This document shows, piece by piece, positions 1-64,000 of a stretch of DNA of 64,000 bases. Within the stretch, counting starts at the first letter, position 1; each line of letters begins with the position of its first letter. The stretch comes from Pirellulaceae bacterium (lineage in GTDB: Bacteria > Planctomycetota > Planctomycetia > Pirellulales > Pirellulaceae), in NCBI GenBank assembly GCA_016784735.1, contig JADHUC010000010.1:1-64000 (forward strand). Direction: 5' to 3'. The notes below the pieces were generated by a model, which was given only the letters and a program-made list of their open reading frames with translations, was not told where the DNA came from and did not search any database. A program made the position numbers and the translations under genes.

Positions 1-42
1 TCCGCGGTCAGAGGCCGGGCCGCTCAACGTGCGCGCCGACAC

Positions 43-519
43 GTGCGCGAAGATTTGGCAAAAACATGCTATCAGCCTTCGCTTGTTTTCGGTCTAGTGG
101 TCATTGCCATACCGGTTCGCAACAAGGACATGCCAGAACGAACCGAGGTGATCGGCGTTCCTGTGATCGGCGTCCAGACAACATTTGGCGTAATGGCCGT
201 CCTCAAAGGCAATCTGAAAGGTCGCACATTCAATCTGCATCATTATCGGTTCGACACGGAGACGATAAAGAGTGACACCCGGTTTGTTTACGACCACCAT
301 GCAGGTCTTGCCGAGTTTGGAAAGGGCAACGATGGGGTTGGGGAGGTCTATCTGCTCTTTCTGAAACTCAAGGACAAGAACTCGTATGTCCCTGTTCAGG
401 GGCACGTTGACGTGTGCTTATCCGTCAAGAGACTTGTTCATCCTCCAGACAACGACCCATTTGACGGAGCCAAGAGAGACACGACAACGTGGGGGAAGTT
501 GCTATTTCCGCCTGAGTGA
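43..519 (+). CDS. hypothetical protein, possibly 5'-truncated by window
   Basis: Function not recognised. The frame is open from base 1. The GTG at 43 is only the first start-like codon inside the window, so the true N-terminus may lie upstream. The protein is beta-rich, with the stretches TTFGVMAVLKGNLKG and EVYLLFLKLKDKNSYVPVQG. This layout (variable region, 'VLKG' strand, 'YLLFLK' strand, then 'YVPVQG') recalls small exported planctomycete proteins of unknown function, but I cannot name the family. The opposite-strand frame over 94-405 lacks a start signal and is taken as a shadow. No signal peptide is visible, which fits a missing N-terminus. Confidence 0.5.
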   Translation: MREDLAKTCYQPSLVFGLVVIAIPVRNKDMPERTEVIGVPVIGVQTTFGVMAVLKGNLKGRTFNLHHYRFDTETIKSDTRFVYDHHAGLAEFGKGNDGVGEVYLLFLKLKDKNSYVPVQGHVDVCLSVKRLVHPPDNDPFDGAKRDTTTWGKLLFPPE

Positions 520-537
520 TGCATCTTTCGCCGCCTC

Positions 538-660
538 TCAGCCTCTCTTAACTTTCATTAGCCCGCCCAAACCAACACCCAACAACACCATCACCGCCAT
601 CAGCGTCCGTAGGCTGAAACGAAATTTTCGGCGGTTGGGAGTGGGTTTAGGGTTGGTCAA
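538..660 (-). pseudogene. decayed N-terminal fragment of an LRR membrane-protein gene (remnant 1)
   Basis: Read on the minus strand from TTG at 660, this gives about 40 residues with the core RRKFRFSLRTLMAVMVLLG, then breaks off into GGLMKVKRG and a TGA. It nearly matches the start of the intact LRR gene at 1646, including the surrounding DNA. The initiator there is ATG, but here it is TTG. No LRR follows. It is best read as a leftover of tandem duplication. Confidence 0.7.
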
Positions 661-714
661 GGTTGGTCTGCCACGGTTACACCAGCCGTCAAGAGCCATC
701 AGCGTGCGCCCATC

Positions 715-1002
715 TCAGGGGCGAGGCCGCTTGTCCGACGCTCGCCTCCAACTGTTGATCGCTCGATAATATCGCACCGTGATCCACAACGAAAGAAGTA
801 TCGACACCGAGCAGATCCACGGTAGCAAATGGGGCTTGGCAAGATTGGGAGGTCGTCCGCCCTTTATCCAATCCGTGAAAAGCGACACCACAAGTACCCA
901 CGACAGAAGAACGAAAAATCCTCCACGCTGGATTCTTAGTAATGGCAATCGTGTCCCTTCTGCCTGCGAATCTTCGGGCGGTTGGTCTTGTTCTGTTATC
1001 AT
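715..1002 (-). CDS. small two-TM hypothetical membrane protein
   Basis: About 95 residues from ATG 1002, preceded by a weak purine stretch (gggagcag). Two hydrophobic helices are visible: one around GFFVLLSWVLVVSLF and one around LLPWICSVSILLSLWITV, followed by a basic tail. I do not recognise a family. It lies between the two decayed copies of the LRR N-terminal module and on the same strand. It may be a real small membrane protein or the reworked remainder of a duplicated unit. Support is composition and topology only. Confidence 0.4.
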   Translation of the reverse strand: MITEQDQPPEDSQAEGTRLPLLRIQRGGFFVLLSWVLVVSLFTDWIKGGRPPNLAKPHLLPWICSVSILLSLWITVRYYRAINSWRRASDKRPRP

Positions 1003-1022
1003 GAGTCTGCTCCCAACCACCC

Positions 1023-1106
1023 TTACCCCAACAACACGATCATCGCGATTAGCGTCCGCAGGCTGAAACGAAATCCTCGGCGTCTGGTGGGGTTAGGGTT
1101 GGTCAA
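1023..1106 (-). pseudogene. decayed N-terminal fragment of an LRR membrane-protein gene (remnant 2)
   Basis: A 27-codon frame from TTG 1106 reads LTNPNPTRRRGFRFSLRTLI and then AMIVLLG before a TAA. It is the same module as in the intact gene starting at 1646. The bases upstream, back to the stop of that gene, match the linker that the 1633-2787 gene encodes as PTTTPKTNPDP. The copy is therefore placed where a third tandem gene would have begun. Confidence 0.7.
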
Positions 1107-1136
1107 GGTTGATCTTGGGGGTTGGTGGTGGGGTCT

Positions 1137-1646
1137 TCAATGCCTTATTTCACAATCCGGGACGGCCTTTCGAAGTTCCTCGATGCCTTCGCTTGTGACT
1201 TGCGTACCAAGAAGGTCAAGGAATTCGAGGTTTGTCAGCCCCTTGAGATTGTCCAGACCACGATCTGTGATTTGCGTGCCGCACAGATGCAGGGCTTGGA
1301 GGTTTGTCAATCCCTTGACGTGCTCTAGAACCACATCGCAATCTTTTGTGCGTTCATCAAGCCATACGACAACGACATCTGCAAAGAAACCTTCACCAAG
1401 CAGCTTCCTCGGCCCTGCCCGCCGTTTCCGCTCCCATATGGGCGTTCCAGACTCGTCAAACTCGTAATCATACATGACCACTCCCCCCGCATTCTCAATC
1501 GCCTCCACAGCCTTCCTCTGCCTCTCAGCCTCTCTCAACTTCCATCCAAACCACCCCAAGCCAACACCCAACAAAACGATCACCGCCATCAGCGTCCGCA
1601 GGCTGAACCGAAATTTGCGGCGTTTGGTGGGGTTAGGGTTGGTCAT
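1137..1646 (-). CDS. leucine-rich-repeat protein with N-terminal membrane module
   Basis: 169 residues from ATG 1646 (MTNPNPTKRRKFRFSLRTL). The longer frame to 1700 is not needed, because the homologous copies align from this ATG. Residues about 10-35 form the planctomycete 'FRFSLRTL' basic-plus-TM module, followed by a WKLREAERQRKAVEAI amphipathic helix shared with the next gene. The C-terminal 60 residues hold two LRR units: LTNLQALHLCGTQITDRGL and LTNLEFLDLLGTQVTSEGI. The likely role is a membrane-anchored scaffold or binding protein; no enzyme motif is seen. Its start overlaps the stop of the upstream gene (1633) by 14 bases, so the two are probably co-transcribed. Confidence 0.8.
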   Translation of the reverse strand: MTNPNPTKRRKFRFSLRTLMAVIVLLGVGLGWFGWKLREAERQRKAVEAIENAGGVVMYDYEFDESGTPIWERKRRAGPRKLLGEGFFADVVVVWLDERTKDCDVVLEHVKGLTNLQALHLCGTQITDRGLDNLKGLTNLEFLDLLGTQVTSEGIEELRKAVPDCEIRH

Positions 1647-2787
1647 GGTTGTGTTGGGGTGGTAGTGGCGGGATGGGCAAGAAGCCGCAACCTGAATCAT
1701 CCACCTCTCCGGGCACGTAATAGGTTAGGCTACCCTCGTCCTTCAGTTCATCAACAACTGCCTCCCAGATAGGCAGATTCTCTCGTGCAATCCAAAAGTC
1801 GTAACCCCGGCCAAGTCCGCCGTCAATGACGCCGTTCAACCGATGCTCCCGAGCCTTTGCATAAACGAGTTGTGCGTCGTGAGCAGCACCGTCATCGTCC
1901 TTGGGGAGTGCGGGGTGATGTCGGAAAACGGCAATCTCATCCCTCGGCTGAGGTTTCTCGTTCGCCCTTAGCGCTGGAAGTCCCTTGAACAACTCCTTGA
2001 TCGGGTCAGGGTTGGTCTTGGGGGTTGTTGTTGGGTTATCCCAGACAATCTCACAATTTGGAAGGGCTTTCTGTAACTCCCTGACACCTTGTTCGGTGAC
2101 GTGTGTACCCCGAAGATTCAAGTAACTAAGCTCTGTGAGTCCCCTAAGATGCGCCAAGCCGACATCCGTGACTTGGCCATAGGCTATGACGACTGTTTCA
2201 AGTTCGGTCAGTCCTGCGAGGTGCTCTAGAACCCTATCGTCGAGACCTTTATCGGTTTCAAGGTCGGTCAATCCTAACAGGTGCTTCACGTCTCTGCTGG
2301 TGGAATCTACACGAGTTTCTATGTGGACAACATCCCATATGAGATCCCATCCAACTGACTCCGCCATCCATATCTCGACTCTAACAAGGGGACTATCTGG
2401 CATTCCTTCCTTATCGAAGTAGTAGCATTGCCACCCCGCCTCCCCAATCGCCTCCACGGCCCTTCTCTGCCTCTCAGCCTCTCGCATCTTCAAGGCAAAC
2501 CACCCGAGCGGAACTGCAACAGCAACAACCAGCACAACAAGTGACCGGAGACTGAACTGAAACCGCCAGCGAAAAAGCAAGCTCAAGACCAACCAGAGCA
2601 CCATCACGACAACAACCACGCACACGGCTGCTACGGCAATCAGCACCGTCCAGCCCTTCTTCTCATTGAAGGCAAACCACTGGAACTGCTCGGACAAGAA
2701 CAGGAATCCTTCGACGGCGAGCAATCCGACGATGAACCGATCCGGCGAGAGGTGAAACCATCGGCGTTTGTGTTTGGACTCGGGCAT
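1633..2787 (-). CDS. multi-TM LRR protein with extra C-terminal domain
   Basis: 384 residues from ATG 2787 (MPESKHKRRWF); the frame extends to 2871 but this start sits at a normal membrane-protein N-terminus. It has two or three TM helices in residues 15-85, then the 'RFQFSLRSL' module with a TM helix and the REAERQRRAVEAIGEAG helix shared with the 1646 gene. LRR units follow (LTELETVVIAYGQVTDVGL, LTELSYLNLRGTHVTEQGV). After CEIVWDN a proline/threonine linker leads to about 120 residues of unrecognised sequence, rich in acidic residues, containing GRGYDFWIARENLPIWEAVV. The linker corresponds in DNA to the spacer between tandem LRR genes, so this looks like a readthrough fusion across an old gene boundary. 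Confidence 0.8.
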   Translation of the reverse strand: MPESKHKRRWFHLSPDRFIVGLLAVEGFLFLSEQFQWFAFNEKKGWTVLIAVAAVCVVVVVMVLWLVLSLLFRWRFQFSLRSLVVLVVAVAVPLGWFALKMREAERQRRAVEAIGEAGWQCYYFDKEGMPDSPLVRVEIWMAESVGWDLIWDVVHIETRVDSTSRDVKHLLGLTDLETDKGLDDRVLEHLAGLTELETVVIAYGQVTDVGLAHLRGLTELSYLNLRGTHVTEQGVRELQKALPNCEIVWDNPTTTPKTNPDPIKELFKGLPALRANEKPQPRDEIAVFRHHPALPKDDDGAAHDAQLVYAKAREHRLNGVIDGGLGRGYDFWIARENLPIWEAVVDELKDEGSLTYYVPGEVDDSGCGFLPIPPLPPQHNHDQP

Positions 2788-3064
2788 GGCAGCGATCCCT
2801 TTGGACGCTTCCATCTTACCATTTTTCGCTCCTTCGATGAAAGAAGGATCCGACGAAATCACCCGAGTCAAGCCCAGCGTATTGGCCCAGCTTCGCCAAA
2901 CTGGTACGGTAGAAAATGGCTTTCGATGAGATCGAAGATGAACACCCGCCGCCTACGACCGCTTCGGCCAAAATGGACGATGGACTTTCGGCTAACCACC
3001 GAAACTCTCGGCGAGTTTCGCTACGGGCAATTCCTCGTTCGCCGCGCGCCTTAAAGGAGACGGT

Positions 3065-3805
3065 ATGGAGCGAATGGACTACTTCATCGAATTGTACGGT
3101 GGTCTTCCTCGGGGTGGCCCGGGCGATAATGCATCGACGCGCAAAGCCTTTGAGATGATGGAGCATCTGCCACCCGAACCCAAGATACTGGACATCGGAT
3201 GCGGTCCGGGTATGCAGACCATCGAGCTTCTCAGACTCTCCGGCGGCACCGTCGTGGCCCTGGATTTATTGCCCCAGATGATCTCGCGGGTCAAGCAGTC
3301 CGCAGACAGCGAAGGGTTCGCTGACCGATTGGAGGCCGTCCAGGCCGACATGAATGACATGCGGTTCGAGCCCGCTAGCTTCGACGTAATCTGGTCCGAG
3401 GGAGCCATCTACTTCTTGGGCTTCGAGAAAGGTCTGGAGAAGGTAAAGGAGTTTGTCAAACCAGGCGGCTACGTCGCGGTAAGCGAGGCTGTATGGCTCG
3501 AACCCGATCGGCCGCAGGAAGTGGCTGATCTCTGGAAGGAATACCCTGAAATCGACACCGTCGAGAGGAAACTCGAAGTCGTATCGAAACTGGGCTACTC
3601 GATCGTGAATCACTTCGTCCTGCCCGCGTCGTCTTGGACCGAGTTGTACTACGACCCGTTGGCGAAGCGAATAACCGAATACGAAAACAAGTGGAATGGA
3701 ATTCCGGAGGCTGAGGACGTGTTGGCAGAAGCCCGAAACGAAATATCGGTGTTCCGAAAACACTCACGATGCTACAGCTACGCGTTTTTCGTCATGCGGA
3801 AATGA
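3065..3805 (+). CDS. class I SAM-dependent methyltransferase
   Basis: 246 residues from ATG 3065, with a strong ribosome site (aaaggagacggt). A seven-strand Rossmann methyltransferase is indicated by motif I ILDIGCGPGMQT (about 41-52), motif II acid in VVALDLLP (about 66-69), the 'QADMNDMRF' acid (about 94-97) and motif IV FDVIWSEGAIYFLGF. The C-terminal half (VVSKLGYSIVNHFVLPASSW, YDPLAKRITEYENKW) fits small-molecule methyltransferases of the UbiE/arsenite type, but the substrate cannot be read from the sequence. It is cytosolic and stands alone. The next gene downstream is separated by a palindrome. Confidence 0.9.
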   Translation: MERMDYFIELYGGLPRGGPGDNASTRKAFEMMEHLPPEPKILDIGCGPGMQTIELLRLSGGTVVALDLLPQMISRVKQSADSEGFADRLEAVQADMNDMRFEPASFDVIWSEGAIYFLGFEKGLEKVKEFVKPGGYVAVSEAVWLEPDRPQEVADLWKEYPEIDTVERKLEVVSKLGYSIVNHFVLPASSWTELYYDPLAKRITEYENKWNGIPEAEDVLAEARNEISVFRKHSRCYSYAFFVMRK

Positions 3806-3857
3806 CTAGATCAAAACCGCCCCAACATCATTCGAGGAATTACTGTCCGATTTGAGT

Positions 3858-3922
3858 GTAGCCGGAGTCGCAAGACTTCGGGGGTTCGCCGCTCCGACCC
3901 GAAGTGTTGCCACTCCGGCTAC
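3858..3922. repeat. palindromic intergenic repeat, 'tagccggagt' type
   Basis: 25-base arms at 3858-3882 and 3898-3922 pair with two mismatches around a 15-base loop. The arm begins gtagccggagtcgcaag. It lies between the methyltransferase and the propeller gene and could also terminate transcription. The long arms and core (gccgga/tccggc) recall other palindromes in the window. Confidence 0.85.
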
Positions 3923-3966
3923 GACACTTGTTTCTCGAACGAACTTACCCCATGAAGGAGAGACTC

Positions 3967-6900
3967 ATGAGAGGTCTTCACCTGATTCGCCACAGATCGT
4001 TTGCGTGCATTGCATTAGGCTTTGCGTTTGTCTTGCCGATGTTGCTTGTCAACGCGGCCGTTGCGGCTGAGATCCCCGCCGATCTGCTCAAGCAAACGGG
4101 CATTCCTGGCGGGCTGGTCGTTCAGCTTGGCTGTGACGAAGCATCGTCGATCACTGGCCTGAGGCTCCATGAGGGCTTCAAAGTACTGGCGTTGGATGTG
4201 GACGCCACGAAGGTCGACGGCGTCCGCCAATCGATCCAAGCGAAAGGTGTCTATGGGGACGTCACGGCGGACCGATTTGACGGCAAGCGGCTACCGTTGA
4301 TCGACAACGTGGTCAACGCACTGTTCATCACACAACCGTATCAAGTGAGCGACGCGGAGATCTTGCGCGTCTTGTGTCCGGATGGCATCGCCTTCCTGAG
4401 AAGCGAAGGCCGCTGGGGACAAGTGGTTAAGACGCGCCCTGACGAGATCGACATCTGGACGCACTTCCTGCACGACCCTTCGAACAACGCCGTGGCCCAC
4501 GACAAGGTGATCAACGTACCGCGGCGACTGCAGTGGACGGGCGGACCGCGATACTCGCGTCATCATGACCACATGGCCAGCGTCAGTGCCATGGTCAGCA
4601 ACGGGCCGCAGGTGTTCTATATCATCGACATGGGCTCGCGCTGGTCCATCGAGGTCCCCGCCGACTGGCACTTGGTGGCTCGCGACGCGTTCAACGGTAC
4701 GACCCTGTGGACCAAGCCGATGGGTCGTTGGTTCACGCACCATTACTCTCTGAAGAGCGGTCCCGGCGATCTGCCAAGACGTTTGGTGGCGGTTGGCGAC
4801 GAGGTGTTCTTTTCGCCGGCGATCGACGCACCCCTGGAGAAAGTCGACGCCGCGACGGGGCGCACGCTTAAGCGATACGAGGAAACGGCGGCGACCGAAG
4901 AAATCGTGTACCACGATGGCACCCTGTTTCTGAAGGTGAATCGTCCGGAGAACCAAATTGAATTCGAGACGATCCAAGCGGCGCGGAATCACAACGGCGG
5001 TGTCTCCTTCAATCTGGATCCGCGGCGCGTCATGGCCGTCGATGCCGAATCGGGCGAGGTGCTCTGGCAGCGCGAGTCGGTTGTGATGCCTACGACTCTG
5101 GCCGCCGATTCGAAACGTGTCTATTACCACGACGGCGAAGCGGTCGTATGTCTTGATCGAGAATCCGGCGACGAATTGTGGAAGCAACCGGTGAGCCGCT
5201 GGTCGAAGATGCAGACCTTCTTCACACCGACGCTGGTCCTGTACGACGACATCGTGCTGTTCGCGGGCGGCGAGAAGATGGTGCCGCATCGCGGTGGCAA
5301 AGATTCGATGACTGCGATGGACGCCGAAACCGGAGAGATCCGCTGGACGGCCTATCATCCACAAGGCGGATACATGTCCGCCGAGGACGTCTTGGTTGCC
5401 GGCGGGCTGGTTTGGGCCGGTGAGACGACCAGCGGCGGGTACGACGGTATGTTCACCGGGCGTGACCCGAAGACGGGCGAGGTGAAGATCGAGTTCGCAC
5501 CGGACGTGGAGACCTATTGGTTCCACCACCGCTGTTATCGCGGCAAAGCCACCGACGACTTTCTGCTGATGTCGCGCACCGGTATCGAAGTCCTCGATCC
5601 GGCCAACCAACACTGGACGATCAACCACTGGGTCCGTGGCGGCTGTCTGTACGGCATCATGCCGTGCAACGGATTGATCTATGCGCCGCCCAGCAACTGT
5701 GCCTGCTATCCGGAGATCAAACTGTTCGGGTTCAACGCCCTGGCACCGGCCGCGCCGGAAGGCCAAACGGTACCGGTCACGCCTGAAGACGCACGTTTGG
5801 AGAAAGGCCCGGCTTTCGCACAAATCGAAAATCGGCAATCGCAAATCGCAAATTCGACTGATTGGCCGACCTATCGTGGCGGCAACGGACGCAGCGGCTG
5901 CACGGAATCCGAAGTTCCCGCAGATGTCGGCGTGCGTTGGACATCCGATATCGGAGGACGCCTGACCGCGCCGGTCGTCGCCGACGGTCGAGTCTATGTG
6001 GCGGCGGTCGACACCCACACCGTGTTCGCTCTGTCAGAGAAGGACGGTCAAACGCAATGGAGCTACATGACTGGCGGCCGGGTCGATTCGCCTCCGACCG
6101 TGTGCCAGGGACGTGTCTACTTCGGCTCGGCTGATGGCTGGGTTTATTGCCTTCGCGCCGCGGACGGCGAACTCGCTTGGCGTTACTTGGCCGCACCGTG
6201 CGATCGTCGTTTGGTTGCATACGACCAGATCGAATCGCTCTGGCCAGTCCGCGGAAACGTGTTGATCGAAGACGGTCGTCTCTACACGATCGCCGGGCGG
6301 AACGCCTTTGTTGATGGCGGCTTGCGATTGGTCATCCTCGATCCGGCAACCGGCGTTCTGGTGGACGAGACGCAAATCGACGACACCGATCCGGACACGG
6401 GCGAGAACCTCCAGTCGCGAACGATGGTCCTGAATATGCCCACGGGTTTGAACGACATTCTCTCCAGCGACGGCAAGAACATCTATCTGAAATCCCAAGT
6501 CCTGGACAAGGACGGCCAGCGCGGCGACCTGGGGCCGCACAGCGGAGAACCGGCGAAACAAGGTGCGGTGCAGCGGGGCGAAACGGCCCATCTGTTCGCT
6601 CCCTTCGACGGGTTCGTCGACGGCGATTGGTTCCACCGTTCGTACTGGGTCTACGGCCGCAGCTTTGCCGGCGGACACAGTGGTTATCACCAGGCTGGAA
6701 AATTCGCTCCGGCCGGCCGCATCCTGGTGTTCGACGACCAGAACGTCTATGGCTTCGGACGAAAGCCCCAGTACTACCGATGGACGACTCCACTGGAGCA
6801 CCAGTTGTTCTGCGCAGACAAGGTGCCGCTGGAACCGCAAACCGCCCGTCGAACTCCCGCGAAAATGGTCCAGGTGCTGAACACGCCTGCCCTGAATCCG

Positions 6901-7863
6901 GCGGAAAAGCCCGTGGTAGTCGAAGCGTGGGTCAAGGCCGAGAAACCCGACGGCGTCATCGTGGCTCGCGGCGGCCCTTCCCATGGTTTCGCCCTCGTGC
7001 TTCGTGGCGGTGTGCCGCGGTTCGTGATACGAAGCGACAACGAGCTATTCTCTGCTTCCGCAGGCAAGAAGAAGATCCTTGGCGACTGGCATCATTTGGC
7101 GGGCGTGTTGACGGTCGGCAAGCAACTGAAGATCTACATCGACGGCCAGCTTGCCGGCACAAAAGACGTCCCGCGTCTGATCGCCGGCGATCCGAAGCAG
7201 AACATGGAAATCGGCTCGGACGAAGACGGCGGCGTGGGCGACTACAAGGGCACGTTTTCAATGGGCGGCCTGATCGACGACGTCAAGCTGTACTTCGGCA
7301 CGCTCAGCGACGAAGAAATCTCGCGTCACGCCAGCGAAGGGCCGTCCGACACGAAAGCGGCCGACGCCGAACTGGTGTTTCACGCCATGTTTGACGACGG
7401 CAAAGCAAAAGACAACTCGGGCAAGGGACACGATGGCGAGGTCGTGGGCATCGAGTCCGCACCCGGCAAGTTCGGCAAGGCGTTGCGTTTCCAAGCGAAT
7501 CGCCGGGCGGCACCCAAATACTACGTTGCGCACAAGTGGACCCGCGACGTCCCACTGCTGGTTCGTGCCATGGCAAAATCCGGCGACAAGCTGTTCATCA
7601 TGGGCCCGCCGGATGTGCTTGATGAAGACGCGGCCTTCACCACGGCGATGAGCCCCGAGTTGGAGGCGCAACTGAAAGCTCAAGACGATGCAATCCGCGG
7701 TGCCAAAGGCGCCATACTGATGGTCGTATCAGCCACCGACGGCGAAGTCCTGGCAGAAACCACGCACCCGGAACTGCCGCGATGGGACGGCATGGCCGTC
7801 GCCGACGGCCGACTGTTCATCACAACCGAAGGCGGAAAGCTGGTGTGCATGGGAGAAGAATAA
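3967..7863 (+). CDS. exported methyltransferase-like / PQQ beta-propeller fusion with LamG insert (paralogue A)
   Basis: About 1298 residues. ATG 3967 is chosen because aaggag lies six bases before it; ATG 3952 is the alternative. A signal peptide covers residues 1-31. Residues 45-165 are a Rossmann methyltransferase-like domain (GGLVVQLGCDEASS, then a 'RFDGKRLPLIDNVVN' strand), but the glycine-rich loop reads GCDEA instead of the GCGDG of paralogues B-D, so SAM binding is probably lost. A WTHFLHDPSNNAVAHD block leads into quinoprotein-type propeller repeats (ALSEKDGQTQW, CLDRESGDELW). A conserved CACY sits near 577. Residues about 965-1123 are a LamG/concanavalin-like domain (DWHHLAGVLTVGKQLKIYID) absent from the paralogues, followed by the common C-terminal blade (RDVPLLVRAM, GPPDVLDED, WDGMAVADGRLF). 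The protein is probably periplasmic; its function is unknown. Confidence 0.85.
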   Translation: MRGLHLIRHRSFACIALGFAFVLPMLLVNAAVAAEIPADLLKQTGIPGGLVVQLGCDEASSITGLRLHEGFKVLALDVDATKVDGVRQSIQAKGVYGDVTADRFDGKRLPLIDNVVNALFITQPYQVSDAEILRVLCPDGIAFLRSEGRWGQVVKTRPDEIDIWTHFLHDPSNNAVAHDKVINVPRRLQWTGGPRYSRHHDHMASVSAMVSNGPQVFYIIDMGSRWSIEVPADWHLVARDAFNGTTLWTKPMGRWFTHHYSLKSGPGDLPRRLVAVGDEVFFSPAIDAPLEKVDAATGRTLKRYEETAATEEIVYHDGTLFLKVNRPENQIEFETIQAARNHNGGVSFNLDPRRVMAVDAESGEVLWQRESVVMPTTLAADSKRVYYHDGEAVVCLDRESGDELWKQPVSRWSKMQTFFTPTLVLYDDIVLFAGGEKMVPHRGGKDSMTAMDAETGEIRWTAYHPQGGYMSAEDVLVAGGLVWAGETTSGGYDGMFTGRDPKTGEVKIEFAPDVETYWFHHRCYRGKATDDFLLMSRTGIEVLDPANQHWTINHWVRGGCLYGIMPCNGLIYAPPSNCACYPEIKLFGFNALAPAAPEGQTVPVTPEDARLEKGPAFAQIENRQSQIANSTDWPTYRGGNGRSGCTESEVPADVGVRWTSDIGGRLTAPVVADGRVYVAAVDTHTVFALSEKDGQTQWSYMTGGRVDSPPTVCQGRVYFGSADGWVYCLRAADGELAWRYLAAPCDRRLVAYDQIESLWPVRGNVLIEDGRLYTIAGRNAFVDGGLRLVILDPATGVLVDETQIDDTDPDTGENLQSRTMVLNMPTGLNDILSSDGKNIYLKSQVLDKDGQRGDLGPHSGEPAKQGAVQRGETAHLFAPFDGFVDGDWFHRSYWVYGRSFAGGHSGYHQAGKFAPAGRILVFDDQNVYGFGRKPQYYRWTTPLEHQLFCADKVPLEPQTARRTPAKMVQVLNTPALNPAEKPVVVEAWVKAEKPDGVIVARGGPSHGFALVLRGGVPRFVIRSDNELFSASAGKKKILGDWHHLAGVLTVGKQLKIYIDGQLAGTKDVPRLIAGDPKQNMEIGSDEDGGVGDYKGTFSMGGLIDDVKLYFGTLSDEEISRHASEGPSDTKAADAELVFHAMFDDGKAKDNSGKGHDGEVVGIESAPGKFGKALRFQANRRAAPKYYVAHKWTRDVPLLVRAMAKSGDKLFIMGPPDVLDEDAAFTTAMSPELEAQLKAQDDAIRGAKGAILMVVSATDGEVLAETTHPELPRWDGMAVADGRLFITTEGGKLVCMGEE
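5821..5855 (+). repeat. short-period in-frame repeat (aatcgcaa type) in paralogue A
   Basis: Seven-base-spaced copies of 'aatcgsaa' are translated as IENRQSQIAN at the hinge just before DWPTYRGG. Equivalent tracts occupy the same hinge in paralogues B and D. Confidence 0.75.
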
Positions 7864-7907
7864 GCCCCGCCGGTTCCCAGCCAGATCGCAAGCTCTTTCC
7901 CCAGATT

Positions 7908-9584
7908 CTATCGCTCCGACCACACTCGGGACAGAGTCTCATCGCTTGGGTGCACGGTGATCTTCAGCTCGCTGTGATAGATGAGTCCCCAGTCCCGGTG
8001 GCGCTGGTAGCTGCGCAGGGCATCCAGAAGGCTGGGCTTGACGGTCCTGGTCAGGGTGTTTCCGTTCAGATTGATGGTGATGGGTCTCGATAAGTCGACC
8101 ATCTGTGGATGCAGCCAGAGTGAGAAGTCTTTGGCATTCGTGGTGGTGATCTCGAATACGTTGTCGCCCCGGTTGATTCCTTCCACCTGCGCGGAATTGA
8201 CCTTTACTTTGACGGTCTCGAAGCCTTGCTTGAGGAAGCTCTCGCGATCTTCGTTCCACCTCGGCCCGGGGCCGGTGCGACGGACGCTGTCGAACAGGAC
8301 GTGACCTTCGGTGGTCTCACCGATGGTAATCCATTTGCTGTGTTTCAGCGGCGGCATCCCGCGACCTCCCTGCCAGCCACGTTTGGTCATGGCAACGATT
8401 CGCGGTGAAAACGGATCGCGCTTGACGGTCTTCATCATTTCGACAAATTCATCGAGGCCTTTGGCCGCATACTTGGTACTGTGACCATCCGGATGCTCGC
8501 AGTAGATGTGTTTGACGCGGGCTTCTTCCAGCAGCTTGTGCGCAGTCCTCGCGAAGTAGACATCCGTGAATCGGGGGCGGGCAGTGAGACCTGGCGTACC
8601 TGGGGCGACGGCATCAGCGGCCCCATGACTGATCACGAGCGGCGTTCCGGCCATGCAAGACCAGTTGGCTGTGCCCCAGCTACCGGCGGAAATAAAGCCG
8701 CCGGCAATTCGGTCCGACAGACGCTGACAAAGATGATAGGCGCCCATCCCGCCCATGGACTGACCTCCCAGGAAGACGCGGTCGATATCGATGTTGAAGC
8801 GGTAGCGGCATTCGCGGATCACATCAACCATATGCTGTTCGGCCTCGACGGTGCACCAGCGGGCACTGGTCTTGGCAACCAGCGCCGAGGGAGAAACGGT
8901 GATCACTGGAATGTCTTCGATGTAGGGACGCAGACCGTAGCTGTATTTGTACTTTTCCGCCGTCACGGTTATGACCTGCGCATACTCGCGTCTGGTCCCT
9001 TCACCACCGCCGTGCAAGAAGATCATTAGGGCATAGGGCTTGCCGGGGTCATAACTCTTGGGGATATAGAAATACAGCAAGTCGTCTTTGTATTTCTCAT
9101 TCAAATCTGGATGCGCGAAATCCTGCGAGTCGAGCCTTCCGGTGATTTCTTTCCAGTCGCTGGGCTCTTTAGCGCGCAGGGCTCTGATGATTGAGTCGAT
9201 TGGACCTTGGTAGTTGGCGACCACTCTCTCAAGTTGGGCGTCGCTGGGATTTGCCAGGTATGCCTCGGCCTGCTGTATGATTTCCGTCTCGTCTGCATAC
9301 AGAGAAGAACAGGCAAGAATGATGCCGCCGAATGCCCCTGCGAACAACAGCCCCAGTGCCAGGGCACTCCCACCGACCGCCGACACAATGTGGGCCCAGG
9401 TAGAACCGAAGGCTCCGCGGACGATTGCTGTGATGGCGACCCAGGAAGCCGCAAGTATCAGGCCCGCCGTGCTCAGTTCCAGCATCTTGAGAATTCCCAG
9501 CAGAACCGCCACTACGGCCATCCATAGCAGGAGCTTTCGCAGCCCAAACTGAAATCGACGGCGTTCAAGGTCTTGGTCGTTCAT
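7908..9584 (-). CDS. membrane-anchored alpha/beta hydrolase (esterase/peptidase-like)
   Basis: 558 residues from ATG 9584 (MNDQDLERRRFQFGLRKLLL). The frame is open to 9857, and ATG 9689 (MLYGQNRWIALAS) is a weaker alternative. The N-terminus has the planctomycete 'RRFQFGLRKLL' module and three hydrophobic helices (about 18-105). The hydrolase domain follows: oxyanion strand ALMIFLHGGGEGTRREYAQ, nucleophile GGQSMGGMGAYH (Ser about 276), acid in LVISHGAADAVAPGTPG, and His in HPDGHSTKYAAKG. This is the layout of prolyl-oligopeptidase-like and feruloyl-esterase-like enzymes. The last 130 residues look beta-rich and may be a binding domain. Next to the apiosidase-like and GH127 genes, a deacylating role on polysaccharide is plausible, but this is inference. 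Confidence 0.8.
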   Translation of the reverse strand: MNDQDLERRRFQFGLRKLLLWMAVVAVLLGILKMLELSTAGLILAASWVAITAIVRGAFGSTWAHIVSAVGGSALALGLLFAGAFGGIILACSSLYADETEIIQQAEAYLANPSDAQLERVVANYQGPIDSIIRALRAKEPSDWKEITGRLDSQDFAHPDLNEKYKDDLLYFYIPKSYDPGKPYALMIFLHGGGEGTRREYAQVITVTAEKYKYSYGLRPYIEDIPVITVSPSALVAKTSARWCTVEAEQHMVDVIRECRYRFNIDIDRVFLGGQSMGGMGAYHLCQRLSDRIAGGFISAGSWGTANWSCMAGTPLVISHGAADAVAPGTPGLTARPRFTDVYFARTAHKLLEEARVKHIYCEHPDGHSTKYAAKGLDEFVEMMKTVKRDPFSPRIVAMTKRGWQGGRGMPPLKHSKWITIGETTEGHVLFDSVRRTGPGPRWNEDRESFLKQGFETVKVKVNSAQVEGINRGDNVFEITTTNAKDFSLWLHPQMVDLSRPITINLNGNTLTRTVKPSLLDALRSYQRHRDWGLIYHSELKITVHPSDETLSRVWSER

Positions 9585-9949
9585 CCCGCGGGACTCACCG
9601 CCGTTGGGCGTGCCGCGCGCGATTGCCGCAACACTTGGCAACACTATGGCAGATGCAAGAGCAATCCAGCGATTCTGTCCGTAAAGCATGTTCGTCGTCT
9701 CGTCATTTGGTGTTTCGTGGTCGGGTGCACATTCTCGATGATTGACAATACAGCCTCGCAGCGCCCGCAGGATATCGTAAGATGTTGTTTTGGGAGAAAG
9801 CCTCCGTCGTCGATGGAATCTCGGGCGACAGGCAGGAGTTTCCCCCTCTTTGTGCAAGAGTCAGACTAGGCGAGTGTTGATAACGCCTTGCCCGACCGCC
9901 ATTCTAAGCGAATCGAAAAGCAACGCACATCCCGCGAAAGGAGCAAGCT

Positions 9950-11395
9950 ATGAGACGACGTGAATTCTTACGGCAGTCTGGCCAATTGGTGATTGCGGGG
10001 GCCCTTGCGAACCGCCTGGAGGATTGCCGACTTGGCTTGGCGGCGGAATCGAAATCCGTCAAATCGTCGCGCACGCCTGCCTCCGGTCCTTTGCGTGTTC
10101 ACCCAGACAACCCGCGGTACTTCTCCGACGGCAACGGGAAGGCCGTCTACCTGACCGGGTCGCACACCTGGTCGAATTTGCCGGATATGGGTTCGAGCGA
10201 TCCTCCACCGAACTTCGATTTCGACGCGTATCTCGACTTCCTGGATCGCTTGAATCACAACTTCATCCGCTTGTGGACTTGGGAATCGACTCGCTGGCAA
10301 CCGGGACACTGGCGGCCGGGTGCTACGCACACTGTGGCACCTCACCCGTTCGCGCGAACCGGCCCCGGCAACGCCGCCGACGGCAAACCGAAATTTGATC
10401 TGACCGAATACGACCGCGACTACTTCGATCGCCTGCGGCAGCGGTTGACGGCTGCAGGGCAACGAGGCATTTACGTGTCTGTGATGTTGTTCGAAGGTTG
10501 GGGAGTACAGTTCGCCAAGCGGGCGTGGGAGACCCATCCGTTTCATCCGGCAAACAACGTCAACGGAATCGATGGCGATGCGAACGGCGATGGGAAAGGT
10601 CTCGAAATTCACACCTTGACCAACGGAAAAGTCACTGCCTTGCAGGAAGCCTACGTCCGCAAAGTGGTCGACACGGTTGGAAATTCGGACAACGTGCTGT
10701 ACGAGATCTCCAACGAGAACCACACGCCGTCGACTCCCTGGCAGTACCACATGATCGACTACATTCATCGCTACGAAAGCGGCAAACCGAAACAACATCC
10801 GGTGGGCATGACGTTTCAGTACAAAGGCGGGGAAAATCGCACACTGTTCGAAAGCCCGGCCGAGTGGATTTCGCCGAATCCCGAAGGCGGCTATCGCGAC
10901 AACCCGCCAGCGGCCGACGGCAGCAAGGTCATCCTCACCGACACCGACCATCTCTGGGGCATCGGCGGCAATCAGGCTTGGGTTTGGAAGAGTTTTCTAC
11001 GGGGGCTCAACCCGCTGTTCATGGATCCGTATGACGGCACGGTGATCGGTAACCGGTTCGACCCGAAGTGGGACCCGGTCCGCAAGAGCCTCGGCCACAC
11101 GCGCCGCCTGGCCGAACGGATGAATCTGACCGCGATGACGCCGAACAGCAAATTGGCGTCGAGTGGCTATTGTCTGGCGCACGCCTCGGCGGACGAAGGC
11201 GAATACCTGGTCTATGCACCCGAGGGCGGCAAGATCACGGTTGATCTGACGGCGACGTCCGGAAAGCTCGAAGCGGAATGGTTCAATCCAACCAAAGGAA
11301 CATCAACGGACGCCGGTCCGATCGACGGAGACGCCACGCGGACCTTCGACGCTCCCTTCGCCGGCGACGCGGTCTTGTGGCTGAAGAAGAAGTGA
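9950..11395 (+). CDS. apiosidase-like (GH140/DUF4038-type) glycoside hydrolase, Tat-exported
   Basis: 481 residues from ATG 9950 after a good ribosome site (gaaaggagcaagct). The N-terminus MRRREFLRQSG with a hydrophobic stretch is a Tat signal. The body is a TIM-barrel glycosidase: PRYFSDGNGKAVYLTGSHTW, then YLDFLDRLNHNFIRLWTWE, GIYVSVMLFEGWG, and a candidate acid/base in YEISNENHTP. The C-terminal 90 residues (EYLVYAPEGGKITVDL, EAEWFNPTKG) match the putative collagen-binding domain that commonly ends DUF4038 proteins. Some members cleave apiose from rhamnogalacturonan II side chains. The exact sugar is uncertain here. Confidence 0.8.
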   Translation: MRRREFLRQSGQLVIAGALANRLEDCRLGLAAESKSVKSSRTPASGPLRVHPDNPRYFSDGNGKAVYLTGSHTWSNLPDMGSSDPPPNFDFDAYLDFLDRLNHNFIRLWTWESTRWQPGHWRPGATHTVAPHPFARTGPGNAADGKPKFDLTEYDRDYFDRLRQRLTAAGQRGIYVSVMLFEGWGVQFAKRAWETHPFHPANNVNGIDGDANGDGKGLEIHTLTNGKVTALQEAYVRKVVDTVGNSDNVLYEISNENHTPSTPWQYHMIDYIHRYESGKPKQHPVGMTFQYKGGENRTLFESPAEWISPNPEGGYRDNPPAADGSKVILTDTDHLWGIGGNQAWVWKSFLRGLNPLFMDPYDGTVIGNRFDPKWDPVRKSLGHTRRLAERMNLTAMTPNSKLASSGYCLAHASADEGEYLVYAPEGGKITVDLTATSGKLEAEWFNPTKGTSTDAGPIDGDATRTFDAPFAGDAVLWLKKK

Positions 11396-11509
11396 TCTGT
11401 GTGTGGGGCGCAGCGCGAAACTATCGCGACACTACGAGCCTGGATCGTATCCAGGCTCAACTCAAACGGGACATGTCGGGAATCACTGATTGAGGAAGGA
11501 CGACGAGCA

Positions 11510-13636
11510 ATGACACGAAACAACCGAGGTGGCCATAACGGCCGCGTTTTCTTGGTGGTTCTGGTCGCACTGATGTGTTTGACGTCTGATCCGTGGCCGA
11601 CGGGGCTTCCGGCAGCGGAACGGGGCGAGGTTGCGCTGAAGAAAAGCCCTCACGCAAAGCTGCGTCCCGTGACGATGGATGAGGTCTCGTGGACCGAAGG
11701 CTTCTGGGCCGATCGATTCCGCCGCTGCCGGACCGCGACGATTCCCGCCGTGGAAGCGGGACTGCTGCACCCCGACAACTCGGAACAATTGGATGTCCTG
11801 CTCATCGCGGCCGGGCTCAAGGAAGGCGAACGTAAAGGCAAGGGGACGAACTGGACCGATGGAGACTGCTACAAGTGGATCGAAGCCATGGCGCGCCAGT
11901 ACATGGTGACCGGCGATCTGGAACTGATGCGGAAGATGGACCGCTGGATCCGCGTGATCGCTCAAGCTCAATCGCCCGACGGATATCTCTCAACCAACTT
12001 CTGGAACGACGCCGAAGGACGGCTGCAAATGCCGTATTTCCACGAGATGTACAACATGGGCCATTTGCTTACAGCCGCCAGTGTCCACTACCAAGCGACC
12101 GGCAAGACGACCTTCCTGGATATCGCGAGAAAGAACGCAGACTTCCTGCACCAGCAGTTCAGCCCTCGCCCGCCGCGACTGGTTCACTTCCCGTGGAATC
12201 CGTCGGCCCATATGGGGCTGATCGACTTGTACCGCGCTACGGGCGAAAAGAAGTACTTGGATCTCGCGAAAATCTTGGTCGACAATCGCGGCTCGTCTCC
12301 CGGAGGCGGCACGCACCGCAACGGTGGAACGGACCAGACTCAAGATCGGGTGCCGCTTCGCGCCGAAACACAAGCGGTGGGGCATGCGGTCTGCGCGACG
12401 TATTTCTACTGTGGCGCGACGGATGTCTACGCCGAAACCGGCGACGGGACGCTTCTTGAAGGGCTGACGCGAATTTGGGAAAGCGTCACAACAAAACGCA
12501 TGTTCCTGACCGGCGGCGTCGGGACGGGGTCGGGACAGTCAACACGAGGCGACCCTGTCCACGAGGCGTTTCTTGACGACTACCATTTGCCGAACGATTG
12601 CTACTGCGAGACGTGCTCGAATATCGGCAACGCGATGTGGAACTGGCGGCTCCTGAATGTCACCGGCGACGCGAGATTCGCAGACGTCATGGAACAGGTG
12701 CTTTACAACAGCGGCCTGTCGCCGGTCAACATTGATCAAGACCGCTTCTTCTACTGCAATCCGCTCGAGTGGAACGTAGACAGGAAACCGACGCACAACC
12801 ACCGCACAGCGGAGCGCTGGCTCGTCCATTCCTGCTACTGCTGTCCGCCGCAGATGGGCCGGACGCTCAGCGCGCTCCAGACATGGGCGTACAGCATCGG
12901 CGACGAGGGTGTGTGGGTCAATCTCTACGGCGGCAGCAAACTGGATTCAGAACTGTCCGGCGAGACTGTCAGACTCACGCAAACGACCGACTATCCGTGG
13001 AACGGTCGCGTTCGAATCCAAGTGGCCGCATGTCCCAAGACTGCGTTTTCCTTGATGCTACGAATCCCCGGATGGTCCGACGGTGCGACCGTCACGATCA
13101 ACAACAAGCCTCACCCAGACGTACCAGACGGCGGCGCCTACGCCGACGTGAACCGTGTCTGGAAACCAGGCGATGTCGTCGAGTTGGATTTACCAATGCC
13201 GGTTCGGCTGATGGAATCGCACCCGAACGTCGTCGCCAATCGGAACCGAGTCGCCGCGATGCGAGGCCCGGTCGTCTATTGCGTCGAATTGCCGCTCAAC
13301 GAAGGTGGTCAGAAAACGTGGCGAGACGGTGTCTACTTCCCGGAGAACATCGAATTCACCCCGCGAATCGACGAGAATCTGCTCGGAGGAGTCGCCGTAC
13401 TGGAGGCCAACGCGTTGACGACGGCTGGCAAGGAACGATTCGTCCGCGACGTCGTGGCAACGTCCGAGCCGATCCACGACGATCGTGAGTGGAAGGGAGT
13501 CTTGTATCGTCCGCTTCTTGGCCGGAAGCTCTCAAGGCCGGAGAAAGGGACCGTTCCGGTGGCCCTGATCCCGTACTACGCATGGGCCAATCGTGGCGTT
13601 GCGTACATGCAGGTATGGACGCCGTTGGCTCGCTAG
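11510..13636 (+). CDS. GH127 beta-L-arabinofuranosidase-like enzyme (DUF1680)
   Basis: 708 residues from ATG 11510 (aggaagg upstream; the frame is open to 11399). A signal peptide spans about 1-37. The (alpha/alpha)6 barrel is shown by LIAAGLKEGERKGKGTNWTD, QMPYFHEMYNMGHLL and WNPSAHMGLIDLYRAT. The family's zinc and nucleophile cysteines are present: YCETCSNIGNAMWNWRLL (about 365-370) and SCYCCPPQMGRTLS (about 440-445). Beta-sandwich segments follow (FSLMLRIPGWSDGATVTIN). Known GH127 enzymes release beta-L-arabinofuranose from hydroxyproline-linked or pectic chains. It lies 114 bases after the apiosidase-like gene on the same strand, so the two may form one unit for pectin-like or arabinoprotein side chains. 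Confidence 0.88.
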   Translation: MTRNNRGGHNGRVFLVVLVALMCLTSDPWPTGLPAAERGEVALKKSPHAKLRPVTMDEVSWTEGFWADRFRRCRTATIPAVEAGLLHPDNSEQLDVLLIAAGLKEGERKGKGTNWTDGDCYKWIEAMARQYMVTGDLELMRKMDRWIRVIAQAQSPDGYLSTNFWNDAEGRLQMPYFHEMYNMGHLLTAASVHYQATGKTTFLDIARKNADFLHQQFSPRPPRLVHFPWNPSAHMGLIDLYRATGEKKYLDLAKILVDNRGSSPGGGTHRNGGTDQTQDRVPLRAETQAVGHAVCATYFYCGATDVYAETGDGTLLEGLTRIWESVTTKRMFLTGGVGTGSGQSTRGDPVHEAFLDDYHLPNDCYCETCSNIGNAMWNWRLLNVTGDARFADVMEQVLYNSGLSPVNIDQDRFFYCNPLEWNVDRKPTHNHRTAERWLVHSCYCCPPQMGRTLSALQTWAYSIGDEGVWVNLYGGSKLDSELSGETVRLTQTTDYPWNGRVRIQVAACPKTAFSLMLRIPGWSDGATVTINNKPHPDVPDGGAYADVNRVWKPGDVVELDLPMPVRLMESHPNVVANRNRVAAMRGPVVYCVELPLNEGGQKTWRDGVYFPENIEFTPRIDENLLGGVAVLEANALTTAGKERFVRDVVATSEPIHDDREWKGVLYRPLLGRKLSRPEKGTVPVALIPYYAWANRGVAYMQVWTPLAR

Positions 13637-13676
13637 AAACTGAACAAGGCGTCGACGTATCGGTGCTGGTGGCCTT

Positions 13677-14708
13677 CTATTTGCCACACCATGTTTCCCA
13701 CTGCCGATCGATCCATTCGGCATCAGGTTCAGCATCGGTGACCAGATAGCGGTATTTGGCCTTGAGAGAACTTTCGCGGTCGATTGTGAAGGTCCCATCA
13801 ACACATGGCGAGAAACAGAAGTACGGTTTCGTTGGATGGAGCCGCGCGGCCTGTGGCGCCCGGAAGTTGTCCGCGTGGCACAACACGGCAATGCTGACAG
13901 GTTTGCCGTGGATGCTCCCCCACAGTGCCACCCACTTCGCGCGCTGGTGATTCCCTTCGATCCGGTTGGAGCCTAGGTTGTTCAGGAAGCCACTCGGCTC
14001 TCGAGCCAAGTCGGGATGCTTCCGAGCGTCGCTATCTTTGGTCGCCAACCATCGCGTTAGTCCCCGCAAGGCGATGCCGCCGTAGTGGTGTTTGCTGACG
14101 GTCAGCGGCTTGTCCGTAACGGCCGTCTGAGTGGTCTCCAGATCGAAGCAGTGGTACGTTCCGTCGGTCGGGTAAACGGTGATCTTCCACCGCTCACGCA
14201 AAATATCAACAGGCGGCGTCTCCGCGCGGTGAATCAAGTCGACTTCAAAGCCGGCTGCGTCACGACGCTGGAATGTGGAAACGACTCGCTCGTGCAGCAC
14301 TCGCCCTTCGCCTCCAGCGAGATTCCAGAAATCAACGGGCCGGCCATCGTATGTCGTCTTCACCCACGCGGAGAAAACTCCGTGTTGATGTGCGTGGTCT
14401 GGTGGAAACATCTCCGTGACGGTGCGGCCCAGCGGAGAAACGACCGGATGCAAGCAGCCACTGCGCTCGTAGACTGAGTCAATTCCGGGCGGGGCGGACG
14501 GCGACTTCTTGTTGTAAGTGAGCACTACCGAGTCGTCGTGCTTGACCGTGATCACGTCATCCGTCTCAACAACTTGCAGCGATTGAGCCGCCGCTGCGTT
14601 CGCCAGGCAGGCGCCCGCGAGCCAAACAATCAGCGGCAAGTTGGTGCGAATCGTTCGATCTTCGTGCAACACCACACATGTTAATAGCCGTAATAGCACT
14701 TGCATCAC
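13677..14708 (-). CDS. DUF6807 / PmoA-annotated family protein, exported
   Basis: 343 residues as drawn. The true start may be one of the GTG/TTG codons shortly after 14675, because the signal peptide core LPLIVWLAGACLANAAAAQS lies about 25 residues in. The family signature is clear: YERSGCLHPVVSPLGRTVTE, then MFPPDHAHQHGVFSAWV and DGRPVDFWNLAGG, then KHHYGGIALRG and later WVALWGSIHGKPVSIAVL. These proteins are often annotated as methane oxygenase PmoA, but there is no methanotrophy in this context, and they commonly sit in sugar-use loci. It is convergent with the GH127 gene. A role in glycan or sugar-acid catabolism is inference. Confidence 0.8.
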   Translation of the reverse strand: MMQVLLRLLTCVVLHEDRTIRTNLPLIVWLAGACLANAAAAQSLQVVETDDVITVKHDDSVVLTYNKKSPSAPPGIDSVYERSGCLHPVVSPLGRTVTEMFPPDHAHQHGVFSAWVKTTYDGRPVDFWNLAGGEGRVLHERVVSTFQRRDAAGFEVDLIHRAETPPVDILRERWKITVYPTDGTYHCFDLETTQTAVTDKPLTVSKHHYGGIALRGLTRWLATKDSDARKHPDLAREPSGFLNNLGSNRIEGNHQRAKWVALWGSIHGKPVSIAVLCHADNFRAPQAARLHPTKPYFCFSPCVDGTFTIDRESSLKAKYRYLVTDAEPDAEWIDRQWETWCGK

Positions 14709-14760
14709 AAGGCTCCGAAATACGAAATGGGCAGGACTCTTGGGGGACCGCAGGGGCAGC

Positions 14761-15717
14761 TCACGGTTTCGCCTTGTCGTCGATTCTCTTGTCGGATGAT
14801 TTGGGTTTTGGCAACTCTTCTGGTGCGATCGCTCGGATCGCGGTCTTCGCCGCTTCGCGGACGATCTCTTCGGGATCCTTCAGCAGCTTCTTCATCTCCG
14901 CGATGGCCGCGCGAGACGCCTCGCCGATTTGACCTAGCGAGCGCACTGCGTCGCGCCGTACGCGAGTTGCCGGATCGTCAAGTACGCCAACGAGATCCGG
15001 CACTGCACCAGCGGCCGGCGGTCCGATGTCGCCCAACGCCTCGGCGGAATGCTCGCGCACGGTGGCGGCTTCATCTTCCAGGCTTTCTACAAGAACCGGA
15101 ATCGCGTCGACGCCCTCCGGCCCCAACTTGCCGAGAGTCCGTGCGGCGTTCCAACGCGTTTCGCTGTCCAGCGACTTGTCGGTCAGAACGGCCACCAGCA
15201 TCGGCAGGGCCGGCTTGGCAGCGCCGCGATACTCGCTCAAAGCCCGTCCTGCGACAACCTTCTGATCTGTCTCAAGCATTCTGGTCAGTGCAGGCACGGC
15301 CTCGTCAGGCGGAACTCCCACTTTGGCCAAAGAAGCGGCTGCGATGGCGCGAACGTGAAGGTCGGGATCATTCAGCGCTGCCAGCAAGGTCGAACCCGCC
15401 TGTTCGGCGTCGGGGCCAATCTTGCCCAGGATCTCGGCGGCGGTGCAGCGGACTTCCGCCGAGGCGCCATTCTTGCTGCTGAGAAGTGACTCCAGCACGC
15501 CGGCAGCTTCCGTACCACCCTGTTCCATCTTCTCAATCGCCGTTACTTGGGTTGCAGGATCGGCTCGAAGCGATCGCTCCCAATAGCCGGCAGGTCGTCC
15601 ATCGAAGAACGGCTCACCCTTCAAGTACCCCATCAAAACACCGGTCGGTTCCAACCACAATGCTGCAACGCCAATTAGCAAAATGATCGCAACGACAAGG
15701 ACTCCGTACTTCTTCAT
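14761..15717 (-). CDS. membrane-anchored HEAT-repeat protein
   Basis: 318 residues from ATG 15717. An N-terminal TM or signal anchor (MKKYGVLVVAIILLIGVAAL) is followed by about six HEAT repeats of 35-40 residues, for example CTAAEILGKIGPDAEQAGST, SAEALGDIGPPAAGAVPDLV and AVRSLGQIGEASRAAIAEMK. The repeats resemble PBS-lyase HEAT units and probably mediate protein binding. No enzyme domain is present. The stop is 53 bases upstream of the DUF6807 start region on the same strand, so co-transcription with DUF6807 is likely. Confidence 0.85.
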   Translation of the reverse strand: MKKYGVLVVAIILLIGVAALWLEPTGVLMGYLKGEPFFDGRPAGYWERSLRADPATQVTAIEKMEQGGTEAAGVLESLLSSKNGASAEVRCTAAEILGKIGPDAEQAGSTLLAALNDPDLHVRAIAAASLAKVGVPPDEAVPALTRMLETDQKVVAGRALSEYRGAAKPALPMLVAVLTDKSLDSETRWNAARTLGKLGPEGVDAIPVLVESLEDEAATVREHSAEALGDIGPPAAGAVPDLVGVLDDPATRVRRDAVRSLGQIGEASRAAIAEMKKLLKDPEEIVREAAKTAIRAIAPEELPKPKSSDKRIDDKAKP

Positions 15718-15877
15718 TGGACAAGGTTCTCCCGCTTCAGGTATGGAATCCTAGTATGTGCGACCACGTGCATTCAGCCCACCCCCCTTCCATAGTAAAC
15801 GCGTCCAGCGTGCCCATTCGTCGTCTCCCTAGATTCGTTGGACACATTTCCATCCTGACGCCACTTCCGGCGATAGT
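15718..15877. other. intergenic spacer, no gene seen
   Basis: This is the first part of the 363-base gap between the divergent HEAT and flavin/FeS genes. It should hold both promoters, but I could not identify -35/-10 boxes with confidence. The gap also holds the palindrome at 15878-15969. Confidence 0.4.
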
Positions 15878-15969
15878 TCGTTTAACCCGAAGCCGGAGGC
15901 GATGGCGCGTGCCGCGTCTGGGCGATCCATGCCGCTGCCCACCATCGCCTCCGGCTTCGGGTTAAACGA
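15878..15969. repeat. perfect 28-base-arm palindrome, 'gtttaaccc' type
   Basis: The arms at 15878-15905 and 15942-15969 are exact reverse complements, with a 36-base loop. The arm begins tcgtttaacccgaagccgga. It is almost the same element as the one at 19165-19247, differing in the 'ccgaag/cgcaag' step and the loop. Confidence 0.95.
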
Positions 15970-16080
15970 GAAAAACTCCGTTTGCACGACATCGACAATC
16001 TGCGGTCGATGTGCAACAGGTAAGGGCATATACTTGCTCGATTACGAAACGAAGAAAACCTAGCGAGAGCATCGCAAGCG

Positions 16081-17799
16081 ATGTCCCTGACTCAACTGGA
16101 GAACCCGCGCTCCAACCGCGTGCGGCGATGGTTTCTGCATCTCTATCGTTGGGGCGTGTTTGCTTTGATCATTTGGATGATCCGGCAACAGCACGAGTGG
16201 CATCAAACGCAACTGCGCGGTACGGACGAGGCCAACGTCACGTTGGCGCAGGCGAAGCGTTTCTTTCCCGAAGCCGACCAGATGGCCGATTGGAATCCCG
16301 ACCACGGCGGCCAGACCGTTGTGAATGCGAACGAACGTCCACTTGGCTACATGATACAGACGTCGCCCGCCAGCGACTCGATCATCGGCTATTCAGGTCC
16401 CAACAACACCTTGATTGCGTTCGACACCGACAGCAAGATCTTGGGCATCGAGATCCTCACGAGCGGCGATACGCCGGAACACCTAAAAGCCGTGCTGATG
16501 GATGAATTGTTCATGACGGCGTTCGGCGGTCTTTCGTGGGAGGAGGCTCGAGACAAACGCGACGTCGACGGCGTCTCGGGAGCAACGCTCACCAGTCTGG
16601 CGATTGCCGAAGGCATTATCCATCGCCTGGGCGGTGCACCTCACTCGTACCGATTCCCCGATCCATTGCGGGTGGGCGAGGTGAGGAGATTCTTTGCCAA
16701 TGCCCATCAGCTTGCACCGTACGAAGATCGTCCCGGCATGTTCACGGTGGACGATGCCCGCGGCAAGAGGCTGGGATATGCAACACGCACATCGCCGAAT
16801 GCCGACAATCTGATCGGCTTCCAGGGCCCGACCGATACACTGATCGCGTTGGACGCGGACAATTGCGTCCGAGGGATCGCCATTCGCCGAAGCTATGAGA
16901 CGCCGGAGTATGTCGGTTGGGTGAAGGACGAAGAGCCGTTCATGAAGCGGTTCGATGGCATGAGCCTCGACGATTTGGCATCACTGGATCTGTTCGAGGC
17001 CCAAATCGAAGGCGTTTCCGGCGCAACGATAACCAGCATGACAATCGCCGAAACTTTGGTTTTGACCGCGCGGCATTTCCGGCAAATGAAGTCCACGCCG
17101 CCTCGACAACGCGCCGTCGTGACTGTACGAGATGTGGGGACCGGGATTGTCATCCTGTTTGCAGTCCTGCTGGCGTTCTCGCCGCTACGTGGCAAAAGGT
17201 TGATCCGTATAGGCTTTCAAGTTGTGCTGATCGTCTATCTGGGATTTGTCGCCGGGGACATGGTCTCGCAGGCGATTCTTGTTGGATGGGCGCAAAGCGG
17301 GATTCCTTGGCGTTTCGCCGGGAGGTTAGTGCTGCTGGCCGGAGCCGCGTTTCTGGCCCCGCTGGTAAGTCGCCGACAACTATACTGCCATCACCTGTGC
17401 CCCCACGGAGCCGCTCAGCAACTGCTGAGGAACGTGTTGCCGTTTCGGTTGCGGTTGTTCAAATGGGTATCGCGCGGCCTACGCCTTCTGCCGGCCCTGT
17501 TGCTGGTATGGGCCCTGTTGGTCGCGATGCTTCACTGGTCGTACAGTCTGACCGCGATCGAGCCGTTCGACGCCTATTTGTTCCGCGTTGCCGGCTGGGC
17601 TACGATAGCGGTTGCAATGGTAGGTTTGGCGTTTTCGTTGGTGGTGCCGATGGCCTACTGCCGTTTTGGCTGCCCGACGGGTGCGTTGTTGGTATTCCTT
17701 CGGCGGCATGGACGCAGCGATCGTTTTACGCTGCGCGACTGGATGGCGTTGGGCCTTGTCACGATCGCTGTCGCCATACGGCTATCGTGTATGAGCTAG
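16081..17799 (+). CDS. NosR-like membrane protein with two FMN-binding domains and polyferredoxin-type cysteines
   Basis: 572 residues from ATG 16081. A TM helix near residue 25 (VFALIIWMIRQQ) is followed by two tandem FMN-binding domains, each ending in the flavinylation motif: DGVSGATLTSL (about 161) and EGVSGATITSM (about 310). In this family the last Thr is modified by ApbE. Several TM helices follow, with two cysteine clusters, CHHLCPHGAA (about 435) and CRFGCPTGALL (about 527). Each has fewer Cys than a full 4Fe-4S ferredoxin motif, as in NosR/RnfG-type membrane electron carriers. It probably moves electrons across or along the membrane to an exported reductase. No partner reductase or ApbE is visible nearby. 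Confidence 0.85.
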   Translation: MSLTQLENPRSNRVRRWFLHLYRWGVFALIIWMIRQQHEWHQTQLRGTDEANVTLAQAKRFFPEADQMADWNPDHGGQTVVNANERPLGYMIQTSPASDSIIGYSGPNNTLIAFDTDSKILGIEILTSGDTPEHLKAVLMDELFMTAFGGLSWEEARDKRDVDGVSGATLTSLAIAEGIIHRLGGAPHSYRFPDPLRVGEVRRFFANAHQLAPYEDRPGMFTVDDARGKRLGYATRTSPNADNLIGFQGPTDTLIALDADNCVRGIAIRRSYETPEYVGWVKDEEPFMKRFDGMSLDDLASLDLFEAQIEGVSGATITSMTIAETLVLTARHFRQMKSTPPRQRAVVTVRDVGTGIVILFAVLLAFSPLRGKRLIRIGFQVVLIVYLGFVAGDMVSQAILVGWAQSGIPWRFAGRLVLLAGAAFLAPLVSRRQLYCHHLCPHGAAQQLLRNVLPFRLRLFKWVSRGLRLLPALLLVWALLVAMLHWSYSLTAIEPFDAYLFRVAGWATIAVAMVGLAFSLVVPMAYCRFGCPTGALLVFLRRHGRSDRFTLRDWMALGLVTIAVAIRLSCMS

Positions 17800-18013
17800 A
17801 CAAACGTCTCGGTTACGGCCGAGCGAACTGGGAGTTCACGTATGCGCCGGGCATTTGTCTGGCGACGTTTTGGATCGGTGTCGTTGGCGTCGGCCTTGTT
17901 GAGATTACACCTGGTGATGACTGGCAACGCAAGTTCTGTTCAAGACAATCCGATGTGCTATTTTTGAAAGCAGACGTAGGCTCTTGAGTACACCGAAGAT
18001 ACAGAGAAGGAAT

Positions 18014-18090
18014 GACAGAATCATGGGGGCAGAATTATGAAACATGAAGGAAACGGAAATGATCATCATTCTGCCTCCATCATTCTGCCA
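18014..18090. repeat. imperfect inverted repeat, 'ggcagaatgatg' type
   Basis: 30-base arms at 18014-18043 and 18061-18090 pair at roughly four of five positions. The right arm contains two copies of catcattctgcc. It overlaps the apparent start of the protease gene. Confidence 0.7.
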
Positions 18091-19140
18091 ACACGCGGCA
18101 AAGACAAACACCATTCGGTGCTAGTGCAAGGTCCCAACCTGATTAGACTGATTGTTGGCATCGTCGGGATTTCATCCTGCAGCCTGGCCCATGCGGCGGA
18201 GTCCGTATTGCCGCCCGCGCAGCTCTACGAACAAGCGAAACGGGCATCCGCCGAAATCCTGATCGACGGACGCCACGGCGGCTCGGGCTGCTTTGTTTCG
18301 GAAGAGGGTCTGGTCATCACGGCTGCCCACATTCCTGGTCGTCCTGGCCGCAACATAGAAGTCCTCACATCCGACGGCGGCAGGCTCAAGGCGACGGTTG
18401 TGGCCGTAGATCTGGGCCATGATTTGATTCTGTTGCGCGTTGCGCCGCGCGAGGGCGGATACCCCGTGTTGAAGCTGGGTGCCGAAGTACCGCCGCCGGG
18501 CGCGGGCGTGTTTCTGTACAGCGCGTCTGCATTTCGGCACGGGCTACTCCAGACGGGCACCGTGGCTCGCGACGGGCTGACGTTCGAACAACAGGGGCAT
18601 TTCATCGAAGTCACACAAATCGCGGCGGTCGTACAGGAAGGCACGTCGGGCGGCCCGTGGATCAACCGCGAAGGCGGATTGATCGGCGTCCAGTCCGGTT
18701 CGATCACCAACAAGTCGGTACCCGGCGGCATCGCAAACGTCTCGCCCGTCCACGCGGTGCGAGTTCTGCTCGAAACCAAACGCAATGCGTCCACGCCCGT
18801 GATCGGCGTCTTCGTCGACGAGCTGTGGGTGCTTCCTCCCGATCAACAGCGACGTTTCCCACCAGCACAGGAAGGAATGGTCGTCCAGTCGCTGCAGCCG
18901 GACGGGCCTGCCGCCCGAGCGGGCATCAATAAGGGCGAAGTCCTCGTGGCCGTTGACGGTCAGAAGGTCCGGTTGCGGGACGACTACGTTCGCCTCGTTC
19001 GAGCAAAGAAGCCCGGTCAGTCGGTCGAACTGACACTTATCGGCGCGGACGGAACGGGTACTCGCAAGGTCACGGTCCCGATCGGAAAGCTCGAAGTTGG
19101 GTGGCCTGAAGAAAACGCCGCCGGTGGCGAGTCGCCCTGA
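18037..19140 (+). CDS. HtrA/DegP-like serine protease with one PDZ domain
   Basis: 367 residues as drawn, but the first 20 codons run through an inverted repeat. The signal peptide core LIRLIVGIVGISSCSLAHAA begins later, so GTG 18118 or 18124 is a credible start. The trypsin-like triad is visible: His in VITAAHIPG (about 97), Asp in DLGHDLILLRV (about 127), Ser in QEGTSGGPWINR (about 204). One PDZ domain follows (QEGMVVQSLQPDGPAARAGI, GEVLVAVDGQKVRLRDDYV). Family members degrade or refold damaged periplasmic proteins. The usual second PDZ is missing. No operon partner is evident; the next gene is convergent. Confidence 0.85.
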   Translation: MKHEGNGNDHHSASIILPTRGKDKHHSVLVQGPNLIRLIVGIVGISSCSLAHAAESVLPPAQLYEQAKRASAEILIDGRHGGSGCFVSEEGLVITAAHIPGRPGRNIEVLTSDGGRLKATVVAVDLGHDLILLRVAPREGGYPVLKLGAEVPPPGAGVFLYSASAFRHGLLQTGTVARDGLTFEQQGHFIEVTQIAAVVQEGTSGGPWINREGGLIGVQSGSITNKSVPGGIANVSPVHAVRVLLETKRNASTPVIGVFVDELWVLPPDQQRRFPPAQEGMVVQSLQPDGPAARAGINKGEVLVAVDGQKVRLRDDYVRLVRAKKPGQSVELTLIGADGTGTRKVTVPIGKLEVGWPEENAAGGESP

Positions 19141-19164
19141 AAAATAGCTGACTCGCGGCAATCT

Positions 19165-19247
19165 CGTTTAACCGCAAGCCGGAGGCGTGCGCGTGGAGGG
19201 GAGCCTGTTTGGTGATCGCGCGCACGCCTCCGGCTTGCGGTTAAACG
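19165..19247. repeat. perfect 29-base-arm palindrome overlapping a stop codon
   Basis: The arms at 19165-19193 and 19219-19247 are exact reverse complements. The arm begins cgtttaaccgcaagccgga. The right arm contains the TAA stop (19241-19243) of the minus-strand CoA-disulfide reductase gene. Lying between convergent genes, it may serve as a bidirectional terminator. Confidence 0.95.
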
Positions 19248-20905
19248 GCTCGATTGCGTACAGTCATTCCGCCCGATAGGTTCTTCACGTCCGAGAAGCC
19301 GCTTTGCTTCAAGATTCGTAATGCCACGTGGGCTCGGAGGCCAATTCCGCAGGAAACTACGGTTTCGGCGGATTGGTCCAGTTCGCCGATCCGGTCACGC
19401 AAGTTGTCAACAGGGATGTTGACGGCGTGATCCGCTGCGGCAAGTGGCCTTTTCTGGACTTCGCGCGGCGTGCGTACGTCGACGACTTGTTTGCCACCGA
19501 GGTCCACGTCGGCGTCCAGGAATTGCTCGACGCCATCCAACTGGTTGCACGCTGCGAAGGCGGCCATGTGGATGGGGTCCTTGGCCGATCCGAACGGCGG
19601 CGCGTAGGCCAGGTCCAGTCCCGCCAGATCGCGCACCGTACCGTTCATCGCCATGGCAGTGGCAATCACGTCCACTCGTTTGTCGACGCCTTCGCGCCCC
19701 ACCGCCTGACAGCCGAGCACCTTGCCGGTGTCGGGATCGAACGTGAGCTTCAAAGTGATGGGGGCTGCTTTTGGATAGTAACCGGCGTGATGATCGGCCA
19801 CGATGGTCACGCTGCGAGTGGCGACGTTCAGCCGTTTGGCCAACTTGGCCGTCAAGCCACTCATCGCGGCGCACAGCTCGAAAACTCGCACGATGGACGT
19901 GCCAAACACATTGGCCATCGGCGCGCTGGTGCCCGTGGCCGCGTGCTCGCCGGCCAAACGGCCAGCGCGGTTGGCCGGTCCAGCCAGGGCGATCCGCATT
20001 GATTGACCGGTGGGACCAAATGTGTACTCGGCCGCGTCGCCCACGGCGTAGACGTCCGGATCGCTGGTCTGCATGTACTGGTTGGTGGCGATCCCGCCGC
20101 TCGGCCCGATGTCCAGTCCTGCTTGTTGCGCTAGCTCCACATTTGGCCGGACGCCGATTCCCAGAATCACCAAGTCGGCCTCGATCTCGCTGCCACTTTG
20201 CAGTTGGATACCGGTTGCCATTCCCTGATCGTCCGTCAAGACGCGCTGGATACCATCGCCCAAGTACAAGGTAACGCCGTTTCGCCCAAGTTCCGTTTCC
20301 AGCGGTTTCGCCATCTCGTGGTCCAAAAGCGGTAGCACTTGCGGTTCGAGTTCGACCAATGACGTTCGCAGACCCCGACGAGCCAACTGTTCGACCATCT
20401 CCAACCCAATGAAACCCGCACCGACCACTGCGGCCCGTTTCGATTTACTGGCAGCCACAGCTTCATTGATCCGGTCCATATCGGCTACGTTGCGCAGCGT
20501 AAACACATTGCTCGCGTCGGCACCTTCGATCTTTGGGACCACGGGCGAGGCGCCGGGCGCCAAAATCAGTTTGTCGTAGCGCTCGTTGCGGGTCTCGCCA
20601 GTAGTATGGTTTAGCACGGTCACCGTCTTGGCATCGCGATCAATCCTTTGAACCTCGTGCCGAACGCGCACGTCCAAGCGAAAACGTTGGGTCAGAAGCT
20701 CCGCCGTAGCGACCAGCAACGAATCGCGTTTGGCGATCTCGCCGCCGATATGGTACGGCAAACCACAGTTGGCAAACGAAACGTATTCGTCCTTCTCGAA
20801 AAGAATGATTCGTGCATGCTCGTTCATGCGTCGAGCGCGTGTCGCTGCCGAAGCGCCGCCGGCCACGCCGCCCACGATTACGATGGTCAGAGGAGAATCG
20901 CTCAT
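19241..20905 (-). CDS. CoA-disulfide reductase-like FAD enzyme with C-terminal rhodanese domain
   Basis: 554 residues from ATG 20905 (MSDSPLTIVIVGGVAGGASA), preceded by aaagg. The frame opens earlier, but the FAD loop starts here. Domains: FAD-binding GGVAGGASA (11-19), single redox Cys in SFANCGLPYHIGGE (C47, as in CoA-disulfide and polysulfide reductases), NAD loop VVGAGFIGLEMVEQLARRG, FAD motif VYAVGDAAE, dimer domain around FDPDTGKVLGCQAVGREGVD, then a rhodanese module (VVDVRTPREVQKRPL) with active Cys in VVSCGIGLRAHVALR (about C519). It probably reduces CoA or sulfane-sulfur disulfides with NAD(P)H in the cytosol. Confidence 0.92.
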   Translation of the reverse strand: MSDSPLTIVIVGGVAGGASAATRARRMNEHARIILFEKDEYVSFANCGLPYHIGGEIAKRDSLLVATAELLTQRFRLDVRVRHEVQRIDRDAKTVTVLNHTTGETRNERYDKLILAPGASPVVPKIEGADASNVFTLRNVADMDRINEAVAASKSKRAAVVGAGFIGLEMVEQLARRGLRTSLVELEPQVLPLLDHEMAKPLETELGRNGVTLYLGDGIQRVLTDDQGMATGIQLQSGSEIEADLVILGIGVRPNVELAQQAGLDIGPSGGIATNQYMQTSDPDVYAVGDAAEYTFGPTGQSMRIALAGPANRAGRLAGEHAATGTSAPMANVFGTSIVRVFELCAAMSGLTAKLAKRLNVATRSVTIVADHHAGYYPKAAPITLKLTFDPDTGKVLGCQAVGREGVDKRVDVIATAMAMNGTVRDLAGLDLAYAPPFGSAKDPIHMAAFAACNQLDGVEQFLDADVDLGGKQVVDVRTPREVQKRPLAAADHAVNIPVDNLRDRIGELDQSAETVVSCGIGLRAHVALRILKQSGFSDVKNLSGGMTVRNRAV

Positions 20906-21072
20906 GATGGCCTTTCTTGGTCGCAAGAAGACGGGTAAAGGATGAACACCATACGATACCAATTCTCAGGACATACGGAAGTCGACAAAACACGGACGGT
21001 CTGATAGTTTACGCTGGATGGTCTTTCGGGTGACTTCGGAACGCGGAGAGGATGACTTTGGCGAACGGCGGG

Positions 21073-21135
21073 GTAGCTACGCTCGCCAGAGCGTGGGGGA
21101 GCAGCCGGAGCCCACGGTCTGGCGACCGTAGCTAC
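21073..21135. repeat. palindrome, 'gtagctacgctcgcc' type
   Basis: 25-base arms at 21073-21097 and 21111-21135 pair with two mismatches around a 13-base loop. It lies about 50 bases before the sigma-factor start, in its presumed leader. Confidence 0.85.
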
Positions 21136-21182
21136 TTCTTAAATACGGAGGTTGTCTTTTCCGCGTCATTAGGGAGAGATGT

Positions 21183-21800
21183 ATGCCGGCTCCAGACGAT
21201 GTGACACGGTGGATTTCCGGACTGGCCGTGGGCGACCAGGACGCCGCACAGGCGCTGTGGGAGCAGTACTTTGCCAAACTGATGCAGTACGCTCGGCGAA
21301 AGCTTCGCGACGCGCCGCTTCGCACTTTTGACGAAGAAGACGTGGCTCTCAGCGCCATGTTCAGCTTCTGCCGCGGCATGGAGGCCGGACGGTTCGAGCG
21401 AGTGGAGGGTCGAGACGACCTTTGGAAGCTGCTGGTAACGATCACGGCCCGCAAGATCTACGCCCAGCAACGACGGGCGATGACCGAAAAACGCGGCGGC
21501 GGCAAGGTCCGTGGCGAGTCGGTATTTCAGCGTTATGATTCGGATGGAGACCTGCAAACCGGCATGGCCGCAATTCTGGGAAACGAACCCACGCCCGAAC
21601 TGGCCAACATGCTGGTGGAGAGCACGCAACAGTACCTCGACTGCCTCGACGACGAAAACCTCCGCCAAATCGCGCGATTGAAGCTGGAAGGGTGGACCAA
21701 CGACGAGATTGCCAAGCGGCAATCCTGCGTCCGTCGAACGGTGGAACGAAAGCTGGAACGCATTCGCGAGAAGTGGAGTAAAATCGGATTCAATCCGTAA
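21183..21800 (+). CDS. ECF-type RNA polymerase sigma factor (planctomycete Sigma70_ECF type)
   Basis: 205 residues from ATG 21183, with ribosome site agggagagatgt. Region 2 is seen around ALWEQYFAKLMQYARRKL and the 'LRTFDEEDVALSAMFSFCRG' helix. The linker contains the long variable part typical of the planctomycete family, and region 4 (LEGWTNDEIAKRQSCVRRTV) forms the helix-turn-helix for the -35 box. No anti-sigma gene is adjacent. In planctomycetes such factors are commonly encoded near Ser/Thr kinases, and here a kinase gene lies just beyond the convergent 227-residue gene. Control by phosphorylation is possible but unproven. Confidence 0.9.
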   Translation: MPAPDDVTRWISGLAVGDQDAAQALWEQYFAKLMQYARRKLRDAPLRTFDEEDVALSAMFSFCRGMEAGRFERVEGRDDLWKLLVTITARKIYAQQRRAMTEKRGGGKVRGESVFQRYDSDGDLQTGMAAILGNEPTPELANMLVESTQQYLDCLDDENLRQIARLKLEGWTNDEIAKRQSCVRRTVERKLERIREKWSKIGFNP

Positions 21801-22473
21801 CGTTCAACCACTCGAATCGCCACAACGGATTGCCGCACACGTCGCACATCTCATCGTCATCCATTACCGCGCCGCGACACTTGTGGCAATCCGTGATCGC
21901 CGGCAAGCAGGCTATTTGACGGCCGCGCAGCTCCGAAGCTCGGCCGTGATCGCTGAAAGCCACGGCAGTGGCCACGTGTACGGCGAGCGGCACCAGACGG
22001 AACAGCACGAGCGGCGCGCGCCGTGATTCGGCCAAGACCTTCAATAAGACATCGGTCAGCGCAAGACGGCGAGCGTCGGGTGTTTTGGATTGATACTCGG
22101 CAATTTGTGCGAAGGTCTTCGGGTCGGACAATGATTCGCCCAGCCGTAGTTGGCCGAGCCACTGGAGGTACCAATCGCCGTCCGGTTTTGTGAAGCCGTA
22201 CTCACTTGCCGCCACCGCCGACTCGACCACCTGGAACACTTCAATCTCCGCTATGGTCGCATTCCGAGTCCTCAACTCCGACACAGGCACGAGCATCGAA
22301 TCCTTGCCCAGATTTTCCTCAACATCGAAGTGCATTCGATCGTAAAAGAGGTCGCGCAATAAGCCCAATCCGGCACACAGACTGCGAGCCACCCGCGCAC
22401 CGTCTTCGCTCCCTTCATGCTTGTTGAACTGTTCGATAGCCTCGGCCAGTCTGTCTTCTTCTGTTGGTTTCAT
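21790..22473 (-). CDS. hypothetical protein with C-terminal zinc ribbon
   Basis: 227 residues from ATG 22473, with a clear ribosome site (ggaggccaccaggacg). The body is mostly helical with no recognised domain (FYDRMHFDVEENLGKDSMLV, DGDWYLQWLGQLRLGE). The last 35 residues carry a CHKCRG...CDVCGNPLW zinc ribbon. It begins 36 bases after the kinase stop on the same strand and its end overlaps the sigma-factor gene by 11 bases tail to tail. The position suggests an accessory or regulator of the kinase/sigma pair. Function unknown. Confidence 0.75.
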   Translation of the reverse strand: MKPTEEDRLAEAIEQFNKHEGSEDGARVARSLCAGLGLLRDLFYDRMHFDVEENLGKDSMLVPVSELRTRNATIAEIEVFQVVESAVAASEYGFTKPDGDWYLQWLGQLRLGESLSDPKTFAQIAEYQSKTPDARRLALTDVLLKVLAESRRAPLVLFRLVPLAVHVATAVAFSDHGRASELRGRQIACLPAITDCHKCRGAVMDDDEMCDVCGNPLWRFEWLNVTD

Positions 22474-22509
22474 CGTCCTGGTGGCCTCCTGGCATACGCC
22501 GTCAGGGTG

Positions 22510-25500
22510 CTACTGTACCGTCACCTTGCCGAGAAGCTCGACAAAAGAAAAATCCTCGATGGTCAGGGCCAAGTGCTCTTGGCTGTCGGGCCAACACTGG
22601 GCATCGGACCAGAGGCATTCAATCTCGCTGCCGGCGCTTTGGTGCTGCAAGACGAGTTCGATCAAGGGTTCGGGGAGGCTCAAATCTTGTGTCCCCGACT
22701 TGTCACGACCGTTCTGCTTGACTTGCCGGCGACCGATGCCGTCCAGACGGAAGGCCGCGTTCGTACCATCGGGCAGCAGAACGACAACAAGACCGTCGTT
22801 GTCGTGTAGATGAAAGAGGACTCGAACGGCCCGCGTACTGCCGCCGTATCCCGGGCCTCGCGCAGCGAGAATCAACCGTGCGGCGCGAACGGAATCGACG
22901 GGTTGTGTATCTCCGACTACCGAAATGGCCAGATCGTAGAACCTGCGCAAGAATGGAAGCATGTCGTCGACGGCCGAGTGCTCCTTGAGATGCCCTGTGA
23001 AGTTCTCTAGCAGCGTCTCCAATCGCGTGAGGTCTTCCGGCAGATTCGTTTGTCCGTTTGGGGGCTGCAGTTCCGAGCGAAGCAACAATTCTGCGCAAAG
23101 CAATTGCAGCTCGAGCGTCTCTCGGCGAAGCTGCTCGTACGGGTTGAGATCGCACTGCTGAATCAGAAACTGACGCAACTTCGCATGACCGGTACTTGGG
23201 TCCTCTGCTTCCTTGTACTCAAGGATGCTCTCGGCCAGTGACCGCACCACATCAACACGCTTCGATCTCTCGCCGATGATGCTCTGCTCGCGAGCCTGTT
23301 CAAATTGTTCTCGGGCCGCTTTCGTTTCGCCCATCAGTGCCAGAACCATGCACTGCTTGAAGGCATGGACCACCCTTGCGCCAAGCTCGTCCGCGTCGTC
23401 AGTAGCCTCCTGGTAAAGGATGCTGGCTCGTTCGAGTCGCTCCAACTCAGGGCCCGAGGCCGCTTCGTGGTACAGCACGCAATCGGCCCATCGTTCCTTC
23501 GAGTTGGTCAGACGCTCGCGGAGGTCCCGCAAATATCGCTGGTGGCCGGGCGGTGGGTTCTTCTGCTTTTCGCCCTCTTCCAGTTCGATCTTGATCTTGG
23601 CGATTAGCTCTGTGTACTTCGCTTCCGTGTTTGCCACGTTGCCAAGATAGCGTTGAGCCATGGCCAAGCCATGCGAATTGTGAAATACGTAAATCGACGC
23701 AAACGCGTTTCCTTTGCCCTCGTTCCAGTTGATGTGACGAATGCTGTACGCCGTTTCAAACTCGCTTTTCGCTTTCTGCACGTTCCATCGGTCCATCAAA
23801 CTCCACGCGTAACGCTCGCAGACATGAGCCAGAAGAGGATGGCCACGATCGATCTTCTGGGACTCCGCCAATTGCTGTTTGGCACGCTCGAATTCCTCGT
23901 CCTTGTATTGGCCGGCCTTTCTGGAAGCATGGCCAAAGGCGGCTCGAGTTTCCGCCTGGAACAGAAGCGGAGCATCCGGAGTCAGGGCCGCGCGAAACCG
24001 TCGAGATGCCTCGTCGTAGTCAGACAAGACCGAAAAACACAAGCGGGCGGAATCCGCCTGACACAATAGACCAAGGGCAGATTCCGAGGGTTTCAACTGG
24101 TCGTACTCTACCAAAGCAGCGTCATAGGACGCGATCGCTCGGTCAGCCATTTCCGCGTCGTTGCTCAGTTCGGCCAGCTTATGCTCTAACACGGCCCGTG
24201 TGTACAGATCGTTGGCCGTCCAGGTATCGCGATCCCCGACAAACGCATCGTAGCTCTTCCGGAGGCGCTCCTTCAGTTCTTCATCCTCCAGCCGTTCGCT
24301 TGATACGGCGATCAACTCGTCCAGCAACCCGATTTGTCGCTCGGAAAGCGAATCTCTGCAACGATCGACCGCCTTCCCAAGCCACGTTTGGACCTGGACC
24401 ACGTTCGAATCGAGATAGCCTTCCACGTTTTCGCCCAACACGGCCCCCGCGTCTTCCGTGCGCAGTTCACGCGCCACGGCGGCCCGCGCAAAAGGCGTGT
24501 ACCACGGCATTTCGTCGAACCACCACTGGCCGTTCAGTCCGGGCAGCGTCTCGATGTCGCGGACCAGGCTGTCTGGTGCACGTTGTGGGCGCAGCACATA
24601 GATCAGTGTCAGAGCAAGTGCGGCCAGCAACACGACTGCGGCGATCCATGCCGGGTGGCGATACCAAGGCTTGGCCCAGGGGCGACGGCGCTTGCGTCGC
24701 CGCCGCGATGACTTCCTGGTGTCGCTCGACAAAGAAGGGATATGCGGATCCGTTGGAACGTCGCGATGGATGCCAGGCTCGGCCAGCGAAGACACTAACG
24801 ACTGGACCGAACTGGGCTGGGCAAACTCTTCGATGTCTTCGACCACCTCGGCCGGCTCCCAGTAACGATCGTCTGGCTCCTTGGCCATCATTCGCTCGAT
24901 CACATACTGCAATTCGTCGGGCACGTCGGGCCGCGTGTCCAAGACCGACGGCACGGGAGCTCGCTGATGGGCCAGTTGTTTCTGAACCAGGCTCTTGTGG
25001 TCTTCGCCGCTGTAAGGCGGCCGGCCAGTCAGCACGTAGTACAACGTACAGCCCAGACTGTAGATATCCGCCCGGATGTCCACCGAGCTTGCGTCGGCCC
25101 ACTGCTCCGGTGCCATGTAGTCGCAGGTACCCATCGGGGCCGAACTCATGGTCAGCCGAGTCTCCGGCTGCTGTTCAGCGATGAAGCGAGCCAGCCCGAG
25201 GTCGAGGATCTTCACCGAGCCGTTCTGGCTGAGCATCAGATTCGACGGCTTGATATCGCGATGCACAAGGAAGTTATCGTGGGCGTGCTGCAAACCGACG
25301 GACGCCTGCCGAATCAACTCGCAGGCGGCCTCGACGGGCAGAGGTTCGCCCGATCCGACAAGCTTCGTCAAGTCCCAGCCTTCGACGAACTCCATCACCA
25401 AGAAGTGGACGTCGCTCTCCTCGCCGGCATCCAGGGCCTGGACGATGTTCGGGTGGTCCAAACGGCCGCAGTTTTCCACCTCGAGCCGAAATCGCTCGAG

Positions 25501-25956
25501 TGCTTCTTGATTGTCCAGCAGGTGGCGTGCCAGGACCTTCACGGCCCGCGTCTTCCCGAGCCGCATGTGTCGGGCTTTGTAGACCACTCCCATGCCACCG
25601 CGGCCGATGACTTCGAGAAGCCGATAATCGCGGATGCGCTCCAAAGAAGGCATGGTGCGGAAAAGCGTAGGTATGAACTCAGTAAACTCAGGGAACCGTT
25701 GTTCGTACTCGCCAGCGGCCACGACCTCGCCTGCCAGCTCGCGATACTGCTGGTCGGTCAGGATCAGCTCGCGGAGGAACGCCCAACGCTCCTCCGCAGC
25801 AATGCCGTCCAGAAAGCGTTCGATCTCGGGCCGGCCGCTCTTGCCAGTCAGGGCCCGCCTCCAGCGGGATTCAAAAGCATCGCAAACCTGCTCCAGCCGA
25901 GTGCCAACCGTCGGCTGCGAACCGGTATTGCTTTGTTGAGGAGGTTTCGTATTCAC
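22510..25956 (-). CDS. large membrane Ser/Thr protein kinase with helical-repeat C-terminus
   Basis: About 1148 residues, starting at GTG 25956 (VNTKPPQQSNTG); the frame runs to 26061 but has no better start. The N-terminal 100 residues are the helical region common before planctomycete kinases (FLRELILTDQQYRELAGEV). The Hanks-type kinase has all the key motifs: GRGGMGVVYKA loop, AVKVLARHLL lysine, HRDIKPSNLML catalytic loop, KILDLGLARF (DLG in place of DFG), MAPEQW. A basic stretch (SSRRRRKRRRPW) precedes a TM helix (AWIAAVVLLAALALTLIYVL). About 600 residues of TPR-like helices follow, outside the membrane if the topology is standard. It probably senses an extracytoplasmic signal and phosphorylates cytosolic targets. 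Confidence 0.9.
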   Translation of the reverse strand: MNTKPPQQSNTGSQPTVGTRLEQVCDAFESRWRRALTGKSGRPEIERFLDGIAAEERWAFLRELILTDQQYRELAGEVVAAGEYEQRFPEFTEFIPTLFRTMPSLERIRDYRLLEVIGRGGMGVVYKARHMRLGKTRAVKVLARHLLDNQEALERFRLEVENCGRLDHPNIVQALDAGEESDVHFLVMEFVEGWDLTKLVGSGEPLPVEAACELIRQASVGLQHAHDNFLVHRDIKPSNLMLSQNGSVKILDLGLARFIAEQQPETRLTMSSAPMGTCDYMAPEQWADASSVDIRADIYSLGCTLYYVLTGRPPYSGEDHKSLVQKQLAHQRAPVPSVLDTRPDVPDELQYVIERMMAKEPDDRYWEPAEVVEDIEEFAQPSSVQSLVSSLAEPGIHRDVPTDPHIPSLSSDTRKSSRRRRKRRRPWAKPWYRHPAWIAAVVLLAALALTLIYVLRPQRAPDSLVRDIETLPGLNGQWWFDEMPWYTPFARAAVARELRTEDAGAVLGENVEGYLDSNVVQVQTWLGKAVDRCRDSLSERQIGLLDELIAVSSERLEDEELKERLRKSYDAFVGDRDTWTANDLYTRAVLEHKLAELSNDAEMADRAIASYDAALVEYDQLKPSESALGLLCQADSARLCFSVLSDYDEASRRFRAALTPDAPLLFQAETRAAFGHASRKAGQYKDEEFERAKQQLAESQKIDRGHPLLAHVCERYAWSLMDRWNVQKAKSEFETAYSIRHINWNEGKGNAFASIYVFHNSHGLAMAQRYLGNVANTEAKYTELIAKIKIELEEGEKQKNPPPGHQRYLRDLRERLTNSKERWADCVLYHEAASGPELERLERASILYQEATDDADELGARVVHAFKQCMVLALMGETKAAREQFEQAREQSIIGERSKRVDVVRSLAESILEYKEAEDPSTGHAKLRQFLIQQCDLNPYEQLRRETLELQLLCAELLLRSELQPPNGQTNLPEDLTRLETLLENFTGHLKEHSAVDDMLPFLRRFYDLAISVVGDTQPVDSVRAARLILAARGPGYGGSTRAVRVLFHLHDNDGLVVVLLPDGTNAAFRLDGIGRRQVKQNGRDKSGTQDLSLPEPLIELVLQHQSAGSEIECLWSDAQCWPDSQEHLALTIEDFSFVELLGKVTVQ

Positions 25957-26256
25957 CCTGCGAGCCTCGGTGGAGCTGTCGACCGCACCCAATGGATGAT
26001 AGCAGCCCGTTTTGCGTATGTCGACAAAGAGCCAGTATTTGTGGCTGAAATCACCCAGCATTCCAGAGGGGGACGCGGCCCAATCCTGATAACTTGACCA
26101 GTCACCCCATGTGTGCGTCTCGACCCATTGCGTGCTGGATAGGCAGATCGTTTCGCCGTTATCTCCCTACCTCGCTTCAGTAATTGACTGTCCCGTTATT
26201 ACCACGATACTGGTATCTTGCCTTAGAAACACAACTGATAGCAGGAGAGAAGAACC

Positions 26257-29200
26257 ATGAGAGGCACATTCGCCTTTGCAGTTGCTACTGCCATTTCAGT
26301 GGCAATGGTCGCTGGGATCTGTACGGCACAAGAGCAGAAATTGACGGCCAGGCAAATTATTGACGCGGCCGGCGTCCAAGGCGGACTTGTCGTCCACGTG
26401 GGTTGTGGCGACGGACGGCTGACCGCGGCGCTACGAACGTGCGATAGCTACATGGTGCAGGGCTTGGACACCGATGCGGCAAACGTCCGGAAGGCACGCG
26501 CGCACATCCGGTCACTCGGGCTTTACGGGAACGTATCTGTCGACGCATTCGATGGCGAGCGTCTGCCCTACATCGACAACCTTGTCAATCTTGTTGTGGT
26601 TTCAGGTGTCAGTGTTCAGGTTTCGGGAGACGAGATAGCTCGCGTACTTGCGCCGGGAGGAGTCGCGTTGGTGAAACACGACCATGGGCTTCCCGACACC
26701 CGACACCTGACACCCGACACCTCCCCAGTCCTACCAGGCTGGACCAAACTCACCAAACCCCGGCCCGACACGATCGACGAATGGACGCACTATCTGCATG
26801 GTCCCGGCAACAACGCGGTCGCGCACGACACGGTTGTCGGGCCGCCGCGTCGGATGCAGTGGGTGGGCAGCCCCAGGTACTCGCGACACCACGACCACAT
26901 GTCGAGCTTGAGCGCCGTGGTCTCGGCTGGCGGTCGGGTCTTCTACATCTTCGACGAAGCAACGCCCGCGTCCGTCCTGGCGCCGTCGAAGTGGGCTTTG
27001 ATCGCGCGCGATGCCTTCAACGGAACCGTCCTCTGGAAGCGGCCCATCGACAACTGGCACACGCACCTGTGGAAGCTCAAAAGCGGCCCCGCGCAGTTGC
27101 CCCGGCGGCTGGTTGCCAGCGGCGACCGCGTGTATGTCACGCTGGGCCTCGATGCACCGCTCGTGGCGCTCGACGCGGCCACAGGTAAAACGATCCGGAC
27201 GTACGACGGCACCAAGGCCACAGAAGAAGCGATCCTCTCGGATGGTAGTCTGTTTGCACTCGTGAACGACGCCGAAGAGAAACCAGACTACGACGGCCGG
27301 AAGCGGTTCCGCGGCTCGTACAATGCCAAGTTCTGGGACGAGGAGAAGAGGAAGATCGTGGCTGTTCGCGCGGACACGGGCGAAGTCCTGTGGACCTCCG
27401 AACGACGCGTCTTGCCGACTACTTTGGCCGCCGATACCAAACGTGTCGCCTTCCACGACGGCCAGAGCGTGGTCTGTCTGGACCGCACGACGGGCGACGA
27501 GATTTGGCGTTCCGAGGCGATCGCCCGCAGCGAGGAAATCCGCGGGTTCTATGCACCCATCCTGGTTTTGTACGAAGACGTCGTGCTGTTCTCCGGCGGT
27601 GAAACCGCCGGCAAGCAGACCGGCAGTTGGTACGAAAGTGGCCAGGACACGATGACCTCACTCGATGCGGCAACCGGTAGAGTGCTGTGGTCGGCGTACC
27701 ATCCGCCGTCCGGTTACCGATCACCGGAGGACTTGCTGGTCGTCGACGGGCTGGTGTGGACCGGCGAGACAACCAGCGGCCGGGCTGTTGGCGTGTTCAC
27801 CGGCCGTGACCCGCGTACGGGCGAGGTGAAGCGCGAATTCCCGCCCGATGTCTCGACCTATTGGTTTCATCACCGCTGCTATCGCAGCAAAGCCACGGAC
27901 AATTTCCTGCTGACGTCGCGGACCGGCATCGAGTTCCTGGACGTCCGCGAGGAGCATTGGATCCCGCACCACTGGGTCCGCGGAGCGTGTTCATACGGCA
28001 TCATGCCGGCCAACGGCCTGATCTATGCCCCGCAGCACCCGTGTGCGTGCTACCTGGAAGCGAAGATGTACGGCTTTAACGCGTTGGCGCCGGAGCCGGA
28101 AGTTCGAAACCGGAAACTGGAAACTCGAAACTGGGAAAACCGGCTGCAAACGGGACCGGCGTTTGGACAAATCGGAAATCGCAAATCGCAAATCGAAAAT
28201 CCCCATGATTGGCCTACTTACCGGCACGACGCGGCGCGTAGCGGGCGAGCGAGTACGTCCGTTCCGGCGGCGCTCGGGCGAGCTTGGCAAGCTGATATTG
28301 GCGGTCGACTGACAAGCCCCGTTATCGCCGGGGGCAAGGTCTTTGTGGCCTCGGTGGATACGCATACCGTCCACGCGGTCGACGCTGCCTCGGGCAGACA
28401 GGTTTGGCAATACACAGCCGGCGGGCGAGTCGATTCGCCGCCGACCATTTATCAGGGTCTTGTGTTGTTCGGCTGTGCCGATGGCTGCGTGTATGCCCTG
28501 CGCGCAGCGGACGGCCAGCTCGTTTGGCGATTCCGCGCGGCACCGATGGACCAACGTCTGACGGCGTTCGAGCAGGTCGAGTCGGTTTGGCCCGTACCGG
28601 GCAGCGTGCTCGTCCAGGACGACGTTTTGTATTGTGTGGCGGGCAGATCGATGTTCCTGGACGGCGGTTTGCGGCTGTGGCGGCTGGAGCCGACGACGGG
28701 ACGCGTGTTGTCGGAGACCGTGCTGGACGATAGCGCCGCAGAGTCCGATCAGAGGTTGCAGAAGTACGTGAGTTGGCTGAACATGCCAACCGGTCTGCCG
28801 GACATCCTGTCTTGTGACGGCCGTTACGTCTACATGCGATCACAGCCGTTCAAGTTGGACGGGTCGCGCTTGCCGCTGGAGGCGATGCCAAGCGGGCCTG
28901 ACGCAGATCGCGGAGCACCGCCAGCGACACAGCGAGCCGACATCGCACATCTGTTCAGCCCCACCGGCTTTCTGGACGACACCTGGTGGCACCGCACTTA
29001 CTGGATGTACGGCAGCCGATTCGTCAGCGGCTGGTGCGGATACTTCCGAGCCGGCAAGGCGACTCCGTCGGGTCGGATTCTGGTGTTCGACGAATCGAAG
29101 ATCTACGGCTTCGGCCGCAAGCCCAAGTACTACCGGTGGACAACGCCGATCGAACATCACCTGTTCGCCGCCGACAAGACGCCGCCGCCCGCGTCTCAGT

Positions 29201-29574
29201 CGCCCGACGAACGACCGGGAGAAGGCGACTATCTGGTCGACCTTCACTGGACCAACGATCTGCCATTGCTTGCTCGAGCGATGGTATTGGCCGACGGCAC
29301 GCTCTTCGTCGCCGGGCCGCCGGACTTGGTCGACGAAGATCAGGCGCTGAAGACCATTGATGCCCCGGCGACCCAGGCGAAGCTCGTTGATCAGGTCAAT
29401 GCCTTCGAAGGCAAACAAGGCGCGCTGCTCTGGGCGATGTCCGCCGACGATGGAGAGAAGTTAGCCGAGTGCCAACTCGACGCGCCGCCAGTCTTCGATG
29501 GCATGGCGGCGGCCGCGGGCCGTCTCTACTTCGCGACGACCGACGGCAAGCTCGTTTGTATGGCCGGCAGGTAG
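26257..29574 (+). CDS. exported methyltransferase-like / PQQ beta-propeller fusion (paralogue B)
   Basis: 1105 residues from ATG 26257 after a strong ribosome site (aggagagaagaacc). A signal peptide spans 1-25 (AFAVATAISVAMVAGICTAQ). The Rossmann domain keeps a complete SAM-type loop, VVHVGCGDGRLTAAL (about 43-57), with motif II VQGLDTDAANV and motif IV LPYIDNLVNLVVVSG. A block shared with the other paralogues follows (TIDEWTHYLHGPGNNAVAHD), then propeller repeats such as ALDAATGKTIRTYDGT and CLDRTTGDEIWRSEA. A CACY motif sits near 595, then a second propeller half from DWPTYRHDAARSG. Whether the domain can methylate is doubtful outside the cytosol. Its partner downstream on the opposite strand is a Skp-like lipoprotein gene. 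Confidence 0.85.
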   Translation: MRGTFAFAVATAISVAMVAGICTAQEQKLTARQIIDAAGVQGGLVVHVGCGDGRLTAALRTCDSYMVQGLDTDAANVRKARAHIRSLGLYGNVSVDAFDGERLPYIDNLVNLVVVSGVSVQVSGDEIARVLAPGGVALVKHDHGLPDTRHLTPDTSPVLPGWTKLTKPRPDTIDEWTHYLHGPGNNAVAHDTVVGPPRRMQWVGSPRYSRHHDHMSSLSAVVSAGGRVFYIFDEATPASVLAPSKWALIARDAFNGTVLWKRPIDNWHTHLWKLKSGPAQLPRRLVASGDRVYVTLGLDAPLVALDAATGKTIRTYDGTKATEEAILSDGSLFALVNDAEEKPDYDGRKRFRGSYNAKFWDEEKRKIVAVRADTGEVLWTSERRVLPTTLAADTKRVAFHDGQSVVCLDRTTGDEIWRSEAIARSEEIRGFYAPILVLYEDVVLFSGGETAGKQTGSWYESGQDTMTSLDAATGRVLWSAYHPPSGYRSPEDLLVVDGLVWTGETTSGRAVGVFTGRDPRTGEVKREFPPDVSTYWFHHRCYRSKATDNFLLTSRTGIEFLDVREEHWIPHHWVRGACSYGIMPANGLIYAPQHPCACYLEAKMYGFNALAPEPEVRNRKLETRNWENRLQTGPAFGQIGNRKSQIENPHDWPTYRHDAARSGRASTSVPAALGRAWQADIGGRLTSPVIAGGKVFVASVDTHTVHAVDAASGRQVWQYTAGGRVDSPPTIYQGLVLFGCADGCVYALRAADGQLVWRFRAAPMDQRLTAFEQVESVWPVPGSVLVQDDVLYCVAGRSMFLDGGLRLWRLEPTTGRVLSETVLDDSAAESDQRLQKYVSWLNMPTGLPDILSCDGRYVYMRSQPFKLDGSRLPLEAMPSGPDADRGAPPATQRADIAHLFSPTGFLDDTWWHRTYWMYGSRFVSGWCGYFRAGKATPSGRILVFDESKIYGFGRKPKYYRWTTPIEHHLFAADKTPPPASQSPDERPGEGDYLVDLHWTNDLPLLARAMVLADGTLFVAGPPDLVDEDQALKTIDAPATQAKLVDQVNAFEGKQGALLWAMSADDGEKLAECQLDAPPVFDGMAAAAGRLYFATTDGKLVCMAGR
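26692..26724 (+). repeat. short-period in-frame repeat (cgacacc type) in paralogue B
   Basis: Copies of cccgacacc/cctgacacc are read as PDTRHLTPDTSP in the hinge between the Rossmann domain and the WTHYLH block. Paralogue D has nearly the same tract at the same place. Confidence 0.8.
28098..28201 (+). repeat. two short-period tracts at hinge 2 of paralogue B
   Basis: At 28098-28140 a 'ggaaactgg/cgaaact' tract reads as EVRNRKLETRNWENR. At 28168-28201 an 'aatcgcaa' tract reads as IGNRKSQIEN. Together they form a linker before DWPTYRHD that has no domain character. Confidence 0.75.
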
Positions 29575-29610
29575 ACGCCTTCGGTAAGACCTTCAAGAAG
29601 CAGGCGAGGT

Positions 29611-30225
29611 CTATCTCTGCTCCATGCCGGCGGAAGTGCGATGAGCTGTTTCTGCAGACGGTTGGCTCGCAATACCCCCACGCATGCGTTCGGCAACGCG
29701 GTCGGTGATATCGACCGCGGAGGCGTAGGCGAAGACGACACTGTCGTTCTTTGTCACAACTGTGCTCAGGCCCAACTCCGTAGCAACCGACTGCGCCACC
29801 GGCTTCACTTCCTCGCGAAACTGCTGGATCAGCCGAAGCTTGCTGGCATTCAGATTCTGTTGGGCTTTTGCGCGTGCCTGATTCAGTTGCGTCCCCAATT
29901 GGCGGTCGATTAGTTGCAGTTCGGCTTGCTGTTTCTGCAGTTTCTCTTGCGTCTCAAGTCGAGCTGCGCCGAACTCGTTCTTTTTCTGATCGTATTGGCC
30001 GCGTAACGTCACTTGGTATTGCTGCAATTGCTCGTTCAGCAAGTCTGCCTGCTGCTTGGCGGCATTGGACATCTGCAAGTCTCGTCCGAGTTTCGCGGCA
30101 ACCGCGTCCAGGTCGATTACCGCCACACCGCCGGTGCTGGCCGCTGGTTTGACGTCTTGCCGATCGCAACCGACCAGAAACGCGACGACAAGGCTGACGA
30201 ACAAGGTGTTGGCACGGCCAAACAT
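29611..30225 (-). CDS. Skp/OmpH-like periplasmic chaperone, probable lipoprotein
   Basis: 204 residues from ATG 30225, with ribosome site agggag six bases before; longer frames to 30294 are less likely. A lipobox-like end of the signal peptide, LVVAFLVGCDRQ, gives Cys20 as the lipid site. The mature part starts with VAVIDLDAVAAKLGRD, followed by a long coiled coil (ADLLNEQLQQYQVTLRGQY through KLRLIQQFREEV) and a terminal VVTKNDSVVFAYASAVDITD strand, as in Skp. Classic Skp is a soluble trimer; a lipidated form is unusual. It sits between paralogues B and C on the opposite strand, so a role in folding exported giants is a guess from position. Confidence 0.85.
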   Translation of the reverse strand: MFGRANTLFVSLVVAFLVGCDRQDVKPAASTGGVAVIDLDAVAAKLGRDLQMSNAAKQQADLLNEQLQQYQVTLRGQYDQKKNEFGAARLETQEKLQKQQAELQLIDRQLGTQLNQARAKAQQNLNASKLRLIQQFREEVKPVAQSVATELGLSTVVTKNDSVVFAYASAVDITDRVAERMRGGIASQPSAETAHRTSAGMEQR

Positions 30226-30499
30226 AGTCAACTCCCTACGCATAGGACTGCTAGCAGAACGCCCTTCTCCGCGTGGGCGGGAAGATAGTGTCAATCGACA
30301 ACAGCCACCAGATCAATCCTGCCAAAACATTAATGTGCGTTCACGCCCCAACATGTCGGCTGGAGGTTGACGTCTTCGGTGCGCCCCGTTTGCCGGGCAT
30401 GGCAGGAAACGGCCCGCAGACAGTTGCATTCCTACCCGGTGCCCGGATAATCTGAAAATGGCTAGACGCATTCACTCTCTCGATACGGAGGCAAACGAC

Positions 30500-33400
30500 A
30501 TGATCAAGACAACGCGAAATGGCCGTCTTCTAAGTGTTGGTCTTCTCATTGCGGCGATCCTGGTTGTCGGTGTGGGAGTGTCGAGCGCTACGGTGGCGGC
30601 GGACAAGACCGATAACGATGTGCTGGCCAAACAGATCCTGGAAGAGACCGGCGTGCCAGGGGGGCTGATCGTTCATCTCGGCTGCGGTGACGGGAAGCTG
30701 ACGGCTGCGTTGCGCGCGAAGGACTGCTACCTGGTGCAAGGCCTGGACGCGGCCCCGGAGAATGTCGAAAAGGCCCGCCGGCACATCCGTTCCAAGGGAC
30801 TGTACGGCGACGTGTCGGTCGACCGCTTCGACGGAAAGCAATTGCCCTATGTCGACAACCTAGTGAATCTGATAGTGGCAAGTGGCGAGTGTCAGGTGCC
30901 AAGTGAGGAGATCGCCAGGGTGCTCGCCCCGAACGGTGTCTCCCTCGTCCTCAATAGGCAATCGGAAATCGACAATCGGAAATGGGTCAAGCCTCGGCCG
31001 AAAGAAATCGACGACTGGACCCACTACCTTTACGACGAAAGTGGAAACGCCGTTTCGCAGGACATGGTGGTCGGTCCGCCTCGCCACTTCCAATGGACCG
31101 GCAGTCCGCGGTGGGCGCGGCACCATGATCGTCGTGCGAGCGCCAGTGCGATGGTCTCGGCGGGCGGGCGGATCTTCTACATCTTCGACGAGGGCTCGAC
31201 CGCTTCGATCATGCTGCCGCCCAAGACAGTGCTGATCGCGCGGGATGCCTTCAACGGCACCATCCTTTGGAAGCGAGATATCCCAACGTGGCATACGCAT
31301 CTGTGGCCGTTCAAAAGCGGGCCCACCCAGCTCCAACGCCGCTTGGTGGCCATCGGCGAGGTGGTCTACGTCACGCTCGGGCTCGACGCGCCGCTAGTCG
31401 CCTTGGACGCGGTGACCGGTGAAACGGTGCGGACCTATGAAGACAGCCTTGCCACGGAGGAGGTAATTGCGTCGCAAGGCGTTTTGTTCTTGTTGGTCAA
31501 CAAGGAACCGCAGAAATACGACGACTTCAGACCCGAAGACGTGGGTATCGGCGCGGAACGCGACCGCGTGATGCGCGATTGGCCATGGAACGAGAAACCA
31601 CGACATGTCGTGGCGTTGGACGCGGGGACGGGGAAACATCTTTGGAATACAGAAACGCCCGTAGTTCCCCTGACGCTGGCAGTCGACGCGGATCGTGTCT
31701 ATTTGCACGACGGCGACAAGGTAGTTGCCCTGGACCGCAAGACCGGCGACCAGTTATGGAGTTCCGCCCCAGTGGACCGTCAGGAGAAGGTGCCCACAAA
31801 CATCACTCCGACCGTTGTGGTTCACGAGGACGTTGTCTTGTTCTATGGTGCGACGAGGAAGCTGACGGGCCTTTCGGCCAAGACCGGCGAGGTGTTATGG
31901 ACCGAGCCGCATCCCCGCTCGGGCCACTACTGCCCGGAGGACGTGTTGGTGGCCGGCGGCCTGGTGTGGGGCGGCGAAATTGCCGGCGGGCGCGATAGCG
32001 GCGTCTTCACTGGACGCGACCCGCGTACAGGTGAAATCAAAAGCCAGTTTCCGCCTGACATCGACATTTTCTTCATGCACCAACGATGCTATCGCAGCAA
32101 GGCGACGGACCGCTTTCTGATCCCCGGCTGGACCGGCACCGAATACATCGACTTCCGCAACGAGCACTGGGTCACAAATCACTGGGTGCGCGGCGGCTGC
32201 ATCTACGGGGTCATGCCGTGCAACGGTTTGACCTATACCACGCCCCACGCCTGCGCCTGCTATATGCAGGCAAAGTTGTACGGATTCTGCGCGCTGGCTG
32301 CGGAGCGAGAGTCGAAGAGTCAGCCAGAGGATCGGCTGGAACGCGGACCGGCATACGACGATGACATGGCCAGCGGAATGGTCATATTGGACGGAAAACC
32401 AGTTCCTGGCACGATCGTTGAATTTCGGCCGGAGGGTGGCGGCTCGCCTTCGCGTGGCGTGGTCGACGCAAAAGGTCGCTTCAAGCTGCGTATGGCGCCT
32501 GGTAAGTACTCCATCGCTATCAGCAACGTGGACGATCCTGAACAGCGCACGTCCAAGGAGATTGACAGCCCGGATCCTGGCGAATGGTCCACCTACCGCA
32601 ATGACCCGGCGCGTAGCGGATTCACGACGGCTTCCGTGTCTGCGGACTTGACGGCGAAATGGAAGGCCAAGCTAGGCGGTCGGCTATCGAGCGTCGTCGT
32701 CGCCGATGGCAAACTCTTCGTGGCGTCGGTGGATACGCATACGGTTCACGCACACAGCGCGGATTCCGGCGAGCCCGTATGGAGCTTCACGGCGGGGGGT
32801 CGCGTCGATTCGCCGCCGACGATCTGGAAAGGACGTGTGCTTTTCGGGAGTGCCGATGGATACGTGTATTGCCTGAGGGCTTCTGACGGCGAACTGGCGT
32901 GGCGTTTCCGCGCCGGGCCGGAGGATCGGCGGATGACGTCCTTCGAGCAAGTCGAATCGGTGTGGCCCGTCTCCGGTAGTGTGCTTGTGCAAGACGGTGT
33001 CGTCTATTGCGTGGCCGGCAGGTCGATGTTCCTGGACGGCGGTTTGCGTTACCTGCGGATCGACGCGGAAAGCGGCAAGTTGATCTCGGAGGTCATCTTC
33101 GACGAAAACGATCCGGAAACGGGCGAGAACCTGCAGACGCACGTCGAGGTCAGAAACATGCCGGTGGGGCTTCCCGATATCCTCTCCAGCGACGGTGAGT
33201 CCCTGTATATGCGTTCGCAGCAATTCGATATGGAAGGCAAACGTAGTTCGCTGGTCCAAATCAAGGGCACGGACGCCAATCGAGGTGCCGATCAGCAGGG
33301 CCCGGCCACACACCTGTTTTCGCCTACCGGTTTCCTGGACGACACTTGGTGGCACCGGTCCTACTGGGTCTACGGCCAGCGTTTTTCGGAAGGAGCCGGC

Positions 33401-33982
33401 GGCTGGCCTCAGGCCGGCAAGTTCGCCCCGGCCGGTCGAATCATGGCAATGAACGACTCCAACGTATACGGCTTCGGCCGAAAGCCGGTGTACTATAAGT
33501 GGCGAACGCCGCTGGAATATCACTTGTTTTCCGCCGGCAAGAAGCCGGAAATCGTACGCCAAGCGGTCGGCCCCGCTCCGAAGGCCAAACCCGGCTCGAA
33601 GCCCGCGGCAAAGCGCCGGGCGGGACCGCGGGTGCAACATCCCCACTACGAATGGTCGCGCACCATACCGTTCTTTGTCCGCGCAATGGTCCTGGCCGAC
33701 AAGACGCTGTTCATCGTCGGTCCGCCGGATGTGGTGGACGAGGAGGAAGCCTTTCGCCGAGTCGGTGATCCCGATATGGATGCAAAGCTTGCCGAGCAAG
33801 ATGCCGTACTGAACGGCTCGCGAGGCGCCCTGCTTTGGGCGGTCTCTGCGGAGAATGGCGATAAGCTGGCCGAGCACAAACTCGACTGCCTACCCGTCTT
33901 CGACAGCCTGATCGCCACGAAAGGCCACCTGTACATGGCCACCACCGACGGCCAGATCCTGTGCTTCCGTGGGAGTGAATAG
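30500..33982 (+). CDS. exported methyltransferase-like / PQQ beta-propeller fusion with carboxypeptidase-regulatory-like insert (paralogue C)
   Basis: About 1160 residues from ATG 30500, with ggagg nine bases upstream; the frame is open to 30458. A signal peptide spans about 1-34. The SAM-type loop IVHLGCGDGKLTAAL and motif LPYVDNLVNLIVASG are intact. The WTHYLYDESGNAVSQD block, propeller halves and a CACY motif follow. At the hinge where B and D carry repeat tracts, C has a 65-residue carboxypeptidase-regulatory-like beta domain (MVILDGKPVPGTIVEFRPEG, GRFKLRMAPGKYSIAI), then EWSTYRNDPARSG. Near the C-terminus a Pro/Ala/Lys stretch (APKAKPGSKPAAKRRAG) sits where A has its LamG domain. The gene appears monocistronic. 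Confidence 0.85.
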   Translation: MIKTTRNGRLLSVGLLIAAILVVGVGVSSATVAADKTDNDVLAKQILEETGVPGGLIVHLGCGDGKLTAALRAKDCYLVQGLDAAPENVEKARRHIRSKGLYGDVSVDRFDGKQLPYVDNLVNLIVASGECQVPSEEIARVLAPNGVSLVLNRQSEIDNRKWVKPRPKEIDDWTHYLYDESGNAVSQDMVVGPPRHFQWTGSPRWARHHDRRASASAMVSAGGRIFYIFDEGSTASIMLPPKTVLIARDAFNGTILWKRDIPTWHTHLWPFKSGPTQLQRRLVAIGEVVYVTLGLDAPLVALDAVTGETVRTYEDSLATEEVIASQGVLFLLVNKEPQKYDDFRPEDVGIGAERDRVMRDWPWNEKPRHVVALDAGTGKHLWNTETPVVPLTLAVDADRVYLHDGDKVVALDRKTGDQLWSSAPVDRQEKVPTNITPTVVVHEDVVLFYGATRKLTGLSAKTGEVLWTEPHPRSGHYCPEDVLVAGGLVWGGEIAGGRDSGVFTGRDPRTGEIKSQFPPDIDIFFMHQRCYRSKATDRFLIPGWTGTEYIDFRNEHWVTNHWVRGGCIYGVMPCNGLTYTTPHACACYMQAKLYGFCALAAERESKSQPEDRLERGPAYDDDMASGMVILDGKPVPGTIVEFRPEGGGSPSRGVVDAKGRFKLRMAPGKYSIAISNVDDPEQRTSKEIDSPDPGEWSTYRNDPARSGFTTASVSADLTAKWKAKLGGRLSSVVVADGKLFVASVDTHTVHAHSADSGEPVWSFTAGGRVDSPPTIWKGRVLFGSADGYVYCLRASDGELAWRFRAGPEDRRMTSFEQVESVWPVSGSVLVQDGVVYCVAGRSMFLDGGLRYLRIDAESGKLISEVIFDENDPETGENLQTHVEVRNMPVGLPDILSSDGESLYMRSQQFDMEGKRSSLVQIKGTDANRGADQQGPATHLFSPTGFLDDTWWHRSYWVYGQRFSEGAGGWPQAGKFAPAGRIMAMNDSNVYGFGRKPVYYKWRTPLEYHLFSAGKKPEIVRQAVGPAPKAKPGSKPAAKRRAGPRVQHPHYEWSRTIPFFVRAMVLADKTLFIVGPPDVVDEEEAFRRVGDPDMDAKLAEQDAVLNGSRGALLWAVSAENGDKLAEHKLDCLPVFDSLIATKGHLYMATTDGQILCFRGSE
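30873..30984 (+). repeat. short-period tracts at hinge 1 of paralogue C
   Basis: At 30873-30904 an 'agtggc/aagtg' tract, and at 30957-30984 an 'aatcggaa' tract read as RQSEIDNRKW, both lie between the Rossmann domain and the WTHYLY block. Confidence 0.7.
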
Positions 33983-34024
33983 GCCGTTCGACAACGAATT
34001 GTCGATGTTGCGAAAGAACGCAAA

Positions 34025-34078
34025 ATGGCAGGGGAATAGCCTTTGTAAATCATTCCCCTGCCCCCATTCCCCTGCCGA
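34025..34078. repeat. short inverted repeat, 'cattcccctgcc' type, between convergent genes
   Basis: tggcaggggaat at the left pairs with two tandem copies of attcccctgcc at the right. It lies in the 98-base space between paralogue C and the dipeptidase and may act as a bidirectional terminator. Confidence 0.65.
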
Positions 34079-34080
34079 AT

Positions 34081-35790
34081 TCAGGGCTTGTCCGGAATGA
34101 CAGGTGCGGCGATTCTGGGCAGCGGTGGCTGCGCCAGCTCTTTGTCACCAATCAAATACCGAAACATCAAGTAGTCCACGAGTTCGTGGTAAGCGTGTCC
34201 CGCTTGCATCATGCTCTGTTGCGCATAGTCGTTCAGAAATGCTTCCGCACGCTGTGCGCCATGTTTTTCAAAGATGCGACTTGCTGCTTTCTCCAACTCC
34301 GGCTGTACGCCAAGAAACCTCTCTTCGGCGGGCTTCAGGACGTGCTGGACATCCTTGATCGCGTCTTGATATCTCAGGTTGTTCGTTAAGTTTTGGACCA
34401 AGCGAAAGTTCCACTGAGGCTGCTTTCTATCGATGCGAGTGAAATCGGCCGGCTGGTCCCACGAATCCGGCAGTTCCGTTGCGCCTGCGTAGACGGGTAC
34501 AAAACAGCTCGTGTTGGCCGGTCCGTAGGCAAACCACAAACAATTGCCGATCGGATCCGGCAACGCGTCTCGCAATTGAGCGATGAACACATATCCGCTG
34601 GTGGGCGTGCAAATGGCGCGTTCCGGCCGGACATCCAGCAAGTCGAACAACTCGGCAGAACCCCACGGTCGCGCCAGCGGACTTTTGTGCCCCTTGGTTT
34701 GGAAGGCTGGATTCTTTGTCAGATCGAACGGCGTGCCTTCATAGCCGTCTCGCATGATGTCCATGAGTGTCCGGACTTCGATCGGCTTGTCCGGCTTCAC
34801 CGAAAACGGATACCGGTCCACCGCGGGATCGCCGGTCGCCTTGAGTCCTAGCGAAGGGGCCGCCAGGCTAAGGGCTCGCCATTCGCGTAGCGAGTTGTAT
34901 TTGCTCCCCGGGCCACCGTAGGCCTCGTACCACACAAACGGCTGCCCTGGCTGCCAGAACTTCAGCTCTTGCGCCAACGAGAAGATGTTGGCGGATGCCA
35001 TGAAGTGGTCCTCGTCATCCAGGTCCACCTTGCCGATTCGGCTGCGGTTCGCGCTGCATCCAACCTGGCCGTCGGGGATTCGTTGGGCGCACCATACGCC
35101 GCCCGGTTTGCCGCTGTCAGGCGTCCAGTTTTCGCCCGGGCCAAAGATCTCCATGAGCCACGTTTCCTGGTCGTCGGCGATGGGCAGCGCGACTCCCGCG
35201 CTGGGAGCTCGGTAGTACAAGAATCCATATTCGTCGATCATCGAGCCGATCACGCGGATGGCCTCGCGGGCCGTCTTGGCCCTCAACAGACCGTTTGCGA
35301 TCAACGACGTGGTCCAGTGGTTACTGTTGGGGCCAACAACACCTCTGTCGCAGGCCAAGCCGGCTCGCATCGGCAGAAACTCGATGGCGATGCTCAAACC
35401 ATGCTCGTTCAGTCCGCCGGTCGTCATGCTCTCCACGTTACCCGCCAGGATGATACTGCGATAAGTCTCTGTCGTCGGCAGATAACCAACCAGGTCGTAT
35501 CCTCTCCTGACGTTCGCCTGATACTCTTCGTAGTTCTTGGGGCGGGGCACATTCCAATACATAGGCAGCTTCGTGTCCGGAGGATACGTCTTCGCAGGCA
35601 TGACATAGATCAAACCCATCACATCCCCGTCGCAGGAACTGGCCATCAACACCGAGCCGTCTTCAGTGGCCCGTTTGCCGACCATCACCGTCGTGCACGC
35701 GGCAACCGGTCGAGTCGTTCCCCAGACGGAATATAGGACCAGCAGCAGAGTTACGGCGCGTCTAGCATTCGTACTGTCTGTGTTGATCAT
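34081..35790 (-). CDS. peptidase family C69 (U34) dipeptidase, exported
   Basis: 569 residues from ATG 35790 (MINTDSTNARRAVTLLLVLY), chosen for the gagggagacacgt ribosome site; the frame is open to 35994. Signal-peptide cleavage at VAA/C would expose Cys32 in AACTTVMVGKRATEDGSVLM. This is the N-terminal nucleophile expected for C69, an Ntn-hydrolase that hydrolyses dipeptides. Family marks include GGLNEHGLSIAIEF, GVALPIADDQETWLMEIFGP, VGCSANRSRIGKVDL and the C-terminal WNFRLVQNLTNNLRYQDAIK. The enzyme would work outside the cytosol. Stand-alone gene; repeats of small hairpins lie upstream. Confidence 0.9.
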   Translation of the reverse strand: MINTDSTNARRAVTLLLVLYSVWGTTRPVAACTTVMVGKRATEDGSVLMASSCDGDVMGLIYVMPAKTYPPDTKLPMYWNVPRPKNYEEYQANVRRGYDLVGYLPTTETYRSIILAGNVESMTTGGLNEHGLSIAIEFLPMRAGLACDRGVVGPNSNHWTTSLIANGLLRAKTAREAIRVIGSMIDEYGFLYYRAPSAGVALPIADDQETWLMEIFGPGENWTPDSGKPGGVWCAQRIPDGQVGCSANRSRIGKVDLDDEDHFMASANIFSLAQELKFWQPGQPFVWYEAYGGPGSKYNSLREWRALSLAAPSLGLKATGDPAVDRYPFSVKPDKPIEVRTLMDIMRDGYEGTPFDLTKNPAFQTKGHKSPLARPWGSAELFDLLDVRPERAICTPTSGYVFIAQLRDALPDPIGNCLWFAYGPANTSCFVPVYAGATELPDSWDQPADFTRIDRKQPQWNFRLVQNLTNNLRYQDAIKDVQHVLKPAEERFLGVQPELEKAASRIFEKHGAQRAEAFLNDYAQQSMMQAGHAYHELVDYLMFRYLIGDKELAQPPLPRIAAPVIPDKP

Positions 35791-35872
35791 ACGTGTCTCC
35801 CTCAGTGTTGCCGAAAAACACCGTCGGATGGGTCCCAAAACGCCCCCGTCTTTACCCACGTTTTTGTCTCGC

Positions 35873-36095
35873 CCCTGCTGCCTTGCGTGGCAGGAACGCC
35901 AGTTTGACCGGCTAGTATCGGAAAGTCGCCGACGCCCGCCCCCTGCCAGCTTGTCTGGCAGGAGCGCAAGTCTCGGGCTAGGTCCGAAACTCATTCACCT
36001 GCCGCACGAGGCGGCAGGGGTCTTTGTGCGAAATTCGCTTTCTTCTTCTAGCCTTTCAAACTGATCCACCTGCCTGACGAGCAGGCAGGGGCATG
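35873..36095. repeat. four small 'cctgcc...ggcagg' hairpins
   Basis: Short stems recur at about 35877, 35940, 36000 and 36068, each pairing ctgcc(t) with (a)ggcag across 6-10 bases. They fill most of the 365-base gap between the dipeptidase and the HzsA-related gene. No gene is supported there. Confidence 0.65.
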
Positions 36096-36155
36096 ATGAT
36101 ATGTGAGTAAGGAAAGAGGCATGGAAGCCCGTCCTACGAAAAACGTTCGAGGTTA

Positions 36156-39100
36156 TCAATCCTCGACCACGATCCGAAAACCGACGTTATGGACGCCTTG
36201 CCAGGCGGGAAAGGCCAGCCGATGGGACGATCGGCAGCGTTTCGGACGGTCGTAGAACGATCCGCCTCGAACAACTCGCTTCTCCGAACTGGTTTCACGT
36301 GCAATGTCGTTGCGTCCATCGTTTGCGTCGTAGGGGTAAGAGCGATAGGCCGAACGCGTCCATTCGGCAGCGTTGCCGTGGACGTCGTAAAGCCTCAGAG
36401 CGTTTGCCCGGTACGACGCTACGTCGGTCGTGCCGATCGCCTGATCGTCGAACTGCATCACGGCCGGGATGGGCTGCAAAACGGCTACGCCCGCCGTGCC
36501 TTCGTATAAACAGGCCAGCGAGCGATCGGCCACGTTGGCCATGTCGGAGAAATCGGCATCCGTTTCACCGTAGCACAGCGCCGTCGTTGTCCCGGCGCGT
36601 GCCGCGTATTCCCATTGCGCCTCGGTCGGTAACGTGACTCGACGCCCCGTCTTCTCCGAAAGCAGGCGACAGAACTCCATCGCGTCATTCCATGATACTC
36701 GGACGGCGGGCTGGTTGGGATCGTCCAGTTGTATGCCCGGCCCGTCGCGGTCAATCTGACGCTTTGTGAACACGCCCGACGAGTGCTCGGGAAGAAACCG
36801 GCGGAACTGGACGTTGGTGATTTCTGTCCGGCTGATCCAGAAGCCGCGTTCGATTGTGACGACCGATGCGGGCCATTCGTCGGCCTCGCCCTCGCCGGTT
36901 GTGTCGCCCATCACAAAGCGTCCCGGCGGCACGCGGACCAGTTCGATCGTCAGACCATCGTCCAGATCGACTGTCATCGTGTCCGTCGGCGCCGGCTCGA
37001 AGGTGGGCGCCGTTCCTTTCAACTGGGCCAGCAGACCTGAAATCACGCGGCGCCGTTCGTCCGCCGTCGGCGTCGCCGCTGCGGGAATGATGGGCGAGAC
37101 CGTCGCGTCGATCAACGACACGGGAACGAATTCCGGATCCATCTTCGGACCGCCGGTGGACTGGCCAAGCTCGTGTCGGTGTCGATCCGCGCGGCGCGGG
37201 ATGTCAGCCACATCGCCCCACGTTCCATGGCACGGACCGTTCAAGTCGATCCATGTAACAAACCGGTCCCAGGCCTCCTGGTCCAAGCGGACTCCGTGAT
37301 GGCCTTTCATCAGCATCTGGACCAGTTCGCTCGTATCCGCGTGGTATTCGCCCGGCCGCAAAAGAAGAACGCCGTCTTCGATGTTAACTCGGCGGATAAA
37401 GGGAATGAGCGCATCATAGGCTGGGGTATAACGCATTTTGAGCTCGCCGTACGGATGCGGCATGCCCGTACACGGCTGAAAGCGATCCGCAAACTTGCTT
37501 GGGATCGACGGGTCGATTCGGCTGGCGCCGAGCCGCGTAAGTGGCAAGCCTTCGTAGTTTGCCACAAATCGTTCGTCCCGCAGGTCGGGAATCACTTGAC
37601 CGTCTTCACGCGGCTGACCGTCGTGGCAGCCCGCGCAGTGTTTGTCCAACGCGGGTTGCACGTCTCGTGCGAAATCGAACCCGCGCGCCGGGCCGTACCA
37701 CGGTTCGATTTCAGATACGGTACTGGTCGCCGCGATGTCGTTCCGCACGATAGGCGAGTCGCGTGGTGTCTCGTGGCAGCCGACGCACGAAGCCGTCTCG
37801 CCCGGCATGGCCGTGTACCAGCTTCGCATAAGTTGCACGGCCTTGCCCTCCGCATCCAGGGCTTGTAGCGTCAGAGGCGTATTGGCGGGCACGCGGAACT
37901 TGGCCGAACCGTCTTCGTAAATCGGCACCGTGCCCAGAATCCGCATGGCCTCCCACGGCCCGCCGCGGCCGATCTTGTCCGGGCCGGCCATGCCGGGAAA
38001 TCCGAAGTGGTAGGCCGCCACGCGTAGCCTCTTGATCGTGCCGCGCGGGACGCCCGCCAAGCCCGGCCCCTTGTAGATGTCGTGCAGCACCACAACCGCG
38101 TCGTCCCGAGAGGGGTCCGTGCGGTCCGGTATCGCTCGCGGCATCGGACGCTTCTGGATCGGCAGTGGTTCCGTGAAGTCGTATTTCGGATCGGTCAACA
38201 CCGGCGTGATGTTGTCGAACACGTCGACCAGGTAGATCCCCCACGGCTGTTTGCGGCCCGGTTGCATGGCGGTCAGAATGTACTTTTCACTCAACGGACA
38301 AGGATGGAGAAACTGCAGCTTCGCATTCTGAGTAAGAAAATCCCGCACGACGGGCACGATCGGCTCGCCGCGATGCGAGACGCGGTGGACGATCCCGCTT
38401 TCCCCGCTCCAGCCTTGCGAAATGTCCAGCACGGCCAATTCGCCCATCCGGTTCTGTCCGTGATAGCCGGCCAGCACAGCAGCGATCTTGTTCGGCGAAC
38501 CTGGCACGGCTCGCGGGAAGAACAGGCAGTTGGGATAGTACGAGTTGCTGCCATACACGGCTCGCTGGCTCGTCCCGTCCGGATTCATCACCATCAGCGG
38601 ACGCACGTAGGCGTGCAAGATGCCGGTGTAGTCCCATCGACTGTAGATTACCTGTCCGTTCGGCAGCACAGAAGGATGCAGGTCCAAATCCTGGTCGAAG
38701 CACAACTGGCGCACGTTCGCACCGTCGGCGTCCATCGCGTACAGGCAGCAGGCACGCTCGCGACCATGCCAACACGGCACGCCCGTGTAGGAGGCCGTGG
38801 AAGAATAGACGATGCGACCGTCCGGCAGATAGCACGGATCGAAGTTGTCCACGTCGGGGACCTCGCGGGACACTTGACGCGGGCGCCTGCCGTCCATCCC
38901 CATCTCGTGGATCTGCCAAGTGCGGCCGTTCGGCATCGTGAACAGCAAACGGTCGGCGTCGAAGTGCAAGTCCATCTCGCCGACGAACGCGCCGCCGCGT
39001 GGGCGGAACAGCGTGACGAGTTGGCCGTCCGGACGAACCGGTGACAGGACGGCAAGTTCATTGTCATAGCCATGCTGGCCCAGGCAGGTATTGCACTGGT

Positions 39101-39644
39101 GGTTGGTCGGCAGGCCGAGTTGCCCTTTCTCGCGCTTCAGAACGAGCAGCCGGTCGAATTCCAGCAATGGATTGGCCAGCAGAGCCTCGTCACGAAGCTT
39201 GCGAAATCGCTCTTCCACCGCTGGCGACCTCGTGTCCCTTTCTTTCCAGAGGGCCCTCCAACGCCGAAGAAACTCCAGGCCGTCCGGATACGCGTCGCCG
39301 AATGTGGTGATCTGGTCCTCGATCGCCAGACGCAACGACTCCAGCCGGTACGGCAGCCGTTGCTTATGGGCCGTGACCTTCGCATCGTATTGCGGACGGC
39401 GCTCGATCGTCCGTGTTCGAGCCGGCGGAGCCGTCCGGACTGGCGGGACATGGATTGACGGAGCGATCGGGCCAACCAACTCCGCCCGCTTCTTCGCTTT
39501 CGGCGCAGCAGCAAAGGCGCTGGAATCCACTCCGAACCGCCCCACGGCCACGCTACACGCGATGGCCGCAACCACCGTCAAACGAAAGAGCAAAATCGGG
39601 GTCAAGCGTTCACGCGTTAAGAGAACAGGTCTCACCGTTTGCAT
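36156..39644 (-). CDS. HzsA-related dihaem propeller protein fused to SUMF1/FGE-like domain
   Basis: 1162 residues from ATG 39644; the ribosome site gggagg directly abuts it, so a later start is possible. A signal region spans 8-47. The N-terminal half resembles the alpha subunit of hydrazine synthase and its many planctomycete relatives: CNTCLGQHGYDNELAVLSPV, then propeller strands FDPCYLPDGRIVYSSTASYT and LHPSVLPNGQVIYSRWDYTG. Two CxxCH sites, CVGCHETP (about 617) and CAGCHDGQ (about 668), would bind c-type haems. From about 903 a formylglycine-generating-enzyme-like domain follows (VRVPPGRFVMGDT, AVRVSWNDAMEFCRLLSEKT, VVRGGSFYDRPKRCRSSHR). There is no hydrazine-synthase beta/gamma gene and no anammox context. 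Redox role unknown. Confidence 0.85.
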   Translation of the reverse strand: MQTVRPVLLTRERLTPILLFRLTVVAAIACSVAVGRFGVDSSAFAAAPKAKKRAELVGPIAPSIHVPPVRTAPPARTRTIERRPQYDAKVTAHKQRLPYRLESLRLAIEDQITTFGDAYPDGLEFLRRWRALWKERDTRSPAVEERFRKLRDEALLANPLLEFDRLLVLKREKGQLGLPTNHQCNTCLGQHGYDNELAVLSPVRPDGQLVTLFRPRGGAFVGEMDLHFDADRLLFTMPNGRTWQIHEMGMDGRRPRQVSREVPDVDNFDPCYLPDGRIVYSSTASYTGVPCWHGRERACCLYAMDADGANVRQLCFDQDLDLHPSVLPNGQVIYSRWDYTGILHAYVRPLMVMNPDGTSQRAVYGSNSYYPNCLFFPRAVPGSPNKIAAVLAGYHGQNRMGELAVLDISQGWSGESGIVHRVSHRGEPIVPVVRDFLTQNAKLQFLHPCPLSEKYILTAMQPGRKQPWGIYLVDVFDNITPVLTDPKYDFTEPLPIQKRPMPRAIPDRTDPSRDDAVVVLHDIYKGPGLAGVPRGTIKRLRVAAYHFGFPGMAGPDKIGRGGPWEAMRILGTVPIYEDGSAKFRVPANTPLTLQALDAEGKAVQLMRSWYTAMPGETASCVGCHETPRDSPIVRNDIAATSTVSEIEPWYGPARGFDFARDVQPALDKHCAGCHDGQPREDGQVIPDLRDERFVANYEGLPLTRLGASRIDPSIPSKFADRFQPCTGMPHPYGELKMRYTPAYDALIPFIRRVNIEDGVLLLRPGEYHADTSELVQMLMKGHHGVRLDQEAWDRFVTWIDLNGPCHGTWGDVADIPRRADRHRHELGQSTGGPKMDPEFVPVSLIDATVSPIIPAAATPTADERRRVISGLLAQLKGTAPTFEPAPTDTMTVDLDDGLTIELVRVPPGRFVMGDTTGEGEADEWPASVVTIERGFWISRTEITNVQFRRFLPEHSSGVFTKRQIDRDGPGIQLDDPNQPAVRVSWNDAMEFCRLLSEKTGRRVTLPTEAQWEYAARAGTTTALCYGETDADFSDMANVADRSLACLYEGTAGVAVLQPIPAVMQFDDQAIGTTDVASYRANALRLYDVHGNAAEWTRSAYRSYPYDANDGRNDIARETSSEKRVVRGGSFYDRPKRCRSSHRLAFPAWQGVHNVGFRIVVED

Positions 39645-39722
39645 CCTCCCGTCACACAGTATTCTCTACCGATCAACGCGATCGTTTTCTGAGCTACCAC
39701 CAACCAGTATAACAACTGCCTC

Positions 39723-40241
39723 TTGGTGACGAACCCCCGACTTTGTCCACTGCAAGGTTCAGGGAGGTACGACTACAAAAAGGTACCGGCACTCACGGTA
39801 CGGGAGGTCAACGATCGCATCGAAGTGTTCGCCATCGGGTTGCAGCGACGCTTCAACCCGGACGAAGAATGGAAAGCCTTGGAGCGTCTGCCCAAGAGGC
39901 AAAGGCGGAAGGCAAACACGGAGTACATGCGGTCGGTCGAAAGCCTAGCCGACGCAATCGAGGGCATCGCCGAGTACAATCCAGGCTGGAAGCCGGACAA
40001 GACATTTCGCGATTTCTGCGAGTACGTCACCCAGCGACGGATGGGCAAGGACGGGCGGTTCTACCGCGTGCATTTCAAGACGGGGGCGACGGTCGATCTA
40101 GTACCACCCGGCAGTCTTGCTTCGGGAATGGAATTGGTGAAGGATGGTAGGCGAAAGGCCGGGTGGCGATTTGTGTCACCGGACATTGATCGGTTGTGGA
40201 GGGAGTACGCTGCCCAGCATGCGGGGAACAGGAACAAGTAG
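39723..40241 (+). CDS. hypothetical protein
   Basis: About 172 residues. The start is unsettled: TTG 39723 and GTG 39726 are adjacent, neither with a strong ribosome site, and the first 15 residues may not be translated. The rest has convincing protein character: VREVNDRIEVFAIGLQRRFN, ALERLPKRQRRKANTEYMRS, KTFRDFCEYVTQRRMGKDGR, FYRVHFKTGATVDLVPPG. It is basic and mixed alpha/beta with no motif I can name. An IS110 remnant follows directly, so it may belong to an acquired segment. Confidence 0.55.
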   Translation: MVTNPRLCPLQGSGRYDYKKVPALTVREVNDRIEVFAIGLQRRFNPDEEWKALERLPKRQRRKANTEYMRSVESLADAIEGIAEYNPGWKPDKTFRDFCEYVTQRRMGKDGRFYRVHFKTGATVDLVPPGSLASGMELVKDGRRKAGWRFVSPDIDRLWREYAAQHAGNRNK

Positions 40242-40265
40242 GGTATCCCCGGCCGGGATGCAGGC

Positions 40266-40439
40266 CTACAGCAGCCTTGCTGTGGCCTCGCGGATCGCGT
40301 TGGCATCCTCCGAGTGCCGACAGCCCGGTGTCAGGCCCCAGAAGTTGGCCGGGCTCCTGCAACGGGGAAAGTTCTCGATGGCTGCGACAGGGATCGTCCA
40401 GCCGACAGGCCCGGCGAGAACCCCGAATTGGCGGCTGCC
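40266..40439 (-). pseudogene. remnant of an IS110-family transposase (C-terminal part)
   Basis: A minus-strand frame reads GPVGWTIPVAAIENF, then RCRSPANFWGLTPGCRHSED and a TAG shortly after. This is the C-terminal Transposase_20 signature of IS110 transposases (GVGW..., RFRSP..LANYWGLTPGCR.S). The N-terminal RuvC-like half and the serine-bearing end are absent. It lies in the gap before the GTPase operon and marks an old insertion. Confidence 0.75.
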
Positions 40440-40574
40440 CAAATAGCGAGCTTCGATACACCTTAGGTTGCTATGCGTCGTGATTAAAGTATACTGTTTT
40501 TTTGGGTGTTATGGCCCTTCTTGATTGAGCTCTGTCCTGTTCCCCCGTCCGTAGGCAAGTGGAGTCTTCCCAGC

Positions 40575-42650
40575 GTGGACACCGACTCGGACAATCGGCG
40601 GGCGCGTCGACTCGTTCTGGGCGCATGTGCGTTGCTGCTGCTGGGCGTGCCCTCGGTGCTGCTTCGGTGGGCGGACCTGTCGCAAGCCTCCGTCGCAGAG
40701 CGTGCTGACGCAGGCATCTCGCTTGAAATCCAGCAAATCCGCCAGGAAGCGGACCGACTTTTCGTTGAGAAGCAGACTGGCGAGATCGACAAACTTACAA
40801 GTGGAACCGTCCCGTCTGGCCGGCCCTTGCTGCTTAGCATAGACAGACTGAGCCACGCGACGCGTGAACACCTTTTTACTGCCTTTGGCGCTCCCACTGA
40901 AGAGATAACACAGAACGCCAAGGACTTGGCTACCTGTTTTGTTGAAGTGGAATGTCGTTCGAAGCGTGATTGGCTGGTCGCGATCCGTGAATTCCCGCAC
41001 GCGACGAACGTTTTTCAGTTCCTTATCGTGCTGCTCGGCGAGTACGTACTGTTTCTTTCCGTCCTCATGCTATGCGCGGCCTCTGTGCGTCAGATGGCGG
41101 CCAATGCGCAACGCCACCGCCCCCGCACTAATCGCATCGGTTCGTGCCAGCAGCGATCCCAACGGCTTGAACGCGCGGCGTTCGGATTTGCCTTGGTGGC
41201 ATTGGCTAGCTCGGTCTGTGTGGTATGGGCTTATTTCGGAATCGTGGTGACCACCGAGTCTGATCTTGGCGGCGCAAGCGTCGGGCGCGTTGACGATCAG
41301 AAGAGCCGCGCCGACTATGAAGCCAGATATGGCGAGGCCCTCAGCCGCCTCCGCGAGGTCGTGGATGCTCCGCAGACGCGGCAACTCCTAGTGGATTGGG
41401 AGGAGGCTCAGACGCACTTGCGTGCCGCACACCAGTCGTCTCAGGCCGTTTTGTACCTTGATGGCCGACTTCGACAAAGAGAGCAACGTTTGATGTGGTT
41501 GACGGTCGCACGTTCGGTCGACGTGGGTGTCAAGCTGTTTGTTGTCGTTATCGTGTTGGGCCTGTTTTGGCGAACAGGGCGCCGCATCACCAAATCTGAA
41601 GATTTGGAGGACCAAGAGGAAGCTGCTAAGTGCCCGAGTTGCCGTCGCGATTACGGAGAAAGGAAGACGGAAACTCGGATTGCGTCCAAAGCATCCGTAG
41701 CGGATGTGAACACTAACGTCACCTGCAAAAACGAAGTCAGGTGGCGAATGGACGAGCGGCCCAGAACTTGCGATTTCACTATACGAAAGGACCGCCTGGC
41801 GCTACGGCGGCTGTGCTTTACTCTGATCGGCGAGCCCGATACTGGGAAATCGTTTTGGCTAACGGTTGCCTTCAAACGACTCATTCAAGAACACAAGGCG
41901 AGAAGACTGAAAGTCTGGGAGATCGAGACGGAAGGCCTGCAAGATCTCAAGAGGAATCTAGAGAACTTCGCCAAAGGAAGAAGGGAGCCCATTGGCACCC
42001 CGCGAGGTCTCTCGAAGCCTGTGCTATTCGAGATTACTGAACGAGTCGAACAGATGGATCCGAATAGGTTTCTGGTCAGTCTTTTTGATTGCGCTGGCGA
42101 GGAGATTAGAACACTGGCGGACAATCAGTCTGCCGGCTTCTTTGAAGGCATCCTGGAAGCCGACGGTTACCTGCTTTTTCTGGACCCAAGGAATCGGAAC
42201 AGATTCGAAGAACAAGCACAGGGTGTTCGAAAACTCATCGAGGGTGTCGAGATCACGCAGCGCAAGGTGCCTTTGGCAATCTGTCTGACGATGATCGATG
42301 CATTGGACTCGTGGCAGCCCCTGCTGGAAGTCGACAAGTTTCTCGACAAGCTCCGCGAAATCGACGAAGACGTGACGCTATTCGGGAAACATCTCCAACT
42401 CATCGAGGAGCGTTCGAAGGCGACTGCTTCGTTCATTGAATCTTCAATGCGCGAACTCTTTGTCCACGTGAACGTTGGCCGGGCATTCGACAAGTATCGT
42501 TACTTCCCAGTGACCTCTACTGGATTTACACAGGAAGGCGATCCAATGTATCCGTATTCTGTACTAGAGCCTTTGTTGTGGTTAATATCGGTGAGCGGAT
42601 ACAATTCGTTTCCGTGCTCCTACAACAGAAGTGACGATGGATCGCATTGA
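40575..42650 (+). CDS. membrane-anchored P-loop GTPase-like protein (double-GTPase/GAP1-system type)
   Basis: About 691 residues from GTG 40575 (VDTDSDNRRARRLV), with tggag upstream; GTG 40506 is the alternative. Four TM helices are seen: 10-30, 142-170, 200-225 and 314-332, with a soluble helical stretch between the last two. A half zinc knuckle CPSCRRDY lies near 352. The P-loop domain has Walker A in LIGEPDTGKSFWLTV (about 416-430), G3-like FDCAGEEI (about 502) and a G4-like region LTMIDALD (about 571), where the usual TKxD or NKxD lysine is Met. The tail FPVTSTGF...PYSVLEPLLWLI matches the end of GTPases tied to GAP1 proteins. First gene of a four-gene operon. GTP binding is inferred. Confidence 0.75.
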   Translation: MDTDSDNRRARRLVLGACALLLLGVPSVLLRWADLSQASVAERADAGISLEIQQIRQEADRLFVEKQTGEIDKLTSGTVPSGRPLLLSIDRLSHATREHLFTAFGAPTEEITQNAKDLATCFVEVECRSKRDWLVAIREFPHATNVFQFLIVLLGEYVLFLSVLMLCAASVRQMAANAQRHRPRTNRIGSCQQRSQRLERAAFGFALVALASSVCVVWAYFGIVVTTESDLGGASVGRVDDQKSRADYEARYGEALSRLREVVDAPQTRQLLVDWEEAQTHLRAAHQSSQAVLYLDGRLRQREQRLMWLTVARSVDVGVKLFVVVIVLGLFWRTGRRITKSEDLEDQEEAAKCPSCRRDYGERKTETRIASKASVADVNTNVTCKNEVRWRMDERPRTCDFTIRKDRLALRRLCFTLIGEPDTGKSFWLTVAFKRLIQEHKARRLKVWEIETEGLQDLKRNLENFAKGRREPIGTPRGLSKPVLFEITERVEQMDPNRFLVSLFDCAGEEIRTLADNQSAGFFEGILEADGYLLFLDPRNRNRFEEQAQGVRKLIEGVEITQRKVPLAICLTMIDALDSWQPLLEVDKFLDKLREIDEDVTLFGKHLQLIEERSKATASFIESSMRELFVHVNVGRAFDKYRYFPVTSTGFTQEGDPMYPYSVLEPLLWLISVSGYNSFPCSYNRSDDGSH

Positions 42651-42714
42651 CATTGCGCTGGTGGCGAACGGACACGCGATCCTTGGATAGCGTCGTAGTT
42701 ACCGGAGAGCAAGC

Positions 42715-43689
42715 ATGGCAAATCCTGCGGACGATTCCAGGCGAGGCCAGCCTGACGCTGGCGGGGGCGATAAACCCACCAAGCGTCGCGGTGTCCTGAC
42801 GCCACGGGATCATGCCTCGGGGGCTCTCCCAAGGGACTCGGCCACGCCACAGAATCGACCGGCGATGCCTGACAATGCGGAGGCTTTGGCCGCGAAGCAG
42901 GATGCTGTCCGGCGTGACGACCAACCGCCCCGCCAGAAAACGGACAATCAAGCCGCCAGATCGGAGGATGAGCAAAAGAAGAAGAACAGAGATGAACAGC
43001 GAGCGAGACAGGAGCGCCACGAGAAACTCGTAGAAGCCATAAAGGCGGGCGATATCCACAGTGAGCAGACTTTCTGCGAGTTATTCGACGTCAACCTCCT
43101 GAAGGACATGGACTTCAACACGGAGGAACAGAATAAGATCAGGAACTGGCTGGAACGACATTTCAGCACTCCTGACGCTGTGGGATTGAAGGAATATCGT
43201 CTGGGAACGTTTGAGTGCATTCAACCGTTCCAGGAATATGGCATTCGGTGGACTTGGCCACGAAAAGGAGTGGCTGACCAATGCGTGCTCGCCGTTTTCG
43301 AGTCCGCTAAGTCGACTCGCGCCTCGTCAGCGACTGGCCGGTCCCCACCGGATCTGGAGGAAAGCAAGCCTTCACTCATCGACCAGCATCCGGAAGATGT
43401 CATGGAGACGTTTACATTGAAGCGGTCGGGACCGGTTTTCTGCAAACCGTGTCATCGCGAGGAAGTTCTGAGTGAATTTGCACCACCGACGGTGGAATAC
43501 GGTGAGGATGAAAACTGGGGAGGATTCGACGTGGTCGTCTGGGCAGTGATCGAACTTGATTCCATCAAGACCCCGAATGGAAAACCGTGCGCTACCAAGG
43601 GGCTTTGGCTGGGCCGTTTGCCGAAACGTCAGGGCGTCAAAAAGACGGAAGGCCGGCCAGACAGAAAGCACAACGCTAAACATAGATAG
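42715..43689 (+). CDS. hypothetical protein of the GTPase/GAP1-like operon
   Basis: 324 residues from ATG 42715, with ribosome site ggagagcaagc, 64 bases after the GTPase-like gene. Residues 1-75 are low-complexity and probably disordered. Residues 76-105 are a charged helix (SEDEQKKKNRDEQRARQERH). The rest is folded: KAGDIHSEQTFCELFDVNLL, KIRNWLERHFSTPDAVGLKE, GTFECIQPFQEYGIRWTWP, then FCKPCHREEV and WGGFDVVVWAVIELDSI. FCKPCH looks like a haem site, but there is no signal peptide, so metal binding or chance is more likely. I recognise no family. Tight placement implies it acts with the GTPase and the GAP1-like protein. Confidence 0.75.
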   Translation: MANPADDSRRGQPDAGGGDKPTKRRGVLTPRDHASGALPRDSATPQNRPAMPDNAEALAAKQDAVRRDDQPPRQKTDNQAARSEDEQKKKNRDEQRARQERHEKLVEAIKAGDIHSEQTFCELFDVNLLKDMDFNTEEQNKIRNWLERHFSTPDAVGLKEYRLGTFECIQPFQEYGIRWTWPRKGVADQCVLAVFESAKSTRASSATGRSPPDLEESKPSLIDQHPEDVMETFTLKRSGPVFCKPCHREEVLSEFAPPTVEYGEDENWGGFDVVVWAVIELDSIKTPNGKPCATKGLWLGRLPKRQGVKKTEGRPDRKHNAKHR

Positions 43690-43846
43690 ACGCATGCGTC
43701 GCCAATTCGAACGAAAGGCGAACGTTCAGTGGTCTCGGCGTTGATCAGGGAGCCAATGCCAGCGTGCGATAGGGAGTTGATTTCACCTCGCGCAGCGAGA
43801 CGTGCGAGTCGGAGCGACCAGTGGAGACGATCGGGGAGGCCTCGTG

Positions 43847-46510
43847 ATGCCTCGGGTAGATCAGGTCTATTTCACACACTGCAGGCAATCGACGGCGGTC
43901 CTATCGTCCGATGACTCGGATCGAATCTACGGGTACGGCGCCAGAGCAAGCTCCTACAATGTCCGAGAACTTCGTGAAAAGATCGGTGACAGCATTGCCC
44001 CCCTTGAGTGTACGTACACTCTGCCGCGAGACGCATCCCCAGACGCACTCTACAGCTTAGGGCCGGCTACGGCCCCCATTCGGCTTTTTTACTGCCCAGA
44101 CTCGCGAGGTTTCAGCATCGTGGGTCACGTATGCTACCGCTCGCGTGACGTCGTCGATCGGCCCGGCTCTTATTTTGCGCATTGCCTTTTTTCGCCTAAG
44201 CAACGTGCTGTTGACGGTTGGCGCGGTCTTGATTTGCTGCGACTGTGGAAAGCCGAAGGATGGCAATGCGAAGACGAAAATCTCGACCATGAGCTTCTGC
44301 CTATTGATGCCCCTCAGGATGTTCGGTTGGGGCTGAGTCCGTCGATTGACCGAAAGGTCGTCGAGAGCTTCTTGAAGACCGAAGCTGGTGGGCAATTTCA
44401 TGACCCGGGAAACATGATCACCGACTTGTGCCGGGAGGCGCCGCCGGAGATACGTCAGAGACTAGTCGAGTATTGCCTGCGAGGCTTCCTCGAAGCGAGG
44501 GCAGCGCAGAAGCCATTCTTGCTGGTGGCCGATCCCGAACTTGCATGTTTACTCTTTTTTGCAGTTCTCTGCCTGGCCCCGCCGTGCCTTACCGAGGGTT
44601 TCGCAGGCTTCTCGACCTACGAAACCGATCTTCGCAACGCGCCATACGAACTCGTGGCGACAACGTTTGTTGACCCGGAGAGTAACGACCTGGAACAGAA
44701 CGAGCGGGATCTTGCGGGATTCTGGCTAAACACGTTTCGCTGTATGGAGCACCGGCCTTTTCAGTACGACTATGAGCACTACCCCCGCCTCATCCTGGAA
44801 GCCGTCGAGCGTGATGGCTGGACAGCGGCTGACAGAATCCTTCAGCGCATTGAACGATTGAAGCCTCGCTCCGCCGCGGATCTCGAAGACTGCGTGCGTG
44901 GGCATAGGCTCCTGGTGTCGATGCTCACCCCACCCTTTTCTTGCCCCCTAGTCAACGGACTATCTAACACGTCACGGAACTACATTTGCCAGATCGCGCG
45001 CGACACTTTTCTGTCTCCAGATGGCCTTTCGGAGGAAATCCAGGACTGTTTGAAGCAAGTTGCGAGTGCTGCTCAATCCGTGCCCTTCCTTAAAGCCCTC
45101 CAAGAGCTCCTGTCCCTAAAAGAGCCATTGCCCATCAAGGAACTTAGCGTCGTCGGGACGCGGTTGATCGGCAAGTTTTTTGGCGACGTGATGGGCACTG
45201 TGCTTGAGGACAACGAATTCCACATTGCATGGGGGATGCATGCATTCGCGCTGATTGTTCGCAACAGAAAACGGCTGCCGGGCGATACTCAGGACGCGTT
45301 GGGGAGTGAGAAGTTCTACGGTTGTCCAACCACTCGGTTGGACATCATCATCAGCGATTACCTGGCAAAGCTCCGCCAGCCGGACGATGTGCTCTACCTC
45401 TATGACCAAACTACTGCCAAGAACAAGAGACCGATGTTCGTCGACCGGATTCTGGCATCGTGCTCTCGAAAGCCCAAGTTGATGGAAGGTCTGGAGCTCA
45501 TCGTCAGTGATCGCTGGGAGTCCCATGAGCTTCCTCAGAAAGTGTTGCGACACGGCCCGGCTTTGCCCGCAGTCTCCGAACTGTCGCGCGAAGCGGTTAT
45601 TCAATTGCTCGGGAAGTTGCTCGATACTAATAGCGTTGGCGATTGGCAGCGAAACCTCGCCATCCTCCGTACAGCCTTCGACTACTTGCCCGAGGCGGAC
45701 CAGTCAAACGCCGAGCGTTGGTTCGATTTCGCCGAACATGTTAGCGAGTTGGGCAGAGTGCGGGATGACTCGCACGAGGGACTCCGCGACGCGTGCGAGC
45801 AGATCGTGCAGAGCTTTCAAAAAATCGACCGCAGTCACTGCGATGGAATTCGCGATGAGAAATGCCTGCTTCTTGGGCTTGTCGAACAAGCGGCCAAAGT
45901 GCCCGCAAGTCGCCGGGCATTGATTGACGATGCACTTGGACAATTGCTGTGCGCCAAACGCATCAAGGAATTGATCGGCTCCCTCGAATTCGACCACGCT
46001 TATCGAATTCTACGTTTGAAGCGCAAAAGGCCATGGTATCTGTTTCAGTGGATCCGGGAACGGATTTGGGGAACAGAGTGGATTCCCCCCACTATCGAGT
46101 TCACGTTCCCGAACCATTGGGCCGATTCGGTTCGAGTTGACGTGGAAGTCGAAGTGAAGCCAATAGGGGGCTTAGTCATGAAGAAACCGACGAAGCCGTG
46201 GCCGTTGGAGCCGCGCCACAAGAATAGACCGATCAAGATTGACCTTAAGGAAATCACGCGAGCCATATCCAAGGACCATGTCGCCTTCACTGGCTTCACG
46301 GTACGATTGACGGTCCATTCGCAATGGTCGGATGAATTAGGGTCCTGCGAAAAGTCATTCGGCCGGGAGGAACTAAGAAAGAAGGGTTTTATCTTTACGT
46401 TAGTCGATCCTAAGGGAAAAGGACAGGATGACATTGGATTTACGGAAGGCCTTTTGAATTCACCGCGCCGAGAGGGAGATAGTAGTCGCGGGACAAGTGG
46501 GGAGTACTAG
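43847..46510 (+). CDS. GTPase-associated protein 1 (GAP1)-like protein
   Basis: About 887 residues from ATG 43847 (MPRVDQVYFTHCRQS), with ggggagg upstream. The N-terminal domain has the GAP1 layout: a first strand ending in HC/SC, a YTLPRDASPDALYSL segment, a strand RLFYCPDSRGFSIVGHVCYR, and GSYFAHCLF in place of the family's GN.FAHALV. Near residue 250 the middle-domain marks appear (PFLLVADPELACLLFFAV, then GFAGFSTYETDLRNAPYEL, the 'FSTYE.D' signature). The remaining 500 residues are helical, and a C-terminal beta domain follows from about 760 (EFTFPNHWADSVRVDVEV). Related proteins are predicted cores of NTP-driven conflict systems. No catalytic residues are evident. Confidence 0.75.
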   Translation: MPRVDQVYFTHCRQSTAVLSSDDSDRIYGYGARASSYNVRELREKIGDSIAPLECTYTLPRDASPDALYSLGPATAPIRLFYCPDSRGFSIVGHVCYRSRDVVDRPGSYFAHCLFSPKQRAVDGWRGLDLLRLWKAEGWQCEDENLDHELLPIDAPQDVRLGLSPSIDRKVVESFLKTEAGGQFHDPGNMITDLCREAPPEIRQRLVEYCLRGFLEARAAQKPFLLVADPELACLLFFAVLCLAPPCLTEGFAGFSTYETDLRNAPYELVATTFVDPESNDLEQNERDLAGFWLNTFRCMEHRPFQYDYEHYPRLILEAVERDGWTAADRILQRIERLKPRSAADLEDCVRGHRLLVSMLTPPFSCPLVNGLSNTSRNYICQIARDTFLSPDGLSEEIQDCLKQVASAAQSVPFLKALQELLSLKEPLPIKELSVVGTRLIGKFFGDVMGTVLEDNEFHIAWGMHAFALIVRNRKRLPGDTQDALGSEKFYGCPTTRLDIIISDYLAKLRQPDDVLYLYDQTTAKNKRPMFVDRILASCSRKPKLMEGLELIVSDRWESHELPQKVLRHGPALPAVSELSREAVIQLLGKLLDTNSVGDWQRNLAILRTAFDYLPEADQSNAERWFDFAEHVSELGRVRDDSHEGLRDACEQIVQSFQKIDRSHCDGIRDEKCLLLGLVEQAAKVPASRRALIDDALGQLLCAKRIKELIGSLEFDHAYRILRLKRKRPWYLFQWIRERIWGTEWIPPTIEFTFPNHWADSVRVDVEVEVKPIGGLVMKKPTKPWPLEPRHKNRPIKIDLKEITRAISKDHVAFTGFTVRLTVHSQWSDELGSCEKSFGREELRKKGFIFTLVDPKGKGQDDIGFTEGLLNSPRREGDSSRGTSGEY

Positions 46511-46512
46511 TC

Positions 46513-47814
46513 GTGAAGCGACAATACGCAATTCCGTTTCTCTTGGTGGCAGCGATCATCCTGTGCGTTGCCCACTTGACTGTCACCGGCTACCTTCTGT
46601 GCGATGAGATGTGTGCCGTAACCACTTCTGTCATGGCCGGTCGCGGCCAAGGGGACGTGGATCAACGGAAGAACACGAAACTGGCGGGCCAGCTTCTCCA
46701 GGAGAGCGCGGCGGATGCGCACCCGCTGCTGACGAATGAGAGCCGGTCCAAAGTTACGGTGGAAGCGGGAATGGCAGGGGAGGAAGCGGCTAAGATGCTG
46801 GCCGCATTAGAGGAACTCCGCACATCCACGAAGTTATGTCAGCCGCTGGTCCAAAGCAGTGGCAGTTTGACGCAGACACATCTGGACAAGCTGACAAATG
46901 CACGAAAGAGCTTGGGTAACCAAGATACCGGAGCGAGAAATGAATGGCTTATCGCTGCCCTTGATTCACAGATCGAATTCCTTGGGACAGTCGTCGAATT
47001 GAGGAAGCAATTGAATACGGCGCGATCATTGTTTGACGAAGAGGACTGGCCGGCGGCGATCAAGGCTTGCCAGGAATATGATAAGTCCTTTCACGACACC
47101 GTCTCTGAAGAGGATCGACTGTTGATTGAGGGTGACGTCAGACTGCGAGACCGTCTGGAAGAGATCGCTGTCGCTTTTTCGGAGGGGCAGACGTCGCTTG
47201 CCGAACGTATCCGGCGCGCGATCTTGGTTTTTGAATCTCGCCACGACGAAGAGACGCGAATTCTGCTGCGATCCAAACTGCCCCAGTGGATCCGGGATAT
47301 TAGTGCAAGGAAGGTACCGCACGACACACCGAGGCAGCTTCAAGAAGCGGTGGGCACGGAGCATCGGAATGTCGTGGTTGGCTTTTTTGAGAAGGTCGGC
47401 TCCGACAAGTATCGTTTTCGCGAGAAGCTGACTTCTAAGGAAACCTGGGAGATCGCTCGGTCGCGAATACGCTACGGGCCGGAAGAGCCGATGTTTAAGA
47501 AAGCCGTTGACGAATTCAATCGGGCAGCGGAGTCACTGGACCTCGACTTCTGGAACCGCGAAAGCTGGAAGGCTTTCTGCGATAGGTGTGAGCAGTTGGA
47601 CGCGGATGTGGCGCCATTTCGAAAGGTGGCAATGGAAGGCATGGCAGGGAGGGAAGCATTCGAGCAAGGGGTGTGGCCAGAAGAGTATCGAAGGGTCTAC
47701 GTAGACCTGTCATTTCGCACGGAGGCGGACGCGTCACGTGCCGTGTGGGCCTCTTTCGACACTATTTCTGTGATTGTGAACAATGAGTTGCGTCAGGTAG
47801 GATCCAGTGAGTAG
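46513..47814 (+). CDS. single-TM helical protein, last gene of the GTPase/GAP1-like operon
   Basis: 433 residues from GTG 46513 (VKRQYAIPFLLVAAIILCVA), two bases after the preceding stop, so translational coupling is likely. One TM anchor spans residues 5-27, followed by Cys-bearing LLCDEMCAVTT. The rest is almost all helical, with coiled-coil-like runs (AAKMLAALEELRTSTKL, LRDRLEEIAVAFSEGQTSLA) and a C-terminal aromatic region (LDLDFWNRESWKAFCDRCEQ). No enzyme motif or named domain is visible. It may be the membrane-side partner of the N-terminal TM gene, or an effector; neither is shown by the sequence. Confidence 0.75.
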   Translation: MKRQYAIPFLLVAAIILCVAHLTVTGYLLCDEMCAVTTSVMAGRGQGDVDQRKNTKLAGQLLQESAADAHPLLTNESRSKVTVEAGMAGEEAAKMLAALEELRTSTKLCQPLVQSSGSLTQTHLDKLTNARKSLGNQDTGARNEWLIAALDSQIEFLGTVVELRKQLNTARSLFDEEDWPAAIKACQEYDKSFHDTVSEEDRLLIEGDVRLRDRLEEIAVAFSEGQTSLAERIRRAILVFESRHDEETRILLRSKLPQWIRDISARKVPHDTPRQLQEAVGTEHRNVVVGFFEKVGSDKYRFREKLTSKETWEIARSRIRYGPEEPMFKKAVDEFNRAAESLDLDFWNRESWKAFCDRCEQLDADVAPFRKVAMEGMAGREAFEQGVWPEEYRRVYVDLSFRTEADASRAVWASFDTISVIVNNELRQVGSSE

Positions 47815-48517
47815 GTTGGCCCCCGGTCGCCAGCTTTGCGAAAGAGTGCGTCGGTCCCACATCGGCCCAGCGATCTTCATCGAGAACATCCATACACGGA
47901 AATCACGGGCTGCAATGCCATCGGACATTCTCGAAGCACCACCAGATGTGATGTGATCCTTCACAATTAGGGAAAGAAAGACGCGAAGAACGACCATCGC
48001 GCGCATTTGTTCGGCAGGACGTCTGACGCGCATCAACTTCGCAACACGCCGCACACGGCCGTGACGACTATTCTGTTGCCGGAAGAGTACTGCCCACCAG
48101 TTCCGAAGTTGGACAGGTTCGCTTCGGCGAATCACAAGAGAAATCAAGCCGCATGATTCTCGACAGAACTAAGCCTGCGAGCTATGCCACGCGACGTGTT
48201 GGCGAAGGTGCGGCAGAGACATTTGGGCGGGCAATCTGAGTCGCGGCTTAAACCGTATACAACGTTGGAGCCCTGATCGTCCCCGTGTCCGTTTTCAAAC
48301 TGCTACACTGCAACCGGTCAGGATTTGCGGAAATGGTACGATGGCCCTCCGAGGCCGTTGATCGCCAGCCAGTGCCGACGGCCTCGGAGGGCCATCGTAC
48401 AAAACCCCAGATTTCACCCGATTTGAGTATAACAACCAGACGAACGCTTACGACCGATTCCGCAACACGCGTGCGCGACGAATAGTTGCTGCCAACCGAA
48501 ACTGTAGGAGGCCCATC
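47815..48517. other. 703-base gap with one palindrome, no gene supported
   Basis: No frame has a good start and plausible protein composition. The minus-strand frame 47734-48147 overlaps the previous gene and reads as basic filler. A 31-codon plus-strand frame at 48185-48280 (MPRDVLAKVRQRHLGGQSES) looks protein-like but is too short to assign; it may be a gene remnant. The promoter of paralogue D should lie after the palindrome. Confidence 0.4.
48336..48400. repeat. palindrome, 'gtacgatggccctccgagg' type
   Basis: 25-base arms at 48336-48360 and 48376-48400 pair at 24 positions around a 15-base loop. It stands about 115 bases before paralogue D. Confidence 0.9.
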
Positions 48518-51500
48518 ATGCATACGACAAGACCGCTGATCGGACACACGCCGGCCGGGCTGTGTTCGATGGCAGCCGTATTCTGTTTCACGAGCGTCCT
48601 GGTGCAAGCGGACACGTCCGCCGAGAGCCCAGAGAAAAAGCTGGCGCGGCAAGTCTTCGAGGCGACCGGCGTCCGGGGGGGTCTGGTTGTCCATTTGGGA
48701 TGCGGTGACGGCCGGCTTACCGCCGCGCTGCGCAAAGACGACGGCTATATGGTACAGGGGCTCGACTCGGACGCAGATCGAGTGCAGCAGGCACGCGAGA
48801 ATGTCCGGTCGCTCGGCATCTACGGGCCTGTTTCGATCGAGCGTTTCGACGGAGGCCGCCTGCCCTACATCGACAACCTGGTCAATCTTGTTGTGGTTTC
48901 TGGTCCCGGTGTTCGGGTGTCAGCGGACGAAGTAGCTCGTGTGCTCGCCCCAGGAGGTACCGCCTTGGTGCAACAGGATCTCGTCTTTCCCGACACCCGA
49001 CACCTGACACCCGACACCTCCCCGACCCTGCCAGGCTGGATCAGGCTTACCAAACCCAGGCCCGACACCATCGACGAATGGACACACTGGCTGCACGGCC
49101 CTGACGGAAACGCGGTGGCCGATGACCGAGTCGTGGCGCCGCCGCGGCGTGTGCAATGGCTCGCGCCGCCCCGATGGCAGCGGCACCACGAGGCGTCACC
49201 CAGCATGAGTGCCATGGTTTCGTCAGGAGGCCGGGTGTTCGCCATCATCAACGAGGCCCCGACGGGTATCGACGCGATGCCGGACCGCTGGACGGTTGTT
49301 GCGCGCGACGCATTCAACGGGAAACTGCTGTGGAAGCGGCCGATCGCGGAATGGGGTTGGAGCGAGTGGAGCGATCACTCGTACGGCAACGGCCGCTGGA
49401 ATCATCCGACACACGTCGCACGACGCTTGGTTGCGGTAGGAGACCGCGTTTACGTGACCCTGAATTTCAATGCGCCGCTGACGGCGTTGGACGCGGCGAC
49501 CGGCCGTACGGTGATGACCTATGCGGAAAGCCAATTTGCCGACGAGATCCTCTATCACGAGGGGACTTTGGTCTTGTCAGTCAACATCGCCCCAACAGGT
49601 CCCGGAAGCCTCAAGGTGAACCCTCCCGTGAAGAAGGAGGTCATGGCGTTTAACGCGCAAACGGGCGAGGTTCTCTGGAAAGCGGGCGGCTTTGTGGGGA
49701 TCGCTTCGAAGGCGGACGCTGTCGAGCGGGTCACCCACCTTTCCTTGGTCTTAGGCGACGACAAGGTGTTTTGCCTGGAAGAGGACGCGGTCGTCGCTTT
49801 GGACATGAAGTCGGGCGAACGGCTGTGGCGTACCGAACGGGCCCCTCGCGAGCGCGCCGTGACCTACGGCAGTTACTATTTCACAAATCTCTGCAGTATG
49901 GTCTATCACGATCAAGTCGTGCTTTTCATGGAGCCCGATCCGAAACTCACCAAACAGCCTTGGAACGGTCCGGCCAAGGCGACGCTGTTGGGCATCTCGG
50001 CGGAAACGGGCGACGTGCTTTGGACGCGCCCGGTCGGTTTGTGGGGGCATTACAACCAGGGCGATATCCTTGTCATCGACAACGTGGCGTGGGTACACGA
50101 CGGAGGATCATTCTCGATGCTCGGCCTGGATCCGCGCACCGGGGAAGTGAAGCGGACACTACCGACACAAGAGGCTCTGGATCAAGGGCACCATCACCGC
50201 TGTTACCGCAACAAGGCCACACCGCGCTTCGTTATCACGGGACGGCGAGGAGTCGAATTCGTCAACATCGAGTCCGAGGACAATTCACGGCATCATTGGA
50301 CACGCGGAACGTGCCGATACGGCGTTATGCCCTGTAACGGACTTCTGTACGTGCCGCCGCACCCATGCATCTGCTACATCACAGCCAAGCTAAACGGCTT
50401 CTGGGCGTTGGCGCCGGAAAGAGAGTCGAAAGGTGGAAAAGTCGAAGAGTCGAAAAGTGAGGGGCGTCTAGAGCAAGGCCCAGCATATGGGCAAATCGGC
50501 AATCAACAATCGGCAATCGCAAATCCCGACGATTGGCCGACGTATCGTCATGATGCGGCCCGCAGTGGATGCGCCGGCAGCGTCGTTGCCGACAAGCTAT
50601 CGCGAGCGTGGAGCACCGACGCTGGCGAGCGGTTGAGCAGCCCGGTTGTTGCGGGCGGAAGCGTTTTCCTGGCTTCGACCGATACCCATACGGTCTGGGC
50701 CGCCGACGCCGACGATGGCAAACGGCGGTGGAGTTTCACGGCCGGCGGACGAATCGACACGCCGCCGACGGTCTATTCGTTCGTAGTACCGCCTTCAGGC
50801 GGCTCCCCCGAGACGGATAAGAACACACGCTCCACGCAAGAACCGCCTAAAGGCGGGACTACGAACAGCGTTTGTCTGTTCGGATCGGCCGACGGGTGGG
50901 TGTATTGCCTGCGGGCGGCGGACGGACAGTTAGTGTGGCGGTTGCGCGCGGCGCCAGACGAAACGCGGATGGTCAATGACGACCAATTGGAATCGCCTTG
51001 GCCAGTGCACGGGAACGTATTGGTTCAAGACGGCGTGGCCTACTTTGCCGCTGGCCGATCCTCGTTCCTGGACGGTGGCATGTATGTCTATGCCGTCAAG
51101 CCGGAAACGGGAGAGGTGCTCCACGAAACGCGCGTTAACAGTCTCGACACGGAAACGGGCGATATGGTCGAAGCCCGGTTGCCCTACGACATGCCGCCGG
51201 ATTCCCTGGGAGCATTGCCCGATGTTTTGGTAGGCGACGGTGGCAATGTCTACATGCGACACCTGAAGTTCGACTCGTCGGATCTGACCTACGCAAGCTC
51301 CGCCAAAACCACAAAGGCGAAACGCGGTGCGTACCCGGCCGTGGGCACTCACTTGATGGCCGTCGCGGGCCTGTTGGACGACGACTGGTTCAATCAGACG
51401 TACTGGACGGTCGACGGCAAAGCGCACAGTAAACTGCTGGTGTTCGACGCCGACGCCGCGTATGGAGTCAAGCCGTTCCCCGGCAGCGCAAGGCATTCTC

Positions 51501-51844
51501 GGGCAATCTTCACACCGGGTTCGAAGGGGTACACACTGTTTGCCAGCGAGCGCCCAGGCCACAAGGCACGATGGTCGACGCAGGTTCCATTGCGCGTCCA
51601 GGCCATGGTGATCGCCGGCCCGACGCTTTTCGTGGCCGGCACGCCCGACGTGGTCGATCCCGACGATCCATGGTCGGCAATCGACGGCAAAAAGGGTGGC
51701 ATCCTTTGGGCGGTTTCGACCGCGGACGGGAAGAAGCTGGCCGAGTACCCGCTGGACGCTCCGCCGATCTTCGACGGCATGGCCGCAGCGAATGGCCGAC
51801 TGTACATTTCGACCACGGATGGTAACGTCGTGTGCCTCAAGTAG
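48518..51844 (+). CDS. exported methyltransferase-like / PQQ beta-propeller fusion with translated palindrome (paralogue D)
   Basis: 1108 residues from ATG 48518, with aggaggcccatc upstream. The signal region is about 1-31. The SAM-type loop VVHLGCGDGRLTAAL and LPYIDNLVNLVVVSG are intact. The WTHWLHGPDGNAVADD block, propeller repeats (ALDMKSGERLWRTE) and a CICY motif follow, with the second half from DWPTYRHDAARSG. Two short-period DNA tracts lie at the usual hinges. In the second half, between GGRIDTPPTVY and CLFGSADGWVYCLRAADG, about 33 extra residues (SFVVPPSGGSPET...) come from an inserted palindrome; A, B and C have about five residues there. Downstream, the 331-residue gene starts 29 bases later and may be co-transcribed. 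Confidence 0.85.
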   Translation: MHTTRPLIGHTPAGLCSMAAVFCFTSVLVQADTSAESPEKKLARQVFEATGVRGGLVVHLGCGDGRLTAALRKDDGYMVQGLDSDADRVQQARENVRSLGIYGPVSIERFDGGRLPYIDNLVNLVVVSGPGVRVSADEVARVLAPGGTALVQQDLVFPDTRHLTPDTSPTLPGWIRLTKPRPDTIDEWTHWLHGPDGNAVADDRVVAPPRRVQWLAPPRWQRHHEASPSMSAMVSSGGRVFAIINEAPTGIDAMPDRWTVVARDAFNGKLLWKRPIAEWGWSEWSDHSYGNGRWNHPTHVARRLVAVGDRVYVTLNFNAPLTALDAATGRTVMTYAESQFADEILYHEGTLVLSVNIAPTGPGSLKVNPPVKKEVMAFNAQTGEVLWKAGGFVGIASKADAVERVTHLSLVLGDDKVFCLEEDAVVALDMKSGERLWRTERAPRERAVTYGSYYFTNLCSMVYHDQVVLFMEPDPKLTKQPWNGPAKATLLGISAETGDVLWTRPVGLWGHYNQGDILVIDNVAWVHDGGSFSMLGLDPRTGEVKRTLPTQEALDQGHHHRCYRNKATPRFVITGRRGVEFVNIESEDNSRHHWTRGTCRYGVMPCNGLLYVPPHPCICYITAKLNGFWALAPERESKGGKVEESKSEGRLEQGPAYGQIGNQQSAIANPDDWPTYRHDAARSGCAGSVVADKLSRAWSTDAGERLSSPVVAGGSVFLASTDTHTVWAADADDGKRRWSFTAGGRIDTPPTVYSFVVPPSGGSPETDKNTRSTQEPPKGGTTNSVCLFGSADGWVYCLRAADGQLVWRLRAAPDETRMVNDDQLESPWPVHGNVLVQDGVAYFAAGRSSFLDGGMYVYAVKPETGEVLHETRVNSLDTETGDMVEARLPYDMPPDSLGALPDVLVGDGGNVYMRHLKFDSSDLTYASSAKTTKAKRGAYPAVGTHLMAVAGLLDDDWFNQTYWTVDGKAHSKLLVFDADAAYGVKPFPGSARHSRAIFTPGSKGYTLFASERPGHKARWSTQVPLRVQAMVIAGPTLFVAGTPDVVDPDDPWSAIDGKKGGILWAVSTADGKKLAEYPLDAPPIFDGMAAANGRLYISTTDGNVVCLK
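48988..49021 (+). repeat. short-period in-frame repeat (cgacacc type) in paralogue D
   Basis: The tract cgacacccgacacctgacac, followed by a further ccgacacc copy, is read as PDTRHLTPDTSP at hinge 1, the same place and phase as in paralogue B. Confidence 0.8.
50420..50525 (+). repeat. two short-period tracts at hinge 2 of paralogue D
   Basis: At 50420-50460 a 'gagtcgaaa' tract reads as ERESKGGKVEESKSE. At 50491-50525 an 'aatcggca' tract reads as IGNQQSAIAN before DWPTYRHD. Confidence 0.75.
50780..50865. repeat. palindrome inserted in frame within paralogue D
   Basis: 26-base arms at 50780-50805 and 50840-50865 pair with three mismatches. The left arm starts ttcgtagtaccgccttcagg. It is translated as FVVPPSGGS...PPKGGTTN and adds no stop codon. 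Confidence 0.92.
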
Positions 51845-51873
51845 ACGTGCGCGGGACGACCGAGGAGAACGAT

Positions 51874-52827
51874 ATGGTGGACTTCAAGTACCTGTACAAG
51901 GGACTTTGTGGGCTCGCCCGCGCTCATCAAGCAAACGCCATGGCGGGGCACCTGGGCGCAGCAGTGCTTGCCGGATATTTCTTCGGTGAAGAACACCACG
52001 AACTGGACAGCAAAGTGTTTGCAGCGATCGAGAAGGAGCTGGATCGCATTATTCGAGGCGAGGAGTCCTTTTGGTACGATCAGAAGAGAGCGGGTATCAC
52101 GATTACCGAACTGTTCGCGCCGTTTGGGGACGAGAAGTCCGACGAGGAGCAAATCTCGACGATCGCGGACGCATTGTCCGCCAATATCGGCAAGACTCGC
52201 CAGTCGGGCCACAACGTGATCTTTGCGTCCCTTGCCATACGAGCCCTGCGCGATCACCCGGAATATGCGACGCCGTCGATCGTTGCGGGCATTCGCAAAC
52301 TGATCGAACAATTCAACGGCGCGGGACCCGGTCGCGGATACTACGGCAAGCAGCGCGGCTGGATCATTGGCAACCAAGCGCCTCTTGAGCCAGACGACCG
52401 ATTTCCTCGATACGATACCGAGCAGGCCATGGCCGAGGCCGTGATCGAGCAACTGATCGGTTCCGCCTCGGTACGCCGGCAAGGGTTCGGCGGCCTGTTC
52501 CACATCATCAACCACGCCACGGGGCTCGCCAATCTATCCCAATACGGACACAAGGACCTCGCTCGCAAAGGCTTGCCGGCCCATCATCACCACGTCCGCT
52601 TATGGCGGTCCCTTCCGGACGTGACCGCGGAGTTAGGCGAGCTGGAACGGGCCGAACAAGACCCCCGGACTCCCGAATACTGGAATCGCACCTCATCCGT
52701 CCAGTGGTCTGGCTGGCTTACCCACCGCATCAAAACGCTGTACGGCTTCTTCAGCCTGCTTCATATCATCGAGGATCCGGAGAAACGCAAGAAGGCGGAG
52801 CAGAACTTCCTCTACCTCATGGCGTGA
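51874..52827 (+). CDS. hypothetical all-helical protein
   Basis: 317 residues from ATG 51874 (MVDFKYLYKGLCGLARAHQA), chosen for the gaggagaacgat site; the frame opens at 51832, inside paralogue D. No signal peptide. Largely helical and His-rich: ANAMAGHLGAAVLAGYFFGE, GHNVIFASLAIRALRDHPEY, GFGGLFHIINHATGLANLSQ, LPAHHHHVRLWRSLPD. The clustered histidines (HHHH and HIINHAT) could bind metal, and the helix pattern suggests an alpha-alpha toroid, but no family is recognised. It lies between paralogue D and the flavin oxidoreductase with short spacings, so the three may be one operon. Confidence 0.75.
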   Translation: MVDFKYLYKGLCGLARAHQANAMAGHLGAAVLAGYFFGEEHHELDSKVFAAIEKELDRIIRGEESFWYDQKRAGITITELFAPFGDEKSDEEQISTIADALSANIGKTRQSGHNVIFASLAIRALRDHPEYATPSIVAGIRKLIEQFNGAGPGRGYYGKQRGWIIGNQAPLEPDDRFPRYDTEQAMAEAVIEQLIGSASVRRQGFGGLFHIINHATGLANLSQYGHKDLARKGLPAHHHHVRLWRSLPDVTAELGELERAEQDPRTPEYWNRTSSVQWSGWLTHRIKTLYGFFSLLHIIEDPEKRKKAEQNFLYLMA

Positions 52828-52895
52828 GCCCAACCGTCCGAGCTCTGCGGGCGTGTGCGGTACCAGGAACAACACTGCAAAGGAAGGAGAGCGAA

Positions 52896-54017
52896 TTGCC
52901 CGAGCCTTTTGAAACCACATCGCTTGGTGGCGTGACGCTGAAGAACCGGTTTGTTCGCTCAGCGACTTGGGAGGGAATGGCCGCCGAAGACGGAACATGC
53001 ACTGCGGAAGTCGCGGCGGTCGTCACCGAGCTGGCCAAGAGCGAAGTCGGCTTGATCATTTCAAGTCACGCGTACATCAGCCCCGAAGGCCAAGCCAGCC
53101 CGCGGCAAGTGGCGGTGTATAGCGATAGGTTCGTCGTCGGCCTGAAACAGATGGCCGATGCCGCTCACAATCACGGTAGCAGTATTGTCTTGCAGCTTGC
53201 CCACGCGGGCGTCCAAGCGGCCACGCCGTTGACAAAGATGGACGCGATTGGCCCGACCGCTGCCGTTGGCAGGAGTGGTGCAGCCGGTCGCGTTATGACG
53301 GAAGAAGAGATCGACGCCACGATCAGCGCGTTCGTCGATGCCGCTGGGCGGGCCAGAGATGCTGGATTCGACGGCGTACAACTCCACGCGGCCCACGGCT
53401 ACCTTTTGTCCCAATTCCTGTCTCCGTATTTCAACAGGCGAACGGACCAGTATGGCGGAAGTACCAAGAACAGGGCTCGCATCGTCCTGAGCATCCTCGA
53501 GCGGATTAGGAACTCGTTGGGAGACGCGTATCCTGTTCTGATCAAGATGAACTCCGAAGATTTCCTAGACGGCGGTTTACAGGTTGAGGAAATGCTGCTG
53601 ATAGCCGCGATGCTCGCTGAAGCGGGGATTGCCGGTATCGAGATGAGCGGCGGGACAATCGACCCCGCCGGCTATCAGATTCCGGTGCGCAAGAAGACGC
53701 CTGTCACTGAAGACGAAGAAGTCTATTACCGAGACGCCGCGAGACAGTTCAAAGAGACGATCCGCGTGCCACTAATCCTCGTCGGCGGTATTCGATCTTA
53801 TGAAGTGGCAAAGGAACTGATCCAGGATAGAGTTGCAGACTACATTGCCCTCAGTCGTCCTCTGATCCGAGAGCCCCATCTCGTCGCCCGATGGCGGTCG
53901 GGCGACATCCGCACGTCGGAATGCGAATCGTGCAACGGATGCTTCGGGCCGATCTTCCGAGGCCGGGGAATCTACTGTGTCCGGACGAAGGCTGAGAACT
54001 CCGGCGGAACTACATGA
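52896..54017 (+). CDS. Old Yellow Enzyme family NADH:flavin oxidoreductase
   Basis: 373 residues from TTG 52896 (LPEPFETTSLGGVTLKNRFV), chosen because aggaaggag lies just upstream and the OYE fold begins here. The frame extends to 52602 but overlaps the previous gene. The TIM barrel shows RSATWEGMAAEDG, LQLAHAGVQA (the active-site His region appears as QLAHAG), GFDGVQLHAAHGYLLSQFLS, FNRRTDQYGGS, PLILVGGIRSYEVAKEL and YIALSRPLIREPHLVARW. The C-terminal CESCNGCF cluster hints at the FeS-bearing 2,4-dienoyl-CoA-reductase branch, but the following NAD domain is absent. It reduces activated alkenes with FMN; the substrate is unknown. Confidence 0.9.
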   Translation: MPEPFETTSLGGVTLKNRFVRSATWEGMAAEDGTCTAEVAAVVTELAKSEVGLIISSHAYISPEGQASPRQVAVYSDRFVVGLKQMADAAHNHGSSIVLQLAHAGVQAATPLTKMDAIGPTAAVGRSGAAGRVMTEEEIDATISAFVDAAGRARDAGFDGVQLHAAHGYLLSQFLSPYFNRRTDQYGGSTKNRARIVLSILERIRNSLGDAYPVLIKMNSEDFLDGGLQVEEMLLIAAMLAEAGIAGIEMSGGTIDPAGYQIPVRKKTPVTEDEEVYYRDAARQFKETIRVPLILVGGIRSYEVAKELIQDRVADYIALSRPLIREPHLVARWRSGDIRTSECESCNGCFGPIFRGRGIYCVRTKAENSGGTT

Positions 54018-54241
54018 CGCTGGAACTTGCCGTGTGATTCGGACAATTGGTTTCAGTTCAGCGGATACTGGTTGAAGCCGTTTTTCCCGAATGATACGCT
54101 GCTGCATGCGTAGAGCGTAGGTGTTGACGCCGCACGTGGCGGTGATGTTCGCCTTCGCGGGCGGAAGTTCCTGAGACCGCAACAAGAAAAAGGTGCCCAA
54201 GTGATTCGTCGTGGGAAGACTGTCCTATTCCTGCTTCTTGG
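54018..54241. other. intergenic spacer, no gene seen
   Basis: This is the first part of the 381-base gap between the flavin oxidoreductase and the sulfatase. It shows no supportable frame. The second part holds the inverted repeat at 54242-54354. Confidence 0.4.
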
Positions 54242-54354
54242 GCTGGTTATAGATTAGTGGTTATAAATGGAAGAACAGAAGAAAATACGCAATCACGGCT
54301 AGCGGCAAATCGATTTCCTGCTCTTCGATCTATAACCACCAATCTATAACCAGC
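54242..54354. repeat. inverted repeat, 'ctggttatagatt' type
   Basis: 24-base arms at 54242-54265 and 54331-54354 pair with one mismatch over a 65-base AT-richer interior. The arm begins gctggttatagattagtgg. It differs from the GC-rich palindromes elsewhere and ends 44 bases before the sulfatase start. Confidence 0.9.
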
Positions 54355-54398
54355 GACGTCTTACCCAATGACAAGTCTACCTTTGGAGTTCACTTGCC

Positions 54399-56300
54399 GT
54401 GATCAAAAGACACCTTCTTGCATCGATTATCGTCTATCTCACAATCGGTCTCGTCTCCTTCGGTCGGGCGGCCGAACGTCCTAACGTGGTTTGGATCGTC
54501 TCCGAAGACAACTCGGTGCACTACCTGGAGCACTTCTTTACGGGCGGCGCCAAGGCACCCAACATCGAGGCGCTCGCGAAACACGGACTGACGTTCGACA
54601 ACGCCTTTTCGAACGGGCCCGTTTGCTCCGTCGCCCGCACCACGCTGGCCACCGCATGCTACGGCCCGCGCATCGGGACCCAGTTCCATCGTAAGTACAA
54701 AATGGCTCCCATGCCCGAGGGGCTGCGCATGTTTCCCGCCTACCTTCGCGACGCCGGCTACTACACGACGAACAACTCGAAGAAGGACTACAATGCCATC
54801 GAGGGCAAAAGCGTTTGGGACGAATCATCCAAGAACGCATCCTGGCGCAATCGCCCGGACAAGTCGCAGCCCTTCTTTCACATGCAGTCGCATCCCCCGT
54901 CGCACGAGAGTTCTCTGCACTTCAATCAGGCGACCTATGAGAATGAAAAGACCGCTACCGATCCCGATTCGGTACGACTGGCCGACTACTTTCCGGACAC
55001 GCCGCTGTTCCGCTACACCCACGCCCGATACCACGACCGGATGGCGATCATCGACGGCATCGTCGGCGATACGGTTGCCAAGCTGAAGGAAGACGGGCTT
55101 TTTGAGGACACGTTCATCTTCTACTTCGGCGACCATGGCGGCGTGCTCCCGCGAAGCAAAGGCTACGTCTACGAGTCGGGACTGCACGTGCCGCTGGTCG
55201 TGCGCGTTCCGGAGAACTTCAAGCATTTGGTCGACGCCGAAATGGGAAGCCGGATTGACGGCTTTGTGAGCTTCATCGACTTTGGCCCCACCACGCTTCA
55301 GCTTGCCGGAGTCGACGTTCCTGGCCAGGTAGACGGCAGACCGTTCCTCGGCAAAGGCGTTTCGATGGACGAGGTCAATTCGCGCGACGAGTCCTTCGGC
55401 TATGCCGACCGGTTCGACGAGAAGTACGATCTGATCCGCTCGCTCCGAAAAGGCAAGTACCAGTACATTCGCAACTACCAACCGTACTTGCCGGACGGAT
55501 TGCAGAACAACTACCGCTACAAGATGCTCGCGTACAAAGAATGGCGCGAACTGTTCAAGGCCGGCAAACTCAGCGGCCCTCAACTCCAGTTCTTCCAGTC
55601 CAAGCCGGTGGAAGCCCTGTTCGACGTCGAGGCCGATCCGCACGAAGTCAACAATCTGGCTGGCGACCCGCAGTATGCCGAAGTGCTCGGCGAGTTGCGC
55701 TCGCGTCTACAACAGATTGTGAAGGGCCTGCCCGATCTGAGCTTCTATCCGGAAAGCTACCTCGTGGCGAACGCCATGAAGAATCCTGTCAAGTTTGGTC
55801 AGAGCCGTAAGACGGAAATCGCCAAGCTGGTCGACACGGCCGACTTGGCGCTACTTCCCTACGAGAAAGCCAAGCCGAAACTGCAGGAAGCGCTCGAGTC
55901 GGAAAACGCCATGATCCGCTACTGGGGAGCCATGGCCGCGAGTTCCTTCGGCGAGGAAGCTGCCGATTTGGCTAGCTGCATCAGGCCGCTGTTGAAAGAC
56001 GACTGCCCGATCGTACGCGTTCGAGCAGCCGAATTCCTCGGCATCATCGGCGACCAGAATCCGCAGCCGTTTCTCACCGAGATCGTCAACACGACGCAGG
56101 ATTCGGTCCTGGCCACCGAAGCCCTGAACTCCGTTGTTTTCTTCCGTGACTTCTTCTCGGACCGCTACCCCGTCGATCGCTCGGACTTCCATCCCGTCAG
56201 CAAAGGAGGCGACATCGACGATCGCCTGAACTACATCAACGGAGTCCCCTATCCGCCCCGGCCACCCAGAGCGAAGAAGGGCAGAAGAAAGAAAGATTAA
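54399..56300 (+). CDS. sulfatase (N-sulfoglucosamine-sulfohydrolase-like), exported
   Basis: 633 residues from GTG 54399, with tttggag upstream. A signal peptide spans 1-24. Sulfatase motifs: metal site NVVWIVSEDNS, then the activation motif GPVCSVARTTLATACYG, in which Cys76 would become formylglycine. The usual pattern C-x-[PA]-x-R has Val in the third place here. Further marks are FYFGDHGGVLPRSKGYVYES, LHVPLVVRVPENF and FDVEADPHEVNNLAGDPQY. Residues about 480-600 look like HEAT repeats (AMIRYWGAMAASSFGEEAAD, IVRVRAAEFLGIIGDQNPQP). Sulfatases of this kind remove sulfate from algal or animal glycans; the substrate is not readable. The activating enzyme could be elsewhere in the genome. Confidence 0.88.
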   Translation: MIKRHLLASIIVYLTIGLVSFGRAAERPNVVWIVSEDNSVHYLEHFFTGGAKAPNIEALAKHGLTFDNAFSNGPVCSVARTTLATACYGPRIGTQFHRKYKMAPMPEGLRMFPAYLRDAGYYTTNNSKKDYNAIEGKSVWDESSKNASWRNRPDKSQPFFHMQSHPPSHESSLHFNQATYENEKTATDPDSVRLADYFPDTPLFRYTHARYHDRMAIIDGIVGDTVAKLKEDGLFEDTFIFYFGDHGGVLPRSKGYVYESGLHVPLVVRVPENFKHLVDAEMGSRIDGFVSFIDFGPTTLQLAGVDVPGQVDGRPFLGKGVSMDEVNSRDESFGYADRFDEKYDLIRSLRKGKYQYIRNYQPYLPDGLQNNYRYKMLAYKEWRELFKAGKLSGPQLQFFQSKPVEALFDVEADPHEVNNLAGDPQYAEVLGELRSRLQQIVKGLPDLSFYPESYLVANAMKNPVKFGQSRKTEIAKLVDTADLALLPYEKAKPKLQEALESENAMIRYWGAMAASSFGEEAADLASCIRPLLKDDCPIVRVRAAEFLGIIGDQNPQPFLTEIVNTTQDSVLATEALNSVVFFRDFFSDRYPVDRSDFHPVSKGGDIDDRLNYINGVPYPPRPPRAKKGRRKKD

Positions 56301-56691
56301 GAACCGCACTATCGCTGACCAGGATTTGACGAGCATGGCCGAAGCGGGGGCCTTGCCGTAGACGTGTTCGACTCTATGTCGTCATTCAAGAGAGCTGACG
56401 CATAAAGGGTGATGTCCTTCTGCGTTCTTTCGTCCGAGCGCGGCGTCTGACGTTCCTTCACGGAACGCATCATGGCTCAAACTAGGTACTCGAAGGGGTA
56501 GCCGGACATTAGGATCGCAGGAGACGCGCCGTGCGAACTGTCCGTAAGAGCAGCATTAGCACGTGGCCCGGACTTGGTACTCCTAAGAACTTCTAACTCC
56601 TTATGGCTACTTGGATTATGCGGTGTCAAAGGTCAGTAGATGGCTGGGTGTATTGCCGAAATCGTTGCTCCTCGGCCGTCCCGCAACTAAG
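56301..56691. other. intergenic region, no gene supported
   Basis: About 390 bases between the sulfatase and the GHKL gene. A frame from 56611 runs into the GHKL gene but has no ribosome site. No long repeat, tRNA or clear promoter was found. Confidence 0.4.
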
Positions 56692-56727
56692 ATGAAATTG
56701 ATAGCCTTTCACCAAACAACGGTTGCC

Positions 56728-58521
56728 ATGCCCAATCGGAAGACCGCATCTCCGAAAGAAACAACGAATACTGGTGTGCTTCGGATCGGCGATCAGTGGA
56801 ATGCTATCAGTATAATCGCTCAGTCACAGACACACCCCCTCAAGGCCGTCTGCGAGTTGGTCGAGAATGCGATTGATGCTCGGGCGAAGAACATCGAAAT
56901 CGTTCGCCGTAGAACAAACGACCAGATCATGTTGGAGGTGGCTGACGACGGTCACGGTGTGCAGTTGGATCAAGATGGACAGCCCCACTTTGGCCACATT
57001 GCCACGCACATTTGCGATTCGATGAAGCGGCGACTATCCCGTCGCTTGCGTAACGGTGTCCATGGGGAGTTTGGCATCGGTCTTCTGAGTTTTTGGAGCC
57101 TCGGTCAGCAGCTTCGCATGATCGCCGGCGACAGTGATGGACGGCTCCATGAACTGGTTCTAAATAGGGGCGAACAGAGCTACTTCGTTTCCCCTGTACG
57201 GGGGTTACTGGCCGTTGGCGGCACGCGAATCGTTGTTGGTCCGCTTTTGGAACCAAGTCGCAAGATGGTTACTGGCGAGAAATTACGACGATACCTTGCA
57301 AATGAACTTCGCGACCGGATTCGAACCAGCGCCGTGCGAATTCAGATTTCGGACAGAATCTCGCGCAAGCAATTGGTTGTCACACCGCGAGAATTCCAGG
57401 GCGACAGGCTGGACGAGTTGAGGAGCATCTCGACTCCGCATGGCAAGTTGATTGTCGAGTTGTATTTGCGTCTGACCGCCAACAATCGTCAAGAAACGAG
57501 AGTTGCGGTCTGCAAGGATGGTACACGAGTGCTTAAGGACATCACGGAGTTGATTCCGTTCGAGCGAGCGCCGTGGACCGATGGACGGTTGGAAGGAATC
57601 CTTGATTTTCCAGCACTCAATCTTGCTCCCGGAACTCGAAAAGGTGTCGTGCCGGACGAGCGGTGTGAGGCGTTCATCGAGGCTGTCCACGGCATCGAAC
57701 CTGCAGTCACCAAAGCCATCGAACGGCGCGACCAGGCGGAATCGGCGATAGCGAATCGACAAATCCTGCGACAGGTAAAACGAGCGTTCTTGTCGGCGTT
57801 GCGTGAGTTGCCGGAAGATCAATACCTATTCTTCGATGTGCCGTATCGTGCGAGGCGGCCTCGCGCCCCGGATGCCGGCAACGGAAGACCGACAACCCAA
57901 AGGTCTGCCGCTCGCGCGCAGAAGGAAACGCTCGCGGTGGCACCGCCGTTTCAACCGAGTCAACTTGATACCGCCGTGATCACCCCGCGACACGCTCGAC
58001 GACAACCGAAAGGCGAATGCGTGCTGATGGCAAGAGCATTCGACGGGCGGGGGGAGCAATTGATCGATCGCGTCTATTACAAATGGCGCATCGTTGAAGG
58101 CGAGGGATGTTTGAAGGACGTCGAAGGCGGCCGATGCACCATAACAGCGCACGAGCCAAATCGTGTCGTTGTCGAAGTCAAAGCTGACAAAGGCATCCGA
58201 ACCACGACCGACCAGGTTGCGGTCAAGTTCATTGAGCATGACGACGATTACGGCTCAGTCCGCGGTTTGCCGTCTTATCGATTGCAGGCGGAACCAAGCC
58301 AAACATGGCGATCTCGTTACGATGTGAAAAGGAACGAGATCATTATCAACTCAGCGCATCGCGATTTCCTGGCCAGCAGAACCACGATGGCCAAACACCG
58401 CCGGTACATTGGCAAGCTGTACGCAAAAGAAGTGGTCCTGCTGAACTTCCCGCACGAATCGTCAAGCGAAGCAATGGAACGATTGATCGAAGTCATCGTG
58501 CGTACAGAAGACTCGCTCTGA
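56728..58521 (+). CDS. GHKL (Hsp90/MutL/MORC-like) ATPase with beta-sandwich C-terminus
   Basis: About 597 residues from ATG 56728 (MPNRKTASPKET); ATG 56692 is equally possible, and neither has a strong ribosome site. The ATP-binding Bergerat fold is clear: N-box KAVCELVENAIDARAKNIEI, G1 box VADDGHGVQ, G2 box GVHGEFGIGLLSFWSLGQQL. A ribosomal S5-like transducer part follows (GKLIVELYLRLTANNRQETR). Beyond about 440 lies an Ig-like or beta region (KWRIVEGEGCLKDVEGGRC), then a conserved-looking tail (HRRYIGKLYAKEVVLLNFP). No kinase acceptor domain or nuclease is fused. With the next gene and a restriction remnant, a defence or DNA-transaction role is a reasonable guess. Confidence 0.8.
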   Translation: MPNRKTASPKETTNTGVLRIGDQWNAISIIAQSQTHPLKAVCELVENAIDARAKNIEIVRRRTNDQIMLEVADDGHGVQLDQDGQPHFGHIATHICDSMKRRLSRRLRNGVHGEFGIGLLSFWSLGQQLRMIAGDSDGRLHELVLNRGEQSYFVSPVRGLLAVGGTRIVVGPLLEPSRKMVTGEKLRRYLANELRDRIRTSAVRIQISDRISRKQLVVTPREFQGDRLDELRSISTPHGKLIVELYLRLTANNRQETRVAVCKDGTRVLKDITELIPFERAPWTDGRLEGILDFPALNLAPGTRKGVVPDERCEAFIEAVHGIEPAVTKAIERRDQAESAIANRQILRQVKRAFLSALRELPEDQYLFFDVPYRARRPRAPDAGNGRPTTQRSAARAQKETLAVAPPFQPSQLDTAVITPRHARRQPKGECVLMARAFDGRGEQLIDRVYYKWRIVEGEGCLKDVEGGRCTITAHEPNRVVVEVKADKGIRTTTDQVAVKFIEHDDDYGSVRGLPSYRLQAEPSQTWRSRYDVKRNEIIINSAHRDFLASRTTMAKHRRYIGKLYAKEVVLLNFPHESSSEAMERLIEVIVRTEDSL

Positions 58522-58634
58522 GAACCAGAATGACCGTCGAGGATCCCCAGAACCTCGTGCACTCAGGCTTCGAGATTCAGTTCATGAGCAGCACGGCATC
58601 CTCGTGCGTCACTCAAACGGAGAAGGCGTAAGAA

Positions 58635-59531
58635 ATGGACCTAACCGGCATCTTAGACCTTTTCGGCTACTCGGTATACGATCCGCAGATCGACGCGATG
58701 CTCGAACAATGTGATGCAGTGTGCGAAGACAAGAGCCAGCTCAATCGCTATGCCTCGATCGAGAGTCGTAAGCTGGGCATCAGTTTCTGGTTTTGGTGGA
58801 AGGAGTTCTATCGCAGGCAAATTGGCGACCCCAAGGGCACCGTAGAACCGGACGACAGCGAAGAAGTCGTTCTGTACGAAGTCCGGTTTAGCCCAAAGGG
58901 TGTGGCGAAGGCGAAACTGCCATTCGGGCTCAGGTTTGGCGCGTCACTCGAGGCGGTGACCGACGCGTTGGGAAGAAAACCATTCAGCAAATCGAAGAAC
59001 TTTGCCGGTAAACCGATATGGACGTTTTACGACGACAAGTTCGAGCTGGTGGTCAGATTCACGAAGGATGCCAAGAAAGTAGACGGTTTTAAGATCTGGG
59101 CACTGAACCAGGCGGATCGTGAGAAAGTACAGTTGGTGGAGAGCCTCAAGGAGCAGAAGAAGAACATCCTTCCCGAACGCATCTCGGATATCGAGGCGTC
59201 GATCCAGCAGCTTCCTACGGCCGCCTGGGAAAAGCGGATGAAGTCTGGCGACGAACAGATTACTCCGGAAGCAATCGAGGCGTCCAGAGAAGTGTTTGCG
59301 GCGTTTATCGCCAACGTATCGAAAGCAACGAAAACCAAGAACGCCAAGTCGATCTACACCTCATTGACCAAAGCGACCAAGGCGTTTAACAAGGTGGCTC
59401 GTCAGCATCGCGGATTCATCGAAACGATGGAACGTGAAGAGATCGTCGATTTCTTGCACGACACCGTACGCTTGACAGGGTTCGAAATCGACCCCGGCTT
59501 CGATCTCACGGAAGGATATCGTTCGTGGTAA
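58635..59531 (+). CDS. hypothetical two-part protein
   Basis: 298 residues from ATG 58635, with ggagaaggcgtaaga upstream, 113 bases after the GHKL gene. The first 160 residues are alpha/beta with KAKLPFGLRFGASLEAVTDA, LGRKP and WTFYDDKFELVVRFTKDAK, a pattern seen in small immunity-type domains. The second half is helical and basic (SIYTSLTKATKAFNKVARQH, EEIVDFLHDTVRLTGFEIDP). I cannot assign a family, and immunity function is only a resemblance. It may be co-transcribed with the GHKL gene. Confidence 0.7.
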   Translation: MDLTGILDLFGYSVYDPQIDAMLEQCDAVCEDKSQLNRYASIESRKLGISFWFWWKEFYRRQIGDPKGTVEPDDSEEVVLYEVRFSPKGVAKAKLPFGLRFGASLEAVTDALGRKPFSKSKNFAGKPIWTFYDDKFELVVRFTKDAKKVDGFKIWALNQADREKVQLVESLKEQKKNILPERISDIEASIQQLPTAAWEKRMKSGDEQITPEAIEASREVFAAFIANVSKATKTKNAKSIYTSLTKATKAFNKVARQHRGFIETMEREEIVDFLHDTVRLTGFEIDPGFDLTEGYRSW

Positions 59532-59588
59532 TTGCCGTTGACGATTGACCATCTTCGATGCCGGCGGCTTTGCGCAAGCCTACCCTAG

Positions 59589-60111
59589 TGTCCAGTTGCC
59601 CCCCATCTCAGCCCAGGGCAGTCAGTCCGCGTCGATTCGGCCCGCCTTCACGATTCAGGTGACGACACAAGTCACTGCCTGCTGTACGGTATATCTCAGA
59701 AAGAGTTCTACAACAAAGGTCCGTTTGGGCGTTTCAAGCGACTTGAGAACAGCGGCGAATTGTCCGAGCGACTAGCGCCGCTGATGGACGCTCTTTGCCG
59801 AAGCCTGGTCGAAACTGGCGGCAGACTGACTACGAATCGTGAAACAGCACGTTAGGGAACGGACGCAGCGATCCATCCGCATCGAAAACGCTGCGGGACG
59901 TCCGGTGTTGATTGAGTTTTCGAGCGATCCTGACGTGCTGATCACAGAGAAACTCCAGTCCGGTGTTCGGTACATCCTTTCCATCGAAGTGAAAGGCGGC
60001 ACCGACGCCTCCAACATTCACAACCGGTTGGGCGAGGCCGAGAAGAGTCACTTGAAGGCAAAGAAGTTTGGCATTCCGTCCGTGATTGCCTCGCGATCAT
60101 TTCAGCCGCGA
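59589..60111 (+). pseudogene. broken XcyI-like type II restriction endonuclease
   Basis: Two overlapping frames carry the pieces. The first, 59589-59855, reads CLLYGISQKEFYNKGPFGRF and RLAPLMDALCRSLVETGG and ends in TAG. The second, from about 59850, reads QRSIRIENAAGRPVLIEFSS and YILSIEVKGGTDASNIHNRL followed by GEAEKSHLKAKKFG. The EVKGG...SNIHNR.GEAEKSH segment matches my recollection of the XcyI family and contains the E-x-K pair of a PD-(D/E)xK nuclease. The frame break, missing start and abrupt end at the convergent gene show that it is dead. No cognate methylase is in the window. Confidence 0.65.
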
Positions 60112-60113
60112 AT

Positions 60114-63100
60114 TTACGTGCGAACCGCTTCCAACCGCGTTGCGCCGCCCTTGCCGCGTTTGCCTGGGTCGTAGTACTCGTAGACCTGGGCGTCGGGCAC
60201 CGTGACTTTGACAGGCATGGTTGCGCGGAGGCGGTAGCGGAGTTCCAACGAATGGCCGGGATCGAGACGACGTAGATAGACGATCGCTTGGCGTGCGGTG
60301 ATCTGGTATTTGGCGATCTTCTGCGAACCGACCAACTCGTCCAACTCGCCCGGGTCGATGGCAAAGCCGCCTGGGATGGGCAGGTCCAGAATCACCATCG
60401 GCGCGGCCACGTCCATGTTGTTGATAACCGTGGCGGTGGCCGTGACCGTTTCGTCCACGTCCAGACGCTGGCGGTCGTACGAGATATCGACCGACAACGG
60501 CTCTTCCACTGAATCCCGTGCGACGCTCTCGTCGGGCTCTTCGACGTAGTAGCGGAACGTGACCTGATACGTCGTGGCTGTGTCGGTCCGGTCCGCTAGT
60601 TGAAGCTGGTAATCGTTGTCCGGTTTGAACAGATCGGACAGATTGACTTGCTGCATCACGTCTGCCTGGTCGACGGGAATTACGATCTCACGGATCGTCT
60701 CGCCGCCCCAGGCGATGTCGACCTTTCGCTCCTTCTCGCCACCCAAAGCCGCGCCGGTTCCCTCCAATAAGGCCTTTAGCGAAAGAACGGTCGCTTGCGT
60801 CGAGTGCCATGTGCCCTGCGGGTCCTTCTGCTCGACAAGCCACGTGAGTGCTGCACGAGCGGTTGCTGGGTACTGGCCGGCGCGGAGAAGGGCCAGCGTG
60901 GCCAAGGCCGTGGTTTCGACATTGCCTGCCTGGCCCGATCCGTAGAACGTGGTGCGCCCGCCGGGCGTCTGTTCCCACCACGCCTGTTTGCCGTCCGCGC
61001 CCGTCTTCTTCATCGCGTCGAGCCGTGCGAGATACGAGCCAAGCCCGCCGTGGTTCGGGTCGATGCCGGCGATCGCGTTGGCCGTGATGGCCAGCAGGTA
61101 CGGATCGTCGATCGACTCGGGCGAGTGGGCGAGCAGGAAATCCAACGTCGGTCGGGCCTCGCCGGACGCTTTTCCATTTCCATTGTCGTGACCAAAAACG
61201 GCCCAGGCGATGTAGGCCGTCGCGGCCAAGTCGACGTCACCGCCGCGGTTGACGCTGCCGGCCAGCCCGTCGTCGAGCATTCCGGCCTCGTTGGGCCACG
61301 AGCCGTCCGGTTTGCGTTGGGCCAACAGCCAATTGCGCGTCCGTTCGATCAGCCGCGGATCGACGTCGTGGACCTTGGCCATGTCCTGAAATTCCATCAG
61401 GCCGTAGGCGGTCAACGTGCGGTTGGCCGGCGGGTTGCCAAACCAATCGAAGCCGCCGCCGTCCACCTCGAAGCTGACCAGCCGCTGATAGCCGGTGTGA
61501 ATGTACTGGCGAGCCTTCGCCTTGACCTGCGGAACGCTCTTGTTCGTACGCCGCAGGTAGTCCAGGGCCAGAACGTTCGGGTACGTGGTCGAGGACGTCT
61601 GCTCGAAGCAGCCGTTGGGCATTTGGAAGATCGCATCCAGCCCTTCGACCAGTTGGCTGAAGCTGGACGGATACAGTTTGACAATCGCCCGCACGCTGCC
61701 GTCGATTGCGTTTTCGGGTACGGACAGAGTCATCTGGAACGGATCGGCCAGTGTACCGCTGGCGACCTGCTCGACCCGCCGCCCGTCGGGCACGACTTCG
61801 ATCTCGCGCCGGATCGCGTCGGACGCGCCGGAACCGATCGCGGTGACTTCCAATTGATGAAGGCCGACCTTGAGCACTTTGATCGGGAAGTTCAGCGAGC
61901 GGATCTCACCGGGACCGAGATCGACGGCCAATTCGGCTGCTTTTCCCGCGTCTTCGCTGTCCGCCAACCGCTCGTACCAATCGGCGTCTGTCAGCGTCAG
62001 CTTCACCGTCTGTGGCTTATCCAGGTAGTTGTACACAACGACCGGCACACCGACTTCGTCGTTGCGAGTGAGCGACACGGGCAAATTGAAATCGACGAAG
62101 AACGGTTGGAAGACTTTGATCGGGAAATCGGCACCGCCCAATTGGCCTTCGCTCGATACGGCACTGGTCGTCAATCGCCAAGTCGTGATCGAGTCGGCAA
62201 GATCGACCTCTAATGTCACTTCACCGCTGTCGTCGGTGATCAATTCCGGCCGCCAAAGCAGCGTTTCGGGGAACCATTGGCGAACGCGAGGCGGTGCGGC
62301 TGCTTGGCCCGGTTCCGACGTTGTGGCCGTGTCTTCCCCTTCAAACTCCATCAGTTCTTCCGCCGGCATCTCTGCCTCGGCCGCCCAATTCATGTCCATG
62401 GCCGCTTCCGGCGCCGCGCCGGAAGTATTGAACATCCTGGGTCTTGCAACCCATGCGAGCGTCACCAACGTGCACGCGAACGCTGTGATCAGGAACGCCT
62501 TGGGATGGAAGATCCCAAACGCCACGACGCCGGACAACAGGAGTGCTCCGGCCAATGATATCCAGGCGACGGTTATTCGGAACAGACCCGTGTTGCGCGA
62601 CGCGTCCGCGCGACGGACCTTTTCCGGGAAACTCGCCGCCGCAAGCGTGAATGGCGACTTACCTGCGTCGCCGTATTCGATCATCACCGGTTCGACTGCC
62701 ACGTCGAAGTCCTCGAAGGGCATCGGCTCAGCGCCAATGGCCTCGGGTCCGCCGGAGAAAAAGGCGGCCGGCAGGGCCTGCGGGCCTTCGATGTGGTTGA
62801 CGGTTTTCGAAAACAGCGCCTGCTCGAACTGTACTCGGTCGAAGATCGGTAGTTCGGTGAACAACTCCGGCGACCAGCCGGGATAGATCGTGTAAACCGG
62901 CTCCAGTAATTCCTGCTCCAACAGGAAGAACGTCTGCTCCATTCCGGACTGCTGGCCGAGCACCGCGTAAACCGCCTCGTCGACCGCCTTCAGGCTGATC
63001 GCACCGGGCGCGGGTTTTCCATTGGGATCGGTCAAAGTCAACTTGACAGTCGCCTTCGCGCCGGGACGATACTCGTCCTGGTCCAGCGTTGCTTTGATTG

Positions 63101-64000
63101 ACAACTGTCGTGCTTGCCGCACGTAGACAGTACGCGACTTGCGGACTGCCAAGCCGTGGCCGCGGAAACGATAGGCACAGATGTCGATGGTCCCGAAGAT
63201 CTCGGGCGGCAGGTCAAAGTCGTATTGGCCTTTGCCACGGTCCATTCCGATCTGCTGGGTCAGAATCGTCTGCCCGTCCTTGATGAAGTCGACAAACACC
63301 GGTTCGACGCCGCCACCTAATGCCAACAGCTTCATTGTTTCCCCGCCGTCGTAAACCGCCTTGTCGGGCCGAATCAGAAAATCGCCGTCGAACGATCCGC
63401 AAGTGAGTCGCACGTGCTCTCGGCCAATGCGGCCCTCGGAATCCGTAGCCCTGATCGTGACGCCGACCGATTCGGTTTCGGGTGTGATTTCGAACGACGC
63501 GACACCCAGCTTGCCGGTCTCGATCTCCTCGGTCTGATCGTTGATCGCCAACCGCGTCCGCGCCGGCCGGCCGTCGGCATAGCTGGTGAAGACATAGATC
63601 GTGTTCGCAATGCCTTTGACCAGCGTGCCGGATTCGGGGATGATTTCCAGGCCGATGGGATTGGCTGTGACGACCCGGGACGTGCCAGTCGAGTATTTCT
63701 GATTGGCCGTATCGGTCACCGTGGCAGCGAGCACGAATCGAGCGTTGCCGTCGTCTTGTTCGCGCCCGATCAGTTGGACGGGCAAACGGAACTTGAATTC
63801 GGCTTTGCCTTCCGGGTCCGTCTTCTCCGTGATCGACGCGATCGTCTGCTGCCCGATGTCCGGCGTGCGGACTTCGATCGCCACCTCGCCGCCGGCAACC
63901 GGCTTGCCGAAGAAGTAGTCGGCTTGGACACTGCCTTCGACCTGCTCGCCCGGTGCGTAGAAGGGTTTATCGAGTGTTATGCCAACCTTGAACTTGGGCA
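60114..64000 (-). CDS. alpha-2-macroglobulin family protein (5' end outside window)
   Basis: The frame stays open to base 64000, so the GTG at 63884 is internal and at least 1295 residues are present. Macroglobulin domains repeat (LDKPFYAPGEQVEGSVQADY; ATLDQDEYRPGAKATVKLTL). A TM segment falls in the middle (WISLAGALLLSGVVAFGIFH, AFLITAFACTLVTLAWVARP). After a bait-like stretch and the RQWFPETLLWRPELITDDSG strand, the thioester motif GCFEQTSS is present (near 61615), followed by the alpha-toroid (GGFDWFGNPPANRTLTAYGL) and receptor-like domain. The thioester would trap attacking proteases at the cell surface. No PBP1C gene follows. Its stop lies 32 bases beyond the conserved restriction-gene remnant, tail to tail. 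Confidence 0.92.
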   Translation of the reverse strand, partial: PKFKVGITLDKPFYAPGEQVEGSVQADYFFGKPVAGGEVAIEVRTPDIGQQTIASITEKTDPEGKAEFKFRLPVQLIGREQDDGNARFVLAATVTDTANQKYSTGTSRVVTANPIGLEIIPESGTLVKGIANTIYVFTSYADGRPARTRLAINDQTEEIETGKLGVASFEITPETESVGVTIRATDSEGRIGREHVRLTCGSFDGDFLIRPDKAVYDGGETMKLLALGGGVEPVFVDFIKDGQTILTQQIGMDRGKGQYDFDLPPEIFGTIDICAYRFRGHGLAVRKSRTVYVRQARQLSIKATLDQDEYRPGAKATVKLTLTDPNGKPAPGAISLKAVDEAVYAVLGQQSGMEQTFFLLEQELLEPVYTIYPGWSPELFTELPIFDRVQFEQALFSKTVNHIEGPQALPAAFFSGGPEAIGAEPMPFEDFDVAVEPVMIEYGDAGKSPFTLAAASFPEKVRRADASRNTGLFRITVAWISLAGALLLSGVVAFGIFHPKAFLITAFACTLVTLAWVARPRMFNTSGAAPEAAMDMNWAAEAEMPAEELMEFEGEDTATTSEPGQAAAPPRVRQWFPETLLWRPELITDDSGEVTLEVDLADSITTWRLTTSAVSSEGQLGGADFPIKVFQPFFVDFNLPVSLTRNDEVGVPVVVYNYLDKPQTVKLTLTDADWYERLADSEDAGKAAELAVDLGPGEIRSLNFPIKVLKVGLHQLEVTAIGSGASDAIRREIEVVPDGRRVEQVASGTLADPFQMTLSVPENAIDGSVRAIVKLYPSSFSQLVEGLDAIFQMPNGCFEQTSSTTYPNVLALDYLRRTNKSVPQVKAKARQYIHTGYQRLVSFEVDGGGFDWFGNPPANRTLTAYGLMEFQDMAKVHDVDPRLIERTRNWLLAQRKPDGSWPNEAGMLDDGLAGSVNRGGDVDLAATAYIAWAVFGHDNGNGKASGEARPTLDFLLAHSPESIDDPYLLAITANAIAGIDPNHGGLGSYLARLDAMKKTGADGKQAWWEQTPGGRTTFYGSGQAGNVETTALATLALLRAGQYPATARAALTWLVEQKDPQGTWHSTQATVLSLKALLEGTGAALGGEKERKVDIAWGGETIREIVIPVDQADVMQQVNLSDLFKPDNDYQLQLADRTDTATTYQVTFRYYVEEPDESVARDSVEEPLSVDISYDRQRLDVDETVTATATVINNMDVAAPMVILDLPIPGGFAIDPGELDELVGSQKIAKYQITARQAIVYLRRLDPGHSLELRYRLRATMPVKVTVPDAQVYEYYDPGKRGKGGATRLEAVRT

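What the first reader, a model, noticed from the sequence alone, without database searches (positions are those of the whole stretch)
50780..50865. Palindromic repeat inserted and translated inside paralogue D
An 86-base element with 26-base arms sits between PPTVY and CLFGSADG, where A, B and C have about five residues. It adds the loop FVVPPSGGS...PPKGGTTN with no stop. The phase appears suited for protein-coding insertion, giving a recent mobile-like event in a coding gene.
Basis: partly seen in the sequence, partly recalled or inferred. Interest (0 to 1): 0.65.

Follow-up and report, generated by a model that had tools for sequence, protein, structure and literature searches.

The report
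Translated palindromic repeat shared by paralogues
A short mobile-type DNA hairpin, of a kind bacteria usually carry between genes, lies inside a protein gene without breaking it, and the same hairpin sits at exactly the same spot in three other, only distantly similar, copies of that gene family in the same genome.

Summary
Window 50779-50866 is a near-perfect hairpin (z -6.9) that adds 29 codons (FVVPPSGG-13 residues-PPKGGTTN) to a 1108-aa methyltransferase/PQQ-propeller gene. It is one of about 39 inverted pairs of the 20-mer GTAGT-N-CCGCCT-TY-AGGCGG in this genome, with patchy occurrence in other genomes of the class. Its design (GTAG foot, perfect stem, TY loop, inverted doublet, variable spacer) is that of a GTAG-tagged REP doublet (BIME/REPIN), a kind known to occur inside genes, including in the PVC superphylum. 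"Recent event" is not shown and is too simple. Of 73 paralogues read in this genome, four carry the element at the identical codon, in the same orientation, frame and 80-nt length; 69 have the empty five-residue turn. The four hosts are not one clade (AU p about 1e-54), yet their loops are homologous, and three share the same arm combination. So one intragenic copy probably moved between paralogues, most likely by gene conversion; one pair shares a 47/48-nt tract abutting the element. Arms stay conserved while loops drift, as in intergenic copies. No RAYT transposase carrying this repeat was found. AlphaFold places the insert in an exposed beta-hairpin turn. New member of a known kind.

The parts
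48518..51844 (+). host gene D, 1108 aa: N-terminal class-I methyltransferase-like domain plus PQQ/BamB-type beta-propeller repeats; one of more than 100 related loci in this genome
   Evidence: ORF; Pfam PQQ_2 E 1.4e-31, Methyltransf_25 E 6.1e-9; paralogues
50780..50866 (+). inserted element, net 87 nt = 29 codons (hairpin 50779-50866)
50783..50802 (+). left REP arm GTAGTACCGCCTTCAGGCGG (50780-50803 encodes FVVPPSGG)
50804..50842 (+). variable loop, 13 codons SPETDKNTRSTQE; homologous with but diverged from the loops of the three sister insertions
50843..50862 (-). right REP arm GTAGTCCCGCCTTTAGGCGG (50843-50866 encodes PPKGGTTN on +)
50759..50779 (+). left flank, PPTVYS region; strand of the propeller hairpin that takes the insert
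   Evidence: AlphaFold strand E93-99 of the modelled segment
50867..50890 (+). right flank, SVCLFGSA; next strand of the hairpin, with no duplication of the left flank
30458..33982 (+). paralogue with the empty site (PPTI-WKGR-VLFGSADG)
26257..29574 (+). paralogue with the empty site (PPTIYQGLVLFGCADG)
3904..7863 (+). paralogue with the empty site (PPTVCQGRVYFGSADG)

Best explanation
A GTAG-tagged REP doublet (BIME/REPIN-like, non-autonomous mobile palindrome) inserted without frameshift into a surface beta-hairpin turn of a PQQ-type propeller protein and is translated there as a flexible 29-residue loop. Shown: family membership by copies and design, an in-frame open reading through it, empty sites, position in the turn (model), four same-site copies in hosts that are not one clade, homologous loops. 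Inferred: (1) original mobilisation on single-stranded DNA by a RAYT/TnpA-REP-type HUH enzyme, not identified here; (2) after one original insertion, transfer between paralogues by gene conversion or recombination, possibly with the conserved arms as exchange points; (3) persistence because the turn tolerates a hydrophilic loop, so that the insert is near-neutral. A specific role for the peptide is not indicated.
For: About 39 inverted arm pairs genome-wide. Arm design equals GTAG REPs: GTAG foot, 6-bp perfect stem, TY loop, inverted doublets 20-100 bp apart (PMC3733652); doublets with conserved ends and a spacer are the REPIN definition (PMC3116915). Arms are 92% and loops 52% identical in 23 copies of the 67-nt class, nearly all outside genes, with position 6 always paired C-G or G-C, so arm conservation belongs to the element and not to the protein. 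Patchy in related genomes: the arm-pair pattern hits 4 of 148, and in a class-wide draw 5 of 398, each including the own genome, control 0. Four same-site copies, 69 empty; hosts not one clade, 0 of 200 bootstrap trees, AU p 1.75e-54. Loops homologous: codon-shuffle joint P < 5e-5. D, C162 and C88 share the same arm combination including an A-G mismatch at position 6. C162 and C418 share 47 of 48 nt just upstream of the element, the most alike of all own pairs (next 0.90). AlphaFold (mean pLDDT 83.5, pTM 0.88): strands 93-99 and 123-131 flank the insert, whose centre (residues 101-120) has pLDDT 66-68. The same family lies in frame in other real genes.
Against: No Y1_Tnp gene in the eight genomes checked is clearly flanked by this repeat (one imperfect single arm about 500 nt from L305). 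Own genome is a MAG, 79% complete with 5.5% contamination. Only one of six pairs of insert-bearing genes shows a conversion tract; the other flanks are as diverged as the rest of the genes. Grouping C418 with C88 is not rejected (AU p 0.38), so three transfers may suffice. No genome of the same genus is held, so no orthologue with the insert was seen.
Confidence: 0.75

Rival explanations
1. Independent, site-specific insertions: the transposition machinery recognises a target at the conserved PPT-Y / LFGSADG hairpin DNA, and separate REPINs hit the same codon three or four times.
For: Hosts are spread over the tree, each nearer to empty-site relatives. Most flanks of the four show no shared tract. 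No target duplication, as expected for IS200/IS605-like strand transfer. Over 100 targets are available.
Against: All four have the same 80-nt length, seen nowhere else among the 39 pairs. Loops are homologous. Three share the same arm combination. C162 and C418 share an upstream tract. 69 paralogues with similar target DNA are empty.
Confidence: 0.2
2. One ancient insertion in the common ancestor of the gene family, lost from the other paralogues.
For: Loops are homologous; position and length are identical.
Against: Needs dozens of precise losses: 69 own paralogues and every outside homologue read at the site are empty, including D's nearest relatives L179-L181. One-clade grouping is rejected. 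Arms are 83-100% identical at DNA level although synonymous sites of the hosts are saturated.
Confidence: 0.04
3. A domesticated functional peptide or RNA element: the hairpin is kept by selection in these genes (mRNA structure, translation pausing, or a binding loop).
For: Arms are nearly invariant while the loop and gene diverge; strong fold; hydrophilic loops of equal length.
Against: Copies outside genes show the same conserved arms and drifting loops. 69 paralogues do without it. No Rfam match. The peptide is of low confidence, probably flexible, in the model.
Confidence: 0.1
4. Assembly or contamination artefact of a metagenome bin.
For: 450 contigs, 5.5% contamination.
Against: Four copies on four contigs with different loops inside long open frames; the same element family is found in several other assemblies.
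Confidence: 0.02

Closest known systems
GTAG-tagged REP repeats and dimers, including intragenic ones (Di Nocera et al. 2013, PMC3733652)
   Same: GTAG terminus, 6-9 bp perfect stem, TY loop, inverted dimers, several families per genome, presence in Planctomycetes (R. baltica is named) and Verrucomicrobia, dimers inside genes encoding 20-30 residues, including uvrA; here also a copy inside a UvrA gene (L292)
   Different: That paper's text, as read here, reports no same-site copies in several paralogues of one genome; whether this exact stem is one of its 24 families could not be read because figures are not held
REPINs (Bertels and Rainey 2011, PMC3116915)
   Same: REP doublet in inverted orientation forming a hairpin, conserved ends, spacer between them, about 60-110 bp
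   Different: REPINs are described as extragenic and tied to a RAYT gene; no cognate RAYT was found here
Rickettsia palindromic elements (RPE), as described in PMC3733652
   Different: No sequence comparison was made; the likeness is one of behaviour
Bacterial MITEs
   Same: Non-autonomous, inverted-repeat, no coding capacity of their own; the 67-nt class here is the core of a roughly 140-bp element with outer ends GAGCCGACGCATGAA
   Different: No target duplication seen; no matching DDE transposase was sought

Membership tests
GTAG REP / REP dimer (BIME) | terminal GTAG followed by a short perfect stem-loop | tested here: met
   GTAGTN-CCGCCT-TY-AGGCGG, 62 exact and 83 one-mismatch copies, control 0-1
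GTAG REP / REP dimer (BIME) | dispersed in many copies, single and as inverted dimers 20-100 bp apart | tested here: met
   about 39 inverted pairs, mostly 67 nt; many singlets in other genomes
REPIN | inverted REP doublet with ends more conserved than the spacer, able to form a hairpin | tested here: met
   arms 92%, loops 52% in the 67-nt class; fold z -6.9
REPIN | cognate RAYT (Y1/HUH transposase) gene flanked by the same REP | tested here: inconclusive
   14 Y1_Tnp matches in own genome and others in 7 genomes, none clearly flanked by this arm; own genome 79% complete
REPIN | mobility (excision or transposition observed) | not testable with these tools
   needs reads or strains; only patchy occurrence in the class is seen
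REPIN | extragenic location | tested here: not met
   this copy and several others lie inside genes in frame; most other copies look intergenic. Filed as an intragenic GTAG REP dimer, not as a proven REPIN
Rickettsia palindromic element (RPE) | sequence similarity to RPE families | not tested
   analogy only; no RPE sequence was compared
DDE MITE | target-site duplication | tested here: not met
   no duplicated flank; net 87-nt gain against empty sites

The most novel reading that the evidence does not exclude
A translated REP doublet that spreads by homing or conversion among paralogous genes: the same codon in members of a family of more than 100 genes is repeatedly taken by one intragenic element lineage, whose arms are kept nearly identical genome-wide while its coded loop diversifies, so that a selfish hairpin becomes a source of surface-loop variation.
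Probability: 0.3. Interest if true: 0.6.

Novelty: new member of a known kind. Interest (0 to 1): 0.4.

Why it matters
Intragenic REPs are known but are usually seen as single accidents. Four same-site copies in diverged paralogues of one genome, beside 69 empty ones, form a natural experiment on how a non-autonomous hairpin spreads between genes and how proteins absorb it. The set can separate site-specific insertion from gene conversion once related strains are sequenced. It also cautions annotators: VVPPSGG...PPKGGTTN-type stretches in such planctomycete proteins are translated repeats, not conserved domains.

Tried and rejected
Simple recent insertion in D only: rejected by the three other same-site copies. 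Single ancestral insertion with vertical descent: rejected by the tree and AU test. Selection on the coded peptide as the reason for arm conservation: not needed, since copies outside genes show the same pattern. Cognate RAYT: searched by Pfam Y1_Tnp in eight genomes, none flanked by this repeat; RAYT loci L043 and L044 have their own GTAG repeats (GTAGGTCCC..., GTAGGTTATGC...). Codon-usage scoring of flanks to count intragenic copies: weak signal, used only as a guide. Rfam: no match. Reading FVVPPSGG as a conserved protein motif: dropped, because it is the arm read in one frame.

Full report
Observation. Window 50779-50866 holds 27-nt inverted arms, 89% complementary, folding at -41.6 kcal/mol, z -6.9. 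ORF 48518-51844 reads through it. The ORF has an N-terminal methyltransferase-like domain and PQQ/BamB propeller repeats. Against paralogue 30458-33982 (PPTI-WKGRV-LFGSADG) the net addition is 29 codons, FVVPPSGG-SPETDKNTRSTQE-PPKGGTTN, 87 nt. No duplicated target is visible.

A repeat family. The arm GTAGTNCCGCCTNNAGGCGG has 62 exact and 83 one-mismatch matches in the own genome (control 0-1), forming about 39 inverted pairs. Most pairs are 67 nt and form the core of a roughly 140-bp element whose outer ends read GAGCCGACGCATGAA ... TTCATGCGTCGGCTC. In 23 of them arms average 92% and loops 52% identity, and position 6 is always C-G or G-C between the arms. Related genomes carry it patchily: 4 of 148 near relatives, and 5 of 398 in a draw from the class, each count including the own genome.

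What kind of thing it is. GTAG foot, perfect stem, TY loop and inverted doublets are the features of GTAG REPs described in PMC3733652, which also reports them in Planctomycetes and inside genes, uvrA among them. REP doublets with conserved ends and a spacer are REPINs (PMC3116915), thought to be moved by RAYT/TnpA-REP enzymes (PMC8266576). Y1_Tnp genes exist in all eight genomes checked, but none is clearly flanked by this arm. The link to a RAYT is therefore inferred.

Same-site copies. A search with the region around the insert gives 178 matches in the own genome, over 100 loci. In 73 of these the site could be read: 69 have the short turn, four carry the element (D; C162 = L110; C418 = L111; C88 = L112). 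All four have the 80-nt arm-to-arm length, not seen elsewhere in the genome, and the same orientation and frame. Their hosts share 44-51% amino-acid identity with saturated synonymous sites. Arm peptides are 75-100% and arm DNA 83-100% identical, loops 38-55% at DNA level.

Descent. With the insert removed, a tree of 150 homologues puts each host among empty-site relatives, some from other phyla. A careful tree of 40 rows needs four changes, with three forced by supported branches; in none of 200 bootstrap trees are the four one clade. The AU test rejects one clade (p 1.75e-54), but does not reject C418 with C88 (p 0.38). Yet the four loops are homologous: joint codon-shuffle P below 5e-5. D, C162 and C88 have the same arm combination, TTC-centre with A on the left and TTT-centre with C on the right, giving an A-G mismatch where the 67-nt copies pair. 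C162 and C418 also share 47 of 48 nt abutting the element upstream, the highest of all own pairs. Taken together this favours one intragenic element lineage passed between paralogues, probably by gene conversion, over independent insertions. I put this step at about 0.55-0.6.

Protein context. AlphaFold of the 450-residue C-terminal part (50 sequences, mean pLDDT 83.5, pTM 0.88) puts the insert (residues 97-125 of the model) between strands 93-99 and 123-131, with its centre at pLDDT 66-68: an exposed, probably flexible beta-hairpin turn. This explains tolerance. The same repeat family is translated elsewhere: in a UvrA gene (L292), a DUF1549/DUF1553 cytochrome-type protein (L293), a CARDB protein (L300), an AAA ATPase (L258), a DUF2079 membrane protein (L349), a histidine kinase (L064) and a secreted protein (L106). 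For these other genes the in-frame reading was seen and most have Pfam support, but their empty sites were not checked one by one.

Verdict. It is a new, well-resolved member of the known intragenic GTAG REP dimers, with same-site occupancy of several paralogues as its unusual feature.

Noticed in passing
G000; window 3904-7863, 26257-29574, 30458-33982, 48518-51844: Massive expansion, over 100 loci, of a roughly 1100-aa methyltransferase/PQQ-propeller protein family in one planctomycete genome, with members found in Planctomycetota, Verrucomicrobiota, Lentisphaerota, Armatimonadota and Sumerlaeota bins.
   Followed up: partly
window 50420-50540 and 48992-49018: In gene D and its paralogues a linker is built of translated simple repeats (AGTCGAAAAGTCGAA; CAATCGGCAATC), and D's N-terminal part has a translated GACACC-type repeat (PDTRHLTPDTSP). 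Different paralogues carry different repeat types at the same linker.
   Followed up: no
window 15878-15969 and 19165-19247: Palindromes GTTTAACC(CG/GC)AAGCCGGAGGC: a far more abundant family, 210 + 201 matches genome-wide, mostly inverted pairs.
   Followed up: partly
window 3858-3922, 21073-21135, 48336-48400, 54242-54354: Further long inverted repeats, two beginning with GTAG and ending with CTAC, likely other REP families.
   Followed up: no
L292 (record of G450), element at 1501-1589 of the locus: The same repeat family lies in frame inside a UvrA gene, matching the published report of REP dimers in uvrA of O. terrae (PMC3733652).
   Followed up: partly
L028, L073, L026: Copies near the N-terminus, just ahead of signal-peptide-like stretches, appear translated in frame; the true start codons are uncertain.
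   Followed up: no
L043, L044: Two Y1_Tnp genes flanked by their own GTAG repeats (GTAGGTCCCTTCTGCCGGAAGGGAC; GTAGGTTATGCTTCAGCATAAC), that is, likely REPtrons.
   Followed up: no
L179 (JABMRB010000903.1): Contig titled Candidatus Nealsonbacteria carries the closest outside relative of gene D (74% over the query), probably a mis-binned planctomycete contig.
   Followed up: no
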